Source: an uncultured Cryomorphaceae bacterium (GTDB lineage: Bacteria > Bacteroidota > Bacteroidia > Flavobacteriales > Schleiferiaceae). Taken from it: a stretch of 64,000 nucleotides of DNA. Location: NCBI GenBank assembly GCA_937120475.1, contig CAKZJV010000007.1:496001-560000 (forward strand), written 5' to 3'. A program made the translations under genes and the position numbers. Below are positions 1 through 64,000 of this stretch, one piece after another; position 1 is the stretch's first letter; the number at the start of each line of letters is the position of its first letter. Below the pieces are notes generated by a model. The model made no database searches. It was given only the letters and a program-made list of their open reading frames with translations, and had not been told where the DNA came from.

Positions 1-670
1 ATTGAAGTAACCTTAAGGTTTGTCGCTGGGCGTAATACTCCTGGTATAATTGGTCGTAATCCGCTCTTCGTTGGATTACTTCGAAATGTTTATCTATCAA
101 TAGAAGCACCAACTCACAAAATTCCCTCACCGCGTGTTGATTACCACTCGCTCCTGAAACGTAATCCGCCAGCCCTTCCTTTTCGAGGTATCTAATAAAC
201 AAAGGGTTGGCTTTACGACCTACGGCAAAACCAAGCCCTACGGAGCGGGCTACGGCTACATCCAGTATATCATCAAACAAGTAACACACCTCTTCCGGCT
301 TTAAATTATGATTGTCGCAAAAGTCGGTTAGGGCCATTTGTTTCTGAGCAAACCGTAAGTAAACCGCATCAATGTGTTCGCGCTTGGCCCAGGTAAGGGC
401 ACTGGGGTTTTGCTTGCCGGTTATAATGGCGGTTACCGGCATAACACCATGTTCCAGGTAATGCCCGAAACGAAGCATATTAACCCCCAGGGAGTCGATT
501 TCACTAAAGGAGCTAAAAACGCCTTCACCCTTGCGGCCATCGTTAAAAACACCATCCCAGTCAAAAACATAGGCCTTTATCTTCTTTAGCTTTTCTCCTA
601 TATCAAATGCGGAACTTATAAAGCGACCGCCACAACTGATAAATATGTCTTCCTTTTCGTTGAGATCCAT
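1..670 (-). CDS. HAD-family phosphatase, KdsC-like (partial, C-terminus outside window)
   Basis: The reverse strand is open from an ATG at 670 to the window edge, 223 codons without a stop. The protein carries the HAD nucleophile motif FDWDGVFNDG near residue 38 (DxDGxxxD type) and a later DDILDVAVA stretch followed by GLGFAVG, matching the acidic metal-binding motif of KdsC-type phosphatases, which release phosphate from KDO-8-phosphate in lipopolysaccharide synthesis. The visible part is already longer than classic KdsC (about 180 residues), and its N-terminal 30 residues and helical C-terminus are extra, so the substrate is uncertain. It is transcribed away from mscL. The family call is firm; the KDO role is inference. 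Confidence 0.75.
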   Translation of the reverse strand, partial: MDLNEKEDIFISCGGRFISSAFDIGEKLKKIKAYVFDWDGVFNDGRKGEGVFSSFSEIDSLGVNMLRFGHYLEHGVMPVTAIITGKQNPSALTWAKREHIDAVYLRFAQKQMALTDFCDNHNLKPEEVCYLFDDILDVAVARSVGLGFAVGRKANPLFIRYLEKEGLADYVSGASGNQHAVREFCELVLLLIDKHFEVIQRRADYDQLYQEYYAQRQTLRLLQ

Positions 671-717
671 AAAATGACTGTTCAAAGGATTTAAGGTACA
701 ACTTTAGTTATTTAGTG

Positions 718-725
718 TAATTTCG
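718..725 (+). promoter_or_regulatory. possible -7 element for mscL
   Basis: TAATTTCG matches the Bacteroidota -7 consensus TAnnTTTG at all but one fixed base. It lies 31 bases before the mscL start. No clear TTTG -33 box is seen at the right distance. Confidence 0.3.
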
Positions 726-756
726 AAATTGGTTTAACCATTTATTTTACGAAAGT

Positions 757-1188
757 ATGCTCAAAGAGTTTAAAAAATTTATTGCGCGGGGTAATGTGCT
801 TGAATTGGCCGTAGGTTTAATTATGGGCACCTACTTCGGGGCCATAACCAAGTCGTTGGTGAACGACATTTTAATGCCACCGCTAGGGATGTTGTTGGGA
901 GGAGTGGACTTTTCAAAAATGAAGTTGGTTATACAGGAAAGTAGGGCTGCAGTAATGCAGGGCGAAACTGAAGTGCAGCCGGCAGTAGAGGAAATTGCCA
1001 TCACTTACGGTAACTTCATAAGTACTGTTATCACCTTCGTATTGGTAGCATGGGTGGTGTTTTTAGTGGTAAAAGCGTACAACCGTTATATGAAAAAGGA
1101 AGAGGCCAAGCCCGAACCTTCCACACCGCCTCCACCTTCTAAAGAGGTTGAGTTGCTGATCGAAATCCGGGATGCACTTAAAAAATAA
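757..1188 (+). CDS. mscL: Large-conductance mechanosensitive channel MscL
   Basis: This 143-residue protein has the MscL layout. The N-terminal helix and the RGNVLELAVGLIMG motif lead into the pore-lining TM1 (about residues 12-40, ending NDILMPPLG). A periplasmic loop follows, then TM2 (about 87-108, ITFVLVAWVVFLVV), then a charged, proline-rich cytoplasmic tail ending in a helix (VELLIEIRDALKK). MscL forms a pentamer in the inner membrane and opens under membrane tension to release solutes during osmotic downshock. The length is normal for the family. It is a single-gene unit, divergent from the HAD gene. Confidence 0.95.
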   Translation: MLKEFKKFIARGNVLELAVGLIMGTYFGAITKSLVNDILMPPLGMLLGGVDFSKMKLVIQESRAAVMQGETEVQPAVEEIAITYGNFISTVITFVLVAWVVFLVVKAYNRYMKKEEAKPEPSTPPPPSKEVELLIEIRDALKK

Positions 1189-1400
1189 AACCATTTATAA
1201 AGCTTCCGAAACCTCGGGCCAGGCTTTACTATCTAGTCGTAAGCCACTGGCGTTTCCTTAATGTTAAGTCCTCTCCACAGGGGCTTGTTAATAATGAAAT
1301 TGTAAATAACTTACTCTTAATCTTTACGTTACATTACCGGGTGAGTTTTGAGGAAACTTTGCACCCTTTTATAAAGAGTGCATCAAATTCCTTGAATTCA

Positions 1401-2249
1401 ATGGAAAAGCGCAAAGTAGAATTGGTAGTCATTTCGGATGTACATTTAGGTACCTTCGGTTGCCGGGCTAAAGAGTTGTATAAGTATTTGAAGTCCATTC
1501 AACCGGAAATACTGGTTTTAAACGGAGACATTATAGATATCTGGCAATTCCGAAAGCGTTATTTCCCCAAGTACCATCTAAAGGTAATCAAGCAAATATT
1601 CAGCCTGGCCGCTAAAGGCACCAAAATACATTACCTCACCGGTAATCACGATGAGATGTTGCGCAAGTTTACCGACCTTACCTTTGGCAACATAACTTTA
1701 GCCGATAAGCTGGTTTTGAAGATAGGTGGTAAAAAAATCTGGTTTTTCCACGGTGACATTTTTGATGCCTCTATCCACAATGCCAAGTGGATTGCCAAGC
1801 TTGGTGGTTGGGGTTACGACTTTTTAATATTGATGAATAGCGTAAGCAACTGGTGCCTCGAAAAAATGGGCCGGGAACGTTACAGTTTCTCCAAAAAAAT
1901 CAAGCAAAGCGTAAAGAAGGCCGTTAAGTTTATTGGTGACTTTGAAGACACTGCAGCTCACCTGGCTATTGACAATGGTTATGATTATGTAGTATGCGGT
2001 CACATTCACCAACCGCAAATGAAAACCGTACGAAAAGAGGAGGGTAGTTGTACCTATCTTAATTCCGGTGACTGGATAGAAAACCTTACTTCTTTGGAGT
2101 ACCGTAATCGCAAATGGTCACTTTACCAATACCAGGATGAGCATTATGTAAAAGTAGCCGATGAAGATGATGATCTGAATGACCTGAACCTGAAAGATTT
2201 GATCAAAAAAGTAACCCACAATTACACCACTCTTGAAAAAACGGCTTAA
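1401..2249 (+). CDS. Calcineurin-like metallophosphoesterase, LpxH-like (UDP-2,3-diacylglucosamine hydrolase family)
   Basis: All metal-binding motifs of the family are present in order: SDVHLG, NGDIID, GNHDE, HGDIFD and GHIHQP. LpxH enzymes cleave UDP-2,3-diacylglucosamine during lipid A synthesis; this longer Bacteroidota type is often annotated that way without proof. The frame can be extended to a GTG at 1341, but the ATG at 1401 is preferred because the conserved domain begins at once after it and GAGTTTTG/AAACTTTG promoter-like boxes lie inside the extension. The 3' end overlaps the next gene by 17 bases, suggesting translational coupling with the glycosyltransferase. The substrate is inferred. 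Confidence 0.85.
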   Translation: MEKRKVELVVISDVHLGTFGCRAKELYKYLKSIQPEILVLNGDIIDIWQFRKRYFPKYHLKVIKQIFSLAAKGTKIHYLTGNHDEMLRKFTDLTFGNITLADKLVLKIGGKKIWFFHGDIFDASIHNAKWIAKLGGWGYDFLILMNSVSNWCLEKMGRERYSFSKKIKQSVKKAVKFIGDFEDTAAHLAIDNGYDYVVCGHIHQPQMKTVRKEEGSCTYLNSGDWIENLTSLEYRNRKWSLYQYQDEHYVKVADEDDDLNDLNLKDLIKKVTHNYTTLEKTA

Positions 2250-3267
2250 GATTCTTTATGCGATACAGGGTACAGGAAACGGTCACGTGGCCCGGGCACG
2301 GGAAATTATACCGATACTCCAGGAATACGGTGACCTGGATATTGTGTTGAGTGGCGATCAAAGCAATGTGGAGCTATCTTGCGATATTACTTATCGCAGT
2401 AAGGGCCTGACGTTTATTTATGACCGTAGCGGAGGTATCAGTTATATCAAAACCCTTTTCAAGAATAACCTTATTCAGATATTTCGCGAAATCAGGCGTT
2501 TTCCGGTGGAGCAATATGACGTGGTGATCAACGATTTCGAATTTATCACCGCATGGGCCTGCAAACTGAAAAATAAGCCCTGTATAGGAATGGGGCACCA
2601 GGCATCCTTTCAATCTCCTAAAACCCCGCGCCCCAAACGAAAGGAGTGGTTGGGTGAAATGATACTCCGGCATTATGCACCCTGCACCCAACCCATTGGC
2701 TTTCACTTTGACCATTTCGATACTTTTATTCAGCGCCCGGTAATACGTGGCGAAATAAGGCGTGCTAACGTTTCCAACCAGGGACATTATACGGTTTACC
2801 TGCCTGCTTTCGGTGATGAAAAAATTGAACATTACCTGGCTCAAATACCGGAAAAACAATGGCAGGTGTTCTCTAAATTCACCCAAAAGCCCTATACCAA
2901 AGGTAATGTGCATTTCAGGCCTATATCCAATAATGACTTTATCCAAAGCTTTACAAGTTGCGAAGGAATATTAACTTCGGCTGGCTTTGAAACTCCGGCC
3001 GAAGCACTGTATATGGGTAAAAAGGTATTTGTGATTCCCATAAAACGGCAATATGAGCAGTTCTGTAATGCTGAGGCTATGCGCACCATAGGCCTGCCCA
3101 TGGCCAAAACTCTCAACAACCAATCTTTGCTACAGCTAAAAGATTGGGTACAATACCATGAGCCCTTATCCATTCATTATCCAGACGTTACACGTGATAT
3201 TATAGCCGGGCAAATATTCGGAGAGTGGACAGAGCGGAAGGCGACCGTTTCGCCTGTTACCCGATAA
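2233..3267 (+). CDS. GT-B fold glycosyltransferase, MurG/UGT-like
   Basis: A 344-residue protein starting with TTG inside the end of the phosphoesterase gene. The N-terminus has a nucleotide-sugar-enzyme style glycine loop (YAIQGTGNGHVARA, residues 9-22). The C-terminal half has TSAGFETPAEALYMGKK, typical of the donor-binding region of GT-B enzymes such as MurG. There is no signal peptide or membrane segment, so a cytoplasmic or membrane-peripheral enzyme is likely. Coupling to an LpxH-like gene suggests a cell-envelope glycan or glycolipid role, which is inference. Acceptor and sugar are unknown. The TTG start is required because no in-frame ATG precedes the conserved glycine loop. Confidence 0.75.
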   Translation: MKKRLKILYAIQGTGNGHVARAREIIPILQEYGDLDIVLSGDQSNVELSCDITYRSKGLTFIYDRSGGISYIKTLFKNNLIQIFREIRRFPVEQYDVVINDFEFITAWACKLKNKPCIGMGHQASFQSPKTPRPKRKEWLGEMILRHYAPCTQPIGFHFDHFDTFIQRPVIRGEIRRANVSNQGHYTVYLPAFGDEKIEHYLAQIPEKQWQVFSKFTQKPYTKGNVHFRPISNNDFIQSFTSCEGILTSAGFETPAEALYMGKKVFVIPIKRQYEQFCNAEAMRTIGLPMAKTLNNQSLLQLKDWVQYHEPLSIHYPDVTRDIIAGQIFGEWTERKATVSPVTR

Positions 3268-3311
3268 AATTTATTATCTCCGTAGTCGTTTATCAATTCA
3301 AAGCATATTTG

Positions 3312-3319
3312 TAATTTTG
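3312..3319 (+). promoter_or_regulatory. -7 promoter element for the bamD operon
   Basis: TAATTTTG is an exact match to the Bacteroidota -7 consensus TAnnTTTG. It sits 15 bases before the ATG at 3335, so the transcript leader would be only about 8-10 nt. It overlaps the alternative TTG codon at 3317, which rules that codon out as the start. The -33 box is weak (GTTTA near 3288). Confidence 0.6.
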
Positions 3320-3334
3320 CCAACTATTTTGGAT

Positions 3335-4138
3335 ATGCTCAAAAAAATCATATACATCAGTCTCATTGCTGTTTTGGCTTCTTGTAGCGAGTATCAAAAA
3401 GTGTTGAAAAGCACCGATCTCAACCTGAAGTACGAAAAGGCAGTGGAGTATTACGAAGCGGAGAAGTACAATAAGGCCTACCCCTTGTTTGACGAGCTAT
3501 TAAGCTTATACAGGGGTACTCAGAAAGCGGCAGACGTTTATTATTATTTCGCTTACACCAATTATCACCTGGGCGATTATATATTGGCGGCCTACCACTT
3601 CAAGAATTTCAGCAAAACCTTTCCTACCCACGAAAAAGCTGAAGAATGTGCTTTTATGGTAGGGTATTGTTATTACCTGGAGTCACCATCGTACAGTTTG
3701 GATCAGACCTATACGTTTAAGGCCATTGGCGAATTACAGTTGTTTGCCAACAAAAACCCCAATAGTGAAAGGTTACAGGAGTGTAATGAGCTCATTATTG
3801 AGCTAAGGAGGAAATTGGAGCGCAAATCGTTTGAAATAGCGGAACTGTACTTCGAAACCGGATTTTACCAGGCAGCCGTGGTAGCCTTCGGAAACACGCT
3901 TAACGACTATCCCGATACTAAATATCGTGAAGAGGCGTATTATCTTCGCCTGAAGTCTTCTTACGAATTAGCGAAAAACAGTATTGAATCCAAGAAATTA
4001 CAACGTTTCATTGAATCCAAAACCGCGTATTTTGACTTCATTGAGCGTTATCCCGAAAGTGAAAACGCCCAAAAGGCCGTTGAGATGTACGTTGTGATAC
4101 AAGACGAAATTGAAAGTTTAAAGAAAAATCAGTCCTGA
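3335..4138 (+). CDS. bamD: Outer membrane protein assembly factor BamD (lipoprotein)
   Basis: The protein starts with a lipoprotein signal peptide with lipobox LASC (Cys16). Helical TPR units follow: YEKAVEYYEAEKYNKAYPLFDEL, then AADVYYYFAYTNYHLGDYILAAYHFKNF, and later copies to about residue 240. BamD is the essential periplasm-facing lipoprotein of the BAM complex, which folds beta-barrel proteins into the outer membrane. The length (267 residues) fits the family. The first gene of a cluster with rpoZ, coaBC and porD, an order common in Bacteroidota. Start chosen from the promoter position. Confidence 0.93.
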   Translation: MLKKIIYISLIAVLASCSEYQKVLKSTDLNLKYEKAVEYYEAEKYNKAYPLFDELLSLYRGTQKAADVYYYFAYTNYHLGDYILAAYHFKNFSKTFPTHEKAEECAFMVGYCYYLESPSYSLDQTYTFKAIGELQLFANKNPNSERLQECNELIIELRRKLERKSFEIAELYFETGFYQAAVVAFGNTLNDYPDTKYREEAYYLRLKSSYELAKNSIESKKLQRFIESKTAYFDFIERYPESENAQKAVEMYVVIQDEIESLKKNQS

Positions 4139-4143
4139 TAATT

Positions 4144-4473
4144 ATGGCAGATTATAAAAAGAGGGAAGCTCCCAAAACCACCGTTACCCGTAACCAGAAT
4201 GAGTTGGATACCCCAACCGATAACATCTATGAGGCACTGTCTATTTTAGCCAAGCGTGCCGATCAGATTGGTGAGGATATCAAAATTGAACTTAACGACA
4301 AACTGGAGGAGTTCGCTACTCATACCGAAAGCCTGGAAGAAATCTTTGAAAACAAGGAGCAAATCGAGGTAAGTCGTTATTACGAAGCTCTTCCAAAGCC
4401 CACCGCCCTGGCCATTGAAGAGTGGAAAGAAGGGCAGGTATATTACCGCTATCCGGAAGAAAAGAAAGATTAA
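4144..4473 (+). CDS. rpoZ: DNA-directed RNA polymerase omega-like subunit (Rpb6 family)
   Basis: This 109-residue acidic protein has the omega/Rpb6-like core TDNIYEALSILAKRADQI (residues 26-43), the helix that clamps the beta-prime C-terminus, followed by the long charged C-terminal tail seen in Bacteroidota versions. It helps assembly and stability of RNA polymerase. It starts 5 bases after the bamD stop and ends 2 bases before coaBC, so all three are co-transcribed. Confidence 0.88.
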   Translation: MADYKKREAPKTTVTRNQNELDTPTDNIYEALSILAKRADQIGEDIKIELNDKLEEFATHTESLEEIFENKEQIEVSRYYEALPKPTALAIEEWKEGQVYYRYPEEKKD

Positions 4474-4475
4474 AG

Positions 4476-5681
4476 ATGTTACGCGGTAAAAAAGTGCTGC
4501 TGGGTGTAACCGGCAGCATAGCCGCTTACAAAACCACTTTCCTTACCCGCCTTTTGATTAAGGCAGGAGCGGAGGTAAAGGTGGTACTTAGCCCGGCTGC
4601 CCGCGATTTTGTAACTCCGCTCACCCTGGCCACCCTTTCTAAAAACCCGGTTCAATGGGAATATTTCGATCGTGAGGACGAGTCGGGCGAATGGCACAAT
4701 CATGTAGATTTAGGCCTTTGGGCTGATTGCATGATTATCGCTCCCGCTACTTCCAATACTCTCAGTAAAATGGCTTCCGGGGCCTGTGACAATTTTCTTT
4801 TGGGAGTATATATGTCCGCCAAGTGCCCGGTGTACTTTGCTCCGGCCATGGACCTGGATATGTACAAACACCCGGCTACGCTGGAAAACATTGAGAAATT
4901 ACAATCTTTTGGCAATCGCTTTATACCGGCCGGCACCGGTGAGCTGGCCAGTGGTCTGGAAGGCGAGGGACGTATGGCCGAGCCGGAAGATATTGTTGAT
5001 TTTATCGGGAAAGACCTGTTAAAAGGTATGCCGCTGGAAGGCAAGAAAGTACTGATCAATGCCGGGCCTACCCATGAAGCGATAGATCCGGTACGCTTTA
5101 TTGGTAATCACTCCTCCGGTAAAATGGGCGTAGCCCTGGCCGAAAGAGCCTACAGCATGGGAGCCGAGGTAAGCCTTGTGCTGGGACCGGGTTCAGTTAT
5201 GCCGGTGGAAAGTTCAATTGCCGTTTATCATGTAGTATCAGCCCGGGAAATGAACGATAAATGCCGTGAATTATTCCAGGAGGCCGATATCGCCATACTC
5301 TCAGCTGCAGTAGCCGATTACCGACCAAAGGATGCAGCCACCCAAAAAATAAAGAAGAGCGGGGAGGATATTCACATTCAATTGATTGAAAACCCGGATA
5401 TACTCAAAGGTTTAGGAGAATTGAAGGGCGACAAACAAGTACTGGTGGGCTTTGCCCTGGAAACCCAGAATGCCATAGAAAATGCAATAGCAAAATTGCA
5501 TAAGAAAAACTGCGATCTTATCGTTTTAAACACTCCTTCGAAAAAGGGCAGCGGATTTGGGCATGACACCAATGAAGTTACCTTGATTGACCGCAAGGAG
5601 AACCAATATCCATTAGAACTAAAGAGTAAAAGTGAAATCGCACAAGAAATACTTCAGCATATCTGCAACCATCTTTTGTAG
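4476..5681 (+). CDS. coaBC: Bifunctional phosphopantothenoylcysteine decarboxylase / phosphopantothenate-cysteine ligase
   Basis: This 401-residue fusion makes 4'-phosphopantetheine for coenzyme A. The N-terminal CoaC flavoprotein (about 1-175) has GVTGSIAAYK, the flavin-binding PATSNTLSKMASGACDN region and PAMDLDMY, the PxMNxxMW-like active-site clamp. The C-terminal CoaB ligase (about 185-400) begins INAGPTHEAIDPVRFIGNHSSG and has SAAVADYRP, and the INKKN-like KKNCDLIVLN segment. The ATG at 4476 follows the rpoZ stop by 2 bases. A longer reading frame back to 4422 is only overlap with rpoZ. The porD gene begins inside its last 50 bases. Confidence 0.95.
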   Translation: MLRGKKVLLGVTGSIAAYKTTFLTRLLIKAGAEVKVVLSPAARDFVTPLTLATLSKNPVQWEYFDREDESGEWHNHVDLGLWADCMIIAPATSNTLSKMASGACDNFLLGVYMSAKCPVYFAPAMDLDMYKHPATLENIEKLQSFGNRFIPAGTGELASGLEGEGRMAEPEDIVDFIGKDLLKGMPLEGKKVLINAGPTHEAIDPVRFIGNHSSGKMGVALAERAYSMGAEVSLVLGPGSVMPVESSIAVYHVVSAREMNDKCRELFQEADIAILSAAVADYRPKDAATQKIKKSGEDIHIQLIENPDILKGLGELKGDKQVLVGFALETQNAIENAIAKLHKKNCDLIVLNTPSKKGSGFGHDTNEVTLIDRKENQYPLELKSKSEIAQEILQHICNHLL

Positions 5682-6561
5682 TGCCTTATTTTTAATAGGT
5701 CTTACCGTCCGTGCGCAGGAGCTTAACGCAGAGGTTCAGGTTCTTTCGCCCAACATACAAAGTACCAACAAGCAAGTATTCACTACTCTTGAAACGGCTA
5801 TAATAAACTTTTTGAATACCCGGAAGTGGACCGGGGAAACCTACCAGCCGGAGGAAAGAATTAAGTGCTCTTTTATTATCAACATTACCGAATGGAACAA
5901 CGAACAGTTTAAGGGTACCTTGCAAATACAATACAGCCGCCCTATTTTCAAGTCAGGCTACAATTCACCGGTGCTCGTACACATGGATAATGACTTTCAA
6001 TTCGAATATTTAGAATTCGACCGTCTGGACTTTTCCGAAAATACCAGCCTTTCCAATCTCACCTCGGTACTGGCTTACTATGTATATGTTATAATCGGCA
6101 TGGATCACGATACCTATGCTAAAAAAGGGGGGGATCCTTTTTACGATCAAGCCTTGGCCATTGTAAATAACAGTCAGAACAACGGCTTTCCAGGTTGGTC
6201 CGGCTTTTCTGGTGGTAATAAAAACCGTTTTTGGCTGATCGATAATTTACAAAACCCGGCTTTTGACGGCATACGTTTATGTTGGTATCAGTACCACCGC
6301 CAGGGAATGGATTTGATGTTCGATCCCGCCCAGCAGAATCTGGCTAAAAAGAACATCAAAACCTCATTAATGCAGTTAGACGAGGTGAATAATAAACGTC
6401 CCAACTCTTTTCTCATGCAGCTTTTCTTCGATGCTAAAAGCCAGGAGATTATTAATATTTTTAGTGGTGGCGACCCTATGAATCTGGCAGACCTTAAGGA
6501 GGTGTTGATTGAAATTGACGGCAACAACGCCAACAAATATGAAGCAATGGGCCGCAGTTAA
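5632..6561 (+). CDS. porD: Type IX secretion system protein PorD (DUF4835 family)
   Basis: The protein has a signal peptide ending near RAQ, then a domain typical of DUF4835/PorD: QVLSPNIQSTNKQVFTTLE, FLNTRKWTGE, and a central SVLAYYVYVIIGMDHDTYA segment, with a C-terminal helical part. PorD was linked genetically to the gliding/T9SS machinery of Bacteroidota; its exact biochemical role is not established. It uses a GTG start 50 bases inside coaBC, an unusually long overlap that implies coupled translation. Its presence agrees with the many T9SS cargo genes later in the window. Confidence 0.85.
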   Translation: MKSHKKYFSISATIFCSALFLIGLTVRAQELNAEVQVLSPNIQSTNKQVFTTLETAIINFLNTRKWTGETYQPEERIKCSFIINITEWNNEQFKGTLQIQYSRPIFKSGYNSPVLVHMDNDFQFEYLEFDRLDFSENTSLSNLTSVLAYYVYVIIGMDHDTYAKKGGDPFYDQALAIVNNSQNNGFPGWSGFSGGNKNRFWLIDNLQNPAFDGIRLCWYQYHRQGMDLMFDPAQQNLAKKNIKTSLMQLDEVNNKRPNSFLMQLFFDAKSQEIINIFSGGDPMNLADLKEVLIEIDGNNANKYEAMGRS

Positions 6562-6592
6562 TTTGAGCGGTATTAACTTCTTACGATCTTTG
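6562..6592 (+). promoter_or_regulatory. Promoter for recN
   Basis: A TTTG -33 box (6562-6565) and GATCTTTG -7 box (6585-6592, one mismatch to TAnnTTTG) are separated by 19 bases, the normal spacing for the primary sigma factor of Bacteroidota. The start codon lies 37 bases downstream. So recN can be transcribed apart from the bamD-porD cluster. Confidence 0.5.
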
Positions 6593-6628
6593 TCTTTTGC
6601 AAAAGACTAATTAATATCACACCCCTCT

Positions 6629-8296
6629 ATGCTGCAGCATCTTTCTATTAAGAATTATGCATTAATCGATCACCTGGAACTGGATCTTTCCGGTGGATTT
6701 TCGGTAATAACCGGTGAAACCGGGGCCGGTAAATCTATTATTCTGGGAGCATTATCCATGATCCTGGGCCGGAGGGCTGATTTAAAGTCGGTACGTAATT
6801 CGGATAAAAAGTGCGTGGTGGAAGGTACTTTTAAGCTGGACCGTGAAATACACCTGTCCTTTTTTGAGAAAAATGACCTCGATTTTGAGGAAGTAAGCAT
6901 CATCAGGCGTGAAATAACACCATCCGGAAAATCACGGGCCTTTATTAACGATACTCCGGCCCGCCTGGAAGCCATCGAGAGTTTAGCAGAACGACTTATT
7001 GATGTGCATAGCCAGCACCATAATCTCTTGCTTAACGACCTGGATTTTCAACTGCAATTGCTGGATAACTTCGCTCAAAACACCGCGGAAAGAGAAGCTT
7101 ACACTCAGGTTTATCAACAGCTTCAAGGGCTGAATAAAGAATTGAACAGTATTTCAAAACTCACTGAAAATGAGTCAGGAGACATGGATTACCTCGATTT
7201 TTTATTTAACGAACTTGAGGCGGCTCAAATTCGTGAGAACGAACAGGAAGATATTGAAGAGCAGTTACGACTGGTTGAAAGTGCCGATGAAGTTCAGAAC
7301 GCATTGAGCGAAGGCATCCGCATGCTGGACGGTGAACCTTTTTCAGTTTTACAGGCCCTGCAACAGGCCTCATCCAACTTAAGCCAGGTATCGCAATTTG
7401 ACAAGAGCTTCGGTGAATGGAGCGAAAGGCTGGAAAGTGCCCGCATTGAGCTGGACGACCTTCGCGCATCCATGGAAGACCGTTTGCAGAACCTGGAGGT
7501 GGACCCACAGGAAATTCAACGCCTGGATCAAAGGCTGAGCCTTTTGATGACGTTACAACAGAAACACCGCGTTAACTCAGTAGGTGGGCTGATTGAGCGT
7601 AAGAAGGAACTGCAGGAAAAATTGGAAAACCTTTCCGAAGCAGGGGATAAGCTGAAAGAACTGAGTCAGCAAAAGGACAAGCTACAAAAGGAATTAGCGG
7701 AAAGTGCTTCCCGCTTACACCAAAGCCGGGTTGAAGTAATTCCCAACCTGGAAAGTAAAATTCAAGATCTTTTAAAGGACCTGAATTTGGCGCATTCTAC
7801 TTTTCAAATCCGTTTATCGCCAACCCAAAATTATCATTCCAACGGAAGTGACAGGATAGACTTTCTTTTTACGGCCAACCGAGGTTCTGAAGCAGCGCTG
7901 TTAAACAAGGTGGCTTCCGGTGGTGAATTGAGCCGGGTCATGTTGGCTTTGAAGGCCATACTGGCTCAAACCCAAAACTTACCGTCTATCATTTTTGACG
8001 AAATCGACACGGGGGTTTCCGGTGAAACCGCTCAGAAAATAGGGAATATTTTACAGGGAATGGGGCAGGTAATGCAGGTAATGGCCATTTCACACCTCCC
8101 GCAAATTGCCTCCCTAGGTCAGCACCATTTTAAAGTGGTGAAAGAATCAGACGATGAAAACACTTTCACGCGAATCGTTCGCCTGGATGATGATGAGCGC
8201 ATTGATGAACTGGCGCGACTCCTGAGCGGGGGAACCATTACCGAAGCAGCGCGTGAAAATGCGCGGGAACTGCGTAAACAGGCCGTATTATCGTGA
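6629..8296 (+). CDS. recN: DNA repair protein RecN
   Basis: This SMC-like ATPase of 555 residues acts in double-strand break repair. Walker A is GETGAGKS (residues 29-36). The signature motif SGGELSRVMLALKAIL and Walker B SIIFDEIDTGVSG lie near the C-terminus, separated from Walker A by long coiled-coil segments (about 150-370). The typical HxLPQIAS H-loop (SHLPQIASLG) follows. It is a normal full-length RecN. It lies directly after porD, with its own promoter-like boxes. Confidence 0.97.
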   Translation: MLQHLSIKNYALIDHLELDLSGGFSVITGETGAGKSIILGALSMILGRRADLKSVRNSDKKCVVEGTFKLDREIHLSFFEKNDLDFEEVSIIRREITPSGKSRAFINDTPARLEAIESLAERLIDVHSQHHNLLLNDLDFQLQLLDNFAQNTAEREAYTQVYQQLQGLNKELNSISKLTENESGDMDYLDFLFNELEAAQIRENEQEDIEEQLRLVESADEVQNALSEGIRMLDGEPFSVLQALQQASSNLSQVSQFDKSFGEWSERLESARIELDDLRASMEDRLQNLEVDPQEIQRLDQRLSLLMTLQQKHRVNSVGGLIERKKELQEKLENLSEAGDKLKELSQQKDKLQKELAESASRLHQSRVEVIPNLESKIQDLLKDLNLAHSTFQIRLSPTQNYHSNGSDRIDFLFTANRGSEAALLNKVASGGELSRVMLALKAILAQTQNLPSIIFDEIDTGVSGETAQKIGNILQGMGQVMQVMAISHLPQIASLGQHHFKVVKESDDENTFTRIVRLDDDERIDELARLLSGGTITEAARENARELRKQAVLS

Positions 8297-8440
8297 GTAA
8301 GGCTCAGGTCGTTTAATAAGGCTTCCTGCAATCAATCATCTTTATTCTTAACTTTCGCAAAATTTTTTCACGTATGTATGCTGACTATATGAAAATACGT
8401 TAAACAGAAACCTACGTGAATACTTAATGCAGAAGAACCT

Positions 8441-9514
8441 ATGGCCCTCAAGATCAAATTTTTACCACTCATAGCAACGTTCGCTCTTCTCAGTGTCGGA
8501 TGTAAAGATGATGCTAAACCTGCGGCTCCGGTTGAGTCGGCCGATGTAATTGTTCTCAACCGCGGTGTAACACCGGGTGGTGTAGGCTCCATTTCTATTT
8601 ACGACCCATTGGCCCGGGAGGTAGAGCAAAATGTATTTCAGAAAATCAATACCTATAATATGGGCAGCCTCGCCCAAAGTGTTTTGGTGGATGGCGAAAT
8701 TACCTTTGTAGTAGTTTCCGGTGAGGGAGTGGTGTATATTCTGAACACCGAAGACCTTACCGTTATCGATAAAATACAGGGTATGGAAACGCCCCGTTAT
8801 GTGGTAAAGGCTACCCCTAGTAAATATTACATTTCCGATTGGGGGATAAGTGGAGTACACGTTTTAAACCTCAAAACGCGTAAACTGGTTCGTGAAATTG
8901 AAACCGGTGCCGGACCTGAAAATATGTTGATCTATGAGGATCGTCTCTTTGTGGTGAATTCCGGTGGCATAAAGGATGGTCTCTTGCAATCCGACAGCAC
9001 GGTAACCGTAATCCAAACGGAAACCGACACCATTATGGATACGCTTTATGTAGGAGAAAATCCCACCAGTCTCCAAATTGATAAAAACAATAAAATATGG
9101 GTATTGAGCCCGGGTATTACCAAAATACCGGTGGAGACCAGTTCCCACGGATTTTTACATACCATTGATGCAGATTCCATAGAAGTATTGGATACCCTGA
9201 AATTTGCCAATAACCTGCTTAAACCCCGCTATCTGAAAATAGACGAGGCAGGCGAAAACCTTTACTTTTTGAGCGATGTGGCGGAAGCCGATATTTATAA
9301 GCACCCGGTTGAAAGTATGGTTTTACCGATTGTTTCCTTCATTCCGGGTAATTTCAACTGCCTGGAGTATGATAGTGGTGAGGAAAGGCTTTACGCGGGT
9401 GACCGTAGAAATGGCAATGAACCCGGTGTGGTACGTGTATTCGGTATTGATGGTGCTGAGATCGATCAATTTGAATGTGGATTTTTCCCGATCAATTTCG
9501 GGTTCAAGCGATAA
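8441..9514 (+). CDS. Beta-propeller lipoprotein (DUF5074/YncE-like, possible BtuG-type cobalamin-binding protein)
   Basis: A 357-residue protein with a lipoprotein signal (LSVGC, Cys21) followed by repeated short beta-blade units such as VLNLKTRKLVREIETGAGPENM and VTVIQTETDTIMDTLYVGENPTSLQID, the pattern of YncE/DUF5074 seven-bladed propellers. Members of this family in gut Bacteroides include BtuG, a surface protein that binds cobalamin beside the BtuB transporter. Here it precedes a cobT homologue by only 3 bases, in one apparent operon, which supports but does not prove a cobalamin role. No B12 riboswitch is visible in the 144 bases upstream. A near-consensus TAACTTTC box lies at 8349-8356. 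Confidence 0.65.
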   Translation: MALKIKFLPLIATFALLSVGCKDDAKPAAPVESADVIVLNRGVTPGGVGSISIYDPLAREVEQNVFQKINTYNMGSLAQSVLVDGEITFVVVSGEGVVYILNTEDLTVIDKIQGMETPRYVVKATPSKYYISDWGISGVHVLNLKTRKLVREIETGAGPENMLIYEDRLFVVNSGGIKDGLLQSDSTVTVIQTETDTIMDTLYVGENPTSLQIDKNNKIWVLSPGITKIPVETSSHGFLHTIDADSIEVLDTLKFANNLLKPRYLKIDEAGENLYFLSDVAEADIYKHPVESMVLPIVSFIPGNFNCLEYDSGEERLYAGDRRNGNEPGVVRVFGIDGAEIDQFECGFFPINFGFKR

Positions 9515-9517
9515 CGC

Positions 9518-10513
9518 ATGTCTTTTGAAATAGCCTCTATCAAAAATAAGGGGCTTCTTCGTGAGCTGAAGCAAAAACTGGAGAATTACCTGGGGCCGGA
9601 TGCTTCTGCTTCTCCGCTGGGTTCCTCTGTTATCCAAATCGGTTTGATTTTAAGATCCGCTAGCCCGGCTTTCCGAAAACCTACCCTTTTAATTTTTGCG
9701 GCTGACCACGGTGTTGGCAAAGACGTCCGGGCTATGATCCCGAATCGTGAAACCTATAATCTGGTGTTGCGCTTCCTGGAAGATGCAGGCCCTTTAAATC
9801 GCCTGTGCAAAGAGCAAAACATTACCATGAGGGTAGTGGACCTGGGGGTAGATCATCATTTTGAAAATCTTTTGACATATTGGTTAAACCATGGCTCCAA
9901 ACACATTAACAAGAAAGTGGATTTGGGCACCCAGGACTTTACCCAAGCCCCGGCCATGACCACCGCGCAGTGTAAGGAGGCTTTCAATGCCGGTGCCGAG
10001 CTGGTTAAGCAGGAACGCAGGCAAAAGTCCAACGTGCTTATAATCGGAGCCATTGGCGTAGGAAATCAACTTAGTGCCCTGGCCCTTGCTGCGGCTATCC
10101 TTGATTTAAAGCAGGAAGACCTTCCTGGCAATACAGCCGGAATGGAGATCGTGTTCAAGGCTTTAAAAAAGCACCCTAAAACACATGACCCTCTTACTTT
10201 ATTAACTCTTTTTGGTGGCTACGAAATTGCCGCCATTACCGGTGCTTTTTTGCAGGCGGCCGAACAAAAAATGGTCGTTATGATTGATGGTTTAGTGGCT
10301 GCCGTGGCTTTGTTGGTGGCTCAAAAGCTTAACTCCAAAGTGCTGGAGTATGTATTGTGTTGCGACACCAATAATGACGCGGCCTACCGGTTTGTTTTGA
10401 AACAATTGGATAAAAATCCCGTGTTGAATTCCGGAATTTCGGCCGGAGATGGTACCGGGGCGGTACTAACTTATCCTTTAATAAAGTCGGGGCTTGGTTT
10501 TTTAAGAGCCTGA
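9518..10513 (+). CDS. cobT: CobT-like nicotinate-nucleotide:dimethylbenzimidazole phosphoribosyltransferase homologue
   Basis: The 331-residue protein follows the CobT family along its length: FAADHGVG (62-67 region), then the P-loop-like GAIGVGN (177-183), FGGYEIAAITGA and the C-terminal SAGDGTGAVL. CobT makes alpha-ribazole phosphate, the lower ligand of cobalamin. In the well-studied Salmonella enzyme two glutamates act in catalysis, in GEMGIGN and GEGSGA. Here the first is Ala178 and the second is Asp311. So it may be altered in activity or base specificity. It shares an operon with the propeller lipoprotein. Family assignment is strong; full catalytic competence is uncertain. Confidence 0.8.
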   Translation: MSFEIASIKNKGLLRELKQKLENYLGPDASASPLGSSVIQIGLILRSASPAFRKPTLLIFAADHGVGKDVRAMIPNRETYNLVLRFLEDAGPLNRLCKEQNITMRVVDLGVDHHFENLLTYWLNHGSKHINKKVDLGTQDFTQAPAMTTAQCKEAFNAGAELVKQERRQKSNVLIIGAIGVGNQLSALALAAAILDLKQEDLPGNTAGMEIVFKALKKHPKTHDPLTLLTLFGGYEIAAITGAFLQAAEQKMVVMIDGLVAAVALLVAQKLNSKVLEYVLCCDTNNDAAYRFVLKQLDKNPVLNSGISAGDGTGAVLTYPLIKSGLGFLRA

Positions 10514-11074
10514 TTATTGCCTTACGGCTAGATGGTCTGCTTTTATCTCACCTCTCAAAAGAACCCAGGCCGTTCCAAACAGGATTACACCGTAAACCAG
10601 GGTACCCAAAACCTGATTCAACAGGAACGGTAAACCAGCTACATAGGCACTGATAAGACCTGAAAAATCTTTGGAGTACAGGGGACTGGCCTGCCAGGAA
10701 CCCGCGTTGGTCAAAAGATAAAACACCACTGCGGAAAGAAGCCCTGCACCGATCAGGGACAAAACTTTAAAACCCCGGGTAAAGTATCTTCCGATCAGTA
10801 CCGAAAGAATAAAGCCTCCGTAAATTAAGCTGAAGCCTGGGGTAAGCCATACCCACCCATCGTAAAACTGGGCATAAACTACGTTATTCAGGATAAGGTC
10901 GCTTAAAAACAAGGTGATTACCGGAATCAAAAAAGCCTTCCAGCTATCTTTGAACAAAGCCCCTCCCAGTAAGGCGGCTGCGCCCACGGCCGTGAAGTTG
11001 GGTGCGTGGGGGATAAACCGGGTAATCATCGCTAAAACGATTAAAGAAGACAAAGCAAACAGGCGCTTATTCAT
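10514..11074 (-). CDS. Integral membrane protein, DUF6580-like, resembling ECF transporter S-components
   Basis: A hydrophobic protein of 186 residues with about five or six membrane segments and a short conserved N-terminal motif, MITRFIPHAPNFTAVGAAALLGGALF. This matches a family of putative transport proteins common in Bacteroidota. It ends immediately after cobT, on the opposite strand. A role in cobalamin or precursor uptake is suggested only by this position. The frame opens at a TTG (11101), but that codon is part of the -7 promoter box; ATG 11089 and ATG 11074 remain, and 11074 directly precedes the conserved hydrophobic start. Confidence 0.6.
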   Translation of the reverse strand: MNKRLFALSSLIVLAMITRFIPHAPNFTAVGAAALLGGALFKDSWKAFLIPVITLFLSDLILNNVVYAQFYDGWVWLTPGFSLIYGGFILSVLIGRYFTRGFKVLSLIGAGLLSAVVFYLLTNAGSWQASPLYSKDFSGLISAYVAGLPFLLNQVLGTLVYGVILFGTAWVLLRGEIKADHLAVRQ

Positions 11075-11098
11075 AAAACTTGAATTCATTTCGTGGGT

Positions 11099-11106
11099 CA
11101 AAAGTA
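11099..11106 (-). promoter_or_regulatory. -7 promoter element of the DUF6580-like gene
   Basis: On the reverse strand TACTTTTG matches TAnnTTTG exactly. The predicted transcript would begin about 7 bases further on, close to the two candidate ATG codons, giving a leader of a few to about 17 nt. Confidence 0.55.
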
Positions 11107-11122
11107 ATAAAGGCTGAGCTTT

Positions 11123-11629
11123 TTATAAAGCTGATGGCTTATAGACTTTAAATGTACCGTCTTTATACAGGATAACAATCTTTTCAACTTCCTGATTATC
11201 GGCAGAGCGGGATAGGGAGTAGGGCTTAGGTTCCTTTACCATAGCCTCTTCATTTTGCTTTTCATCTGTACCGGCCTGATCCGTAGAAGTGGCGGAAGGG
11301 GCTGTTCCCGGAATGGAAGCATGTCGCACTCCTTCCATTGGAAAAGCTGAAGCTGCGGAGCTGAAACCAACCGGCTCAGATGAGTGTAAATCACCTTTTA
11401 CATTTGTAACATTCTTAAATAGATTACCCTCTCCGGAGAGTAAATATTCAATATTTACATTTGTAAAAGAAGCTCGGATAGCTTCTATGACTTGCAAACT
11501 TACCTTGTTTCGCCCACTTATAATATGGCTTATAATAGATGGATTAATGTCAATTTTTTTAGCAAACTCGGTGTTAGTGAGGTTGCTTTCTGCCATTAAC
11601 TCTTTAATTCTAAGCGATATATCTTCCAT
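11123..11629 (-). CDS. XRE-family helix-turn-helix transcriptional regulator
   Basis: The first 65 residues form a Cro/C1-type HTH: RIKELMAESNLTNTEFAKKI, then DINPSIISHIISGRNKVS (recognition helix region), then VIEAIRASFTNVNIEYLLSGEG. The remaining 100 residues are low-complexity and polar (PMEGVRHASIPGTAPSATST) and end in a short beta-like segment VEKIVILYKDGTFKVYKP. This resembles phage-repressor-like regulators of Bacteroidota in which the end is a conserved short tail. Its own coding DNA and upstream region carry several TTACA/TGTAA sites, so autoregulation is likely. It is divergent from the M14 peptidase gene. Confidence 0.85.
   Translation of the reverse strand: MEDISLRIKELMAESNLTNTEFAKKIDINPSIISHIISGRNKVSLQVIEAIRASFTNVNIEYLLSGEGNLFKNVTNVKGDLHSSEPVGFSSAASAFPMEGVRHASIPGTAPSATSTDQAGTDEKQNEEAMVKEPKPYSLSRSADNQEVEKIVILYKDGTFKVYKPSAL
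11397..11466. promoter_or_regulatory. Two identical palindromic sites inside the XRE gene
   Basis: TTTACATTTGTAA occurs twice, at 11397-11409 and 11454-11466, each with inverted TTACA/TGTAA arms around two central bases, starting 57 bases apart. They encode unrelated protein positions (around the repeated TNV tripeptide). They match half-sites upstream of the gene and may be binding sites for the encoded repressor. Confidence 0.4.
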
Positions 11630-11652
11630 GACGCGCTGTGTTTGTTTCAGAT

Positions 11653-11793
11653 TGTAAATATACTACAGAAATGTAAATACAAGTGTGACTGTCGAGATAA
11701 TTAATATCTTAATATATAAACTTATTATTCATTTAATAAGATTTAAAGTACTGAAAAACATTAGTTTACATATTTTAAAATACAATTGTAAAT
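11653..11793. promoter_or_regulatory. TGTAAATA half-site cluster in the XRE / M14 divergent promoter region
   Basis: TGTAAATA occurs at 11653-11660 and 11672-11679, 19 bases apart, and TTTACA (11765-11770) faces TTGTAAAT (11786-11793) with TACAATTGTA (11781-11790) as a palindrome. On the reverse strand the first half-site overlaps a TATATTTA box, one base from the -7 consensus. These look like operators controlling the regulator and perhaps the M14 gene. The rest of 11630-11890 is very AT-rich and holds no gene. Confidence 0.4.
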
Positions 11794-11890
11794 AGCTTCG
11801 AAGAGCCTTTTATTTAGCTCTCAATCATGACATATCAGCAAATGGATTCCAGTAAGCCTAAAGTGTTTACTTTCGGGAAAAATTCAATCA

Positions 11891-13084
11891 ATGCCTTTTG
11901 AATTTAAACCAGAAGATTACGGATCGTATATCGAGCAGGATTTCCGGTATCGTTGGTTACGTCCGCATCACTTAATCCAAAAACTGGAAAAATTCAGGCG
12001 GTCCGGAAAATTGGATTGGAATATCATCGGTCATTCGGTTGAGGGCCGGACCATAGAAAGTATTGGCTTCGGAAAAGGACCTGTCCGTATAATGGCCTGG
12101 TCGCAGATGCATGGTAACGAACCTACTGCCACCATGGCCCTGGTGGATATACTGAACTTTTTAACACATCAGGATGCATATGACGGCTACCGCCAGTGGT
12201 TATACGATCATTTTACACTGGTATTAATCCCCATGCTCAACCCCGATGGGGCAGAGAGATTTTCACGGACCAATGCTTTGAATATAGATCCCAACCGGGA
12301 TGCCTTAAGGTGGCAAAGCCCGGAAATGCAGGCCTTCAAATCCTTATTCGACCGTTTTCAGCCACATTGGGGTTTTAATCTGCACGATCAAAGGAATTTT
12401 TTCTCGGCCGGGGAGTCTCCTCATTCAGCTACCATTAGCTTTCTTTCGGCATCAGCCGATAGACAACGTACTTTAACGGAAACCCGTAAAAAGGCTATGC
12501 AATTGATAGGGCAGGTGTGGAAGCAGGTTCATCACTTGTGTGAAAATCATTTTGGCCGCTACACCGATGAATTTTATCCCCGTGCCCTCGGAGAGTTTTT
12601 TCATACCCGGGAAGTACCTTGTGTTTTGGTAGAATCGGGCAGCTACCCGAATGACCCTTACCGGGATAAAGCGCGTCAGCTAAACTTTATTCTTTTATTC
12701 AAGGCCCTGGAAAGTATTCAACGACAATCCTTTGAATCGGAGAGTATAAATACCTACCTGGGCATTCCGGAAAACGGCAAGTCGCTCTTCGACCTGCTCA
12801 TTCGTAATTGCCACCTAAAGCTGGGTAATACTACCATTCGGGCAGACCTCGGCTTTATGTACCATGAGAAGATAAATGACGATAAAACAGGTCTGGACAA
12901 ACCTTTGATTTTGAAAGAAGTGGGGGATTTATCATTTCACTTTGGCCTGGAAGAAAGCGAAGGGGGAGTGGTGGAAGATGGCTCAGCATTGCAATTAGAG
13001 CACGCTGCGCATTTCGAACTCGTGCGTACCGGCCATACGCTGCAATTTAAGGAGGGTTATCTTACCCCAAAAAACCGGGCTTGA
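11891..13084 (+). CDS. M14-family zinc carboxypeptidase-like protein
   Basis: A 397-residue protein with the M14 zinc-site motif HGNEP (His74, Glu77), the substrate-binding DPNRD (133-137), the third metal ligand in FNLHDQ (His165), and the catalytic glutamate in VLVESG (Glu248). M14 enzymes remove C-terminal residues from peptides, including cell wall peptides in some bacteria. There is no signal peptide, so it is probably cytoplasmic. The last 130 residues are an extra beta-rich domain not needed for the catalytic core. A TACTTTCG box at 11868-11875 may serve as promoter. Substrate unknown. Confidence 0.85.
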   Translation: MPFEFKPEDYGSYIEQDFRYRWLRPHHLIQKLEKFRRSGKLDWNIIGHSVEGRTIESIGFGKGPVRIMAWSQMHGNEPTATMALVDILNFLTHQDAYDGYRQWLYDHFTLVLIPMLNPDGAERFSRTNALNIDPNRDALRWQSPEMQAFKSLFDRFQPHWGFNLHDQRNFFSAGESPHSATISFLSASADRQRTLTETRKKAMQLIGQVWKQVHHLCENHFGRYTDEFYPRALGEFFHTREVPCVLVESGSYPNDPYRDKARQLNFILLFKALESIQRQSFESESINTYLGIPENGKSLFDLLIRNCHLKLGNTTIRADLGFMYHEKINDDKTGLDKPLILKEVGDLSFHFGLEESEGGVVEDGSALQLEHAAHFELVRTGHTLQFKEGYLTPKNRA

Positions 13085-13273
13085 TTACAGCACCCGTTTA
13101 AACACATAAAAGCCAAACAGTATTACGATTATGGCCACCGCCACATACACTGCATTGCCGTAGTACAGGCGATGCATTTTCAGGTCTTTGCGATAACCCC
13201 AAAGCAGGTATCCGAAAAAAACAATAAAAAAGAGGCCCGCAAAAATCCAATGCCCCGTGGTAATATTTTCCAT
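13085..13273 (-). CDS. Small two-helix membrane protein, unknown function
   Basis: A 62-residue protein with two hydrophobic segments (residues 9-25, WIFAGLFFIVFFGYLLW, and 42-58) joined by a basic loop, YRKDLKMHRLYYGN. It ends directly against the M14 stop codon and starts 34 bases from the divergent MazG-like gene. The tight packing and clear membrane pattern suggest it is real. No family is recognised with certainty. Confidence 0.55.
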   Translation of the reverse strand: MENITTGHWIFAGLFFIVFFGYLLWGYRKDLKMHRLYYGNAVYVAVAIIVILFGFYVFKRVL

Positions 13274-13275
13274 AG

Positions 13276-13283
13276 TATGTTTG
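13276..13283 (+). promoter_or_regulatory. -7 promoter element for the MazG-like gene
   Basis: TATGTTTG matches TAnnTTTG exactly, 24 bases before the ATG at 13308. No clear -33 box is seen; it would lie in the first codons of the divergent small gene. Confidence 0.45.
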
Positions 13284-13307
13284 GGATCAATTCCAACAAA
13301 GGTACTT

Positions 13308-13721
13308 ATGAAAAAGCAATTGGATCATGTGGCGCGCTTCCACGAAGTTTTTAAAATCGGCAACGAAGTACAGCCCAAAGGCAGAGTAGAGGAGTCCACC
13401 TACCAACTCAGGTACAAGCTGATGAAAGAAGAAAACGAAGAATACCTGGAAGCTGCCCAAAATGGCGACCTGGTGGAAATTGCCGATGCCCTGGGTGACA
13501 TGATGTATATTTTATGCGGAACCATACTTAAACACGGACTGCAGGAAATTATTGAAGAGGTTTTTGAGGAAATACAGCGCAGCAATATGAGTAAGCTGGA
13601 CGAAAATGGGCAACCTATATATCGTGAAGACGGTAAGATTTTGAAAAGCGAGCTATACTCCAGGCCCAATATTGCCGAAGTGCTCAATCGTTTTCAGGAT
13701 ACCGCAAAGCAGAACCCATAA
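13308..13721 (+). CDS. MazG-like nucleoside triphosphate pyrophosphohydrolase
   Basis: A 137-residue all-helical protein with the metal-binding pattern of the all-alpha NTP pyrophosphatase superfamily: EENEEY and, after a short gap, EIADALGDMMYIL (ExxD). Such enzymes hydrolyse non-canonical or excess nucleoside triphosphates to monophosphates; some relatives are phosphoribosyl-ATP pyrophosphatases. The C-terminal NMSKLDENGQPIYREDGKILKS is a hallmark of the Bacteroidota/phage dUTPase-like MazG group. The frame is open upstream to 13257, but ATG 13308 follows a -7 box. Confidence 0.8.
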   Translation: MKKQLDHVARFHEVFKIGNEVQPKGRVEESTYQLRYKLMKEENEEYLEAAQNGDLVEIADALGDMMYILCGTILKHGLQEIIEEVFEEIQRSNMSKLDENGQPIYREDGKILKSELYSRPNIAEVLNRFQDTAKQNP

Positions 13722-13752
13722 AAAAAGCGGGGCTGGCCCGCTTCTGTTTTTT
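13720..13752. terminator. Bidirectional intrinsic terminator
   Basis: AAAAAAGCGGG and CCCGCTT pair around a GCTGG loop, with A-run and T-run on either side. It lies between the convergent MazG-like and hibernation factor genes and can serve both. Confidence 0.8.
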
Positions 13753-13766
13753 ATATCTGAAATTGA

Positions 13767-14066
13767 TCAGTGTGTGCTCATCTTGGTTTTCAGCTTGCGA
13801 ATCTGAGCCTTGAGCTTTTCGCAAGACTGGTTGATAGCTCCCTCAAAACTATCGGAACGGCTATCGGCATAAATGTCGTTACCGGGAATATTCAGTTTGA
13901 TCTCAGCTACCTTATTTTCCTGTTTATCGTTGTAATCCAGCTTCAGGTACACTTCAATTCCTACAATGTGCTCAAAGTATTTGGTGAGCCCTGAAGCTTT
14001 CTCTTTGGCGTAATCAGTTAAAGTTTCATCCGCGTTAAAACCCACGGTTTGAATGTCCCATTTCAT
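13767..14066 (-). CDS. hpf: Ribosome hibernation promoting factor, HPF/RaiA family (short form)
   Basis: The 99-residue protein starts MKWDIQTVGFNADETL and continues with LTDYAKEKASGLTKYFEHIVGIEVYLKLD, the beta-alpha-beta pattern of the S30AE domain, ending in a conserved basic helix LKAQIRKLKTKM. It binds the decoding centre of idle ribosomes in stationary phase. No long C-terminal dimerisation domain is present, so this is the short form. The ATG at 14066 is chosen over a longer open frame because the S30AE domain begins there. Confidence 0.88.
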   Translation of the reverse strand: MKWDIQTVGFNADETLTDYAKEKASGLTKYFEHIVGIEVYLKLDYNDKQENKVAEIKLNIPGNDIYADSRSDSFEGAINQSCEKLKAQIRKLKTKMSTH

Positions 14067-14187
14067 AAATTTCTTTTTTATGTTCGTCTGTACTATAGAA
14101 CAGGCCACCGTTCCAAAAGGTTTAGTCCAAAAGGCGAGTGACCACAAGCTTTGGTATGATAATTGGCCAAAAAATTCCAAATAATAG

Positions 14188-14195
14188 TAGTTTTG
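14188..14195 (+). promoter_or_regulatory. -7 promoter element for the TPR protein
   Basis: TAGTTTTG is an exact TAnnTTTG match. A TTGG sequence at 14163-14166 is 21 bases upstream and may act as the -33 box. The start codon is 30 bases downstream. Confidence 0.55.
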
Positions 14196-14225
14196 TTCCC
14201 AAGCATTAAAAAAGAAACCAAAAAC

Positions 14226-15527
14226 ATGTTTATGAACCGATTGATTTTAGTTTTATGTCTATTGGCTGGTTTACAGCTTTCTGCACAGGAAGGGCCTATT
14301 ATCTCCAGCGCGGTGATTTCCATCGACCGTAATGGCGACCTGGCCCAGGCTAAAAAGTACATCGATGAAGCAGCCCAGATTATTTCCACAAAACCCGAAA
14401 GTGAAGTGAGTTACAAGGACCTGCGTAAATTTTATTACTACCAGGGCTTGATCAACTTCCGCATTTACAATAGTCAGGATCCTAAGATATCAGCGCTGGA
14501 TGATCAGGCTTTGGATAAAGCAGCCGAGGGTTTTAGAAAAACCATTGAATACGAAAAGCAAACCGGCAAAGAGCGTTACACCGAGGATGCCAAGCAGCAA
14601 ATACCTTTTGTAGCCAACGCTTATGCTCAAAGGGGAATTCAAAAAAGTGGTAACGAAAATTTCCAGGGGGCTTACGAGGACTTCATACTCAGCTATGAAA
14701 TGAAAAAAGAACCCCCGGTTTCGCAAACCGACACCACGATGTTGTACAACGCTTCCATTATGGCGCAAAACGGCCAGATGCTGGACAAGGCCATCGAAAT
14801 CAACAAAAAGTTGATCGACATGGGATACCGTAGCCGCGTGTACAAGGCCAACAACGTGGAAACGGGCGAAGTAGCTGAGTTTCCTAATCGCAAGCAAATG
14901 GATTTGGCCGTACAGTCCGGAGCCTATAAAAATCCGGTGGTTGAGGGTGATATACGGGCTGACCTCTACGTAACAATTACTGGCTTATATCTGCGAAACG
15001 GAGATACAGCCATGTACGATAAATACGTTCAGGAAGGTCGCCAAAAGTTCCCCAATAACCAGAGTTTACTATTGGCTGAGCTGCAGAAGTTTTTTGAAAA
15101 TAAGGAATACGAAAAAGCCCTGGTTAATCTCGATCAGGCGATTGCTAAAGACCCGGATAATGTGGTGATGCACTACAACAAAGGGGTTATTCTACAAAAC
15201 GAAATGGAAGATTATGAAAGGGCGCTACAAGCTTATGAAGATGCTTTGAAGGTGGATTCCACCTACAGTGATGCCCTGTACATGTCCAGCATTATTTATA
15301 TAGACCGTGCCAACGCCATTGGTGAGGAGATGAATGAATTGCCGCTGAATGCCACCAAGAAATACGAGGAACTGAAGAAAAAGCAAACCTCGGTGTTTGA
15401 AAAGGCATTGCCATACCTGGAGAAGGCCCATCGTTATAATCCTGACGATACGCAGGTAACTACGGCATTAGCGCAGGTGTACCGTGCCCTTAAGATGTAT
15501 GAAAAGGCGAAGGCCTTGCAGGGTTAG
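14226..15527 (+). CDS. Secreted tetratricopeptide-repeat protein
   Basis: The 433-residue protein has a signal peptide (LILVLCLLAGLQLSAQ) and then TPR-like helical repeats, clearest in the C-terminal half: YEKALVNLDQAIAKDPDNVV, YERALQAYEDALKVDSTYSD and ALPYLEKAHRYNPDDTQ. Such proteins act as protein-interaction scaffolds in the periplasm or outer membrane. No lipobox is present. The frame is open upstream to 14163, but the -7 box at 14188 sets the start at ATG 14226 or 14232. Partner unknown. Confidence 0.8.
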   Translation: MFMNRLILVLCLLAGLQLSAQEGPIISSAVISIDRNGDLAQAKKYIDEAAQIISTKPESEVSYKDLRKFYYYQGLINFRIYNSQDPKISALDDQALDKAAEGFRKTIEYEKQTGKERYTEDAKQQIPFVANAYAQRGIQKSGNENFQGAYEDFILSYEMKKEPPVSQTDTTMLYNASIMAQNGQMLDKAIEINKKLIDMGYRSRVYKANNVETGEVAEFPNRKQMDLAVQSGAYKNPVVEGDIRADLYVTITGLYLRNGDTAMYDKYVQEGRQKFPNNQSLLLAELQKFFENKEYEKALVNLDQAIAKDPDNVVMHYNKGVILQNEMEDYERALQAYEDALKVDSTYSDALYMSSIIYIDRANAIGEEMNELPLNATKKYEELKKKQTSVFEKALPYLEKAHRYNPDDTQVTTALAQVYRALKMYEKAKALQG

Positions 15528-15545
15528 GATAAAGTTATAAAGAGG

Positions 15546-15573
15546 AGAGGCAGCTATGAGCTGTCTTTTCTTT
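15546..15573 (+). terminator. Intrinsic terminator after the TPR gene
   Basis: AGAGGCAGCT pairs with AGCTGTCTTT (two G-T pairs) around an ATG loop, followed by TTCTTTT. It lies 18 bases after the stop. Confidence 0.6.
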
Positions 15574-15992
15574 TGGAAATTTTATTTTACATAATATTAA
15601 TTATAGGGCAAAAATATTGGCATTGTTTTATATTGCCAATTCATTATAAAACCTGATAATATGCCCACTCACCACAACTACATCAACTGTCAATTTACTT
15701 ACTACTCCATCAATCACTACCATGTCCGTAGATCAGGTTTTCATTCATTGGTATCAACTATCCGTAGATTATGGAAATGCTTTTTCAACTATAATTAATA
15801 CTATGTCTCCTCCCGCACGTGCGGGATCCGGGCTCCGCCCAAATAGAATCTAGCGTCTCCGAAAATTACCTACTTACAAATTCCCGTTTTCAGTTTTGTT
15901 TATAATTAGCCATTAGGATTAAATAGCCGCACCTTGCCTACCGGCAGGCAGGTTTGCCAATTCTGCTGACCTGGCCTTACACCGTTACTTCA
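15574..15992. other. Intergenic stretch with a perfect palindrome
   Basis: No convincing gene is seen. It is AT-rich, apart from TCCCGCACGTGCGGGA at 15811-15826, a perfect 16-base palindrome followed by TCCGGGCTCCGCCC, and a CCGGCAGGCAGG-type short repeat near 15938-15950 that recurs in the 61-64 kb intergenic repeats. This is the left border of the accessory island. Confidence 0.5.
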
Positions 15993-16094
15993 ATGTGCAA
16001 CAACAAATCCCAACCTCATTTAAAAGACCTCAAGCGAATTGCTGAGATTCTGGATGTGGATATCCGGGAATTACCTGTTCCTACGAAGGAATGA
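15993..16094 (+). pseudogene. Truncated XRE-family regulator (C-terminal remnant)
   Basis: Thirty-four codons translate as a typical end of a small XRE regulator: NNKSQPHLKDLKRIAEILDVD followed by IRELPVP. In intact relatives this follows a 35-40 residue HTH half, which is missing here. The frame continues upstream for some codons as YTVTSM, which also resembles the lost recognition helix (NTVTxW). So the gene was truncated from its 5' side, not newly started. It ends 23 bases before the next small gene. Confidence 0.65.
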
Positions 16095-16117
16095 TTTTAA
16101 TAATTTAAAAGTCTTTT

Positions 16118-16399
16118 ATGAGTATGTGGATGGTTGAGGGAGAATTTCCTGATTATACAGCCTATAATAATTCGGGATGGTTTCGTTTGAATGTTGATCA
16201 AGCTTTCAATCATCAAACTTGGGAACCTCCTATTCATTGGGAAGGATTAGTAAATAGCGTTAAAGTGAAATTTATACAAACTTCACATATGGCTTCTTCT
16301 ATTTATGATTTTGATTTTGAGGGATTCCCAAAGGAAGTTGAAGACGCTAAATCATATATTGTAGAAGCAATCGATGACGCTATGAGAGTTATGGATTAG
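16118..16399 (+). CDS. Small protein of unknown function in the defence island
   Basis: A 93-residue acidic protein, rich in aromatic residues (WFRLNVDQAFNHQTWEPPIHW, near residues 21-41), ending in a helix VEDAKSYIVEAIDDAMRVM. It has no signal peptide or membrane segment. It is AT-rich like the adjacent large gene and converges with it, with 25 bases between their stops. I do not recognise the family. An accessory or regulatory role linked to the neighbouring NACHT gene is only a guess. Confidence 0.5.
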   Translation: MSMWMVEGEFPDYTAYNNSGWFRLNVDQAFNHQTWEPPIHWEGLVNSVKVKFIQTSHMASSIYDFDFEGFPKEVEDAKSYIVEAIDDAMRVMD

Positions 16400-16424
16400 T
16401 AGCTTCTAATATTAAACATTCATT

Positions 16425-19400
16425 TCATTCTCGATCATTGTAGGAAAAGTAACTATTCTCTTGTAGAGCTGCATATTTCGATAATGCTTCGTTTAAGTTT
16501 ATATTGACGCTCTTATTGACATAATATTGATGCTCAATATTCTCAAAGTAGTGATTCAGGTTTAGAATAACTTCCTCCGGTAAGTTACCAATACTAAGCC
16601 AGGTTTTTGCTTTAAATTTCATCTTGTAAATTCGAAACCTATTAATACAAGCCGGAAAATTGCCATTAAATAGGCAAACAGGTTGCAGAGCCCCAATTGC
16701 TATGTCTTTCAAGTTACTGAATTTTCCTTGCTTAATGCTTTCATCATAACTCATTTCATACAACTGAAAAATGTAAGGGAGTGCTTTTACTGATGTAAGG
16801 GCATACCATGGATTGGTAGGCGAAGAGTCATCGGGAACTATTTTATTTTCGTTAATATATTTGATGTAATATCTTATGCCCTTGGTGTTCTGTAATTTCA
16901 TGAGGTAAGAAGCCAATTTTAACTTTTCCTCTTTATTTTCAGTTAACTCAAATAGATTCTGTACTTGTATTAGTACTTTATCACTTTTTCTATTGATCAA
17001 TTCTCCAATCAACTGAAATTTGAAATCATCTTTTATCTCGGGTAATAGGTTCTCTAGTTTAGCTAAACCTCCATCAAGTTTGTTGTAGGTTTCAAGAACT
17101 TTATAACGATTGTATCCTCCATTTTCCATATACTTAGTTAAATGCTCAGCTGCGTGTGTCAAACCATGTTTTACGCAATAATCCAAATGATCTTCGAGCA
17201 CCATATCAAATCCTATCCCTTCGGACAAATTCTTTATTACCCGCTCATCTATTTTGTCCTTTGGTGCAACTGATTCCACAAAATCCATTATTTTGACCTC
17301 ATTATCATCCCATTTTTGAAAAGATAACATATTGAGGTAAAGCTCTGTAGCATAGTGATCCAGTTTTAACCTCCTAATAAGAAAAGACAGCTTGATAGCC
17401 TCTTGGTTTGCAGAAGTTGTACTTTCATCGGGATGAGATAATGCTGTTTTAAAATCAACTTCCTGAGCTTTTTTGTCGCACCAAGTCTTTATATCGTTCA
17501 ACTGATCATCGGTAAACTCTGGATCTGAATCATCTTTTAAAAAATCAATTATTTTTCGAATTGAGTATCTCTCCCAGTTATTTTCGATCCAATCTAATAG
17601 TTTTTCTCTATGTATTTTTTGATGATTTTTATATAGAAGTATTGTTTCGTAAACCACTGGTAAATACTTCCCTTCAAATTTTGTTTTATGGATCTCCCAG
17701 ATTTCGTTATTGGTGATTACATCCTTACCTGTATCAATGAACACTTGTTCCATGGCCCTTTTGAAGGCGCCTTTATCGAAAAGAAGAGCCTTTGTGCTTT
17801 CTCTCCTTTGATGCCTTTCCTTTTCCATATCATGATATATTGGCAATTCGATAAATGCCTTTTCATTAACAAGCTTGTTAAATTGTTTAAGGTATGGACC
17901 GTTTCTTTCAATGCAATACTGAAAGTTGCTTACAGTGTTTTGACTAATTCTGGAAGCTTTGAATTCATTCGCGAAGAATTCAATCCCATCCTCGTTTGCT
18001 AATACGGCCAATTTATCTAAGGCATTATATTTAAGATCATCTACATTAATTGTATAAAGTTCCTTGAATGCCCTCGATTTGTTACCAGTAGAATCAAAGT
18101 ATTTGATGAACTCTTTTACTCTTTTATCATGTAGGTGAACATTTTCCGAATCAAAAGCAGATATAATCTTTTCATAAAGGTCATTGTCGTTCGGGAAAGA
18201 TTCGGCCACGTATTCAAGTGTATGATCTATAATCTCACCAAAGTAGACCGCATAAGCAACTCTACTATAATCGCTAACTATAAAATCGATAACTCTCTTC
18301 GTGGCGTCAAGAGATTTCACAGCCCGTATACAATTTACTAATTCATAGTATTCATTGGCTAACCTATCACTGCTCTCGTATTCTTTGCTGATGTACTTTC
18401 CAGTGAAGTCGAGAACTATTCCAATATATTTGTCTTGATATCCTTGTTTGTGGATTGCATGGAACAAAGTGTATCTTATCCATGTATCTGAGGAGTTTTG
18501 AAAGCGTTTCATTAACTTCTCAAATTCATCTTCATCTAATTTAAATAGCTCAACATATGCTTTAAGTGCTAGGTATTGCAGTTCAGGTTCCTTGAACAAA
18601 ACTTGTTCAATTGCCTGCTTTGATTTAACAACTTGATGCGGATAATTAGATGCTATTTCATAATATGAAATCAGATCGAGGACATTTGCCCTAGATACCA
18701 CTGGCCGATCCCTTTGTAACTCCTGAATAAAGAAATTCAGGCTTTCACCTGACCGGGAAAACTTGGCAAACTCCCACGGATCAAACTTTGATCTATTGAT
18801 CCTTCTCTTTTCCTTTTTATAGAAATTGAAAATCTTCTCAAAAACTTGATAACGAATGCCAGCTGTTAACTTATCCGGCTCAAATTTTATTAGCAGTTCG
18901 GGCTCATTGTCAGATAGCCAATTCAAAAGTTGCTTCCTTACTTCGTTTGATTCATTGAGCGAGCTAATGACAAAGGACAATGTGTTAACCCATAAGGGTT
19001 TAATCTTCTTATATCCTTTTGGAAAACAAATAACTTTCTTAATTACTTCTAATTTCTGCTTTGAAAGCAATTTGGCGACCAGGTACTCTTGGATATTGTT
19101 GTGACTGTACTTCCAAATTGAATCTACCCCTTCACTCCCATCAAGTAAGGAACCCGCACACTTTATAACATGCTGCTCATTCTTGGAAAGTGTTTGTTGA
19201 ATCTCTTTCCATGTTCCATTGTTCTTTCCTTGATATTCGAATATAAAAGCTAGCTTTTCTAATGCCTTTCTCATTTCCAACTCTTTCGAATCTCGATCAT
19301 CAGGAAAGTGTCTCTTTACATCCTTTTTAATGTTTTCCGAAATGACTTCTTCAAACAATTCGGCTTTGCTATTAGAGATTTTGTTTCGTGTGGAATATTG

Positions 19401-20573
19401 ATCGACTAATTTTATTAGGTAATATGGTACATACAGTAAGTTATTTAGGTTTTTATCCGCTACCTCCTTTAAGAAGCTGTCCTTTTTTAATAGGATTTTC
19501 TTACCTATATGATCTTGAATCTGTTGATATGAAAGGGCTGCAAGCTGGTAAGAATCAAAGCCAGTAAGGGTGTTTAACTGACCATTTTCTGACACAGTTG
19601 TGTAGAAATTGGAGCGACAGGAGACAATAATTTTTGCTTCTGGAAAATCAGTAGCGAAATCCATGATCTTTCTCCGCATTTCCTCAAACTTTCCCATTTG
19701 AACTTCATCTAGCCCATCCAATAATACTACTATGGTATTAGAGGGAACGCTCCTTACTTCTGGAATTCGATCTGCGATGGATTGATCTGTATGAACATTT
19801 AGTTTTATCAAGAATGGATAATACGGACTACTTTTATCACTTATTTCGTAGGCCAATCTTTCAAGTTCAATACTTTTACCAGTTCCAGCCCATCCCAGGA
19901 GCGCAATTCGTTTTTCCCTTTTAAGAACCTCACTCGTCTTCTCTCCTTGTGTTTGAAACAGTTGAAGATCATTCTCTCCAAAACGGATTACTCGCCTTTC
20001 AATGTAGCCCTCTGGATCAGGAAATTGCTTCTTAGCTGGCAATGGTTTTGACGGAGCGTCCTTTTCTTTAAGTAAGTGCTCAATGAGACCTCTGATTCTG
20101 GTTAATTCTTCCGGCTCATCTATGTTAAAGATGCATTTTTTATCATACACCTTTTCAAATAATTCAGAATCTAATGCAAAGAGGTTCTCCACTCCCTTAT
20201 CTGGTGTCCAAAAATCCGCAGGAAATCCAAACCAACTCTTTTCAGCTAAACCCTGTATTTCATCATCCTTATTTGACAGGTTGACTTTTGGAGATAATAA
20301 AATGAACCCATCTACTTTATATTTTGTGCTATAAAGTTCAAGCTGTTTACGAAATATTTTCGACCATTCAAGCCTAGAGGTGTAATATTTACATTCAATA
20401 AATAGGTTTCTATGTTTCCCTGTCCTATCTATAAATTCAACTTTTATATCAAACCCATTTTGCGTTCCAGTCGCTTGGTTTCGAACTGCAACTCCGTGAA
20501 AATCCATTTTTTCAAAAATAGTTTTGAAAAAAGGCTTTACCAATGATTCAAATTCAGTTCCAGTTATTCCCAT
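16425..20573 (-). CDS. NACHT-type NTPase with N-terminal PD-(D/E)XK nuclease, probable anti-phage defence protein
   Basis: The 1382-residue protein has three parts. Residues 1-145 are an Mrr-like restriction nuclease fold: Glu7 in the first helix, GFD (Asp42) and ECK (Glu60, Lys62) give the E-D-ExK catalytic set. Residues 215-400 are a STAND NTPase with Walker A GWAGTGKS (227-234), Walker B LLDGLDEV (284-291), the DGLDE form of NACHT proteins, and a sensor-like IIVSCRSNFY. The remaining 900 or so residues are helical, without an obvious repeat unit. Known bacterial NACHT proteins sense phage components by the C-terminal part and trigger cell-killing effectors, here probably DNA cleavage. Codon and base content are AT-richer than neighbours. 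No partner gene is needed for the known class. Confidence 0.88.
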   Translation of the reverse strand: MGITGTEFESLVKPFFKTIFEKMDFHGVAVRNQATGTQNGFDIKVEFIDRTGKHRNLFIECKYYTSRLEWSKIFRKQLELYSTKYKVDGFILLSPKVNLSNKDDEIQGLAEKSWFGFPADFWTPDKGVENLFALDSELFEKVYDKKCIFNIDEPEELTRIRGLIEHLLKEKDAPSKPLPAKKQFPDPEGYIERRVIRFGENDLQLFQTQGEKTSEVLKREKRIALLGWAGTGKSIELERLAYEISDKSSPYYPFLIKLNVHTDQSIADRIPEVRSVPSNTIVVLLDGLDEVQMGKFEEMRRKIMDFATDFPEAKIIVSCRSNFYTTVSENGQLNTLTGFDSYQLAALSYQQIQDHIGKKILLKKDSFLKEVADKNLNNLLYVPYYLIKLVDQYSTRNKISNSKAELFEEVISENIKKDVKRHFPDDRDSKELEMRKALEKLAFIFEYQGKNNGTWKEIQQTLSKNEQHVIKCAGSLLDGSEGVDSIWKYSHNNIQEYLVAKLLSKQKLEVIKKVICFPKGYKKIKPLWVNTLSFVISSLNESNEVRKQLLNWLSDNEPELLIKFEPDKLTAGIRYQVFEKIFNFYKKEKRRINRSKFDPWEFAKFSRSGESLNFFIQELQRDRPVVSRANVLDLISYYEIASNYPHQVVKSKQAIEQVLFKEPELQYLALKAYVELFKLDEDEFEKLMKRFQNSSDTWIRYTLFHAIHKQGYQDKYIGIVLDFTGKYISKEYESSDRLANEYYELVNCIRAVKSLDATKRVIDFIVSDYSRVAYAVYFGEIIDHTLEYVAESFPNDNDLYEKIISAFDSENVHLHDKRVKEFIKYFDSTGNKSRAFKELYTINVDDLKYNALDKLAVLANEDGIEFFANEFKASRISQNTVSNFQYCIERNGPYLKQFNKLVNEKAFIELPIYHDMEKERHQRRESTKALLFDKGAFKRAMEQVFIDTGKDVITNNEIWEIHKTKFEGKYLPVVYETILLYKNHQKIHREKLLDWIENNWERYSIRKIIDFLKDDSDPEFTDDQLNDIKTWCDKKAQEVDFKTALSHPDESTTSANQEAIKLSFLIRRLKLDHYATELYLNMLSFQKWDDNEVKIMDFVESVAPKDKIDERVIKNLSEGIGFDMVLEDHLDYCVKHGLTHAAEHLTKYMENGGYNRYKVLETYNKLDGGLAKLENLLPEIKDDFKFQLIGELINRKSDKVLIQVQNLFELTENKEEKLKLASYLMKLQNTKGIRYYIKYINENKIVPDDSSPTNPWYALTSVKALPYIFQLYEMSYDESIKQGKFSNLKDIAIGALQPVCLFNGNFPACINRFRIYKMKFKAKTWLSIGNLPEEVILNLNHYFENIEHQYYVNKSVNINLNEALSKYAALQENSYFSYNDRE

Positions 20574-20585
20574 TATTGTGTAACT

Positions 20586-20616
20586 AAAAATGCCATCAAG
20601 AAAATTTCGATGGCAT
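20586..20616 (-). terminator. Intrinsic terminator of the lost upstream gene
   Basis: On the reverse strand ATGCCATC pairs with GATGGCAT around an AT-rich loop of 11 bases, followed by TTTTTAG. It lies between the coding remnant at 20666-20863 and the NACHT start at 20573, so it once ended the upstream gene. Confidence 0.6.
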
Positions 20617-20665
20617 CACCTTAATTCTAATATTTTACCCAAGAGTAAATTAATTACAGAGCTGT

Positions 20666-20863
20666 TCACTTTAGTTTCAAAGATAGTATTTTGAAGTACT
20701 CTTCAATATTATTAGGTGATATTCTTGACAGGCCATTAAAGTTCGCTCCCCCGCAATACTGCGGAATAAGCACTCCTCTACCATTCGGCAGACTGGTAAA
20801 ACCGCCTTCGTATTCGTTTTTAACGAGCAACTCCCCTACTCTTTTGATTTCGATAAGGCCATA
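20666..20863 (-). pseudogene. C-terminal remnant of a lost gene, unknown family
   Basis: Sixty-five open codons read in the reverse direction as a plausible protein end: IEIKRVGELLVKNEY, then EGGFTSLPNGRGVLIPQYC and GGANFNGLSRISPNN, ending YFKILSLKLK and a stop. There is no ATG and a stop lies just upstream, so the 5' part is gone. A terminator follows 50 bases later. The family is not recognised. A rare-start small gene cannot be excluded (TTG inside GELL). Confidence 0.4.
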
Positions 20864-21002
20864 TTAACAACTTGTCTCGCAGCATTGCGATATAATGCAG
20901 TACATTATAGGAAAAACTCACAGCAAAGCCCGCAATACGCAGTATTTAATACAATACCAGATATTATTCCGCTTCTCCGGAAAAGAAGAGAGCTATTTTC
21001 AT
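20864..21002. other. Intergenic remainder at the island's right border
   Basis: Nothing coding is supported. ATTGCG and AGTATTGCGGG-like words recur here and in the adjacent gene remnant (for example near 20750 and 20930), suggesting scrambled pieces of the lost gene. It runs to the pxpC stop codon. Confidence 0.3.
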
Positions 21003-21860
21003 TCAACCTGGCCAACAAAACCGTACACGGTCACCGGGTTTTTTTTGGGCCAGGATATCTATAGCCGGTTTGGTTAATTGAAGTACACGGGGATATCCCC
21101 CCGTAGTTTGGCAGTCGCGCATGAGAACTATAAGTCCTCCACCCGAAGTCAGTTGTACGGTGCCGGGCAGTACCACCGAGGTCAGCAGGTCTTTTTGTGG
21201 CTGGTAATGTTCCAGTGTTTCCTTTAGGCGATAGCCCATACGTCCGGCCTGGTTGCTGATATGGAAATGCCGACTGATCAGTTCTTGCTGCACGGGTTTA
21301 CTTAACTGGTCATATTCAGGTCCGGGGAACACCTCCACTTGGATTTGAAAAAAATCGGCCGGGGCTACACGAGCGTGGGAAGGCTTGTGTGGATAGGTTG
21401 TTTCTATTACGTCAATAACATCTCCTTTTTCCAGTTTGGATTGTGGGGTTACCGGTTGATACCAGGAGAAGCTATCCATTACCTTCTCTACCTGGAAACC
21501 GCCTTTTACAGCGAGGTAGGTGCGGCAACCATTTATGGGTTTTCCAAAGCTCAGTACCTGCCCAGGAGTAATGGCATACGGCTGGTACATTTCCACCGGT
21601 TTTCCATCGATTTGCGGTGAGAGATTAGCCCCGGTCATCGCGATAAGAGTAGTACATCCAAAATACAGTTCCGGTCCCCTTAGGGTGATCTCCAGCAGGG
21701 CCTCTTCCTCGGTGTTTCCCACCAAGGCCTGGGCCATACGCGCGGATGTAGTATCCATTACCCCGGAAACGGGCACCCCGTAGGCACGGAATCCAAAGCG
21801 TCCCATATCCTGAACGGTGGTGTAAAGACCTGGTTTTCGAACTTTGATCTCACCCACCAT
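21003..21860 (-). CDS. pxpC: 5-oxoprolinase subunit C (biotin-dependent carboxyltransferase-like domain)
   Basis: The 285-residue protein matches the PxpC/KipA family: KPGLYTTVQDMGRFGFRAYGVP near the N-terminus, MDTTSARMAQALVGN, then AMTGANLSP and TYLAVKGGF, with a C-terminal TSGGGLIVLMRDCQTTGGYPRV. With PxpA and PxpB it forms an ATP-dependent 5-oxoprolinase that opens the pyroglutamate ring to give glutamate. The start at 21860 overlaps the pxpB stop by 11 bases. A longer frame to 22070 is only overlap with pxpB. Confidence 0.9.
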   Translation of the reverse strand: MVGEIKVRKPGLYTTVQDMGRFGFRAYGVPVSGVMDTTSARMAQALVGNTEEEALLEITLRGPELYFGCTTLIAMTGANLSPQIDGKPVEMYQPYAITPGQVLSFGKPINGCRTYLAVKGGFQVEKVMDSFSWYQPVTPQSKLEKGDVIDVIETTYPHKPSHARVAPADFFQIQVEVFPGPEYDQLSKPVQQELISRHFHISNQAGRMGYRLKETLEHYQPQKDLLTSVVLPGTVQLTSGGGLIVLMRDCQTTGGYPRVLQLTKPAIDILAQKKPGDRVRFCWPG

Positions 21861-22575
21861 TACTCCGTTTAAAAGTGTCCCACGCTGCAGGACTTTCACG
21901 CAAGTAGCGGTATTCCTCCTGTGTAATGGCCTTAAAGTGAACTCGATCACCGGGTTTGAGTAAACAGGGCGGGCATTGGTTTGGGTGAAATAAGGGAACC
22001 GGACAACTTCCGATGATATTCCATCCTCCCGGGCTGTTTTGCGGGTAGATCCCCGTTTGATTTCCGGCAATACCTACCGCACCTGCCGGTACTGAGATTC
22101 TGGGGTTTTTCTTTCGGGGCATACTCAGCCGGCTATCCATACCACCCAGGTAAGGGAAACCCGGTAAAAACCCGATGAAGTGGACCAGGTATGTTCCTTG
22201 CTGGTGCAGGCAGACTAACTCCTGCTCACTTATGCCCGTATGTTTTGATGCAGATTCCAGGTCCGGGCCAAACTCCTTGTCATAGCAAACAGGTAACTCC
22301 CAGTGATCAGTTGTTATCTTCACCTGGTCAGCATCGGGTATTGATTCCTGTATTCTTGGTAGTATTTCAGAATAGCTGACCTTATCCTTGAGGAAAACAG
22401 CTAGTGAATGATAGCCTGGAACCGTTTCCCTGATCTCCTGACTAAAATTCTGATACAGGATTTTCTGTAAAGCAAGGATCTCTTCTAAGGTATTTTCATC
22501 TATGGAGGGAGGCCATTCAACCAAAAAAACTTTATGATCTAATCTTTTGTATGTTAATTTTTTATAGATGGTCAA
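21850..22575 (-). CDS. pxpB: 5-oxoprolinase subunit B (KipI-like, allophanate hydrolase subunit 1 family)
   Basis: The 241-residue protein has the KipI-family core: HTGISEQELVCLHQQGTYLV, then FLPGFPYLGGMDSRL, PRISVPAGAVGIAGNQTGIYP and SPGGWNIIG. It is the B subunit of the PxpABC 5-oxoprolinase. The only usable start is a TTG at 22575, five bases after the pxpA stop, so translation is probably coupled. Confidence 0.9.
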   Translation of the reverse strand: MTIYKKLTYKRLDHKVFLVEWPPSIDENTLEEILALQKILYQNFSQEIRETVPGYHSLAVFLKDKVSYSEILPRIQESIPDADQVKITTDHWELPVCYDKEFGPDLESASKHTGISEQELVCLHQQGTYLVHFIGFLPGFPYLGGMDSRLSMPRKKNPRISVPAGAVGIAGNQTGIYPQNSPGGWNIIGSCPVPLFHPNQCPPCLLKPGDRVHFKAITQEEYRYLRESPAAWDTFKRSNGG

Positions 22576-22580
22576 TTAAA

Positions 22581-23318
22581 CTATACATTTAATTTTTTAA
22601 TCTCTTCCTGCACTTCCCGGGCTATAGCCGGAGCCTCAGGATTATCTCCATGGAGGCAATAGGTGCCGGCCCGGATCTCAAGGAATTGGCCCTCCTGGCT
22701 CTTCACCCGGTTATGGAGAAACATCTCCCGGAAACGGGAACGGATAATCTCCGTATCGGAAATAATAGCCCCTGGCTCTGCTCTGGGCACCAAGCTTAGA
22801 TCAGCCCGGTAGTTCCTGTCCAGGAAAGCCTCGCTCCAAACTTCTAACCCGGCTGCTTTCCCCATTTGTTCCAACAGAGAACCGTAGGGAGCGTAGAGAA
22901 TTAGATCCCTTTTAAAGGCTTGCACCAGCCGAACCATAAGTTGTGCCGTAGCCTGATGAGAGGCTGCTTTGTTATACAGAGCTCCATGGGGTTTGATATG
23001 GTGTATCTTCACTTGTGCCGCATCGGCTATTTCCAGTAAGGTATGAATTTGATGGACCATTGACTTCCAGAGTTCCTCCTCCTCTATATCCATTTGGACC
23101 CGCCCAAAATGTTCACGGTCAGGATAGGAAGGGTGGGCTCCTGCCCTAACGTTGTATTGAGCCGTCAATTCCAGTGTGTGCCGCATGGAATGTACATTCC
23201 CGGCATGACCTCCACAGGCGATATTACAGGAACCCAGGAAAGGCATGATCTGGTCATCCTGGCCATTTCCTTCTCCCAGATCACAATTGACATCTGCTTT
23301 ATACGATTTGTCGGGCAT
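22581..23318 (-). CDS. pxpA: 5-oxoprolinase subunit A (LamB/YcsF family)
   Basis: This 245-residue protein has the YcsF signature DVNCDLGEG at residues 9-17, then SCNIACGGHAGN, GAHPSYPDREHFGR, HIKPHGALYN and DRNYRADLSLVPR. It is the ring-opening subunit of the PxpABC enzyme that salvages 5-oxoproline, a damage product of glutamine and glutathione. It is the first gene of the pxpABC operon. TATATTCG on the reverse strand about 12-20 bases upstream is a possible -7 box. Confidence 0.93.
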   Translation of the reverse strand: MPDKSYKADVNCDLGEGNGQDDQIMPFLGSCNIACGGHAGNVHSMRHTLELTAQYNVRAGAHPSYPDREHFGRVQMDIEEEELWKSMVHQIHTLLEIADAAQVKIHHIKPHGALYNKAASHQATAQLMVRLVQAFKRDLILYAPYGSLLEQMGKAAGLEVWSEAFLDRNYRADLSLVPRAEPGAIISDTEIIRSRFREMFLHNRVKSQEGQFLEIRAGTYCLHGDNPEAPAIAREVQEEIKKLNV

Positions 23319-23662
23319 TTATGTTGATCGAATATAGCAAAGAAAAAGCGGCCTTGAAAGGAGCCTGATTTCTCTATCCCATACAGATCTGTAAAGCCAT
23401 CTGGATTTAAACCGGTTTGATCCTCCCTTGTGAAAAGCTATTTATTGCCTAAAAAATAGAAAGCTTTCGGCATGGATCATAAGAGATCAAGAAAATGACC
23501 TACCTACCCATCGCAGAAATTCGCGAACTCTGGATCAGCATATTTTTTTGCCCCCTGTTGGCCGCCCTGAAAAAAAGAAACGGCTTACATTACCCTGCCC
23601 TCATTTAAAGCTGCTTACCCCCCACTCTGGGGGAGCACGCATCTTTAACCAACAGCCCTCGC
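23319..23662. other. Intergenic stretch, no gene seen
   Basis: The 344 bases hold only short incidental frames. CCCCCACTCTGGGGG near 23619-23633 forms a small hairpin upstream of the transporter's stop side and might help end its transcript, but no T-run follows it. Upstream of pxpA, TATATTCG is the only promoter-like box. Confidence 0.35.
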
Positions 23663-24520
23663 TTAAATACGGGACTGTTTATTGCCCAGCCAGATCACCA
23701 ATCCGCCACTGACAAACATAATCAGACTGTAAATAGCCGGAGCAATGGCATACTCCGCGTTCCCCAACAGGGCAATGGCAACGGTAATAGCCAGGGTTCC
23801 ATTTTGAATGCCCGATTCTATAGAGATGGTCCGCGTCTGTTTCAGGTTCATTTTGAAAAATCGGGCGGTAAGATAACCCATCGCCATAGTTCCTACGTTG
23901 AGCAAAAGAGCAACCAGGCCAGCCTGTTGTGCGTAACCCAACACATTATTTTTTTCCTTGATGATAAGGCCTAAAATCACCAAAGCCAACACCAGGCCCG
24001 AGGCTACCCGCACCGGCTTAGCCATTTGTTGTGCAAAACCTTTACGGTAGCGCCTGACCAGCATACCCAGTATTACCGGAATGATAACAATAACCAGTAT
24101 TTGTGCAATGGTGGCCAGTATATCCAACTGTATGAGCTGGCCTTCGTCCAGGAAATGCCCGAGCGCAAAATTGACTATAAAGGGAATGGTCAACAAGGTG
24201 ATGAAGCTGCTCAAGGCCGTCAGGCTTACGGACAAAGCGGTATCTGCCTTGGCGAGATGGGCAATCAGGTTGGAGGTGGCCCCTCCCGGGCAGGCCGCCA
24301 GTATCATAAGACCAATGGCAATTTCAGGTCCCGGGTCAAATACAGAGGCTATACCAAAAGCGATCAGTGGTAGCAGGATTAATTGATTGAGGAGGCCAAT
24401 CAAAATGGCTTTTGGGTAAAGAAAAACCCTTTTAAAATCTTCAGCAGTGAGCGATAATCCCATACCCAGCATAATGATGATGAGTGCCAGGGCCAGAATA
24501 AGCGTTGATGCCTGATCCAC
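23663..24520 (-). CDS. Bile acid:sodium symporter family (SBF) transporter
   Basis: The 285-residue protein has about nine or ten hydrophobic segments and the SBF-family motifs MLGMGLSLTAEDFKR near the N-terminus, AACPGGATSNLIAHLAKADTALSVSLTALSSF in the middle, and ESGIQNGTLAITVA at the end. These are inner-membrane sodium-coupled or pantothenate/organic-anion transporters; the substrate here is unknown. The start is GTG at 24520, with an exact -7 box 25 bases upstream. It is a single-gene unit. Confidence 0.88.
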   Translation of the reverse strand: MDQASTLILALALIIIMLGMGLSLTAEDFKRVFLYPKAILIGLLNQLILLPLIAFGIASVFDPGPEIAIGLMILAACPGGATSNLIAHLAKADTALSVSLTALSSFITLLTIPFIVNFALGHFLDEGQLIQLDILATIAQILVIVIIPVILGMLVRRYRKGFAQQMAKPVRVASGLVLALVILGLIIKEKNNVLGYAQQAGLVALLLNVGTMAMGYLTARFFKMNLKQTRTISIESGIQNGTLAITVAIALLGNAEYAIAPAIYSLIMFVSGGLVIWLGNKQSRI

Positions 24521-24544
24521 TTGTTAAAGAATTTTGGTTCAAAC

Positions 24545-24552
24545 AAATATAC
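24545..24552 (-). promoter_or_regulatory. -7 promoter element for the SBF transporter
   Basis: TATATTTG on the reverse strand is an exact TAnnTTTG match. No TTTG box is clear at -33. It fits the GTG start at 24520. Confidence 0.5.
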
Positions 24553-24847
24553 TTTTTTGACCCTATTGATGGCTTGAGGTTCGATTAAGCCGGTGTAGTC
24601 AAATAGTGGACATCAGGGTTACCGTAAAATAAGATCAGGTTGCCGCGCGGCCTTGGCCCTTCTTGCAAAAGACGGATATCTGACTGCCACGCATCCAGCA
24701 TTATTTTGCACCCTCCAATTATCTACCAAACCATAATTTTATAGGTGTTCATAAGCCGCCTTCCCCCTGCTTCACCCCAACGGTTCGCTTGTTAGGCCCT
24801 GGGCGGGCCTTTTTCTTCGGGTGCCAGGCGCTAGCTATGACTATATT
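24553..24847. other. Intergenic stretch, GC-shifted, repeat-like
   Basis: No gene is seen. The part 24750-24840 (CGCCTTCCCCCTGCTTCACCCC, then CCAACGGTTCGCTTG and CTGGGCGGGCC with TTCGGGTGCCAGGCGCTAGC) resembles a dispersed intergenic element common in marine Bacteroidota, from memory only. Confidence 0.3.
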
Positions 24848-24877
24848 AAAAAAGGGCTGCATTCAGCAGCCCTTTTA
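24848..24877 (-). terminator. Intrinsic terminator for the cysteine-rich secreted protein
   Basis: AAAAAGGGCTGC pairs with GCAGCCCTTTT around an ATTCA loop. It is symmetrical, and lies 22 bases beyond the stop of the reverse-strand gene at 24899. Confidence 0.75.
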
Positions 24878-24898
24878 ATGCGTAAAAACCGGGGTTAT

Positions 24899-25327
24899 TT
24901 AATAGACCGCCAATACATCCGGGGCTACAAATTCTGCAGTAAGTGGGTTATGACAATGGGGCCCGCAAGGCGGGATAGTTATCTGAAACGGACCACTTGG
25001 AGTAGTACAGGTAAGAAAAGGAGAGTTTAAATCATGAAGAAATTGTGGATCGCAGGCATCGCAGTTATCAGAGGGGCCTACACCAGCCCATACCCATTCG
25101 TAATGGTTTCCCGCTGCGCCACAGGCTGGAATGATGTGGGAGGAGCGCGGAGGAATACATACTATCGCAGTCAGGCATTGATCTACACAGTTATAGGCAG
25201 CGGCCTGAACCAGAATTTCACAGTCCGTTTCGTTGACAACCGTCAGATTGGTGGTCTGTGCATTAGCATTTAAACTAAAAGCAAGAATGGCTAGCGCTGT
25301 AGCCAAAGAGTTAAATAGAGTTTTCAT
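24899..25327 (-). CDS. Cysteine-rich secreted protein of unknown function
   Basis: The 142-residue protein has a clear signal peptide (residues 1-23, ending NANA-Q). The mature part has ten cysteines, in spaced pairs such as NCVDQC and CDACD plus CGPHC, and is otherwise rich in proline and asparagine. This suggests a disulfide-stabilised periplasmic or extracellular protein. I do not recognise a family and no sorting domain is present. It stands alone, with a terminator and a TAGATTTA box (near -7) upstream. Confidence 0.6.
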   Translation of the reverse strand: MKTLFNSLATALAILAFSLNANAQTTNLTVVNETDCEILVQAAAYNCVDQCLTAIVCIPPRSSHIIPACGAAGNHYEWVWAGVGPSDNCDACDPQFLHDLNSPFLTCTTPSGPFQITIPPCGPHCHNPLTAEFVAPDVLAVY

Positions 25328-25688
25328 AATGAGAGTATTAATTTTGTTAAATCTACAACTTTACCCTTTACCTTACAATAGATTAAACCCTCCACCACCC
25401 GCTCAATCAGCGGATTATTACCCCACCGCCAAGCATTGCCCTTGCCTGAGAGCTTTGTGACTAAAGCCCGGTTGAAGACCAGGTTTAGCGAGTTACAATC
25501 TGAATTTTATTTTCATTTTAAGACCAACTGAGGTGGTAGTTTTTGTAAGAATACCGCTATGGCCTAAAGGCCGTTGGTAAACCCGATTGTTATTCTTGTT
25601 ACCCGGATAGATTCGTTGCTCAAATGGTCATTTCCAAAGGTGTGAGGGCCCACTACTTTCATCAAAAATTAATTAAACTATTACTCTT
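25328..25688. other. Divergent regulatory stretch, no gene seen
   Basis: The 361 bases between the secreted protein and the lipoprotein hold no plausible gene. They contain the region upstream of both starts; only imperfect -7 boxes are seen (TAGATTTA for the left gene). GGCCTAAAGGCC at 25561-25572 is a 12-base near-palindrome. Confidence 0.35.
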
Positions 25689-26705
25689 ATGAAAAAACAT
25701 CTGATTATCGGTCTGTTCCTACTGGCCGTATTCCAAACCGCCTGTAACAAGGAAGACTCGCTCTTACAGAACCCGGCCCACCAGGCCAGTAGTTTGTCCC
25801 AAAAAGCGGCCAGCTCATTTTACACCGTGGCAAACGGAGTTTGTACGATTTCTTCACTGGACCATCTGAACGCTTTTCTTGAAGATACCATAAGCGTTGA
25901 CTCTTTGGAAGAGCAAATGATTGCGGGACTGAATGCAACCGCCAATTATGTGACTTATTCTTCCGTTTTATTTACTTCAGATTATATGGGCAGCCTTACC
26001 GGTGATGACCTGGAAGTAGCCGAAGCAGACCGGAATGAGCTGATTTACAGCATCATTAACCAGGATCGTGTAGTGAAGATCGGGGGATATTTCATCCTCG
26101 TTGACATGGAAGATGCCTTGATGTACGTGCGGGAAGATGATAACCCCGGGGCTTACGATGAGTTGGTAAATCAAACCACCAGCCATCCACAAAACAAAAA
26201 GATCTCCTTTGCGTATGACCTGGATGATGTGATGGCCTATCTTGATGCCAATGGCTACGTTTGGGATGAAGCTGATTTTCAGGGTATTTTCAAAAGAGGC
26301 TGTCCGGCTGCTCCGGGAAAAATCTCGATCAAATACCTGTACAACATCGGCAACGCGGGTGCTCCTTCGTATGCTTCGGTTCACATCGGAGTAATGTCCA
26401 GGTACCAGAACTTCGGTATATACGGTCGTTTGTACTCAAAGTCCAGAACCTTTACCCCCTCAAACACGGGTATCCAATGGGTTAAGCAGAACCATGTGAA
26501 TCCTTACTGGACTCAAAAAAGATGCAAATCTAAATCGTCATCTAAATCTCATGTAGCACAAGGAAACCAAAGTGCGGGTCATTTTAAGAAAACCTATTAC
26601 AGCAGTGTCAATAAACTTGAACATTATTATTGCAGGGTACGTGCCAGGAGTACTCATTCCAGTAGCAACCAGCAATGGACGTCCTACGCGGTAGTAGGCC
26701 ATTAA
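25689..26705 (+). CDS. Lipoprotein with basic C-terminal region, unknown family
   Basis: The 338-residue protein begins with a lipoprotein signal (FQTACNK, Cys19). The middle (50-200) is acidic and mixed alpha-beta (DDVMAYLDANGYVWDEADFQG). The last 110 residues are strongly basic, rich in Ser, Lys, His and Tyr (RCKSKSSSKSHVAQ). The change of charge and composition suggests two domains. I do not recognise either. A terminator follows 25 bases after the stop. Confidence 0.65.
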   Translation: MKKHLIIGLFLLAVFQTACNKEDSLLQNPAHQASSLSQKAASSFYTVANGVCTISSLDHLNAFLEDTISVDSLEEQMIAGLNATANYVTYSSVLFTSDYMGSLTGDDLEVAEADRNELIYSIINQDRVVKIGGYFILVDMEDALMYVREDDNPGAYDELVNQTTSHPQNKKISFAYDLDDVMAYLDANGYVWDEADFQGIFKRGCPAAPGKISIKYLYNIGNAGAPSYASVHIGVMSRYQNFGIYGRLYSKSRTFTPSNTGIQWVKQNHVNPYWTQKRCKSKSSSKSHVAQGNQSAGHFKKTYYSSVNKLEHYYCRVRARSTHSSSNQQWTSYAVVGH

Positions 26706-26730
26706 TAAATCAGTATTTCAATAGTACGAA

Positions 26731-26762
26731 ACGGGCACCCTATCGGTGCCCGTTTTTTTTTG
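26731..26762 (+). terminator. Intrinsic terminator
   Basis: ACGGGCACC pairs with GGTGCCCGT around a CTATC loop, followed by a run of eight or more T. It follows the lipoprotein gene. Confidence 0.9.
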
Positions 26763-26878
26763 TTTAATTCTTGCGCTTTTCCGTCATCAGAGCCATTGTA
26801 TTGATCACTCCTTGTTGCCAGGGCTCTCTCTTTAAAAAGAGCTTTCAACCCCTCGCGAAGTACCGGTATACTCCTGGT

Positions 26879-27979
26879 TTATAAATCCATACCCAGCACC
26901 ACCTGAAAAGAGGTTTGCCGCAGTGGCCTGCGGCTTATCTGGTAAAAATAGCGGGATTCGATATAGACGTGTCTGCGAGTGTTGATCTTGAAGGCCATTC
27001 CCATCAGAGCATGGAAGGCAAAGCTGTTTTTGGCAATCACCTCCTCTTCCACCAGGTTCCTGGAAAAAGAAGAATCCGGGGTAGCTGATTCCAGTGCCCT
27101 GAAAGAGGCATTGGTGCGAAAGCCATAACTAAGGCCCGCGCCCAGGTAGGGCTTCAGCTTATTTCTTGAAAAAGTATAGCGCAAGGAGAGCGGCAAGCGA
27201 AACTCGTTGTACCGGAAGCTATATTGAACCGTATCTTCCTCATCCAGGGCCGTGAGCATATCGAACCAGTTGAAGAACAAGCCGGTTCCCACGGCAACCG
27301 GTCCATATTGGATAGGGGCTACCACCTGCAGCCCGGCTCCATAGCTCGTCACATTCTCAAATACTCTATCCCCGAACTGAGGTTCCCGCCAAAGCGTTCT
27401 GGTGGAAACAAGGCCGGTTTCCAGGCTAATGGTAGTTCTGAAAAAAGGCCGGTAGTCCTTTTTTTGAAAACGATCAATGGCGGCTGAAAGGCTTCTCGGC
27501 TTAAAGTAGGTGCTTTGCAGGAACTTTGCGCGATCTTCCTCCTCCTTAAAATAAGTACTCAACTGTTGCTTATAAGCCGAATCTGAAAGCATCAGCATCG
27601 ATTCAGCACCGGGCAGCGCAATAAAGAAGTAGTCTTTACCTTCCTTTTCATATTTATAAAAATTACGGCCCTTATATACGGTGCGTTTTACAAAAGTGGT
27701 AAAACTTGTATCTGGAAATATTAACTTTTGACTGCTGTAGAAATTGCCATTAAACCAGTAACCGGAACTCTCCGTGGGGCTAAGGGTATCTACTTTTCCC
27801 CACTGGTTCCGGAAAATTATTCTTTGACCTTTGTCCTCTTTTTCAGAAGGCAGGAGTTTAACTTTTAACATAGCCCCATTACTCAGGTAAATTTTATCCG
27901 GTAAATCAACATCCGGATCGGACTGCGCTAAAACTGTGGTGACGATCAGGCTAAATAACCAAATGTTAAGGTATCGCAT
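26879..27979 (-). CDS. Outer membrane beta-barrel protein
   Basis: A 366-residue protein with a signal peptide (residues 1-18). The middle has DUF-like segments; from about residue 190 alternate hydrophobic strands begin, as in FFRTTISLETGLVSTRTLWRE, PVAVGTGLFFNWFD, FRLPLSLRYTFSRNKLKPYLGAGLSYGF and a C-terminal SRYFYQISRRPLRQTSFQVVLGMDL ending in an aromatic-hydrophobic strand. This fits a PorT/OmpA-like barrel. It lies after the two tandem T9SS genes on the same strand, but a palindrome separates them. Start ATG 27979 is preferred to the TTG at 27997. Confidence 0.7.
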   Translation of the reverse strand: MRYLNIWLFSLIVTTVLAQSDPDVDLPDKIYLSNGAMLKVKLLPSEKEDKGQRIIFRNQWGKVDTLSPTESSGYWFNGNFYSSQKLIFPDTSFTTFVKRTVYKGRNFYKYEKEGKDYFFIALPGAESMLMLSDSAYKQQLSTYFKEEEDRAKFLQSTYFKPRSLSAAIDRFQKKDYRPFFRTTISLETGLVSTRTLWREPQFGDRVFENVTSYGAGLQVVAPIQYGPVAVGTGLFFNWFDMLTALDEEDTVQYSFRYNEFRLPLSLRYTFSRNKLKPYLGAGLSYGFRTNASFRALESATPDSSFSRNLVEEEVIAKNSFAFHALMGMAFKINTRRHVYIESRYFYQISRRPLRQTSFQVVLGMDL

Positions 27980-28009
27980 AAGGTGCTTTTGACGCAATAT
28001 ACCCTATTC

Positions 28010-28027
28010 CCCACTAAGCTTAGTGGG
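28010..28027. repeat. Perfect 18-base palindrome
   Basis: CCCACTAAG and CTTAGTGGG are a perfect inverted repeat with no loop, just after the duplicated 3' flank of the tandem genes. No T-run follows, so it may be a regulatory or terminator-like site for the reverse-strand gene above it. Confidence 0.45.
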
Positions 28028-28070
28028 ACACTACGGCCAGTTGAGTCCGGTGGGCTGAGGCTTCCAGGAT

Positions 28071-29072
28071 TTACTTTATCAATTGAAAATTATGGATCTG
28101 CCCGGATTCAGTATCCTTTAGCTGAAGGATATAAAGGCCAGGTGGAAGCTCCGTTGGGAGGTGTATCGTTGGGTCTTCACCCAGGGAACCACGGGCCACC
28201 GGCTGCCCCGAAACAGCATAGAGCTGGTACTCCAAATGGTCATCTTCCGCGTGCTCAATAACCAACTGATCGGTAAAAGGATTAGGATATATAGAGATAC
28301 CCAGCACATCGTTTTCCCTTAAACCAATGTCTGGCGGTAGTACATCTCCGTAGCTCCCTATGTATTCTACACTGCAATCCGGGTACACCCGGAATACCCA
28401 GTAACGGTGGTACCAGCATTCGATTATGCAATCTACCCAACCGTATTGATAGGTAATTTCCGTAAAGCCGGAATAGGTGGTATCAGTGATGTTGCCGCCA
28501 TTACCACCGCGATATATATGCGGGGTTGCCTGGACTACCCCGTTTAGTTGCTCGAACTTATTGCCCAAGGCAAAGAGGTTACGGTTTTGCTCGAAAAACA
28601 ACCAAAGAGCTACATTATGAGAGCTAAATCTATACACCGCAATGCTGTCTAAGCTGTAGTCCTGCATCAGGCTATCCACCTGCGCGTCACCGGTTACCAG
28701 GGCATTGGCCATATAAGCCTGCATCCAGCTAAGGTTGGAGTCAGCGTAAATGTTAATCTCATCTAAGGCAAACTCCGTTACCTGGGTATGAATATTCAAC
28801 AGCTCCGTTACGGTGTCCGAAGCCGGTAAGGAGCTGGCGTTGTAAATGGCCATCAAAACATCTTTGTAATGCTGTACCCGGGCCGGTTCTATACGGGCGC
28901 TGTCCTGCCAGGTAGTATTGTATTTCATTGCGTGCCGCACCGCCATACGGTCTATGTCATCCCGGTAAAGCTGTTGAACACTGTCCGGGGCATCGCAGGA
29001 GGAGCTTACGATTTGCGCCCGTCCCGGCAGGGCCAGAATTAATACTAATATTGGCAGGAGAAGCTTTTTCAT
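28071..29072 (-). CDS. T9SS-exported protein, tandem copy B
   Basis: The 333-residue protein has a signal peptide ending at GRA-Q, an N-terminal mixed region with SSCDAPDSVQQLYRDD, a middle part rich in aromatic residues and cysteines (WVDCIIECWYHRYWVFRV) and a C-terminal type A T9SS sorting domain that starts IYPNPFTDQLVIEH and ends in PGLYILQLKD. The protein is probably cleaved and attached at the cell surface through A-LPS by the T9SS. It is nearly identical to the next gene upstream except for the signal peptide and a few residues. Function unknown. Confidence 0.85.
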   Translation of the reverse strand: MKKLLLPILVLILALPGRAQIVSSSCDAPDSVQQLYRDDIDRMAVRHAMKYNTTWQDSARIEPARVQHYKDVLMAIYNASSLPASDTVTELLNIHTQVTEFALDEINIYADSNLSWMQAYMANALVTGDAQVDSLMQDYSLDSIAVYRFSSHNVALWLFFEQNRNLFALGNKFEQLNGVVQATPHIYRGGNGGNITDTTYSGFTEITYQYGWVDCIIECWYHRYWVFRVYPDCSVEYIGSYGDVLPPDIGLRENDVLGISIYPNPFTDQLVIEHAEDDHLEYQLYAVSGQPVARGSLGEDPTIHLPTELPPGLYILQLKDTESGQIHNFQLIK

Positions 29073-29211
29073 GACGCTATTAAAATTACAAGTATCTTAT
29101 TGAATGACCCCACTACGTTTCCCTATCCGTTGTACCGTTGAACCCCGAAAATACAGGGTCGTAGTGGACACTACGGCCAGTTGAGTCCGGTGGGGCTGAG
29201 GCTTCCAGGAT

Positions 29212-30225
29212 TTACTTCATCACTTGAAAATTATGGATCTGCCCGGATTCAGTATCCTTTAGCTGAAGGATATAAAGGCCAGGCGGAAGCTCCGTTGGGA
29301 GGTGTATCGTAGGGTCTTCCCCCAGCGAACCACCGGCCACCGGCTGCCCCGAAACAGCGTAGAGCTGGTACTCCAAATGGTCATCTTCCGCGTGTTCAAT
29401 GACCAACTGATCGGTAAAAGGATTCGGATATATAGAGATATCCTGTACATCGTTTTCCCTTAAGCCAATGTCTGGCGGCAGTACGTCTCCGTAGCTTCCT
29501 ACGTATTCTACGCTGCAATCCGGGTACACCCGGAATACCCAGTAACGGTGGTACCAGCATTCGATTATGCAATCTACCCAACCGTATTGATAGGTAATTT
29601 CCGTAAAGCCGGAATAGGTGGTATCAGTGATGTTGCCGCCATTACCACCGCGATATATATGCGGGGTTGCCTGGACTACCCCGTTTAGTTGCTCGAACTT
29701 ATTGCCCAAGGCAAAGAGGTTACGGTTTTGCTCGAAAAACAACCAAAGAGCTACATTATGAGAGCTAAATCTATACACCGCAATGCTGTCTAAGCTGTAG
29801 TCCTGCATCAGGCTATCCACCTGCGCGTCACCGGTTACCAGGGCATTGGCCATATAAGCCTGCATCCAGCTAAGGTTGGAGTCAGCGTAAATGTTAATCT
29901 CATCTAAGGCAAACTCCGTTACCTGGGTATGAATATTCAACAGATCCGTTACGGTGTCCGAAGCCGGTAAGGAGCTGGCGTTGTAAATGGCCATTAAAAC
30001 ATCCTTATAATGCTGTACCCGTTCCGGTTCTATGCTGGCACTGTCCTGCCAGGGGGTATTGTATTTCATTGCGTGCCGCACCGCCATACGGTCTGCATCA
30101 TCCCGGTAAAGCTGTTGAACACTGTCCGGGGCATCGCAGGAGGAATTTACGGTTTGCGCCCGTCCCGGCAGGACCAGGACTAAAGTCAGGACTAAAACCA
30201 ATGGTGGCAGGGAAAACTTTTTCAT
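29212..30225 (-). CDS. T9SS-exported protein, tandem copy A
   Basis: The 337-residue copy follows the subtilase gene by 24 bases and precedes copy B. Its signal peptide is 4 residues longer (LVLTLVLVLPGRA), and the mature part is the same apart from scattered changes such as SSSCD versus NSSCD. The sorting domain is again type A: IYPNPFTDQLVIEH to QVMK. Tight spacing after the subtilase gene suggests one transcript, so protease and substrate or partner may be linked in export. No catalytic motif is seen. Confidence 0.85.
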   Translation of the reverse strand: MKKFSLPPLVLVLTLVLVLPGRAQTVNSSCDAPDSVQQLYRDDADRMAVRHAMKYNTPWQDSASIEPERVQHYKDVLMAIYNASSLPASDTVTDLLNIHTQVTEFALDEINIYADSNLSWMQAYMANALVTGDAQVDSLMQDYSLDSIAVYRFSSHNVALWLFFEQNRNLFALGNKFEQLNGVVQATPHIYRGGNGGNITDTTYSGFTEITYQYGWVDCIIECWYHRYWVFRVYPDCSVEYVGSYGDVLPPDIGLRENDVQDISIYPNPFTDQLVIEHAEDDHLEYQLYAVSGQPVAGGSLGEDPTIHLPTELPPGLYILQLKDTESGQIHNFQVMK

Positions 30226-30249
30226 GACGCTATTAAAATTACAAATATC

Positions 30250-33120
30250 TTACTGAATGACCAATATGCGGCTTTGTTTTAAAGTCCCGTTAGCGTTGAG
30301 TTGCACGTAATAAATACCGGGCTGCAGCGCAGTGGTGTTCAGGGTGGCATGGTTGGCGGAGAGCGACAGGCTTTGGGTGAGCTGTACCACCCCCTGGTTA
30401 TCCGTAACGGCTACCTGGGCAGACTGGGTAGCGGGCTCCAGATTATAATCCAGGTGTACCACGCCCTGGGCCGGGTTGGGTGATAAGCCGGTAATCCACC
30501 GGTGCTTTACGGTTACTTTTACCTGGTCGTAATCCTTGTACTGGTCGGCATCGGCAATTACTTCCAGGGTATATTCAGTGGTAGAGTCCGGGCTATCCGT
30601 AAAATGGGTACCGGAGTACAGCAGGCTATCCGAACGGTACCAATTATAGGTGGCGGGCTCCCCGATGGGGGTTGCTGCTAAAGTGGCCGTTTCGGTTTCG
30701 TAAATTTCCTGGTCGGCCCCGGCATCCGCCTCAAAATACTCACGCGGCAGGCGGGTCAGGTCAAAATGAACGCCCCCCGTGAGTTCCGCCTCAGCACCGG
30801 GCTGCGGTTTAAATTGGCGGATGTGGAAGGTAAATTGAGTAGAGTCATCGGTCACGAATTCCGAAAGAAAACTAAAGCCTGCGTACACCTGTACCCTTTC
30901 TTCCGGCTGAAAATTTAAACCACCAATTACGGCATCCGCGCTTAACACTCTTAATTCCTGGTCATTCACCACTTCAATTCCCGACAGGGAAAAGCCGGGT
31001 GAATGATTGGCTACGTCCCAAAAGGATTGATCTACATGCAGCGTAACTTCAGCCGCCTCAAACAGGTCTTCCCCCACACCGCTCCATGGGGTGGTACCAA
31101 ATTTAAGGTCATATACGTTTCCGGACGAGCCGGGCTCCCCGATAAAAACGTGGCCTCCGGGCGCAAGGTTAGCGTTGTTGCCCAACTTGCCTCTCTTCAG
31201 TTTTACTACCTGCAGGTTTTTCATGGCGATGTTATTGTTGAAATAAACATCGTCCCCTAAATTGTTTGGATGGTTGGTAATAGGATCTCCGGTAATGTTC
31301 TCTATCCTGGCTAATAAACAAATATTTTCGCCCAGTGCCGCGTTGAGCTGGCTAAGGTCCCAGGCGAGGGGAATTACCGCACTTTCACCGGGTGCCAGGG
31401 CGGGAATGGGAGCCGAATTGACTTGGTGGCCCAGGGTGTGGGTGGGGTCGGTAAAATTACCGGCCGTCCAACTGGCGTTGGTGGAAGCCCGTGTCCAGTA
31501 AACCGCCAGCCGTTCATTACCGGAAGGAGTATAGGCCACACAGCTTTTATTGTGTACCTGCACGTACACCCAGGCACCAATGGGCGATCCGAATTCCAGG
31601 TCCTGATCGTGCTGGTAGCGGTAGAGCGGGGTCAGGTATTTGTTCTGGACCCAGATGTCCGGGCTGTCGTCCCAATCCCAGTTGGGTGGGTAACTCCAGT
31701 CAAAACCCAGGTCTTCGGTTTTGTCCCGGATGTACAGGTCCACCGTATTGGATTTAAAGAAGAGCGCTTTTAAAACCGCATCTTCGGTATCCAGCCGGCC
31801 GTGCCCTAATTCTTCCGAAACCTCCTCGTAGGCCGGAGTACGAAAGGTACTGGCCAGCTTTTGGTAGGGATAGCCCCCGGTCATTTCGGCTGACTCTTTA
31901 AGGATGGCATCGATCTGTTCATTGCCCAGGCAGGGGTTTACCGATTTCATCAGGGCCACCGTAGCCGCTACCATGGGGGTGGACATGGAGGTACCGCTGG
32001 AAAGGCCGTAGTTATTATTGGGAAAGCAACTTTTTATGGATTCCCCGGGGGCACTGATGCCCAGGTAATCTTTACCGTAATTGGCGGTAGCCAGGCGGGT
32101 ATCGTTCTGGTTGGTACCACCTACGCAAAACACTTCGTCATACCCGGCCGGAAAACGGTCCTGTGTAGTACCGTCCTTTCCCGAACCGGCCACCAAAAAA
32201 ATGCCCGCATCGTAAGCATCCTTTATCTGGGCATATTCCGTTTGATTGAAACCGGCACCGGCAAAGCTCATGTTAATGATATCGGCACCGTTGTCTTTGG
32301 CGTGTTCAATTGCCTTGGCTACCTCTAAAGTAACCATTTGACCATTGGCCCCGGCCCGCAGGGGCATAATTTTACAGCCGGGGCCGTTATTGCCTCCGGC
32401 CACACCGGCTATACCGGTATTATTATTGGTTTTGGCGGCCGCAATACCGGCTACGTGTGAACCGTGGGGTTGGTTATTGGGGCTGCGCGGGTCAGCATCG
32501 TTATCCACAAAATCCCAACCGGCCACTAAGTTGTTATAGGAGTCGTTGCCCTGGCCCAGGTCTTCGTGGTTAATATCAATACCCCCGTCAATTACCGCAA
32601 TGGTTACGGATGAACTGCCGTAGCTGTGGTTCCAGGCCAGGGGAGCTTTAATTTTATCAATGTACCACTGCTGGTTGTTTTGGTATTCCGGGTCATTGGG
32701 GGAAGCCAGCATTTCACGGTATAAAGATAAGCTGAGGTTCACTGCACTACTTTCGCTGAGCAGCGTGGAAACCACGTTGGCATAGTTGGCTTCGGGTGAA
32801 AGGGTGTAAAAGGTCCATCCGGTGGAGGAGGCAAAATCTTCCGTTAATTCCAGTTGGGCAACGAGTGCTTCCACTTCGCTCTGCTCCACCCCTTCTCTTT
32901 TTAAAAGGGCAATGGTGCTGATGTCCACATCGGCCGTACCGCTTTCACTGATCAGTTGCCACTGGCCTTCTACTTGTTTAAGGGTGCCTTCCGGGGTTTG
33001 GTATTCCTGCGCCTTACTGCCCAGGGCCAGTATTAAAATACCGAAGGTAAAGAAGAGGGCGCGGGAAATACTTTTATTTTCAGGGCGTAAGGCTTGGGTT
33101 TGGTTGATTGTTGGTTTCAT
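30250..33120 (-). CDS. S8-family subtilisin-like protease exported by T9SS
   Basis: The 956-residue protein has a signal region (residues 20-38), a pro-region to about 150, a subtilase domain with Asp178 (VIDGG), His219 (PHGSHVAG) and Ser378 (GTSMSTPM), then long beta-rich domains (DLYIRDKTEDLGFDW onward) and a type A sorting domain (SPNPAQGVVHLDY). It should be a surface or secreted endopeptidase. At the oxyanion-hole position where subtilisin has Asn (AAGN) the sequence reads VAGSG (Ser313), which may affect activity. Its 3' end was copied as part of the tandem duplication that follows. Confidence 0.93.
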   Translation of the reverse strand: MKPTINQTQALRPENKSISRALFFTFGILILALGSKAQEYQTPEGTLKQVEGQWQLISESGTADVDISTIALLKREGVEQSEVEALVAQLELTEDFASSTGWTFYTLSPEANYANVVSTLLSESSAVNLSLSLYREMLASPNDPEYQNNQQWYIDKIKAPLAWNHSYGSSSVTIAVIDGGIDINHEDLGQGNDSYNNLVAGWDFVDNDADPRSPNNQPHGSHVAGIAAAKTNNNTGIAGVAGGNNGPGCKIMPLRAGANGQMVTLEVAKAIEHAKDNGADIINMSFAGAGFNQTEYAQIKDAYDAGIFLVAGSGKDGTTQDRFPAGYDEVFCVGGTNQNDTRLATANYGKDYLGISAPGESIKSCFPNNNYGLSSGTSMSTPMVAATVALMKSVNPCLGNEQIDAILKESAEMTGGYPYQKLASTFRTPAYEEVSEELGHGRLDTEDAVLKALFFKSNTVDLYIRDKTEDLGFDWSYPPNWDWDDSPDIWVQNKYLTPLYRYQHDQDLEFGSPIGAWVYVQVHNKSCVAYTPSGNERLAVYWTRASTNASWTAGNFTDPTHTLGHQVNSAPIPALAPGESAVIPLAWDLSQLNAALGENICLLARIENITGDPITNHPNNLGDDVYFNNNIAMKNLQVVKLKRGKLGNNANLAPGGHVFIGEPGSSGNVYDLKFGTTPWSGVGEDLFEAAEVTLHVDQSFWDVANHSPGFSLSGIEVVNDQELRVLSADAVIGGLNFQPEERVQVYAGFSFLSEFVTDDSTQFTFHIRQFKPQPGAEAELTGGVHFDLTRLPREYFEADAGADQEIYETETATLAATPIGEPATYNWYRSDSLLYSGTHFTDSPDSTTEYTLEVIADADQYKDYDQVKVTVKHRWITGLSPNPAQGVVHLDYNLEPATQSAQVAVTDNQGVVQLTQSLSLSANHATLNTTALQPGIYYVQLNANGTLKQSRILVIQ

Positions 33121-33203
33121 TGTTAATAGGGGTTTAAAACATAATGGGTAAAAAGGTATGAAAATATTTTAATAAATTAAACACAATAGATAATTAATTT
33201 TTT

Positions 33204-33692
33204 TCACATCCAGGGTTTGGCGTGCTCCGGATCAGGTTGCCAGAGCGTGCCGTATTTGGCCCGGTACACCTGGTCGCCTCCCACAATCCAGGAATGATCG
33301 CTGTTGGTGTTAAAGTAGGTTACTTGTAATTGTTGATCCATCAAAAAGAGGGTGTAGTCTTTTGCACCCGCCATACTGGCTAAAAAGCTCACTTTAAAGA
33401 AGTTTTCTTCTACTTCCAGCACATTTACCACCTTACGGGGCGGTATCAGAACGCCTACTTTAGCGATAAATTCAATTATTTCTTCTTTGGATCTTTGCTT
33501 TTTGGTCAGATCAATAATGGCCCGAACCAGGTCTTCCACGGATTCTACCGGGTTAAGATCAGTGCTATTAAAAAGTACTTTAAGGGCCGTTTCTGAAAAT
33601 ACATCCAAAATTTTAAAATCCTTATTTGGGGTGGTAATGGCATAGGCATTTAAGGATTCACGACTGTTGGCAACGTGTAAATTGTGACTCAT
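33204..33692 (-). CDS. Protein of unknown function upstream of the subtilase
   Basis: The 162-residue protein has no signal peptide. It is mixed alpha-beta, with a helical middle (DLVRAIIDLTKKQRSKEEIIEFIAKVG) and beta-like end. The family is not recognised. It is oriented with the subtilase, 84 bases upstream. A shared transcript is possible, but no terminator or promoter decides it. Confidence 0.55.
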   Translation of the reverse strand: MSHNLHVANSRESLNAYAITTPNKDFKILDVFSETALKVLFNSTDLNPVESVEDLVRAIIDLTKKQRSKEEIIEFIAKVGVLIPPRKVVNVLEVEENFFKVSFLASMAGAKDYTLFLMDQQLQVTYFNTNSDHSWIVGGDQVYRAKYGTLWQPDPEHAKPWM

Positions 33693-33822
33693 TAGTGATT
33701 GGAATTAGTAGTAGTTTTCATAACTACACTAAAGTCCAATAATTTTTCAATAAATCCTCAGGTATTTAGTAAACGGCCTCTTTGGAACGGTGTAACAAAA
33801 ACCATTAAATCACGGTACCTCC

Positions 33823-33934
33823 CATTTACCGCTGATTTAGGTTATACTTTCTGTGCTTTTATGGGTTCAGTCAATTTATTCATCATAAGCCGCTGCGGAG
33901 CAGTATAAGGGTTATCCTGGCTAAGCGGTAAATG
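33823..33934. repeat. 11-base inverted repeat pair
   Basis: CATTTACCGCT at 33823-33833 faces AGCGGTAAATG at 33924-33934, 90 bases apart, in the promoter region of the following reductase gene. It could be a long hairpin or two half-sites. Confidence 0.35.
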
Positions 33935-33977
33935 AACAATACCGCCAACTGATACCTTTTACATAAAAAATAAAACT

Positions 33978-34652
33978 ATGGCTACGCATACCATTGAAAT
34001 ACTGAATATTGAAAACGTTACGCACGATGTAAGGCAATATACGTGTACCAAACCGGTAAATTACCAGTTTACTCCCGGGCAGGCTACCGAGGTGGCACTG
34101 GACCAGGAAGGTTGGCGCGATAAAAAAAGACCCTTCACATTTACGTCTTTACCCTCTGATCATCATCTTGAATTTGTGATTAAGAGTTATCCTGAACACG
34201 ATGGTGTTACCGAACAAATTGGTAAGGCTAAGCCGGGAGATCAATTTATTATAGATGACGCCTGGGGGGCTATCCGTTACCAGGGGCCGGGGCTGTTTTT
34301 AGCTGGTGGAGCGGGAATAACTCCTTTTATCTCCATAATCCGGAAATTAACCGATCAACACCAAGCGTTTGAAAGCCGCTTGATTTTCAGCAACAAAAAA
34401 GCTGAGGATGTCATTCTGCAATCCTACTGGGAAAAAAACCTGGGTCCGGCTTTTACTTCAGTGCTTACCCAGGAGGAGGCCGAGGGGCACCGCCATACTA
34501 AAATAGACGAGGATTTTCTCAAGGAGGAAATCCGCAATATCCACCAGTATTTTTACATCTGCGGCCCGGATGATATGGTGGAAGATCTATCGAAAGCCTT
34601 ACAGAATTTAGGGGTGTCCGGGGATCATATTATCCACGAAGAATTTGAATGA
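33978..34652 (+). CDS. FAD/NAD(P)-dependent ferredoxin/flavodoxin reductase-like oxidoreductase
   Basis: The 224-residue protein has the ferredoxin reductase layout. The FAD-binding beta-barrel carries KRPFTFTSLPS (RPFTFTS, FAD phosphate region); the NAD(P) domain has LFLAGGAGITPFISIIRKL and, at the end, FYICGPDDMVEDLSKAL (CGPD, nicotinamide pocket). No iron-sulfur motif is present, so it must pass electrons to a separate partner. It is a single-gene unit; the partner is not identifiable here. Confidence 0.85.
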   Translation: MATHTIEILNIENVTHDVRQYTCTKPVNYQFTPGQATEVALDQEGWRDKKRPFTFTSLPSDHHLEFVIKSYPEHDGVTEQIGKAKPGDQFIIDDAWGAIRYQGPGLFLAGGAGITPFISIIRKLTDQHQAFESRLIFSNKKAEDVILQSYWEKNLGPAFTSVLTQEEAEGHRHTKIDEDFLKEEIRNIHQYFYICGPDDMVEDLSKALQNLGVSGDHIIHEEFE

Positions 34653-34675
34653 GATACGCTACCTAACAGACTTTA

Positions 34676-35008
34676 TTAATCCACTCCATCCAGGTGCTGC
34701 CCCAGGCGGTCCAGCGACTGGTCCCAGAACTGCTCATAAAACTGAAGCCACTGTGAAATGCTCTTGAGCGGCTGTGCACTGGCCATGCAAAAACGTTCAC
34801 GACCCCGCTGATGTATTTGAATTAGTTTAGCCGCTTCCAGGATTTTGATGTGCTTGGTCACCCCTTGTCGGCTCATTTCAAATCTTTCAGCCACTTCATT
34901 AATAGGCATTGCCGACCCGGCTATTACCAGGGCATGAAATATACTCCGCCTGGTAGGATCGGCAATGGCCTTAAATATCCGGTCAATGTGCGGGTGCGGT
35001 TTCTTCAT
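34676..35008 (-). CDS. ArsR-family winged-helix transcriptional repressor
   Basis: A 110-residue protein with the ArsR winged helix: ADPTRRSIFHALVIAG, MPINEVAERFEMSRQGVTKHIKILEAAKLI and a beta-wing IQHRGRERF-like segment (IHQRGRERFC). No metal-binding Cys pair typical of metal sensors is seen, so this is the SRPBCC-linked subclass. Its gene overlaps the upstream AHSA1 gene by 26 bases, and it probably represses both through the palindromes at 35432-35487. Confidence 0.88.
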   Translation of the reverse strand: MKKPHPHIDRIFKAIADPTRRSIFHALVIAGSAMPINEVAERFEMSRQGVTKHIKILEAAKLIQIHQRGRERFCMASAQPLKSISQWLQFYEQFWDQSLDRLGQHLDGVD

Positions 35009-35417
35009 TGTTTACATAGCTTTTAAGCGTGGTAAAACAAGCGTCCCATCCCTGGTTGAAATGTTCAAACATTTCAATGGCGGTTTCTTCTCCAAACTTT
35101 GATATCCCGGAATGTTCGAGGGTAAGTTTGGTTTGGCCACCCTCATCTTCCAGGTGCCAGGAAACAATGGTTTCGACCGGGGTATCCCCTACCCGCCAGG
35201 TATACTTCAAATTATAAGGAGTAGCTTCCAGTACGGTACCACTGATTTTGGTACCCCCGTGTTCTTCGGTGGCGGTAAAAGTATATTCATACCCTACCTC
35301 GGGCTTAAAATCGGCCTGAATAAACCACTTTGAAATTTCCTCACCCCGGCTAATCGCTCGCCACACCTTGTCTATGCCGTGGTTAAACACCTTTTCTTTG
35401 GTCAATACATCTTTCAT
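34983..35417 (-). CDS. SRPBCC/AHSA1-domain protein
   Basis: The 144-residue protein has the START-like fold of the AHSA1 family: KVFNHGIDKVWRAISRGEEISKWFIQADF at the start, YEYTFTATEEHGG, and C-terminal FEHFNQGWDACFTTLKSYV. Such proteins bind hydrophobic ligands; in most ArsR-linked cases the ligand is unknown. It is the first gene of the two-gene operon with its repressor. Confidence 0.88.
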   Translation of the reverse strand: MKDVLTKEKVFNHGIDKVWRAISRGEEISKWFIQADFKPEVGYEYTFTATEEHGGTKISGTVLEATPYNLKYTWRVGDTPVETIVSWHLEDEGGQTKLTLEHSGISKFGEETAIEMFEHFNQGWDACFTTLKSYVNNEETAPAH

Positions 35418-35431
35418 AATCTGATTTTATA

Positions 35432-35487
35432 TGCAACTTATTGGTTGCAAATATAGAGAGCATACTTTAAGCAACCAAATAGTTGCT
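35432..35487 (-). promoter_or_regulatory. ArsR/AHSA1 promoter with two palindromic operators
   Basis: Two perfect inverted repeats flank the promoter: TGCAAC-6-GTTGCA at 35432-35449 and AGCAAC-6-GTTGCT at 35470-35487, centres 38 bases apart. On the reverse strand the second contains TTTG (35476-35479, -33) and the first touches TATATTTG (35448-35455, exact -7), with 20 bases between. So a dimeric repressor on either site would block the promoter directly. Confidence 0.8.
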
Positions 35488-35604
35488 CTTAAAACTATAA
35501 ATACATCTCAGTACCCCTTATTAACTAATTGCCTATCAGATTTTATCACATCACATTTCACTCACCTGGCTTGGCTTCTTCTTCAATTCAAAGTATGAGA
35601 GGGT

Positions 35605-36855
35605 CTAATGCTTTACAAAACGTATGGCCTGTCCCGTATGATGTATAAAAAGCACATAGATACCCGCAGGTAAAAATCCGGTTTCAATATATGCTTCAGT
35701 GGAAGTTAATTGACCCGCTAATACACTCTTACCTCTCACATTGATGATCGAATAACGGTTAGGATAGCCCGGGGTATGGGCGGAAGATACTCGTAGCTTG
35801 TTACTTACCGGGTTAGGGCTTATTGATAATTCAGGTAGCTCTACTTCTTCTGTAGAAAGTGTGGCACAAGAGACAATAGAATTTTTATTTGCATAAAGCC
35901 GGATATGCGGAGCATTGAAATCAAGTACGTTGGCGAAACCTGAGTACCACCTGTCATCTCCAGGGTGATAAAAAATTGAAGACCGATTGGTAAAGTTTAT
36001 GGATTGATCATTATGGATAGCCACCGGATATTGCCCGCCCTGGCTTCGCATAACTACCACGCAACAATAAGTACCAGCCGCCAGTGAGACAGGATTTCCC
36101 TGCTGATCCCGCAAATTGTATTTTACATAATTACCACCCGCTGCACTACTCCCAACCGAAAAGGTTTTTGAATACAAAGGTGCGGTGGGAAAGCCGCTTG
36201 AAAATCCAAATCCGGCCGTATCGTAAACATTTACCGTAATAGAGCCTCCCGCTTGGGTGACACTGGAATAATGTATTCCTAAAGAATCAAAATCCGTAGC
36301 GGAACCAATATCAAAATGAAAGCCCATGGCCGAGCTATCACCCAACTGCCTTGTTCCCATGTCGTTATGGGCATATCCAAAATCCAGACCTATGCGATTG
36401 TTATATTCCAGGTCAATGTGCACGGGCCCGTTGGCCTGTAAGAAATCGGATGGGGTAATATTATCCGCTTCACAAAAGAAATCAATTCTGAAAAAATTCC
36501 TTCCGGCCATTGGTAGTTGAAAGGGTGGCAAAAAAAGTTCGAGTGACGTGTCACCGGGGGCCAGTGATATGGCAAGGCTCTTAGCCGAATCCAGCAGGTT
36601 GTTCTGGTTATCGTATAAAAGCCCTCTGAAAACGATGTTGGTGATAGTGCTATTGCCGGTATTGCGAAGTTGAGTACCAAAAGATGCAGGCTTCACATCC
36701 CTGCATAGGTTGTGACCGGGAGTACTCAAGTAAGGACTATAGACAAGTTGCTTTACCGAAGGTTTAAAGATTTGCACGTACTTCAAATCACCGGGTTGCT
36801 GAGCAAGGGAAGTAAAGGTAAGGGCCAATAAGGGGAAAAGAGCGGAGAGTTTCAT
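35605..36855 (-). CDS. T9SS-exported protein, unknown function
   Basis: The 416-residue protein has a signal peptide (MKLSALFPLLALTFTSLAQ), a beta-rich body with repeated glycine-serine segments (TDFDSLGIHYSSVTQAGGSITVNVYDTAGFGF), and a type A sorting domain starting ISPNPVSNKLRVSS and ending PAGIYVLFIHHTG. No catalytic motif is recognised. Two in-frame ATG codons exist (36876 and 36855). It stands alone, 98 bases from the next terminator. Confidence 0.75.
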   Translation of the reverse strand: MKLSALFPLLALTFTSLAQQPGDLKYVQIFKPSVKQLVYSPYLSTPGHNLCRDVKPASFGTQLRNTGNSTITNIVFRGLLYDNQNNLLDSAKSLAISLAPGDTSLELFLPPFQLPMAGRNFFRIDFFCEADNITPSDFLQANGPVHIDLEYNNRIGLDFGYAHNDMGTRQLGDSSAMGFHFDIGSATDFDSLGIHYSSVTQAGGSITVNVYDTAGFGFSSGFPTAPLYSKTFSVGSSAAGGNYVKYNLRDQQGNPVSLAAGTYCCVVVMRSQGGQYPVAIHNDQSINFTNRSSIFYHPGDDRWYSGFANVLDFNAPHIRLYANKNSIVSCATLSTEEVELPELSISPNPVSNKLRVSSAHTPGYPNRYSIINVRGKSVLAGQLTSTEAYIETGFLPAGIYVLFIHHTGQAIRFVKH

Positions 36856-36942
36856 ACGTACGTATTTAGGTTTCATTATGTAATACGCTTAATGCTCTGT
36901 TAAAAGGGCCAGTAAAGTGCTGCTAAAAATGTCTGGAAAATG

Positions 36943-36980
36943 TTAAAGCCTGCTGTACCGGGGCACAACAGGCTTTTATA
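36943..36980. terminator. Intrinsic terminator
   Basis: AAAGCCTGCTGT and ACAACAGGCTTTT form a hairpin with a TTTTA tail on one strand and AAA on the other. It lies 77 bases beyond the prohibitin-like gene's stop. Confidence 0.6.
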
Positions 36981-37056
36981 ATTAATAACCCGGCTCAATT
37001 TTACCGGATATTTATAGCGGCTATTGAAAATTTTTGATTTTCATTTATCCCATACA

Positions 37057-37836
37057 TTAAGGCTCCAGCAAAACCGGCTGGGTAGCTCCGCCAATAATTA
37101 CTTTAGCGTTGGGTGATTTGGATAGCTCGCGATACACCTCCAGGCTTTTATATTGGATGATGGCCGGTGTAAGACCTTCAGAAATGATTTTGTTGGCGTC
37201 TCTCACTCCGGCCGCTTCAATGGTTTTGCGTTCGGCTTCTTGCCTTTCCTTTTGCAACACAAATTCCATGCGCTGGGCATCCTGTTCAGCCTGTAACTTT
37301 TCTTCAATGGCGCGGTATAGCCCCTGGGGCAAAGTCACACTTTTAAGCAACACCGCTTCGATTACAAAACCGCGATCACCCAAAAGATCCATCATCTTAT
37401 CACGGATCGCTCTTTCTATATCCAGGCGGTTACCGGTGTGCATATCCTTAGCCATGAATTTGGCCGTAACATCGGCCGCTGCAGCCCGGAAAACGGGCAG
37501 GATAATGGTGCCTAGATAGTCCTCCCCTATGGTACCGATCACATCGGTAGCCTTTTCCGCCTGAACGTGGTATAGTATGGAGATCTGGGCTTCTACGTTC
37601 AAACCTTCCTTAGAGGGCAAGGGCAGGCTTACTTCCAGGTTTTGAGTATTTACCGGAACGATAATTACCTTGGAAACAAAGGGATTATACCATCGTGGAC
37701 CGGCTGGAAGACTGGGCTCCTGTATTTTACCAATAGTCCTTTTTACGCCTACATTGCCTTGGCGGACGGTGACACAACTCATTAAAAAGAAGGACGCCAA
37801 AAGGCTGGCTACAAACAATTTTAATAGTCTTTTCAT
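37057..37836 (-). CDS. Prohibitin-like (SPFH/Band 7) lipoprotein
   Basis: A 259-residue protein with a lipoprotein signal (LMSC, Cys21), then the SPFH domain: VKRTIGKIQEPSLPAGPRWYNPFVSKVIIVPV, GLNVEAQISILYHV and RGFVIEAVLLKSVTLPQGLYRAIEEKLQAEQDAQRMEFVLQKERQEAERKTIEAAG, a helical coiled-coil tail. Band 7 proteins form ring-like membrane scaffolds and often regulate proteases; a lipid-anchored periplasmic form is typical of Bacteroidota. The frame is open to 37995, but the conserved domain and signal start at ATG 37836. Confidence 0.85.
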   Translation of the reverse strand: MKRLLKLFVASLLASFFLMSCVTVRQGNVGVKRTIGKIQEPSLPAGPRWYNPFVSKVIIVPVNTQNLEVSLPLPSKEGLNVEAQISILYHVQAEKATDVIGTIGEDYLGTIILPVFRAAAADVTAKFMAKDMHTGNRLDIERAIRDKMMDLLGDRGFVIEAVLLKSVTLPQGLYRAIEEKLQAEQDAQRMEFVLQKERQEAERKTIEAAGVRDANKIISEGLTPAIIQYKSLEVYRELSKSPNAKVIIGGATQPVLLEP

Positions 37837-38010
37837 AGCGATTGTTACAATTGATTTTAAAAAACTTATCAATTTTTCTGCCAGAAATATTCGACAAATA
37901 CTGAAGGTGTAATAAAACAGTTTCTTCGCATGCACCGGTTTAGTCGCAGGATATTTATCGCCTTCATTGATAAAATAAGGGATGTATTTTATCACGGTGC
38001 GATCAACAAT

Positions 38011-38018
38011 TAGGTTTG
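38011..38018 (+). promoter_or_regulatory. -7 element for the 81-residue protein gene
   Basis: TAGGTTTG matches TAnnTTTG exactly and starts 30 bases before the ATG. TTTT at 37987-37990 is one base from the -33 TTTG at the right distance (20 bases). Confidence 0.6.
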
Positions 38019-38040
38019 TTAAGGGGTTTTAAGAGTTGCT

Positions 38041-38286
38041 ATGCGCAATTATACCATTCATTATAAAAATGGAAACGTTGAGTCGGATTCTTTTCCGGAC
38101 AAGGCTACTTTGATCCGCATGCTTTTTGAAGGTGACGAACAGCGTTTTAAGCAGAAGGTAAAGCTACTTAGCTGGACTACCCATTCCGCGGTTTACTCCG
38201 AAGATGTGGTAAACGGTAACATTGGAGTTGAGCTGGCCACAGCCGATATCAACCCTTACGGTTGGCGTGGTGGGAGCAAATCCTAG
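38041..38286 (+). CDS. Small protein of unknown function
   Basis: An 81-residue cytoplasmic protein (RNYTIHYKNGNVESDSFPD at the start) with alternating beta-like and helical segments and a Trp/Gly-rich end. It has its own promoter with an exact -7 box, and lies divergent from the prohibitin-like gene. The family is not recognised. Confidence 0.55.
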   Translation: MRNYTIHYKNGNVESDSFPDKATLIRMLFEGDEQRFKQKVKLLSWTTHSAVYSEDVVNGNIGVELATADINPYGWRGGSKS

Positions 38287-38344
38287 TCTATTTTGCATCT
38301 TCACCACGGCTAGCCGTATAATTCCACCATGGGGCCGTAGATGC

Positions 38345-39784
38345 TCAATATTTTACGATCTTATGTACCTCCCGGCTGCTTTCCGTTTGCAGCATTAGGA
38401 AGTAAAGTCCGGCTGGTTGTTCTGCCAGGTTAAACCGGAGTGATTCTTCCCCTCGCCATCTTTGAGAACAGATCAAAGAACCGGAAGTGTTCCTGAGTTC
38501 AAGGGTTGCCCGGCCGTTCGGTTGGGGAAAGTATATATTCAGCTGTTCATGGCATGGATTCGGGCTCACCACCACAGCTTTTAGCAAACTGGCTTCCGGG
38601 AGGTTCACATTGTTGTCGGATAGACGTACCAGGTGCAGGTTTTCATTACTACCGGGTGAAAAACCTGAGAAGCCGGTGGCCGCTACATCACCGTTACGGG
38701 TTTGGATAAGGTCCACGGCCATGTTAGCGTAAGGTATGGTGCCTAAGGCCTTTTCCCATAGTAATACTCCGTTACTGTCGGCTTTCACCAGCCAAAAGTC
38801 ACTGGTTAGCCCGGAGGTCCATTTAATACCTCCGAAATACCAACCGCCCTGGCGTGCCGGTGTAAGGCATATAGCCTGCGAGCCCATACTATTCACTATA
38901 GATTGATCCCACAGAAGGCTCCCCTGTAAATCTACTTTCATAAAATAGGCTTCCCCGGTAAACTGGGCAGAAGTACCTAAGGTGTAGTTTCTTGTGCCTA
39001 CGGCTACGTAACCATCGGGAGCTACCGCTACATCCCAGCCCCAGTCCTGCCCGGCCGTTCCAAAACTGCGGTTCCACTCTTCCACTCCCAGGGAGTCGGT
39101 CTTGATCAGCCAGAGGTCTTCCTGTGTTCCTCCGGATGGCCCGTTGGTACCTCCGGTGAGAATAAAACCACCATCAGCCGCTAAGGCCACGCCCCGAGCA
39201 TCGTCATCGTAGGCACTGCCAAAGGTTTTGTCCCACTCTTTTACACCCAGGCTATCGGTTTTAATCAGCCACACATCTTCAGCCCCGGCACCGTAGCTGG
39301 CTGTAAAACCGGTGATAATGAACCCACCGTCTGCCGTCTGCTTCAGGTCCATACCTTCATCGGTGCCAGAGCCCCCGTAAGAACGGGTCCATACCAGATT
39401 ACCCTGGGGGTCCACCTTAATAAGGTAAACATCGCGGCTGGGCGTGCTGGTAAAACTGCCGGTAAAGCCCACCGCTACGGTACTGCCATCGGCCAGCACA
39501 ATGCCGGCATTGGCAATATCATTATTAAAACCTCCGTTCATCAAAGACCATAGCTCGGTGCCGCTGGCGCTGAATTTGGTCACCACAATATCAGCAAGGC
39601 CACTGGTATTGGTAGTTGTGGAACTGATCACGATCAGGCTGCTGTCCGGGGCTTCTGCAATACTGCGCCCCACGTCTATTCCAGGGCCGGGATAAGCTTT
39701 TTCAAAAACAATGGTTTGCGCAGATACGCCAACACTGCCGGTCAGTAATAAGGATTGAAACAAGCGGTAAAGGATAGTTTTCAT
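38345..39784 (-). CDS. T9SS-exported beta-propeller protein
   Basis: The 479-residue protein has a signal peptide (SVGVSAQT) and repeated segments about 50 residues long of the delta-60 / WD-like type, for example DVWLIKTDSLGVKEWDKTFGSAYDDDARGV and EDLWLIKTDSLGVEEWNRSFGTAGQDWGWDV, which fold as propeller blades. It ends in a type A sorting domain (VVSPNPCHEQLNIYF, with PAGLYFLMLQT). A role in surface attachment or binding is likely; its ligand is unknown. Confidence 0.8.
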   Translation of the reverse strand: MKTILYRLFQSLLLTGSVGVSAQTIVFEKAYPGPGIDVGRSIAEAPDSSLIVISSTTTNTSGLADIVVTKFSASGTELWSLMNGGFNNDIANAGIVLADGSTVAVGFTGSFTSTPSRDVYLIKVDPQGNLVWTRSYGGSGTDEGMDLKQTADGGFIITGFTASYGAGAEDVWLIKTDSLGVKEWDKTFGSAYDDDARGVALAADGGFILTGGTNGPSGGTQEDLWLIKTDSLGVEEWNRSFGTAGQDWGWDVAVAPDGYVAVGTRNYTLGTSAQFTGEAYFMKVDLQGSLLWDQSIVNSMGSQAICLTPARQGGWYFGGIKWTSGLTSDFWLVKADSNGVLLWEKALGTIPYANMAVDLIQTRNGDVAATGFSGFSPGSNENLHLVRLSDNNVNLPEASLLKAVVVSPNPCHEQLNIYFPQPNGRATLELRNTSGSLICSQRWRGEESLRFNLAEQPAGLYFLMLQTESSREVHKIVKY

Positions 39785-39942
39785 TTTGTGGAGACTTCAG
39801 ATATCGCTTTCAAAAATCCCATCGGCTACCGGTCCGATCAACTCATTTTTTTTAGATTTATGGGTTTCTGATCTTATCTTTTTTGACATAAGTAACTGAT
39901 AAAAAGCATTTTGGTTAAAATTTTTTATAGGATTCCTTCTTA

Positions 39943-41415
39943 ATGAAAACCCCTAGTGATCTCTTTGATCTGGTTCACTCGCTCTCCGGTTCAGAAAAGC
40001 GTTATCTCAAGTTAAAAGCTTCCTTTCACGCTGGTCCCAAGCAATATCTGGAGCTTTGGTCTATACTGGAAAGCCAGCCGCAGTACGACCCAGATAGCCT
40101 GGCCCGGATCTGGGAACAGCAGTATAGCCTTTCCTCACTGGCGGTAACCAAGAATTATCTGTATGAATTCCTGTTGGCCACCTTGGAGCAGTATCATGCT
40201 TCCAAGGGTAAAAAGCTGGCCATCCTCACCCTGCTCAGGCGGGTAGATATCCTCTTTGATAAAACGCTGTATCGGCAGTGTGGAAAGTTGCTGCAAAGGG
40301 CTCGTAAACTGACTTTGCAGATTCAGTCGCCCCGCATGGAACTGGAAATCCTGATTTGGGAGTACCGCATACTGCTGTCCCCTAAATACCAGGGCGAGTT
40401 AAAGCGTTCTATGGAAGATATATTGGCCAGGGAAGCCCAATTACTGCAACAATTATCGCTGGTGAATGCGGCACGCAGCATGCGCTTTAAAGTGGAAAGT
40501 GGAAACGCACCCGATCGTTCGGGCTATGAAGAGTGGCAAAAAAAGTTTGAGGTGGACTTGCCGCCCGGACTGGTTTGCGAATATTACCGGGCTTGTGCCC
40601 TTTATTTACGCACCAAGGGACGTTTAACGGAAGCTGTTACCGAACTAAAGAGAGAGCTGGATTTGCTCGAATCACAAATCCACCTGATGACGGATAAGGG
40701 CTTCTTCAGTAAGTATGAGAGCTGCCTGGAAACCTTGATCCGTACCTTTCACGAAATGGGTGACGCCCGGGCTGCAAGGCAGTATTTGGAGAAACTGAAC
40801 CCCACGCAACTTCCTAAACCATTAGCCCGGTACGATCACCTCCTTATTAAGGCTACCGTGCTTTACTATACCCTTTTACTGGCGCACCTGCAAATAAAGG
40901 AGGAGCCTGTAAACCTCCGGCAAGCGCTGGCAGAAGTGGAATCGTCAGAATACCTTTGGCAGCATGATATCCGCTGGCACTACATCGCTCCCCTGCTCTA
41001 TTCTATGGCGGTGAGTTACCGGGCTTTGGGGGAGTATTCCCCGGCCATCCAAAAGCTCAGTGTTTTCTTCAGTCAGACCTTATTGCAGGAGCGGCAGCGC
41101 TTTTTCCTCGATGCCACCTGGTTGTTTATGATCCTGCATTACGAAAGGGGCAAGCTCGAAATTGTGGAGACCTATCACCACTCCATGCGCAGAAGGCTTC
41201 GGACCGGGATACATCCAGAGCCTGCGGACCAATACCTCTTGAAATTATTCGGTCACCTGATTAATAGTCCCTCCCGTGATTTGCTACAGCATCACTTCAG
41301 GGCTTTCCGGAAAAAGCTACTTGAAATGCAGATACCCCTGCGAAAAGGTGTATTCGATTATATAAAATGGTCGGGCTCTTTCCTACACCCGAAAGAAACT
41401 CTCCGGAACGACTAA
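39943..41415 (+). CDS. Helical-repeat protein, TPR-like, unknown function
   Basis: A 490-residue protein without signal or membrane segment. It consists of paired helices throughout, such as QYLELWSILESQPQYDPDSLARIWEQQYSLSS and LEILIWEYRILLSPKYQGELKRSMEDIL, and the middle KGRLTEAVTELKRELDLL is TPR-like. It was not assigned to a known family. It is convergent with the anti-sigma-like gene, overlapping its stop by 4 bases. Confidence 0.6.
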   Translation: MKTPSDLFDLVHSLSGSEKRYLKLKASFHAGPKQYLELWSILESQPQYDPDSLARIWEQQYSLSSLAVTKNYLYEFLLATLEQYHASKGKKLAILTLLRRVDILFDKTLYRQCGKLLQRARKLTLQIQSPRMELEILIWEYRILLSPKYQGELKRSMEDILAREAQLLQQLSLVNAARSMRFKVESGNAPDRSGYEEWQKKFEVDLPPGLVCEYYRACALYLRTKGRLTEAVTELKRELDLLESQIHLMTDKGFFSKYESCLETLIRTFHEMGDARAARQYLEKLNPTQLPKPLARYDHLLIKATVLYYTLLLAHLQIKEEPVNLRQALAEVESSEYLWQHDIRWHYIAPLLYSMAVSYRALGEYSPAIQKLSVFFSQTLLQERQRFFLDATWLFMILHYERGKLEIVETYHHSMRRRLRTGIHPEPADQYLLKLFGHLINSPSRDLLQHHFRAFRKKLLEMQIPLRKGVFDYIKWSGSFLHPKETLRND

Positions 41416-42794
41416 AATTTTCGGGAAACACCAATGTTTATAGAGCCTGCATAAGGCTTCTGCTCTAATTGGGTAGATTGAAGGTACACTGAATTCAGAA
41501 AAATTCCGGCCTGCGGCATAAGGTGTATACTCCACCTTTCATTGAGGGAAAATGCGAGGTCAAAACCCGCTAAGCCTTCAAAAGTATTCTTCTGAAACGG
41601 GTGCTCTGAGCCATCATTGGTATGACTTACGGCCTCCAGGTTGTGAGGATTAACCCAGGAGGATTGAGCGGTTGTCAGGGAATTCCATACCACACCTAAT
41701 TGACCGTATAGAATTGTGTTTTTATACTGCCACAACTGAATACCCGCAATAAGAGGTACCTGCAGGTAATTATAGGTATTAACCGTAGTGTGATTGATAA
41801 CATCGTGATGGAAAGCATAGCGCTCGGAAAAAGAAGCGTAGCCCAAGCCTGATGATAAATACATTTTAGGATGGAAGTGGTAGCGCAACCCCAGGGTATA
41901 ATTGAAGGTTAAACCCGATCGTTCATGTTGGTTTTTATGGGTTTGTAAATCTTCGTCCGGTTTAATACGAAGGATGCGGTAGGAAAACCCCAAGCCTCCC
42001 CGGGCCATTATCTCAAACCGTTTTCTATCAGACACATCGGTGGCAAAGTCCGTTTTGTTAACGGGTAAATAGTTTGGGTTTAATGTATCGTTAGATATGG
42101 CAGGTGAACCGTTTGCCACCAGTTTTTCCGGTGGTTGTGCAGAAGCCGTATTTTGAGTGGATTCTCTCTTTTTTTCGGCTTCAACGGATGTCTTTAAAGA
42201 GGATGGAGATGCGGCCATTGGCTCTTTCGATTCCTCATACTCTTTTAATACCGGTGCAGTATTATTAATCAAAGCCGTGTTTTGAGCAACGCTTCCTTTG
42301 TTACCGGTGGGCACCCTGGCGGAAACAATGTTGGGCGATGAAGCCTGCAGGGGTACAGTGCTTTTAAAAGTACGGGAGGCTTGCCCTCCTTCCCTATCCT
42401 TTTGAGCGGGAGCAATCTTTTGATTTACAGGAAGTTCACCGTTTCTACTTAAACCCGAAGGTGACTTCTCCTTAGTATCCACCTGGTAAGACTCAGGAGT
42501 ATTCTGAATTGGTTGACTTTCCTCTTGTACTGCAGAATCTACAGGGGGCTCGGCAGTTTGCTCTTGAGTGGTATTAAAAGGGTAAAACAGGCCTATTAAA
42601 ACAATGCCAATAAGGGCCAGTAAGGCCCCTAATAGAAGGCGCCATCCACCGCCCTTCTTTTTTGCAGGTTCAGGAACGTGGTTAATTTCTGATTGTATGT
42701 TGTCAAAAACAGAATCTTCCACCGGAAGCTCAAACCCCTCCAGCTTTTGCCTTAGCAAATCTTCGGTAGTATTTTTCTGCTCTTTATCCTTCAT
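41412..42794 (-). CDS. Putative dual-membrane anti-sigma factor (cytoplasmic N-terminus, C-terminal beta-barrel)
   Basis: The 460-residue protein begins with a cytoplasmic helix (TEDLLRQKLEGFELPVEDSVFDNIQ, residues 10-34), one membrane segment (51-71, WRLLLGALLALIGIVLIGLFY), then a Ser/Thr/Pro-rich low-complexity linker to about 260, and a C-terminal outer membrane barrel (FEIMARGGLGFSYRI to INIGVSRKF). Such an arrangement matches the dual-membrane-spanning anti-sigma factors described in Bacteroides thetaiotaomicron, in which one chain crosses both membranes. Its gene overlaps the ECF sigma gene by 4 bases, which supports this role. Reading by eye only. Confidence 0.7.
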   Translation of the reverse strand: MKDKEQKNTTEDLLRQKLEGFELPVEDSVFDNIQSEINHVPEPAKKKGGGWRLLLGALLALIGIVLIGLFYPFNTTQEQTAEPPVDSAVQEESQPIQNTPESYQVDTKEKSPSGLSRNGELPVNQKIAPAQKDREGGQASRTFKSTVPLQASSPNIVSARVPTGNKGSVAQNTALINNTAPVLKEYEESKEPMAASPSSLKTSVEAEKKRESTQNTASAQPPEKLVANGSPAISNDTLNPNYLPVNKTDFATDVSDRKRFEIMARGGLGFSYRILRIKPDEDLQTHKNQHERSGLTFNYTLGLRYHFHPKMYLSSGLGYASFSERYAFHHDVINHTTVNTYNYLQVPLIAGIQLWQYKNTILYGQLGVVWNSLTTAQSSWVNPHNLEAVSHTNDGSEHPFQKNTFEGLAGFDLAFSLNERWSIHLMPQAGIFLNSVYLQSTQLEQKPYAGSINIGVSRKF

Positions 42795-43378
42795 CGGGCA
42801 GCACTGTAAATACGAATGGTTTTTAACAGATCCCTGAGCTTTTGTTTGGCTTTGGTAAGTTGGCTTCTGGAAGCACTTTCGGAAATTCCCAAATGCTCAC
42901 CAATCTCCTTATGAGAATAGCCTTCCAAAACATTCAGGTTAAAAACCATGCGGTAACCATCGGGTAGTTGGTTGATCAGGTCCACAATTTCCTGGGCACT
43001 CATCTCTGAAACAGGAAGTTCCCAATTGGAAACACTTTGGTCAGCCAACACACTATCGGGTTCAAAAATGATCTTTTTCTGTTTGCTTACATATTCCAGA
43101 CAGCAATTAACCAGAATTCGCTTCATCCACCCCTCAAAACTTCCCTTAAAAGAGAAAGTATGCAGATTTTTATAAATCTTCACAAAGGTTTCCTGGATCA
43201 TATCATTGCTCACATCCGCACAGCCTACATAACGATAGGCAATACCCTTAAATAAAGGTGCGTAACGATTGTAAAGTGAGCGGAAACTCTGTTGGTTTCC
43301 ATCCTTGATTTCTTGTATGAGTTGGTTGTGATCCAATTTTTTTGGTGTGGCAGGAAGCGTTTCGGCAACGACTTCCAT
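42791..43378 (-). CDS. ECF-type RNA polymerase sigma factor (sigma-70 family)
   Basis: The 195-residue protein has sigma region 2 (SFRSLYNRYAPLFKGIAYRYVG then DDMIQETFVKIYKNLHTF-like segment) and region 4 (YSHKEIGEHLGISESASRSQLTKAKQKLRDLL, helix-turn-helix for -35 recognition). It lacks regions 1.1 and 3, as in ECF sigma factors. It is translationally coupled to the anti-sigma-like gene downstream and divergent from the DUF4397 gene by 31 bases. Its regulon is unknown. Confidence 0.9.
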   Translation of the reverse strand: MEVVAETLPATPKKLDHNQLIQEIKDGNQQSFRSLYNRYAPLFKGIAYRYVGCADVSNDMIQETFVKIYKNLHTFSFKGSFEGWMKRILVNCCLEYVSKQKKIIFEPDSVLADQSVSNWELPVSEMSAQEIVDLINQLPDGYRMVFNLNVLEGYSHKEIGEHLGISESASRSQLTKAKQKLRDLLKTIRIYSAAR

Positions 43379-43409
43379 CTACTTATCAAATACCTAAATA
43401 CAATTAAAG

Positions 43410-45110
43410 ATGAATATGTTCGAAAATTACCCCAGGAAAATGTTCCTCACCCTTTGTTTAATGGGAGGAATCTTAGTGACTCAAGCCCAAACCGCTCGCG
43501 TGCAGGTTATCCACAATTGCGCGGATAATATTGCCGACAGCGTGGACGTATATCTCAACGGTACCTTGTTACTCGATGATTTTGCCTTCAGAACGGCCAC
43601 CCCTTTTATTGATGCTCCGGCAGGAGTAAGTCTCGATATTGACGTGGCTCCTAAAACCAGTACCAGTGTGGCCAATTCTATTTACAACCTTAATACCACA
43701 CTTACTGCCGGAGAAACCTATGTGGTTGTGGCAGCGGGAATTACCGGTTTAAGCAGCACATCTTATTCTTCGGCCCCGGCTTTTGAGCTGGATGTATATC
43801 CCATGGGCCGGGAAGTGGCGGACGTAGCGGGCAATACTGATGTATTGGTTTACCACGGCTCTACCGATGCCCCTCCCGTAGATGTATATGAAAGCCGCGT
43901 GCTGAACGCTAATGCCTCTAATAACCTGGTTTACTCCGATTTTGACGGTTACCTGGAGCTCCCCGCCAATGATTATGTTCTGGAAGTAAGAGATTCCATC
44001 GGCAGTGTGGTGGTGGCCAGTTATGATGCGCCTTTACAAACTTTAGGTTTACAGGATTCTGCCATTACCGTATTGGCCTCGGGTTTCCTCGATCCCTCTG
44101 TAAACGGGAACGGTCCGGCCTTCGGTTTGTACGCGGCTTTGGCCAGCGGTGGTAACCTGGTAGCCCTGCCTGCTTCTACCGCTCGCTTGCAGGTTATCCA
44201 TAATTGTCCTGATGATATTGCAGATAGCGTTGACGTATATCTGAATGGCAACCTATTGCTGGATAATTTTGCCTTCAGAACGGCTACTCCTTTTATTGAT
44301 GCCCCAGCGGGAGTAACTATTGATATTGACGTAGCTCCCAAAACCAGCACCAGCGTAGCGAACTCCATTTACAATCTCAATACTGCCCTTACTTCCGGAG
44401 AAACTTATGTAGTAGTTGCAGCCGGTATTACGGGCCTGAGTTCTACCTCTTATTCAGCCAACCCCGCCTTTGAACTGGATGTATTTGCCATGGCCCGGGA
44501 ACAGGCTTCAACCTCCACCAATACCGATATCCTGGTGTACCACGGTTCTACGGACGCTCCTACCGTGGATATTTTCGAGAGTAGCGTTTTGAACACTACG
44601 GCCTCTGATGATTTGATGTACTCTGATTTTGACGGTTACGTGGAATTACCCAACAATGACTACATCGTTGAAGTAAGAGATGCCAGCGGAACCAACGTGG
44701 TAGCCAGCTACCTGGCCCCGCTTCAAACTTTAGGCCTGCAGGGTGCGGCTATTACCGTATTGGCCTCGGGTTTCCTCGATCCTTCTGTGAATGGCAACGG
44801 CCCGGCCTTTGGTTTGTACGCGGCTTTAGCCAGCGGTGGCAACCTGGTTGCTTTACCGGTGGGTTTTGTAGGCCTCGATGAAAACGAGGGGCTCAACGTT
44901 TCACTTTATCCCAACCCGAGCCAAGGAACCTTGTATATAGAGGGTGTGGAAAACTACAACATCGTAATTAGCGACCTCTCAGGAAAAGTAGTCAAACGCG
45001 CCTATGCGGTAAATGGTAGCCTTGATATTAACGATCTGCAAAGCGGATTTTACAACGTAGCCATTGAGTTGGATGGTACAGTTTCCAATGTAAAGCTGGT
45101 TAAGGAGTAA
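43410..45110 (+). CDS. T9SS-exported protein with two DUF4397 domains
   Basis: The 566-residue protein has a signal peptide (ending ILVTQAQ) and two tandem DUF4397 units: ARVQVIHNCADNIADSVDVYL from residue 29 and ARLQVIHNCPDDIADSVDVYL from residue 258. The units are about 229 residues apart and near-identical in many stretches (DAPAGV, SVANSIYNLN, ASGFLDPSVNGNG). It ends in a type A sorting domain (LYPNPSQGTLYIEG). Two beta-rich modules of unknown function exported to the surface. Confidence 0.85.
   Translation: MNMFENYPRKMFLTLCLMGGILVTQAQTARVQVIHNCADNIADSVDVYLNGTLLLDDFAFRTATPFIDAPAGVSLDIDVAPKTSTSVANSIYNLNTTLTAGETYVVVAAGITGLSSTSYSSAPAFELDVYPMGREVADVAGNTDVLVYHGSTDAPPVDVYESRVLNANASNNLVYSDFDGYLELPANDYVLEVRDSIGSVVVASYDAPLQTLGLQDSAITVLASGFLDPSVNGNGPAFGLYAALASGGNLVALPASTARLQVIHNCPDDIADSVDVYLNGNLLLDNFAFRTATPFIDAPAGVTIDIDVAPKTSTSVANSIYNLNTALTSGETYVVVAAGITGLSSTSYSANPAFELDVFAMAREQASTSTNTDILVYHGSTDAPTVDIFESSVLNTTASDDLMYSDFDGYVELPNNDYIVEVRDASGTNVVASYLAPLQTLGLQGAAITVLASGFLDPSVNGNGPAFGLYAALASGGNLVALPVGFVGLDENEGLNVSLYPNPSQGTLYIEGVENYNIVISDLSGKVVKRAYAVNGSLDINDLQSGFYNVAIELDGTVSNVKLVKE
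43494..44855 (+). repeat. Internal duplication within the DUF4397 gene
   Basis: Unit 1 (from 43494) and unit 2 (from 44181) are direct copies with a period of 687 bases, strongly similar in sequence and with some stretches the same (for example the segment around GCCTTCAGAACGGC and CCTCGGGTTTCCTCGATCC). Confidence 0.75.
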
Positions 45111-45149
45111 TTGGTGCGCCACTTCCCTGCACTAATACCCCTTAGCGGT

Positions 45150-45178
45150 GAGCCCATCCTTAAAAGGATGGGCTTTTA
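45150..45178 (+). terminator. Intrinsic terminator
   Basis: AGCCCATCCTT pairs with AGGATGGGCTTTT around an AAA loop, 40 bases after the DUF4397 stop. It also ends in T-run. Confidence 0.8.
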
Positions 45179-45220
45179 CTTTGTACAAATTGGAGTGCTC
45201 TGGGAACAATAGGTTTGAGA

Positions 45221-45667
45221 TTAAAAATCCTGTTCAGAATGGTCTTTGGCCTGTTGATCATTTACCGGAAATATAAAAGCTGAGTTTTGCCTTTTCCATC
45301 CGATTTTTTCATAAAAACCATGTTTACCGGCAGCCGCACTTAAAGTGATGAATTTGTACCCTGAAAGATGGTCTTTAAGCCGCTGCACAATTTCCTTTCC
45401 AATGCCCTGATTTTGGAATTCGGGGTCCACCGCAATATCCACCAGCATGGCATAGTACCTTCCATCGTCTATAGTGCGACCCATGGCAATTAGCTCCTCT
45501 TTATGCAATACAAAACAGCAATACGAACTCTTTTGAAATGCTTCCCGAATTTCGGAGGGTTCACGTCTTCCCCACTGCACTTTTTTAAAAAGGCCCACCA
45601 CTGCCTTCCAGTCGATTATTTCAGGGGAAGGATTCATCAAAAAGGTAATCTCCGGATTGTGGTACAT
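45221..45667 (-). CDS. GNAT-family N-acetyltransferase
   Basis: The 148-residue protein has the GNAT core: MLVDIAVDPEFQNQGIGKEIVQRLKDHL with the acetyl-CoA pyrophosphate-binding QNQGIG (Q/RxxGxG/A) motif, and the end FYEKIGWKR. The acceptor is unknown. ATG 45667 is preferred to the upstream TTG at 45676. Confidence 0.85.
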   Translation of the reverse strand: MYHNPEITFLMNPSPEIIDWKAVVGLFKKVQWGRREPSEIREAFQKSSYCCFVLHKEELIAMGRTIDDGRYYAMLVDIAVDPEFQNQGIGKEIVQRLKDHLSGYKFITLSAAAGKHGFYEKIGWKRQNSAFIFPVNDQQAKDHSEQDF

Positions 45668-45971
45668 AAGGTTCAATTTTCAACAAATGGTTTGGCCTAA
45701 CCAAATTAGTTGAATGAAAGTACATAAACGCCCCAAATAAAATTATAGGGCATTCTTTAAATAACGCTAAGATACCTGCTTGTACGCACGGTTGATACCC
45801 GTTACAATAGTATCCTCAACCTTTACAGTTAGCGCAGATGACAGGCGAGCAGGCTCGAAAAAATATCTGAATTCCTCTTTGAAATATGAAATACATTCGA
45901 CCCAAGTATTTTAGTGCCAAGGCCCAGCCATTAAGATTGCTTAAAAAAGCCTTTTTCTCCAGGTATATCAA
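45668..45971. other. Intergenic stretch, no gene seen
   Basis: About 300 bases upstream of the acetyltransferase gene and past the stop of the PKD gene. It is AT-rich and holds only incidental short frames. AAAAAAGCC at 45943-45951 pairs weakly with neighbouring sequence. Confidence 0.35.
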
Positions 45972-46000
45972 CAAAAAAGCCCGTCAACGGGACGGGCTCT
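45972..46000 (-). terminator. Intrinsic terminator
   Basis: On the reverse strand AGCCCGTCCC and ACGGGCTTTTTT form a hairpin with a T-run, 21 bases past the PKD gene stop. Confidence 0.85.
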
Positions 46001-46020
46001 CCTATCAATCATGAACTTAA

Positions 46021-48471
46021 TTAGGGTTGGATTAGTAATTTTTCGCGGGAAACAAGCTTACCACCACCTTGCAACTGTATAATGTACAGCCCGGTGGGCA
46101 GAGCACTTAAATCCAATTCCTGCGATGCTTCACGGTCGGCTGATATTTGAACTTCGTGCTCCAAAACTTTTTTACCACTCAAGTCAAAAAGACTGATGTT
46201 TTCTACCGCTTGTCGGGTATAATCCCATTCCACTACCAACCGGTCTTTTACGGGGTTGGGGAAAATGTGGATCGTATTTTCTGCGGTAAGCTCCTCTACG
46301 CCTACCTGGTCCAGGCGCGAGCTTAAAAAGTCGGATTCTCCACACTCATTGAAAACCGTAAGTTTTACCATATAGGTGAGGCTGATGGTGGCGTAGGTAT
46401 GTACCGGGTTTACCCCGCTGCCGCTATTGCCATCGCCAAAATTCCATTGGTAGGAAGTTGCATTTTGCGAGGCCGAAGCATCAAATTGTATGGTCAAACC
46501 ATTGGCCCCACTGGAAACAATGCTGTACGACCATTGCGGCACGGCCGGTTGACAAAGTTTTACCGAATCCGCAAAGCTGGCACTGTCGCCACAGGCGTTT
46601 ACCACAATCAGGTTGATGTAATAATTACCGAGGCTGCCGTAAGTGTGGGTTACACTAGGCCCGGTGGCCGTGTTTCCATCGCCCAGGTTCCAATAAAAAC
46701 CGATGGCCCCGGCAGATGAGTTGTTGGCGTTCAAGGTTACAGTGGTTCCACTCTGCTGGCTGGTAAAGTTGGCACTAAGTGAATCGCAAACATCAATAGT
46801 TTTCACAATGGATACGGAATCATTACAGGCGTTGGAGGCTATCATTTCCACGGTGTAGCTTCCGGGGTTGGTATAGGTGTGTGTAGTACTCATTCCACCA
46901 GTAAGTATGGTGCCATCTCCCATATTCCAGTAAAAAGTACCCACGTTAAGCGTACCCGTAGCCGTAAGGGTTACGGACTGGCCGCTAACGGTGGCATTGA
47001 AGTCGCTCACACCCAGGGTATCGCAAACATCAATAAGCTGAACCAGGGTATCGGACTCTCCACAAAGGTTAGTGGTAATAAGGCTTACCGAATATTGACC
47101 GGGAGCCGTGTAATTGTGTACTGGCGAAGGGTCGTTGCTGGAAGGGCTGCCATCCCCGAAATTCCAGCTAAACGAATTACCGCTACTGCCGGTGGAATTG
47201 AAACTTACATTCAAAAAGTTATTGGTGTTGCTGAAACTAGCCACTGGTGCCAGGGCTGGTGTAGTATAAAAAGTAAGTGAAGAACTCGGTGAGGTGACCA
47301 GGCTTTGTCCACATACGGATATGATACCATCTCCATCGGTACCGTTTTGTAAGGCCAGTTGTAAAACGTCATTACTGCTCAAAGGCTGCGCCAGTTGTAT
47401 CTCCAATATACTATCTTGTAAAAGTTGTACTGAGTTTACCGTAAGACTTCCATTTTTCTGCGAGCTTATACTCACCTCACTACCATCCGGGCTTAAAGAA
47501 GCGATGGAAACCTTACGGGTCGCAGAAAAACGTATGATCTGTGCTCCGCAATCCAATGAATCGGGATTGGCCATGGGCGCATAAATGGCGTTAAATGCCG
47601 GTAGAGTGCAGGAGTTGGCTACTCCTAATATAGGGGTAAACCGGCCTTCACTGATCTTGGTCATTACGCCCAGCGCATCCGGCCGGAATTCTTCATACAT
47701 GATGGTTATAGCGTACTGACCACTACTCTGAACCTGGGTTTGTATAGCTCCGGTAGCGGAGTTTAAAGTGAAGCCGGTGGAAGAGCCTACCTGGTTGGAA
47801 ACGCTGTATCCTGTTTGGTAGGACTGGTTACTCACGGTAGAGCCGCTTAACATGGTGGGTGCTGATAAAGAATAGTAAACACTATCTCCGTCTGCTTCTG
47901 AAAAATTGTACAGGTTTAAGGCTTTATTAGGGCATACTAAGCGGATAAAATCAGAGAGGGATAGTTCCGGGGAGGAGTTTGGCGAAATGGTATTATTGAG
48001 ATCTGCGTAAAAGTAGTCGGTATTTGAAAAACCGCTACTGATGTTATTGGTACTGCCATATCTGCCACAGCAGCTACTGGTAAAAAACCGGAAGTTGGCA
48101 CAGGTACCGGGCAGCACTACTATACCCTTAAAAACCGCCAATGAAAGACTCAGACCACCGGATACATTGCCCGTACAGTAACCCAAACCACTGATAGTAG
48201 TAAAACTTCCTCCGGCTGAAGCGTTACGCGACAGTGAAATAGTTTGATTGGAGAAACAGCTACTTTGCAACCCTATGTTGATAGAAGGAGGGGCTGAGAT
48301 GCCTTGGTTATCGTAAATACTGTAAGCCGTAACTTCGTACCGCAAAGGGTTGTTGGCAGAGCCCGGGGCGCTTTTGTAGGTGATAATCATACCACCCAAC
48401 TCGTGACCGGCCTGAAGGCTGCCCAGAGTAAAAAAGACCAGTAGTAAAATCAGTAATTCTTTGAACTGCAT
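46021..48471 (-). CDS. T9SS-exported multi-PKD-domain protein
   Basis: The 816-residue protein has a signal peptide (TLGSLQAGH), an N-terminal conserved domain of about 400 residues (GGMIITYKSAPG to SSLTFY), four PKD domains each with the WNFGDG-type motif and a HTY repeat (FSWNFGDG, YWNMGDG, FYWNLGDG, YQWNFGDG), and a type A sorting domain (IFPNPVKDRLVVEW). The N-terminal domain and PKD order are shared with the next gene. It is likely a surface protein. Confidence 0.85.
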   Translation of the reverse strand: MQFKELLILLLVFFTLGSLQAGHELGGMIITYKSAPGSANNPLRYEVTAYSIYDNQGISAPPSINIGLQSSCFSNQTISLSRNASAGGSFTTISGLGYCTGNVSGGLSLSLAVFKGIVVLPGTCANFRFFTSSCCGRYGSTNNISSGFSNTDYFYADLNNTISPNSSPELSLSDFIRLVCPNKALNLYNFSEADGDSVYYSLSAPTMLSGSTVSNQSYQTGYSVSNQVGSSTGFTLNSATGAIQTQVQSSGQYAITIMYEEFRPDALGVMTKISEGRFTPILGVANSCTLPAFNAIYAPMANPDSLDCGAQIIRFSATRKVSIASLSPDGSEVSISSQKNGSLTVNSVQLLQDSILEIQLAQPLSSNDVLQLALQNGTDGDGIISVCGQSLVTSPSSSLTFYTTPALAPVASFSNTNNFLNVSFNSTGSSGNSFSWNFGDGSPSSNDPSPVHNYTAPGQYSVSLITTNLCGESDTLVQLIDVCDTLGVSDFNATVSGQSVTLTATGTLNVGTFYWNMGDGTILTGGMSTTHTYTNPGSYTVEMIASNACNDSVSIVKTIDVCDSLSANFTSQQSGTTVTLNANNSSAGAIGFYWNLGDGNTATGPSVTHTYGSLGNYYINLIVVNACGDSASFADSVKLCQPAVPQWSYSIVSSGANGLTIQFDASASQNATSYQWNFGDGNSGSGVNPVHTYATISLTYMVKLTVFNECGESDFLSSRLDQVGVEELTAENTIHIFPNPVKDRLVVEWDYTRQAVENISLFDLSGKKVLEHEVQISADREASQELDLSALPTGLYIIQLQGGGKLVSREKLLIQP

Positions 48472-48579
48472 AATTGTAGGTTGTTAAATATACCACAAGG
48501 TGAAGGAATTTTCTTCCAGAAGAAAGAGCGATTTATTTAAGGAACAGAACCACTATGTGAGCGAAAACTATATGGGCAT

Positions 48580-50535
48580 TTAAAGCTTCACCAGTGTTCT
48601 TGAATACCGCTGGTTATTATCTCCGCTTAAAATCAGTGAGTAAACACCGGAGGGAAGATCTGCCATTTTTATCGACCACCGGTCACGAGAACCAACCTCA
48701 ACTAAATCCCCCTCCCTTACTTTTTCACCCTGCACATTATGGAGTGTCCATTTTTCAGGCCACCACCCCAAGGTACCGGAAAAGAACAGTTCATTCGAAA
48801 AAGGATTGGGATAAACCTGAAAATCAAGAGCAGAGCTTTTGTCCAATCCTAAATTCACTATGGTATTGCTTACCGTGGAATCTTCATTACAGAAGTTATA
48901 GGCAATCAACTTTACGATAATATTTGAGGCAGGATTAACGTACCAATGCTGGGGTGAGACTCCCATACCAAAACTACCATCGCCAAAATCCCATAGGTAG
49001 GTATCCACTGCCTGCGAAGCCGAAGCGTCAAATTGAACCAAACTCCCGGATCCGTTACTTGATAATATCTGGTACGTAAATCCAGGGGCCATTGGTGCAC
49101 AAACCTTTACCGTATCACTGTATACCGCACTGTCCAGACAGGAATTAACTACCATGAGTGTTACCCAGTAGGCTCCGGGCGAACTATAAACGTGATTCAC
49201 GGAATCTCCGGTGGCAGTGTTTCCATCACCCAAGTCCCAAAAAAAGTAACTCCCCACGCTACCGGCAGAATTAAATGAAATTCCGGAGAGGCTCCCAATA
49301 GCAGTAAAATTAGCTTGTGCAGCTGGTGAATGGCGTGAGTAAAAGGTTAGTTGGCTTAGATTTGAAATATCTTGTCCACAGACCGATAAGATTGTGTTGC
49401 CATCGGTGCCTGTTTGAGTGTTTACAATAATGGTTTGTCCGGCAGGAATAGGTTGAATCAGATGCACTTGAATCACACTGTCAGAAACTACCTGGACATT
49501 TTGAATAGCCAGATTGCCGCTGGAAGAGGCGTTAATTAAAAACTCACTGCCGGTATAAGTAACGGAGCTCTTTGAGATTTTGCGGCTAGCCCGGAAGGTT
49601 AAGGTACGTGCACCGCAGTCCACGGTATCCGTTAACGGAGACGACATATGTTGCAAATCAAAATTAGGATACAGGCAATGGTTAGTAATTCCCAGTAATG
49701 GCATACACCGGCCCTCACTGATTTTGATATAAGTACCGGAAGAATCCTTGCGATATTCCTCGTATTTGATAGTTATGATATAATACCCTGCCGAATCCAC
49801 GGAGGTTTGCATCGCCCCGCTGGAAGAGTCCAGCATAAAACCACTGGAGGAGCCCACTGGATTAGAAACACTATACCCTGGCTTATAAGCATATTCAAGT
49901 ATTGAGTTATTCGATGTGCTATAATTAGGTGCTGAGGAAGAATAGAAAACACTATCCCGGTCATCTTCAATAAAACGATATGAATGAATGGGCCGGTTTG
50001 TACACGTAAATTGTACTACATCCGCACTATCCAGGCGAGGTGTGGAGTTAGGTTCAAGAGTATTGTTTAAATCCGCATATACATAGGCATTTTGTGAGGA
50101 ACTCGAACTAATGTTATTTGACGAGTAAATGTCGCAACACGCCTTAAAGGAAAAGCGGTAGTCATTACAAACCCCAGGCAGGCTTACAAAACCCTTAAAC
50201 ACGTTATAACCAATCCCTGGTGAAGGACTGGTACCGGAGCAATAGTCAAGGCTGCTTAAACCACTGTAAAAGCTCCCTACCCGGTATGGATAAAGCTGAA
50301 CTGAGCCCGTGCTAAAACAGCTACTATTTATATCTACTCTAAGCGATATTGGATTGTGACCATTGGCTGTAACCCGATTCAGATAAATTAGGGTGACTTC
50401 ATAACGCAATGAGTCGTTATGCGGCCCGGGTGCGCTTTTATAACTAAGCTGATAGCCTCCCTGAAGGTGAGAGGCGTAAAGAGAAGAAAGAGAAAGAACA
50501 GCTAAAAGAGTGAGGATAAAACGTGTACGAGGCAT
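48580..50535 (-). CDS. T9SS-exported PKD protein, paralogue of the neighbour
   Basis: The 651-residue protein shares the N-terminal domain of its neighbour (GGYQLSYKSAPGPHNDSLRYEVT, SCCDIYSSNNIS-like segment) and has two PKD domains (FFWDLGDG, YLWDFGDG) instead of four, then a type A sorting domain (VYPNPFSNELFFSG). Its signal peptide is PRTRFILTLLAVLSLSSLYA. The frame is open to a TTG at 50553, but ATG 50535 gives the better signal peptide. The pair arose by duplication and later gain or loss of PKD units. Confidence 0.85.
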   Translation of the reverse strand: MPRTRFILTLLAVLSLSSLYASHLQGGYQLSYKSAPGPHNDSLRYEVTLIYLNRVTANGHNPISLRVDINSSCFSTGSVQLYPYRVGSFYSGLSSLDYCSGTSPSPGIGYNVFKGFVSLPGVCNDYRFSFKACCDIYSSNNISSSSSQNAYVYADLNNTLEPNSTPRLDSADVVQFTCTNRPIHSYRFIEDDRDSVFYSSSAPNYSTSNNSILEYAYKPGYSVSNPVGSSSGFMLDSSSGAMQTSVDSAGYYIITIKYEEYRKDSSGTYIKISEGRCMPLLGITNHCLYPNFDLQHMSSPLTDTVDCGARTLTFRASRKISKSSVTYTGSEFLINASSSGNLAIQNVQVVSDSVIQVHLIQPIPAGQTIIVNTQTGTDGNTILSVCGQDISNLSQLTFYSRHSPAAQANFTAIGSLSGISFNSAGSVGSYFFWDLGDGNTATGDSVNHVYSSPGAYWVTLMVVNSCLDSAVYSDTVKVCAPMAPGFTYQILSSNGSGSLVQFDASASQAVDTYLWDFGDGSFGMGVSPQHWYVNPASNIIVKLIAYNFCNEDSTVSNTIVNLGLDKSSALDFQVYPNPFSNELFFSGTLGWWPEKWTLHNVQGEKVREGDLVEVGSRDRWSIKMADLPSGVYSLILSGDNNQRYSRTLVKL

Positions 50536-50624
50536 GACATATTGGTTTCTCAACCAAAATATCTATTTACAGGCTATAGGGTAAACACTTGCTTATTGAA
50601 AGAAAGAAAATAGCCGGGCCGCGT

Positions 50625-51128
50625 TTACTCATTTCGGGCTTCAAAATTCAAAGCCACTGAATTAATGCAATACCGCAGGCCGGTTGGCGGAGGACCATCT
50701 TCAAATACATGGCCTAAGTGACCGCCACATTTGGCACATATCACCTCGGTTCTGGACATGCCATAACTATTATCCGTTGCTCCAAGTACTGAAGTATCAG
50801 AAGCTACGGTATAGAAACTGGGCCAACCGGTACCTGATTTAAATTTGGTATCGGAAGCAAACAATACATTGTTACATCCCGCACACGCATAAATTCCTTC
50901 CTGCTTGTTATCCCAGTATTTTCCGGTAAAAGGTCGTTCAGTGCCGGCCTTTCTCAATACCTCAAATTCTTCAGCACTGAGTTCTTCCTTCCATTCGGCC
51001 TCAGTTTTTTGCACCTTTACCTTTACCGGGCTATTGTCCAGCGGATCTTGCTGATCATCCCGCTGCACCGTGCAGGCCAGGAATATTATGCTTAAACTAC
51101 TTAATACAATGGCTCTTAAATTTCTCAT
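50625..51128 (-). CDS. msrB: Peptide-methionine (R)-S-oxide reductase MsrB, lipoprotein form
   Basis: The 167-residue protein has a lipoprotein signal (IIFLAC, Cys19). The MsrB domain follows ([26 protein letters not shown]), with the zinc sites CAGC and [25 protein letters not shown] and the catalytic Cys in RYCINSVAL. It repairs oxidised methionine in surface or periplasmic proteins. Lipid-anchored MsrB is unlike the cytoplasmic form of many bacteria. Confidence 0.93.
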
Positions 51129-51284
51129 GCCTGGAATTCTATAATGTATATATACGTTGAAGCCCGGACTTCAGTTCACAGCAAAAATAATTGCCGGTAA
51201 GCCGACAATACGTCAGGTTTATGACCTTCGGCAGGGTGCTTGCGCCCCTCTGGCAAACTATTTTAAACAGAGAAATCCGATTTT

Positions 51285-51713
51285 ATGAGTTCAGTAAAAG
51301 AGAATGACACGGTACGCGTACATTATACCGGTAAGCTTGCCAACGGAGAAGTATTTGATTCATCCGTTGATCGCGAGCCCTTAGAGTTTACCCTCGGCCA
51401 GGGCCAGATTATCCCCGGCTTTGAAAAAGGTGTGCTCAACATGGAGGTAGATGAGAAGAAAACCATCGAAATTCCCTCGGCCGAGGCTTACGGTGAGCGA
51501 AGAGAAGATATGATGCAGGAAGTTCCAAAAGACCAGCTCCCCCCTGAAATTGATCCCAAGGTAGGGATGGGCCTGGTTTCTAAAACCCCACAAGGCCAGG
51601 AAATGAGACTGACTGTTGCCGAGGTTAAGGACAATTCCATTGTGGTAGATGCCAATCACCCGCTGGCCGGTCAGGATTTGGTATTTGACGTACAATTGGT
51701 GGAGATCAAGTAA
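51285..51713 (+). CDS. FKBP-type peptidyl-prolyl isomerase, SlyD-like
   Basis: A 142-residue protein starting VRVHYTGKLANGEVFDSS, then PLEFTLGQGQIIPGFEKGVLNMEV and PSAEAYGERREDMMQEVPKDQLPP. The insert-in-flap arrangement from about 70 to 120 is SlyD-like. It speeds proline isomerisation in folding. The His-rich metal-binding tail of SlyD is absent. A terminator lies immediately after. Confidence 0.88.
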   Translation: MSSVKENDTVRVHYTGKLANGEVFDSSVDREPLEFTLGQGQIIPGFEKGVLNMEVDEKKTIEIPSAEAYGERREDMMQEVPKDQLPPEIDPKVGMGLVSKTPQGQEMRLTVAEVKDNSIVVDANHPLAGQDLVFDVQLVEIK

Positions 51714-51739
51714 ATAAGAATGCTTTTATAGCAAGTACC

Positions 51740-51768
51740 AAAAAGCCGCCCTTGGGTGGCTTTTTTTA
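51740..51768. terminator. Bidirectional terminator overlapping a stop codon
   Basis: AAAAAGCCGCCC pairs with GGTGGCTTTTTT around TTG. It ends the SlyD-like gene on one side and overlaps the stop codon (51766-51768) of the reverse-strand GreA/B-like gene. Confidence 0.8.
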
Positions 51769-52278
51769 TGGATAGTGAATTTCTACTATCTGCAAGCGTT
51801 GATTTTTACCGGCCAGTTGCAGCTCAGCCACCTCCCCGGTTTTTTTGCCGGTTATCGCCCTTGCAATGGGAGCTACAAAGGCCACTTTGCTGTCCTTTAC
51901 GGAAGCTTCATCCACACCCACAATGGTGAAATTTATTAATCCTTTTGCGCCTCCTTGCAGTGGCTTCAGCTTTACTCGGGCACCAAAACGAACTTCGTCC
52001 ACCGGTTGGTCGGAAGGGTTCAACACGCGGGCACTGTGGATACGCTCATTCAAAAGTCTGATTTTACCATCGATAAGCATTTGAGCCCTTCTTCTTTCGG
52101 TTTCGTTGGTATCAGCCGAAAGTGCGGTCCTCTCTTTTTCTAACGCATCCTTTTCAGCTTTGAGCTGCTCCAGGCCATTAGGAGTTACGTAGTTCACTGC
52201 ACCCGGTGGCAAAGCCGCCCGTGGTGGAATAATGGGAGCCTCTTCCTGGTCTTCTTCTTTAACAAATCCTCGACTCAT
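51766..52278 (-). CDS. GreA/GreB-like transcription elongation factor
   Basis: The 170-residue protein has a 28-residue N-terminal extension with a proline-rich EEAPIIPPRAALPPG, then a coiled-coil (LEQLKAEKDALEKERTALSADTNETERRRAQM, residues 35-66) and a C-terminal domain (VAPIARAITGKKTGEVAEL). GreA-type factors rescue stalled RNA polymerase by stimulating RNA cleavage. The basic coiled-coil tip residues that normally face the catalytic site are not clear here, so it could be a GreA-related regulator. It is a single gene, ahead of trkH. Confidence 0.75.
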   Translation of the reverse strand: MSRGFVKEEDQEEAPIIPPRAALPPGAVNYVTPNGLEQLKAEKDALEKERTALSADTNETERRRAQMLIDGKIRLLNERIHSARVLNPSDQPVDEVRFGARVKLKPLQGGAKGLINFTIVGVDEASVKDSKVAFVAPIARAITGKKTGEVAELQLAGKNQRLQIVEIHYP

Positions 52279-52321
52279 ATTAGGAATAACCGCTAAACAC
52301 CTGAATAGTTGACAGCTAAGC

Positions 52322-53779
52322 TTAACTGTTGCGCCAGAAGTACGGCATAAAAAGGATAAGGATAGTGAAGAGCTCCAAACGGCCCATCAGCATTAAAAAG
52401 GAAAGGAAAACTTTACCTCCGGCCGGTATATGGGCAAAATTATCTACCGGGCCCACACTACCGATACCAGGACCGATATTACCCAGGGTAGCTGCTACCG
52501 CCCCGGTAGCCGACATGAAATCCAGGCCTATTGCCGACATCACCAGTGAGCCCAGGAAAAAGATGATGAGGTAGATCAACACAAAAGCCGCAATGGTATT
52601 GGTAATGTTTTGAGGTACCGCATTGCCGTTAAAGCGAACCGGCACTATGGCACTGGGGTGGATTTGACGTTTGAGCTCCAACCAGCTGTTTTTGATTAAA
52701 ACAATAAGCCGCATCATTTTGAGCCCCCCGGAAGTACTGCCGGTGGAGCCTCCGGAAAAGAAGAGCACGAAGATCAACACCATTAAAAAGTTAGGCCACA
52801 GCAGGTAATTGTCGGTAATAAAACCGGTGGTGGTAATTATGGATATTACCTGGAAAAAGCCGTTTCTGAAAGCCACTTCAGCCTCTATCCCCTGGGTTAA
52901 AATAAGGCCCGCCATAGTAACCAGGCTTAAAATAAGGATGTTGATACCATACACCCGGAACTCTTCATTGCGGAACAGGTTTTTCAAGCGACCGGTTAAC
53001 CCAAAGTAGAGCAAGGTAAAATTGACCCCCGCCAAAAACATAAATACCATAATGATATAATGGATAGCCGGAGCCGTATAGTAAGCGATACTGGCATTTT
53101 TAGTGGAAAACCCACCGGTGGCCATAGTGGCCATAGCATGGTTAATGGCGTCAAATCCGCCCATACCGGCTACTTTTAAAAGAATAGCCTCGGAAGCCGT
53201 GAGTAAAAAATACACCAACCACAACCGCTTGGCGGTTTCGGTGATCCTCGGGTGTAATTTGTCCGGGGTAACCCCGGGAGCCTCAGCCACAAAGAGCTGC
53301 ATACCCCCTACACCCAATATAGGCAGTATGGCAATGGTTAAAACAATAATCCCCATACCCCCCAGCCAATGGGTCATGCTGCGCCAAAAAAGTAAATACT
53401 TCGGCATTATTTCAATATCGGTAAGTATGGTAGCCCCGGTGGTGGTTATACCACTTACGGTTTCGAAAACAGCATCGATTATATGGGGTATTTCCCCGGA
53501 AATGATATACGGCAAACTCCCGAATAATGACATGGATATCCAGCCGAGGGCTACAATAAGGAAGCCATCACGCTTGCGTACATCCTTATCTTTATTTCTG
53601 AAATTAAGCAGGTAAAGGCCCAGCCCCGAGGCAAAGGTTATTCCTGCCGAAGTCAGTAGCGGAGCCCATTCTTCCCCGTAATAGAAAGCCCAAACCAGGC
53701 TCAACAACATCATTAAAGCCACAATCATTAGCAAAGTACCAATGAGCGAGGCAATCATCTTAAAATTAAATTGTTGCAT
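52322..53779 (-). CDS. trkH: Potassium uptake protein TrkH (KtrB-like pore)
   Basis: A 485-residue polytopic protein with about ten membrane segments and four pore-loop regions, including VSGITTTGATIL (first selectivity-filter copy, TTGA), HAMATMATGGFSTKN, ISIITTTGFITDN and ATLGNIGPGIGSVG. It moves potassium into the cell together with TrkA. The trkA gene is immediately upstream, 8 bases away, and they form an operon. Confidence 0.93.
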   Translation of the reverse strand: MQQFNFKMIASLIGTLLMIVALMMLLSLVWAFYYGEEWAPLLTSAGITFASGLGLYLLNFRNKDKDVRKRDGFLIVALGWISMSLFGSLPYIISGEIPHIIDAVFETVSGITTTGATILTDIEIMPKYLLFWRSMTHWLGGMGIIVLTIAILPILGVGGMQLFVAEAPGVTPDKLHPRITETAKRLWLVYFLLTASEAILLKVAGMGGFDAINHAMATMATGGFSTKNASIAYYTAPAIHYIIMVFMFLAGVNFTLLYFGLTGRLKNLFRNEEFRVYGINILILSLVTMAGLILTQGIEAEVAFRNGFFQVISIITTTGFITDNYLLWPNFLMVLIFVLFFSGGSTGSTSGGLKMMRLIVLIKNSWLELKRQIHPSAIVPVRFNGNAVPQNITNTIAAFVLIYLIIFFLGSLVMSAIGLDFMSATGAVAATLGNIGPGIGSVGPVDNFAHIPAGGKVFLSFLMLMGRLELFTILILFMPYFWRNS

Positions 53780-53787
53780 ATCAGCTA

Positions 53788-55128
53788 TTAACGAAAGAAG
53801 GTGCTGACTTTTTTAGCACAGCTTACCTTGGCGAATACCACCACCCGGTCGCCCGGCAATATCTGAAAATCTCCGTTGGGAATTAAACCTTTCTGATTGC
53901 GGATAACCCCACCGATGAGCGCTCCTTCCGGCAGGCCGAGGTCCTTGATTTTACCGTCCAGTATTTTACTTTTTTCCGATACTTCAAATTCCATTACTTC
54001 GGCATCTACACCGTGAATGGCCGAGAGTATTACAAAGTCGCCCCTACGGATGTGGCGGTAAATAAAGTTGGCCGCAGCCAGCTTTTTATTAATTAAAGAA
54101 TCGATTCCGATGGAGTGCGAAAGGTTTTGATACTCAATATTTTCCACCATTGCGATGGTTTTTTTCGCTCCACGGTCTTTCGCCACCAGGCAGCTCAGTA
54201 TATTGGTTTCCGAGTTGCCGGTAACCGCCACAAAAACGTCCACATTATGAATTCCTTCCTCTTCCAGCTTTTCCACATCGGTACCGTCAAAATTCAGCAC
54301 CAGGGTATCCGGAAAATCGGCCGCAATTTCGTGTGATTTTTCAGGGTTGATTTCAATGAGCTTTACGCGATAGTCTTTACTGAGCTTACGCGCCAGGTGG
54401 CGCCCGGTGCGGCTGCCCCCCATAATCATCACATTTTCAACCTTTATTTTTCGCTTACCGGTAACTTCCAGTACCTCCTGAATACCTTCGGTATCGGTAA
54501 TTACAAAAAGGTGATCACCCGGCTGCACCATGGTGTGGCCTTTGGGAATAATCGTTTCATTCGCTCTGCGGATGGCTACCACTACGTAGTTGCGGGAGGG
54601 ATATAAACTCGCTATTTCCGCTATAGACTTACCGGTTACCTGGGCCTCCTGGTCCACATCCAGCCCCAATAGTGTAATCTTTCCGTTTTCAAACTCAATG
54701 GATTCACTGGCTGCATTGGTGTTGATAAGGTGCCGCACTTCCCGCGAGGCAAGGGATTCCGGGGAGATCAGTTCATCAATACCGAAATCTTTAATATCCA
54801 GCGTTTCGCATTCAGTGAGGTACTGCATACGACTGATACGGGCAATGGTTCTTCGTGCGCCAAAGCGCTTGGCCTGCATACAGGCCAGTATATTGGCTTC
54901 TTCAACCGAGGTAACCGAAATAAAGAGATCGGCCGAAGGAACACGCGCTTTTTTAAGCACTTTGAAATCGGTAACGTCTCCCTGAATGGTTAGAGCATCA
55001 ATACTGTTATCTACATTGGATAGGCGTTCCTGGTCCTGATCGATCAAGGTAATATCGTGCGATTCACTTGAAAGCCATCGAGCCAGGTGTATGCCCACCG
55101 CCCCTGCACCTGCAATCACAATTTTCAT
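53788..55128 (-). CDS. trkA: Trk system potassium uptake protein TrkA
   Basis: The 446-residue protein has two RCK modules. Module one starts IVIAGAGAVGIHLARWLSS, with DITLIDQDQERL; module two starts MIMGGSRTGRHLARKL at about 235, then KLIEINPEKSHEIAADFPDTL. Both bind NAD(H) through the glycine-rich loops and gate TrkH. It is the first gene of the trkAH operon. Confidence 0.95.
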   Translation of the reverse strand: MKIVIAGAGAVGIHLARWLSSESHDITLIDQDQERLSNVDNSIDALTIQGDVTDFKVLKKARVPSADLFISVTSVEEANILACMQAKRFGARRTIARISRMQYLTECETLDIKDFGIDELISPESLASREVRHLINTNAASESIEFENGKITLLGLDVDQEAQVTGKSIAEIASLYPSRNYVVVAIRRANETIIPKGHTMVQPGDHLFVITDTEGIQEVLEVTGKRKIKVENVMIMGGSRTGRHLARKLSKDYRVKLIEINPEKSHEIAADFPDTLVLNFDGTDVEKLEEEGIHNVDVFVAVTGNSETNILSCLVAKDRGAKKTIAMVENIEYQNLSHSIGIDSLINKKLAAANFIYRHIRRGDFVILSAIHGVDAEVMEFEVSEKSKILDGKIKDLGLPEGALIGGVIRNQKGLIPNGDFQILPGDRVVVFAKVSCAKKVSTFFR

Positions 55129-55360
55129 AAAATCATTCTATTTCAAAGTACGGACACTCAATATTTTATGAGCGGAGCCGAAGCATAAAGTCCGCAAAAT
55201 TACAAAGCAGCGTCCTTCCTTGCTAATATCCCCTGAAAGGAAGCTTTGGTGGTTCACTTTTCAACGGACAATCTTATTAACCTGAAAGTGCCTTATAAGG
55301 TTCCACTAAACAGTTTAGGGCCGGATATTGTCATTTAAGAACAAAAATTAAAATGGCCGT

Positions 55361-56482
55361 ATGATTATAGGTGTTCCCAAAGAAATAAAAAACAACGAAA
55401 GCCGGGTGGCTCTTACGGAGTCCGGGGTATTTGAACTCGTGAAGAACGATCACGAAGTTTTGATTGAAAAAGGTGCCGGTTTGGGCAGTGGTATCGATGA
55501 TGAAGAGTACGTAGAAGCCGGGGCCACCATAGTAAACGATGTTAACGAACTATGGAAAAAGGCGGAGATGATTCTAAAAGTGAAGGAACCGCTTGATGAA
55601 GAGATGAAAAGAGCCCGTTCCGGGCAGGTCATTTTCACCTATTTTCATTTTGCCTCCAGTGAAAAGCTTACGCAAGCCATGCTGAATAGCGGGGCCACCT
55701 GTATTGCTTATGAAACGGTAGAACGCGCAGACGGAAGCTTACCCCTGCTCATTCCCATGAGTGAAGTAGCGGGCCGAATGACCATCCAGGAAGGGGCACG
55801 ATATTTAGAAAAACCCGCCAAAGGACGAGGAGTTTTGTTAGGCGGTGTACCCGGTGTACCTCCCGGTAAGGTTTTGATTTTAGGAGCCGGTGTGGTAGGC
55901 GTTCAGGCGGCTAAAATGGCCTCCGGGCTGGGCGCCCAGGTTACCATACTGGATGTAAATATGGACCGTTTGCGCTATGTGAACGATATTCTGCCAGACC
56001 ATGTGGTTACCAATTATTCCAATGAGTACACTATCCGCAAACTGATCAAGGATCACGACCTCATTATCGGTGCCGTGTTAATCCATGGCGCCAAAGCCCC
56101 TAAACTGATTACGCGTGATATGTTAAAAGAAATGCGCCCCGGAACGGTAATCGTGGATGTGGCGGTGGATCAGGGTGGTTGTGTGGAAACTTCGCGACCT
56201 ACTACACACGAAAACCCTACTTACCTGATTGACGATGTACTGCATTACGGGGTGGCCAATATGCCCGGGGCGGTGCCTTTTACCTCTACCCTTGCCTTGA
56301 CCAATGTAACCACTCCCTATATTTTGAAGATTGCCAACCAGGGTTGGAAAGAGGCTTGTATGCAAAATGACGACCTAAGGAAAGGTTTGAATATTATCGA
56401 TGGAAAGGTGGTATATGAAGGCGTAGCCCGGGCTTTTGACCTGGAACATACCCCGGTAGAAGAGTTTTTGGGTCAAGCCTAA
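55361..56482 (+). CDS. ald: Alanine dehydrogenase
   Basis: The 373-residue protein has the family start GVPKEIKNNESRVALTE, the catalytic Lys in MILKVKEP, FTYFHFASS with its His, NAD-binding KVLILGAGVVGVQAAKMASGLGAQVTILD, and YGVANMPGAVPFTSTLALTNVTTPYIL. It interconverts alanine and pyruvate with NAD. The length and motifs are normal. It converges with the lipocalin-like gene by a 4-base overlap. Confidence 0.95.
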   Translation: MIIGVPKEIKNNESRVALTESGVFELVKNDHEVLIEKGAGLGSGIDDEEYVEAGATIVNDVNELWKKAEMILKVKEPLDEEMKRARSGQVIFTYFHFASSEKLTQAMLNSGATCIAYETVERADGSLPLLIPMSEVAGRMTIQEGARYLEKPAKGRGVLLGGVPGVPPGKVLILGAGVVGVQAAKMASGLGAQVTILDVNMDRLRYVNDILPDHVVTNYSNEYTIRKLIKDHDLIIGAVLIHGAKAPKLITRDMLKEMRPGTVIVDVAVDQGGCVETSRPTTHENPTYLIDDVLHYGVANMPGAVPFTSTLALTNVTTPYILKIANQGWKEACMQNDDLRKGLNIIDGKVVYEGVARAFDLEHTPVEEFLGQA

Positions 56483-57162
56483 GGACTGTGCCTCTCAAAG
56501 ATCCAGGATTGTTCCTCCGAATCAGTTGATCGCAACTCAAGCCGATCAGGCTGACTCAAGTCCACCGTAAAACTCGCTTTATTGCCTTCTTCCGCAGCAG
56601 ACAATAAGGTGAGTTCCGGCCGGTGTGCGTTTATGTGCCAAAAACCTCTTTTCCGTTTATCTTTTTCGAGTAGCCGATATTCCCGATCCCACCGAATGAA
56701 TAGTACACTACCTTCAGAACCCAATATTGAAGAGTGCTGGTTAGAAGGAGTTTTCACCAATTCCCAAAAACCAACTATTTGATCGGCCGGAGATTTGGGC
56801 AGTTTTTCGGCAGGGCTTAAAATAACCGTTACCGGCAACCCGTCTTCCGTTCTCCGCCAATACATTTTTCCGTCTGTAAAGCTCACCTCAAAGGCACCGT
56901 ATTCATCTTCTTCTCCTCTTTCATTGATGAATAAAAGTGTAGAATCGCTGAATTGTTGCCAACGCCCCGCTCCGTTTTGCAGCCAACCGTTGCCGGATTG
57001 AAAAGTGCTATCAGGATTGAGCCGGAACCACTTGGCCACGGGGGTCCTCACTTCCTCACCTACGGTTACCCGGTTTACCGCCCAGAATCCTTCGGGAGAT
57101 TGAGCGTTGAGCTTTACTATGTGGATAATCAGAAATAACAGGGTTAGTTTTTTAATTTTCAT
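56479..57162 (-). CDS. Secreted protein, lipocalin-like, unknown function
   Basis: The 227-residue protein has a signal peptide (LTLLFLIIHIVKLNAQ) and two related halves, each with a FW...V / W..P pattern: FWAVNRVTVGEEVRTPVAKWFRLNPDSTF and FWELVKTPSNQHSS..., and WRRTEDG / FWHINAHRP strands. This resembles lipocalin-like (DUF4923-type) repeat proteins. Its start overlaps the upstream serine hydrolase stop by 11 bases, suggesting a shared transcript. Confidence 0.6.
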   Translation of the reverse strand: MKIKKLTLLFLIIHIVKLNAQSPEGFWAVNRVTVGEEVRTPVAKWFRLNPDSTFQSGNGWLQNGAGRWQQFSDSTLLFINERGEEDEYGAFEVSFTDGKMYWRRTEDGLPVTVILSPAEKLPKSPADQIVGFWELVKTPSNQHSSILGSEGSVLFIRWDREYRLLEKDKRKRGFWHINAHRPELTLLSAAEEGNKASFTVDLSQPDRLELRSTDSEEQSWIFERHSP

Positions 57163-58312
57163 GGGTTGAAGAAGTTAAAAGGTGAGTGATCTTGCGGGCC
57201 AGGGCTATTTCATTGGTATTGCTGCCTACGTTACTTAAAAAGGCCAGGATGTACTGCCCACCATTTACGTTTACGAGCATAGAACGGTAACCTTCAGTAG
57301 CACCTCCGTGAATACTGTACGGCTGATCCATACCTAAATTTCCCATTTTATAATCCGAATGCGATGGATGTATAGCCCAACCATAACCGTAAGATACGGT
57401 AGTATCTATTGCGCCAAGCTGGTTGGAAAACATTAATTCCAGGGAAGATTCACTTAAAAAGCCGGGCTTATTGAGGGCTTTAGCCCACCGATAGAGATCT
57501 TCAGAAGTGGAAAAGATACGCCTGCTCAGGCTTAAGTCAATGTAGTTATTGCGTTGCCAGCTTCCATCGGGTTGGGGGTTGTAAGCTTCCGCTAACTGCG
57601 GGTGAACCTCCTGGTTATTAACCGAAGCGTAGGTAAAGCGTAGGTTCAGGGGCTGCACTACTTTTTCCGCCAAAATATCCGGGAAAGGCTTCTGATATAC
57701 ATCTTCCAGCAGGATAGGCAAAAGGTGATAAGCAAAGTTGCTGTAATAGAAGCCCTCTCCCGGAGCACGGTGTGCGGGTAGCTTACTGATAAAGTTGACG
57801 TATTCCGGATTACTGAAGTGAAGATGCTTATAGCCATAGAGCCAGTTCTCTTTAAGCGAATCGGGTAGCTCTTCGTAGTTAGGCAGACCACTGCTGTGGT
57901 TTAACATGCTATGTACGGTGATACCCGGATGAAAATTGCCTGAATAGGAATACTCTGCCAGCAGGTCCACCAGTTTATCGTCCAGCTCAAGTTTTCTTTC
58001 CTCTACCGCCTTTAAAACCAGGGCGGCTATGAAGGATTTGTTCAGCGAGCAAATGTCAAAACGGGTACCTCTTTTTATGGGAATATGCCAGTTGCGATCT
58101 GCTTCACCACCGGCAAAAACAAACAGCAGGCTATCCCTATTTCCCACCGCTACCGTACCGCTAAAGCGTTCTGCTGCTACTTCCTCAGTGAGCAAACTAT
58201 CCAGTCGATTACGCCAACCGGAGGTTTCCTTTTTAATTTCAGGTACCGGGGAGCAGGAAAGTATGCCAAGTGCCAGTATTAGCAGTGCAAAAAGCTGATC
58301 TGATCTTTTCAT
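57152..58312 (-). CDS. Serine hydrolase, class C beta-lactamase/DD-peptidase family, lipoprotein
   Basis: The 386-residue protein has a lipoprotein signal (LSC, Cys20) and the three motifs of the family: SLNK (Ser89, Lys92), YSN in FYYSNFAYH, and HGG in SIHGGATEGYRS. Such proteins are D-amino-acid peptidases, esterases or beta-lactamase-like; there is no basis to call resistance. It is in a two-gene unit with the lipocalin-like gene. Confidence 0.85.
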   Translation of the reverse strand: MKRSDQLFALLILALGILSCSPVPEIKKETSGWRNRLDSLLTEEVAAERFSGTVAVGNRDSLLFVFAGGEADRNWHIPIKRGTRFDICSLNKSFIAALVLKAVEERKLELDDKLVDLLAEYSYSGNFHPGITVHSMLNHSSGLPNYEELPDSLKENWLYGYKHLHFSNPEYVNFISKLPAHRAPGEGFYYSNFAYHLLPILLEDVYQKPFPDILAEKVVQPLNLRFTYASVNNQEVHPQLAEAYNPQPDGSWQRNNYIDLSLSRRIFSTSEDLYRWAKALNKPGFLSESSLELMFSNQLGAIDTTVSYGYGWAIHPSHSDYKMGNLGMDQPYSIHGGATEGYRSMLVNVNGGQYILAFLSNVGSNTNEIALARKITHLLTSSTHEN

Positions 58313-58406
58313 GGGTAGAACAAACTAAATTCTCTGAAGCTTCCCGGGCAAGCGATAGCCGGCTTTTGGGATGAAAATTTAAAATACGGGATAAAGAGAA
58401 AAGCCC

Positions 58407-59162
58407 TTAAAAGCCTTCCTGGTATTTTTTAGATACCGGAATGGTGATAAGCCCCAGGTCTAATTCGGTTTTGCCATTCTTTTGGCGTTTGTGACGAACT
58501 TTTTCCGGGTTTACCAGGTAACCACGATGGCAACGCACGAGCCGGGGATCTTCAGCTTGCTCCTCCTCTATTTGCTTTAAGGTGTTGCGCAACAATTCCT
58601 TCTTGAGTATACCTTCAGAAAGGTAATGTATCTCTACGTAGTTGTCCGATGAACTCAGGCATAACAGGTCGTGGCGATGTATATGCAAAAGATGTTTTCC
58701 GTTTTCAGAGCGGAAAATAAAACTAGCCTTTTCATCCCCTTCTACAGTGGAAATCCGGTTAAACCATAGCCTGACTAATAGCAGGGGAAACAGCATAACA
58801 CATGTATATTCAAAAAACAGGAGCAAATAGGCATCCGGGGTCCATTCCGTCCAATTCCAAAAATAGTTGAACAACAAGAAAGTTACGGTAGCTCCTGCGC
58901 CTATGCCTATTAAAGAGCGGAAAAACTTATTATGGGTCCAGCTTTGATGAAACTCTACCATATAAAACACTACCGAAGTACAGAGCGCAAAAACCAACGA
59001 CCGGAACAATAATCCGTGACCGGAAAGTGAAACACCCCGGGCTATACCATAACCTTCATAAATGTAGAGCACAAAAAATAACGAGAGTCCACTGAATAAA
59101 ACCAAAGCCCATTTCTCCGGGGCCTTTTTCCAGAATTGAGGTAGGTTTAATCTTTGGATCAC
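58407..59162 (-). CDS. Membrane-linked LytTR-type transcriptional regulator
   Basis: The 251-residue protein has about four membrane helices (residues 15-130), then a LytTR DNA-binding domain: LLHIHRHDLLCLSSSDNYVEIHYLSEG, LLRNTLKQIEEEQAEDPRLVRCHRGYLVNPEKV and a C-terminal TELDLGLITIPVSKKY. Such membrane-bound LytTR proteins combine sensing and DNA binding in one chain. No separate kinase is seen. The start is GTG. Confidence 0.85.
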   Translation of the reverse strand: MIQRLNLPQFWKKAPEKWALVLFSGLSLFFVLYIYEGYGIARGVSLSGHGLLFRSLVFALCTSVVFYMVEFHQSWTHNKFFRSLIGIGAGATVTFLLFNYFWNWTEWTPDAYLLLFFEYTCVMLFPLLLVRLWFNRISTVEGDEKASFIFRSENGKHLLHIHRHDLLCLSSSDNYVEIHYLSEGILKKELLRNTLKQIEEEQAEDPRLVRCHRGYLVNPEKVRHKRQKNGKTELDLGLITIPVSKKYQEGF

Positions 59163-59198
59163 ACCTGCAATTTTAAAGTATTCCGGATCACCGGACTA

Positions 59199-59606
59199 TT
59201 AAGACTTAGAAGCCAATTTGCCACCAATCCAAGCCATCGGAATGTAAGCCACAACCAGGTCCAGGGCTATAAACCAGGTGGGAGCCGGAATCATAAAATT
59301 AACCATAATCCCTCCGATGAGGAACAGGCCACCCACTATCAAAGCCATAAGCTTTTTGCGGGTGGAGGCAATTAAAGCCGCTATGGCAGCCCCGGCCAGC
59401 GTTCCCAGGGCATGGGCCAAAAAGGGAAACAGGAAATATTCATTACCGGCATCTTCTAAAAAAGCGGCCACAGCCTCCATATCTTCGGTGTTAACACCTT
59501 CCATGGGAAATATGGCGTGGCCCGCCATAACTAAACCCATATTTACAATGCTGCCCGCTATCCATCCGGCAACTACGGCTAAAATATTCCTGAGAATGGG
59601 GTTCAT
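59199..59606 (-). CDS. Small membrane protein, unknown family
   Basis: A 135-residue protein with four hydrophobic segments (about 8-28, 60-80, 85-105, 112-127). No signal peptide or family motif is recognised. It precedes the LytTR gene by 36 bases on the same strand, so the two may be co-transcribed. Confidence 0.55.
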   Translation of the reverse strand: MNPILRNILAVVAGWIAGSIVNMGLVMAGHAIFPMEGVNTEDMEAVAAFLEDAGNEYFLFPFLAHALGTLAGAAIAALIASTRKKLMALIVGGLFLIGGIMVNFMIPAPTWFIALDLVVAYIPMAWIGGKLASKS

Positions 59607-59630
59607 AATGATTTTGTTTGGTAGATTAAA

Positions 59631-59954
59631 CTATTTGGATACTTCGATTGCTTTTTGAGTCCACGCAATTAATTGTTTGGGATCTTCCATCACTTCATCA
59701 GGAATAGAATAATACGGCATACGGCTGTGCTGCTCGCCTCCCCTGGCAATAAATTGCTTTTTCCCGGCTTCATCTGCCTTAAGGAAGCAATTTCCCTTAG
59801 AGTCCACCAAACCGAACATCTTGTTGTTATGGAACAGGCCCGAACCACCAAACATACGCTTAAGGGTAATACCTTCTATAGATTGCACCTGCTCTGAAAA
59901 ATGCTCTGCTACCTGGTTGGAAAGTTGTGTATTCTTATCTCCCTTTAATCCCAT
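59631..59954 (-). CDS. TfoX N-terminal-domain protein
   Basis: The 107-residue protein matches the TfoX N-terminal domain: ITLKRMFGGSGLFHNNKMFGLVDSKGNCFLKADE and MPYYSIPDEVMEDPKQL. This family has an unknown molecular role outside Vibrionaceae, where the full TfoX controls competence. The C-terminal helical DNA-binding part of TfoX is lacking. Confidence 0.8.
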   Translation of the reverse strand: MGLKGDKNTQLSNQVAEHFSEQVQSIEGITLKRMFGGSGLFHNNKMFGLVDSKGNCFLKADEAGKKQFIARGGEQHSRMPYYSIPDEVMEDPKQLIAWTQKAIEVSK

Positions 59955-60055
59955 GCCCTTGTGACTATCTGAAAAATGGAAAGAGGTATAAATATAGATA
60001 CTTATATTCTATACTTTAACATTCTTAGCCCTGATGTTTAATAATTTTACCATTG

Positions 60056-61261
60056 ATGAAACGCTCCGGCTCCGCTGATTTACCCTTACATTACGGTCGT
60101 GTACCACCCTGGCTGGCCCAACGTATGGCCTTGCTGGGCGAAGCTATCGTGGAGACCATTATCCTGGAAAGAGGAACCGGGGAAGTGTTGCGCAGGCTCA
60201 GCGACCCTTTTTGGTTTCAAAGCCTGGGGGCGGTTATGGGCATGGATTGGCACTCCTCCGGAATTACTACCTCGGTTTTAGGAGCTTTACGCAAAGCTAT
60301 CAATCCCCGCTCTCATGAACTCGGCCTTTATGTAGCGGGTGGTAAGGGTAAGTACTCCCGCCAAACCCCGGATGAATTGGTGCGTATCGGTGAAAAAACC
60401 GGACTGGATGCCGAATACCTGGTGCGCTGCAGTAAGCTCAGCGCCAAAGTGGATAATACGGCTATACAGGATGGATACCAGTTGTACCTGCACAACTTTA
60501 TCGTGAGCAAGGACGGACAATGGACCGTAGTACAACAAGGCATGAGCGATGCCAGCGGCTTGGCCAGGCGTTATCACTGGCATTCTTCCGATCTGCAATC
60601 TTTTGTAGAAGAACCCCACACGGCCATTGAAGGACAAAACCAGGGGTTGATCCTCAACATGACGGATAAAGGAGCCAAGGCCTCCCGCAACTCGGTGATG
60701 GAAATGAGCCGTGAGCTACCGGAGAAAATGCTGGCGGAAGTCCGCAAAGTAGTAATGCCCAATCGCCATGAAGTACGGGCTGAGGATGTGGATTTGAAAC
60801 GCCTGGGCAGTGTACTCTGGCTGGCACACGAAAAGCGTCCCGAAGATTTTGAAGAGTTATTGCTGCTTAAAGGTGTGGGGCCACGTACCCTGCAATCGCT
60901 GGCCCTGGTGAGCGAAGTAATTTACGGCAGCCCTTCCCGCTTTCAGGACCCGGCCCGTTTTTCCTTTGCCCACGGTGGCAAGGATGGCCACCCCTTTCCG
61001 GTGCCGCTTAAAACCTACGATGAAACTTTGAGCACGCTTAAAACCGCCATTGACCGCTCTAAACTAGGCTTTACCGATAAAGCGGCAGCCCTGAAGAGTC
61101 TTTCCAAACTCACCGAAAGGGCCGAAAAGGGTTTTACGCCCAATGCCAACTTTGATAAGGTAATTGAAAAGGAGCGCAGGGATTCCTGGAAATACGGGGG
61201 ACGTACCGTTTTTGGAAAGGAGCAGAAACCCAAGGGTGGGGATCAACTCAAGTTGTTTTAG
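60056..61261 (+). CDS. DUF763 domain-containing protein
   Basis: The 401-residue protein starts KRSGSADLPLHYGRVPPWLAQRM and has the DUF763 features: WHSSGITTSVLGALRKAI, GLYVAGGKGKYSRQTPDEL, FIVSKDGQWTVVQQGM and a helix-hairpin-like GVGPRTLQSLALVSEVIYG. It is thought to be a nucleic acid-associated protein, but its role is not known. The start ATG 60056 follows a TTG. Confidence 0.85.
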   Translation: MKRSGSADLPLHYGRVPPWLAQRMALLGEAIVETIILERGTGEVLRRLSDPFWFQSLGAVMGMDWHSSGITTSVLGALRKAINPRSHELGLYVAGGKGKYSRQTPDELVRIGEKTGLDAEYLVRCSKLSAKVDNTAIQDGYQLYLHNFIVSKDGQWTVVQQGMSDASGLARRYHWHSSDLQSFVEEPHTAIEGQNQGLILNMTDKGAKASRNSVMEMSRELPEKMLAEVRKVVMPNRHEVRAEDVDLKRLGSVLWLAHEKRPEDFEELLLLKGVGPRTLQSLALVSEVIYGSPSRFQDPARFSFAHGGKDGHPFPVPLKTYDETLSTLKTAIDRSKLGFTDKAAALKSLSKLTERAEKGFTPNANFDKVIEKERRDSWKYGGRTVFGKEQKPKGGDQLKLF

Positions 61262-61471
61262 CTCAGTTGAAAGTTCAAGGTTTAATGTTGAACGTCATCC
61301 TGAACGCCTGCCTGCCGGACGGACAGGGAGTCGAAGGGTGGCATGCAATTGTAAGATTTCAAAGATTTAAGGTTTGAAAGCCCGTGATGATGCCTTATAC
61401 GCTTTTCTTACACTCTAATCTCTTAAATCTAATTTCTCCTTTCTAAACTCTTGCCTCTAACTTCTACCCTG
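61262..61471. repeat. Interspersed intergenic repeat, copy 1
   Basis: It contains GTCATCCTGAACGCCTGCCTGCCGGACGG and GGAGTCGAAGGGTGGCATGCAATTGTAAG, which match the element at 63759-63870. GTTGAAAGTTCAAGGTTTAATGTTGAA precedes it, as elsewhere. The rest is AT-rich with CTCTAATC/CTCTTAAATCTAA words. No gene is seen. Confidence 0.55.
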
Positions 61472-62815
61472 TCAAACCGCTATATCATCTTCCACGTATT
61501 GCATTTCCTTATGACCCTTACGGTGGATCAAGGCAAAACCAAAGGTGAGCACCCCTACCCGCCCTACAAACATGAGAATGATGATCAAAACTTTACCGGC
61601 CACCGTCAGTTCCCCGGTCAAACCGGTACTGAGTCCTACCGTACCCAAGGCCGAGGCCACTTCAAACAGCAGCACATCAAAGCTTTGCTCCTGGAAGAAA
61701 CTCATCAGGAAGGAAGCTGCAAAAATGATACTGGTGTACAGCACAAAGGTGGCTGTAGCCACGTATAAACGCTCGTAGGGAATGCTGCGACCCAAAAAAC
61801 TGACGTGCTTATTGCCTTGTAAGTGACTGCTTAAAATGGAGAGCATGGCGGTAAGGGTGGTGATCTTCATCCCACCGGCCGTACCGGAAGGCGAGGCTCC
61901 GATGTACATCAAAAAGATCACCCCAAGCAGGATGGGAAGCGAAAGGCCACCGGTGGAAATGGTGTTGAAACCCACGGTGGTCATGGCCGTCATAGACTGG
62001 AAAAAGGCAGCCAGGAAACGCTCGTAACCGGCCAGGCTGGTTACTGAAGGCTCGGTAAAATAAACCAGCACCGTACCGAAGGTCAGTAAAACGATGAAGC
62101 CCACCAGTATGATTTTGGTGGTAAAGGTGAGCTGGTCGGATTTCCTGCGGATGCGGTACCAGATGTCCGTGATCACAATAAAGCCCAGCGATCCGCAAAT
62201 GGCCAGCACCGAAATAATCAGGTTGATCCATTGGTTAGCCCGGAAGTCTTCGAAGCTATTGCTGTACAAGCCAAAGCCAGCCGTACAAAAGGCCGATACA
62301 CTGTGAAAAAGGCTGTCCCATAAAGCTTTACCGGTAGCCATTCCCTCCTGCCGGAATACCAGGAAAAAGCCCAGTGTACCCAGGCTTTCCATAATAATGG
62401 TAAAAAGGATCACGCTTTTGATGAAATCGCGGATCTGTATGGACTTAGGCATGGTAAAGGCGGTGCCAATCATTTTTTTATGCCAGCGCGTAATACGTTG
62501 GGTAGTGATCAAAAGATAATACGTGGTTAAGGTCATGTATCCAATACCCCCTACTTGAAACAAAAGCATGATAATCAACTGGCCCCAGCGATTGTAATCG
62601 CCCCCTACATCTACTGTTACCAGCCCGGTGGTGGATATGGCGGAAGTGGAAATAAAGAGGTTATCCAAAATAGATATGGGGCTATTGTGAAAAAACGGGA
62701 GGCAGAGCAACAACCAGCCTACCAGGGTGTAGAGCAGAAAACCCAGTACCAGGTTTAACTGGGGAGAAGAGCGCAACTGAAAGCGTTTGTACAGTTGCCA
62801 GAGTTTGGAGAGCAT
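61472..62815 (-). CDS. TrkH family potassium uptake protein, second copy
   Basis: The 447-residue protein shares the TrkH layout with the first copy: SAISTTGLVTVDVGG, FHSVSAFCTAGFGLYSN, MTAMTTVGFNTISTGG and SALGTVGLSTGLTGE (filter regions), with about ten membrane segments. No TrkA gene lies beside it; it must use TrkA of the first locus or a KtrA elsewhere. ATG 62815 is preferred to the TTG at 62839. Confidence 0.9.
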   Translation of the reverse strand: MLSKLWQLYKRFQLRSSPQLNLVLGFLLYTLVGWLLLCLPFFHNSPISILDNLFISTSAISTTGLVTVDVGGDYNRWGQLIIMLLFQVGGIGYMTLTTYYLLITTQRITRWHKKMIGTAFTMPKSIQIRDFIKSVILFTIIMESLGTLGFFLVFRQEGMATGKALWDSLFHSVSAFCTAGFGLYSNSFEDFRANQWINLIISVLAICGSLGFIVITDIWYRIRRKSDQLTFTTKIILVGFIVLLTFGTVLVYFTEPSVTSLAGYERFLAAFFQSMTAMTTVGFNTISTGGLSLPILLGVIFLMYIGASPSGTAGGMKITTLTAMLSILSSHLQGNKHVSFLGRSIPYERLYVATATFVLYTSIIFAASFLMSFFQEQSFDVLLFEVASALGTVGLSTGLTGELTVAGKVLIIILMFVGRVGVLTFGFALIHRKGHKEMQYVEDDIAV

Positions 62816-62876
62816 ACCATTAGAGTTGGAACTTTTCAAATATCAAATAACGGACGGTTTTGTTCGAGCGCTATAC

Positions 62877-62993
62877 GTTTGAAGGTTGAAAGCCTGCCTG
62901 CGGCAGTCAGGTTCAAGGTTGAAAGTTCAAGGATAAATGTTGAAAATTATCCCATACGTACGCTGAGCCTGTCGAAGCGTAGTCTATTAGTTC
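62877..62993. repeat. Interspersed intergenic repeat, copy 2
   Basis: TTGAAAGCCTGCCTGCGGCAGTCAGG, then GTTCAAGGTTGAAAGTTCAAGG, and ACGCTGAGCCTGTCGAAGCGT, an inverted repeat with ACGCT/AGCGT ends. The words recur in the flanks of 61.3 and 63.7 kb. Confidence 0.5.
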
Positions 62994-63044
62994 TAAAGTT
63001 GGAAGGGTTTAAAGTTTTAAAGCTTTGGATTTAGAGTTTAGAGT

Positions 63045-63662
63045 TTACTCAACCCTAACATATCTCCCCTCCTTCCACTGATAGATACCCGGGCCTATAT
63101 TACTCTTCGGAACCGTTTCTTCCCCTACTATGGTTTCCCACTCTCCTACTTTTATCTGTCCGCGTTGGTAGGTGATCTCCCGCTGGTTCAACTGCTCCCC
63201 TTCAGCTTTGGAAAACCAGGCAAAATGTTCTTTGGTCATGGCCTCCAGTATTAAAGCGGGCCGGCTTAAATCCCATATCTGGATGTATTCGTAATCGGTA
63301 CCACCCCGGTTGCCGTATTCTTTACTGGTATAGCGGATGATCATTTCAGGACGGCCTCTCTTATTGATGTTGCAGGTATCCATTCCTTTAAATTCAAGAC
63401 CGGCCCCGGTATTAATATTAAAAAGGTCTGAGTACAGAAGCCTCCATTTCCCTGCATGTTTAAAGGCAAAGCAGTAGCCCCAAAAAGCTATTCCACGGGC
63501 ATCGCTGAACTCTTTTAAATTCTCCAGGTCAAAACTCAACAGCTCTTCCACCGTGTTGAATTCCAGCATATCGGAAGGGTACACCGCTTTAGTGGTAATG
63601 GAGTCTTGCTGAGCCCGGAGAAAGGTAGGCAGTATTACAATGGCCAGGAGTATAAATTTCAT
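63045..63662 (-). CDS. Secreted protein, unknown function
   Basis: The 205-residue protein has a signal peptide (residues 1-17, LPTFLRA) and a beta-rich mature part with RPEMIIRYTSKEYGNRGGTDYEYIQIWDL and YQWKEGRYVRVE at the end. It is not assigned to a family and has no sorting domain or lipobox. Confidence 0.6.
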   Translation of the reverse strand: MKFILLAIVILPTFLRAQQDSITTKAVYPSDMLEFNTVEELLSFDLENLKEFSDARGIAFWGYCFAFKHAGKWRLLYSDLFNINTGAGLEFKGMDTCNINKRGRPEMIIRYTSKEYGNRGGTDYEYIQIWDLSRPALILEAMTKEHFAWFSKAEGEQLNQREITYQRGQIKVGEWETIVGEETVPKSNIGPGIYQWKEGRYVRVE

Positions 63663-64000
63663 GAGCCTAAGATACGGGAAAGCGGCTGGGTTGAAGGCCT
63701 GCTTGCCGCAGGGTTTAATGTTTAAGGTTTAAGGTTGAAAGTTGAAAGCCGGATTGCCGCAGACAAGTTCAATGTCATCCTGAGCGCGCACTGATCGCTT
63801 ACGCCTTAGCTTCAGCGATGGCGCAGCCTGACGAAGTAGAGTCGAAGGATGGTTCGCAATTGTAAGGTTGTAATGACTTAAGGTTTTAAGGACAGCTAGT
63901 CTTAGGTTGATGGCCTGCTTGCCGCAGGCAAGTTCAAAGTTTAATGTTGAAAGCCTGACCAGGGATAGATACAAACATTATGGGCTACCGCATGTGGAAA
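63663..64000. repeat. Interspersed intergenic repeats, copies 3 and 4, to the window edge
   Basis: GGTTGAAGGCCTGCTTGCCGCAGG (63691-63714) and GGTTGATGGCCTGCTTGCCGCAGG (63905-63928) are near-identical. Between them lies a longer element (63759-63870) with TGTCATCCTGAGCGCGCAC, a GCGATGGCGCAGCC segment and GAGTCGAAGGATGG, matching copy 1. CATCCT and AGGATG are inverted arms. No gene is seen before the edge. Confidence 0.6.

Follow-up and report, generated by a model that had tools for sequence, protein, structure and literature searches.

Outer-membrane signals are known to reach ECF sigma factors through two separate proteins, a FecR-type anti-sigma factor and a TonB-dependent transducer. Another arrangement is that of the Dma proteins, which the founding 2024 PNAS paper reportedly found to be restricted to their phylum. 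According to the available portion of a more recent source, these proteins consist of an N-terminal sigma-binding domain, a membrane helix, a long disordered tether and a C-terminal beta-barrel, and the class is "found solely among Bacteroidota" (PMC13088901). The same portion reports that ECF21 sigma factors are encoded beside members of the Dma family, that Dma3 carries a sigma domain in the same chain, that Dma1 acts through nigD1 and that loss of Dma2 alters PUL expression (PMC13088901). A comparable gene pair of Phocaeicola vulgatus, M0N98_03760/03761, encodes, downstream of the sigma gene, an anti-sigma factor predicted to cross the periplasm and to end in an outer-membrane barrel (available part of PMC9308784), and the EcfO pair of Bacteroides fragilis, a similar ECF sigma/anti-sigma pair with a reported role in oxidative stress, is cited in what is available of both sources (PMC9308784, PMC13088901). 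These texts propose a direct link, by way of Dma-type proteins, between the outer membrane and transcription, and leave open which signals are perceived.

We analysed a window of 64,000 nucleotides from an uncultured Cryomorphaceae bacterium, in which an original prediction had placed an ECF sigma gene and a 460-residue open reading frame at 41412-43378. Both were found there, on the minus strand, and the locus is composed as follows:

42791..43378, minus strand: ECF sigma factor gene, a 195-codon open reading frame with Pfam matches Sigma70_r2 and Sigma70_r4_2; the probable start is the TTG at 43336, for a product of 181 residues

41412..42794, minus strand: predicted anti-sigma factor, 460 codons (open reading frame list and AlphaFold2)

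42645..42794, minus strand: residues 1-50 of this protein, with helices 9-18 and 27-38 as a predicted cytoplasmic module for sigma binding, and a basic stretch next to the membrane (AlphaFold2; module-profile loci)

42585..42644, minus strand: residues 51-70, predicted inner-membrane helix (AlphaFold2 helix 51-70; hydrophobic run after KKK)

42021..42584, minus strand: residues 71-258, predicted disordered periplasmic tether (block pLDDT 41-64)

41415..42020, minus strand: residues 259-460, predicted eight-stranded outer-membrane beta-barrel with a conserved outer half (AlphaFold2, Foldseek, conservation)

43410..45110, plus strand: divergent gene and candidate regulon member; its 566-residue product has DUF4397 repeats as well as a type IX sorting tail (PF14344, 2.7e-34; PF18962, 1.5e-9)

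43353..43381, plus strand: candidate ECF-type promoter GGAAGCGTTT-N14-ATCTA (RGAAGCGTTT-N14-ATCTA), directed towards the DUF4397 gene (0 mismatches in 4 of 4 loci)

The first gene encodes an ECF sigma factor, with regions 2 and 4 of sigma-70 in about 200 residues: its matches to Sigma70_r2 (PF04542, 3e-16) and Sigma70_r4_2 (PF08281, 1.3e-16) were both above cut-off, and its best NCBIfam match was TIGR02985, with 96 bits against a cut-off of 126.4. Since a TTG at codon 15 is common to four aligned loci, which the listed ATG is not, and since two relatives have no earlier in-frame start, this TTG is probably the true start of the sigma gene. From there, 73 bp separate it from the divergent gene; at its other end, it overlaps the 460-residue frame by 4 bp (ATGA, 42791-42794).

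That this second frame has relatives in other genomes shows that it is not a chance frame: among 60 relatives searched, we found full or near-full orthologues in three genomes besides its own, two of them 51% and 46% identical over the chain and the third 60% identical over the barrel, and no further full-length orthologue turned up among 395 sampled genomes of the order. One orthologue (G002) has an in-frame TAA ahead of the barrel. AlphaFold2, run with a 69-row alignment, modelled the whole chain with a mean pLDDT of 71.9 and a pTM of 0.53, which is as modest as expected for a protein with such a long disordered part. Three helices were predicted in its N-terminal region (9-18, 27-38 and 51-70, block pLDDT 77-80), so that the cytoplasmic sigma-binding element of the original prediction holds as a predicted N-terminal module, made of two helices instead of the single one proposed, while helix 51-70 corresponds to the single inner-membrane segment. 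A KKK motif just N-terminal of this membrane helix and R52 at its start, set against the absence of K/R from residues 71-90, are consistent with a cytoplasmic N-terminus. One position of the module that is nearly invariably Trp in homologues is Phe30 in the window protein. The linker, expected at about 190 residues, counts 188, is modelled as low-confidence coil from about 71 to about 258, and consists for 78% of ten polar or small residue types (P/S/T/N/Q/E/K/D/A/G); it is only 28% identical in pairwise comparisons among three orthologues.

The outer-membrane barrel was also borne out by the model, in which eight long strands lie between residues 260 and 459 (block pLDDT 76-98). Against Pfam, the chain gave sub-cutoff barrel matches only (OMP_b-brl, 6.7e-5; OMP_b-brl_2, 0.0015). 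When the model was compared to the PDB using Foldseek, OmpA entries came out on top (9fzd, TMt 0.65, E 3.8e-9), followed by a mixture of small (NspA, OmpX, OmpW) and larger (OmpT, NalP) outer-membrane barrels. Given the eight-strand model and the OmpA matches, we dropped a soluble periplasmic domain as an option for the C-terminus, an outcome that would have gone against the original prediction. In a conservation test in which both barrel ends were assumed to be periplasmic, 75 of 123 columns of the outer half and loops were invariant, versus 27 of 78 on the inner side, turns included (Fisher p 3e-4), a comparison of four related orthologues with non-independent columns, strands taken from the model and a division into halves of our own making. 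Loops of outer-membrane barrels usually vary fast. The conserved outer face of this one therefore suggests that it may meet a defined surface ligand or partner.

Contact between the N-terminal module and sigma was addressed on a homologous pair. At many homologous loci, the two genes share a reading frame and are separated by just one stop. A profile of the joined sigma/anti-sigma pair had matches in 312 of the 346 genomes sampled from the class at E 1e-40, a score that the sigma part alone can reach, and, among the matches listed, all those extending to at least profile position 230 hold at least one stop. Since no natural fusion was found among these, we read the stop as glycine; from 31 loci considered, 26 such pairs passed the filter and entered a paired alignment, the first of which (L173) was then modelled as a single chain. 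The resulting model had a mean pLDDT of 89.4 and a pTM of 0.84, the output coming without an inter-domain error matrix and covering the chain with the anti-sigma factor present, and its anti-sigma helices (193-205 and 213-239) lie in blocks of pLDDT 87-97. Both sigma domains of L173 could be superposed on sigma factors in complex with their inhibitors, at 4.9 Å over 156 residues for SigW-RsiW, 5.5 Å over 151 residues for CnrH-CnrY, 4.9 Å over 147 residues for RpoE-NepR and 7.7 Å over 146 residues for the SigK complex, versus 21-27 Å for those polymerase-bound ECF sigma factors in which the alignment covered both domains. For sigma-E with RseA and for AlgU with MucA, the match was confined to a single domain; for BldN with RsbN, the value was 12.3 Å. 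SigG1 (7qh5), by its title solved without an anti-sigma factor, fitted equally well (5.1 Å over 167 residues); since it is compact on its own, a compact sigma factor is by itself no proof of inhibition. The model thus supports contact between module and sigma factor in the family, as seen in the homologue L173, folded with its anti-sigma part, and not in the window pair. For the window pair itself, sigma binding is what we infer by homology, and the N-terminal contact that had been proposed stands to that extent.

The layout is not restricted to this locus. Its own genome holds 17 Sigma70_r2 matches, six of which are immediately followed by an anti-sigma-like barrel frame; these six frames share a short N-terminus, a hydrophobic segment at about 45-70 (called by eye for L032, where it falls below the threshold of the script), an extended polar part and, at the C-terminus, a region resembling a barrel. 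Five of the six gave at least sub-cutoff Pfam barrel matches: three were above cut-off (L028, L034 and L036), L032 was just below it and the matches of the window protein were weaker, while L030 had no Pfam barrel match better than E 0.1. A seventh locus of this genome (L031) has a similar N-terminus and no barrel. A profile of the N-terminal module, built from 17 sequences of which seven came from this genome and two from orthologues of the window protein, had matches in 90 of the 296 genomes sampled from the phylum (E <= 0.01). At 65 of 70 examined loci, a sigma gene lies just upstream in the same direction; as these loci were 30 returned ones and 40 picked largely for their long frames, the share of long proteins among them is biased. 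Among 69 long proteins (56 module-profile matches and 13 others), OMP_b-brl_2 was found in 45 and OMP_b-brl in 34, in overlapping sets (E <= 0.01). In one family outside the class and within the same phylum, all nine fetched matches had a barrel model (E <= 0.01; above cut-off in six) and eight had an upstream sigma gene. A search of PHROGs and a PDB profile search with the anti-sigma set returned nothing useful. Altogether, the sampled genomes suggest that chains of this kind are a widespread signalling format in the class rather than a speciality of Bacteroides. The suggestion that the window protein widens the known distribution is accordingly weak, since Dma proteins were already described as "found solely among Bacteroidota" (available part of PMC13088901) and since many genomes of the class, as well as one family beyond it, have the same layout; because the class was already known from this phylum, a Dma-like protein is no surprise here, and the notion of a distribution new in kind was dropped on the basis of that source and of the module and joined-profile surveys.

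A candidate target lies next to the pair. A divergent DUF4397 gene adjoins the sigma/anti-sigma genes at 4 of 4 orthologous loci; as these come from four relatives, common ancestry may account for part of this conservation. We found no other DUF4397 gene in the genome of the window, and the pair-adjacent relatives are 77-82% identical to the window copy, while other DUF4397 homologues in relatives reach 54% at most. ECF promoters have a GGAA-like -35 element and a -10 element some 17 bp further on, and the conserved element, which sits 28 bp ahead of the ATG of the DUF4397 gene, is a plausible ECF-type promoter by its sequence; other columns of the intergenic region are conserved as well. We did not find the element, with up to 2 mismatches, upstream of any of the five complete DUF4397 homologues with a clear start and without the pair beside them (L161, L162, L163, L164 and L167), one of which, L167, is a second DUF4397 copy in a genome (G018) that has the pair elsewhere. 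Elements with 2 mismatches occur inside the gene at L163 and away from the DUF4397 match at L170. This count does not include L165, a longer frame with an unclear start, nor L166 and L169, which were weak matches or matches to the C-terminal part. At L168 (G008), about 450 bp separate the homologue, which lacks the element, from another divergent sigma gene and an anti-sigma N-terminus cut by the end of the locus. A scan of the own genome gave one exact occurrence and one with 1 mismatch; with up to 2 mismatches there were 23, versus 11 in a reversed control, which is no convincing excess and does not point to a wider regulon in this genome. The DUF4397 gene is a likely local target of the sigma factor. 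The open literature that we searched yielded no publication on DUF4397 in Bacteroidetes and none on an anti-sigma factor with a beta-barrel and an ECF sigma factor in Flavobacterium; the one publication that it yielded on dual-membrane-spanning anti-sigma factors in connection with flavobacteria cites, in its available passage, the founding Dma paper and no more (PMC12045153).

We propose, with a probability of roughly 0.6, that the locus encodes a sigma/anti-sigma switch in which one and the same polypeptide senses at the surface and inhibits the sigma factor, and in which the freed sigma factor transcribes the DUF4397 gene. The two N-terminal helices of the 460-residue protein would retain the ECF sigma factor in the cytoplasm, the membrane helix would serve as inner-membrane anchor, the disordered tether would span the periplasm and the barrel would sit in the outer membrane with its conserved loops facing outward. 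A surface ligand or partner, or a changed state of the barrel, would be relayed via the tether, with proteolysis or release as the probable mechanism; the sigma factor so freed would then activate, from the 73-bp intergenic region, transcription of at least the gene for the DUF4397 surface protein with its type IX tag. The domain order, the predicted barrel, the gene order and the conserved neighbour and element were computed here; the target, the run of signals from the surface to sigma, the binding of sigma by the protein of this locus and the cytoplasmic position of its N-terminus are our interpretation of them. Phe30 in place of the nearly invariant Trp and the in-frame TAA of the G002 orthologue count against the proposal. 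In a narrower version, what the outer loops read would be a ligand or else the DUF4397 protein, and the sigma factor, once freed, would switch on essentially one divergent gene, closing a loop with sensor, inhibitor, sigma factor and product at one locus; the fused layout would then exist alongside a second version, in which three genes include one for an anti-sigma factor without a barrel and a separate one for a secreted protein. We regard this version as doubtful.

Other readings give the barrel a different role. It may have no ligand and act as a sentinel of outer-membrane assembly, so that failed insertion or membrane damage would expose tether or barrel to periplasmic proteolysis and free the sigma factor for a general envelope stress response. 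The barrel-bearing pair of P. vulgatus is indeed induced by the toxin BcpT, and envelope stress was suggested as the signal in the available part of that source (PMC9308784); however, the conserved outer half and the apparently local target suit a specific surface signal better, and we consider a sentinel rather unlikely here. Alternatively, the protein may be an envelope tether or porin in the first place, with the sigma factor freed only when it is not made and no surface signal being read. The layout alone would fit a tether, and there are six such genes in one genome, but the position of the module directly after a sigma gene in 65 of the 70 fetched homologues and its placement against sigma in the one-chain model of a homologous pair make this very improbable.

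A further doubt concerns the target and is compatible with any of these readings: the DUF4397 gene may not be under the control of this sigma factor at all, in which case the element would serve sigma autoregulation or housekeeping transcription and the adjacency would be inherited. That only four related loci were available, that the genome holds one exact element and that other intergenic columns are conserved too would all fit such a scenario. Yet the distance from the element to the ATG is 28 bp, and the scan did not find it in front of the pair-less homologues, including the second copy in G018, so that independence of the DUF4397 gene, if possible, seems to us on the unlikely side. Under the preferred reading, that of a sensor and inhibitor in one chain, the locus offers a compact test case, with one sensor, one sigma factor, one adjacent candidate target and a conserved candidate promoter.

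The likeness to the dual-membrane-spanning anti-sigma factors of Bacteroides, noted in the original prediction, is supported at the level of the published Dma architecture: Dma1, Dma2 and Dma3 of Bacteroides thetaiotaomicron and the predicted window protein share the same four parts in the same order, and Dma1 and Dma2, like the window protein, have an adjoining ECF sigma gene (PMC13088901, in its available portion). As modelled, the window protein is thus built like a Dma, a likeness at the level of described architecture, in a host that probably belongs to another order than B. thetaiotaomicron. To the earlier picture, our analysis adds a likely local target and a conserved outer face. That target would be a divergent DUF4397 gene, as opposed to nigD1 for Dma1 and PUL expression for Dma2 (available portion of PMC13088901). 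The M0N98_03760/03761 pair has the same predicted span, barrel and gene order as the window pair; the available text of PMC9308784 does not mention a DUF4397 neighbour, and describes longer O-antigen and protection from two toxins upon loss of the anti-sigma factor. Compared to cell-surface signalling by FecR and TonB-dependent proteins, the locus would accomplish with one chain what otherwise takes two, and a small barrel would take the place of the TonB receptor.

The N-terminal, predicted sigma-binding module of the window anti-sigma factor also appears to occur in other architectures. Following a sigma gene, an 895-aa chain (L131:41-2728) carries this module as in the window protein and apparently fuses it with regions resembling a TonB plug and von Willebrand factor, the Pfam matches having been attributed to the chain by eye. 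An anti-sigma-like ORF at L124:1712-2821 carries the N-terminal motif twice in tandem; its C-terminus did not look barrel-like by eye, and our script found no sigma gene upstream of it. The orthologous anti-sigma gene of genome G002 (L037:1498-2886) has an in-frame TAA at the tether/barrel junction, so that the gene is disrupted or the assembly is wrong at this point.

In G008 (L168:1-2230), a divergent sigma gene, followed by an anti-sigma N-terminus, lies about 450 bp from a DUF4397 gene fragment. This is a second association of DUF4397 with a sigma/anti-sigma pair, here without the promoter-like element of the window's DUF4397 gene, which was not found at this locus.

Anti-sigma factors can also lack the barrel. 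The window's own genome encodes one, paired with a sigma factor (L031:2997-3725); this barrel-less protein is 28% identical to the window protein in an alignment that covers residues 6-133 of the latter. Barrel-less cousins of 225-283 aa were found at 19 loci:

L048, L050, L053, L059, L060, L063, L072, L073, L076-L078, L084-L087, L089-L092: barrel-less anti-sigma factors

At all 19 loci examined, an ORF of at least 80 aa begins 7-132 bp 3' of the anti-sigma gene. Judged by eye, these ORFs carry a signal peptide, and several of the 19 have the appearance of a coiled coil plus barrel; those at L059, L060 and L063 appear as coiled coils only, and those at L072 and L087 resemble neither. A sub-cutoff Pfam barrel match in one of three ORFs tested lends weak support. 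A barrel-less anti-sigma factor and its downstream ORF may represent a split version of the fused anti-sigma/barrel protein.
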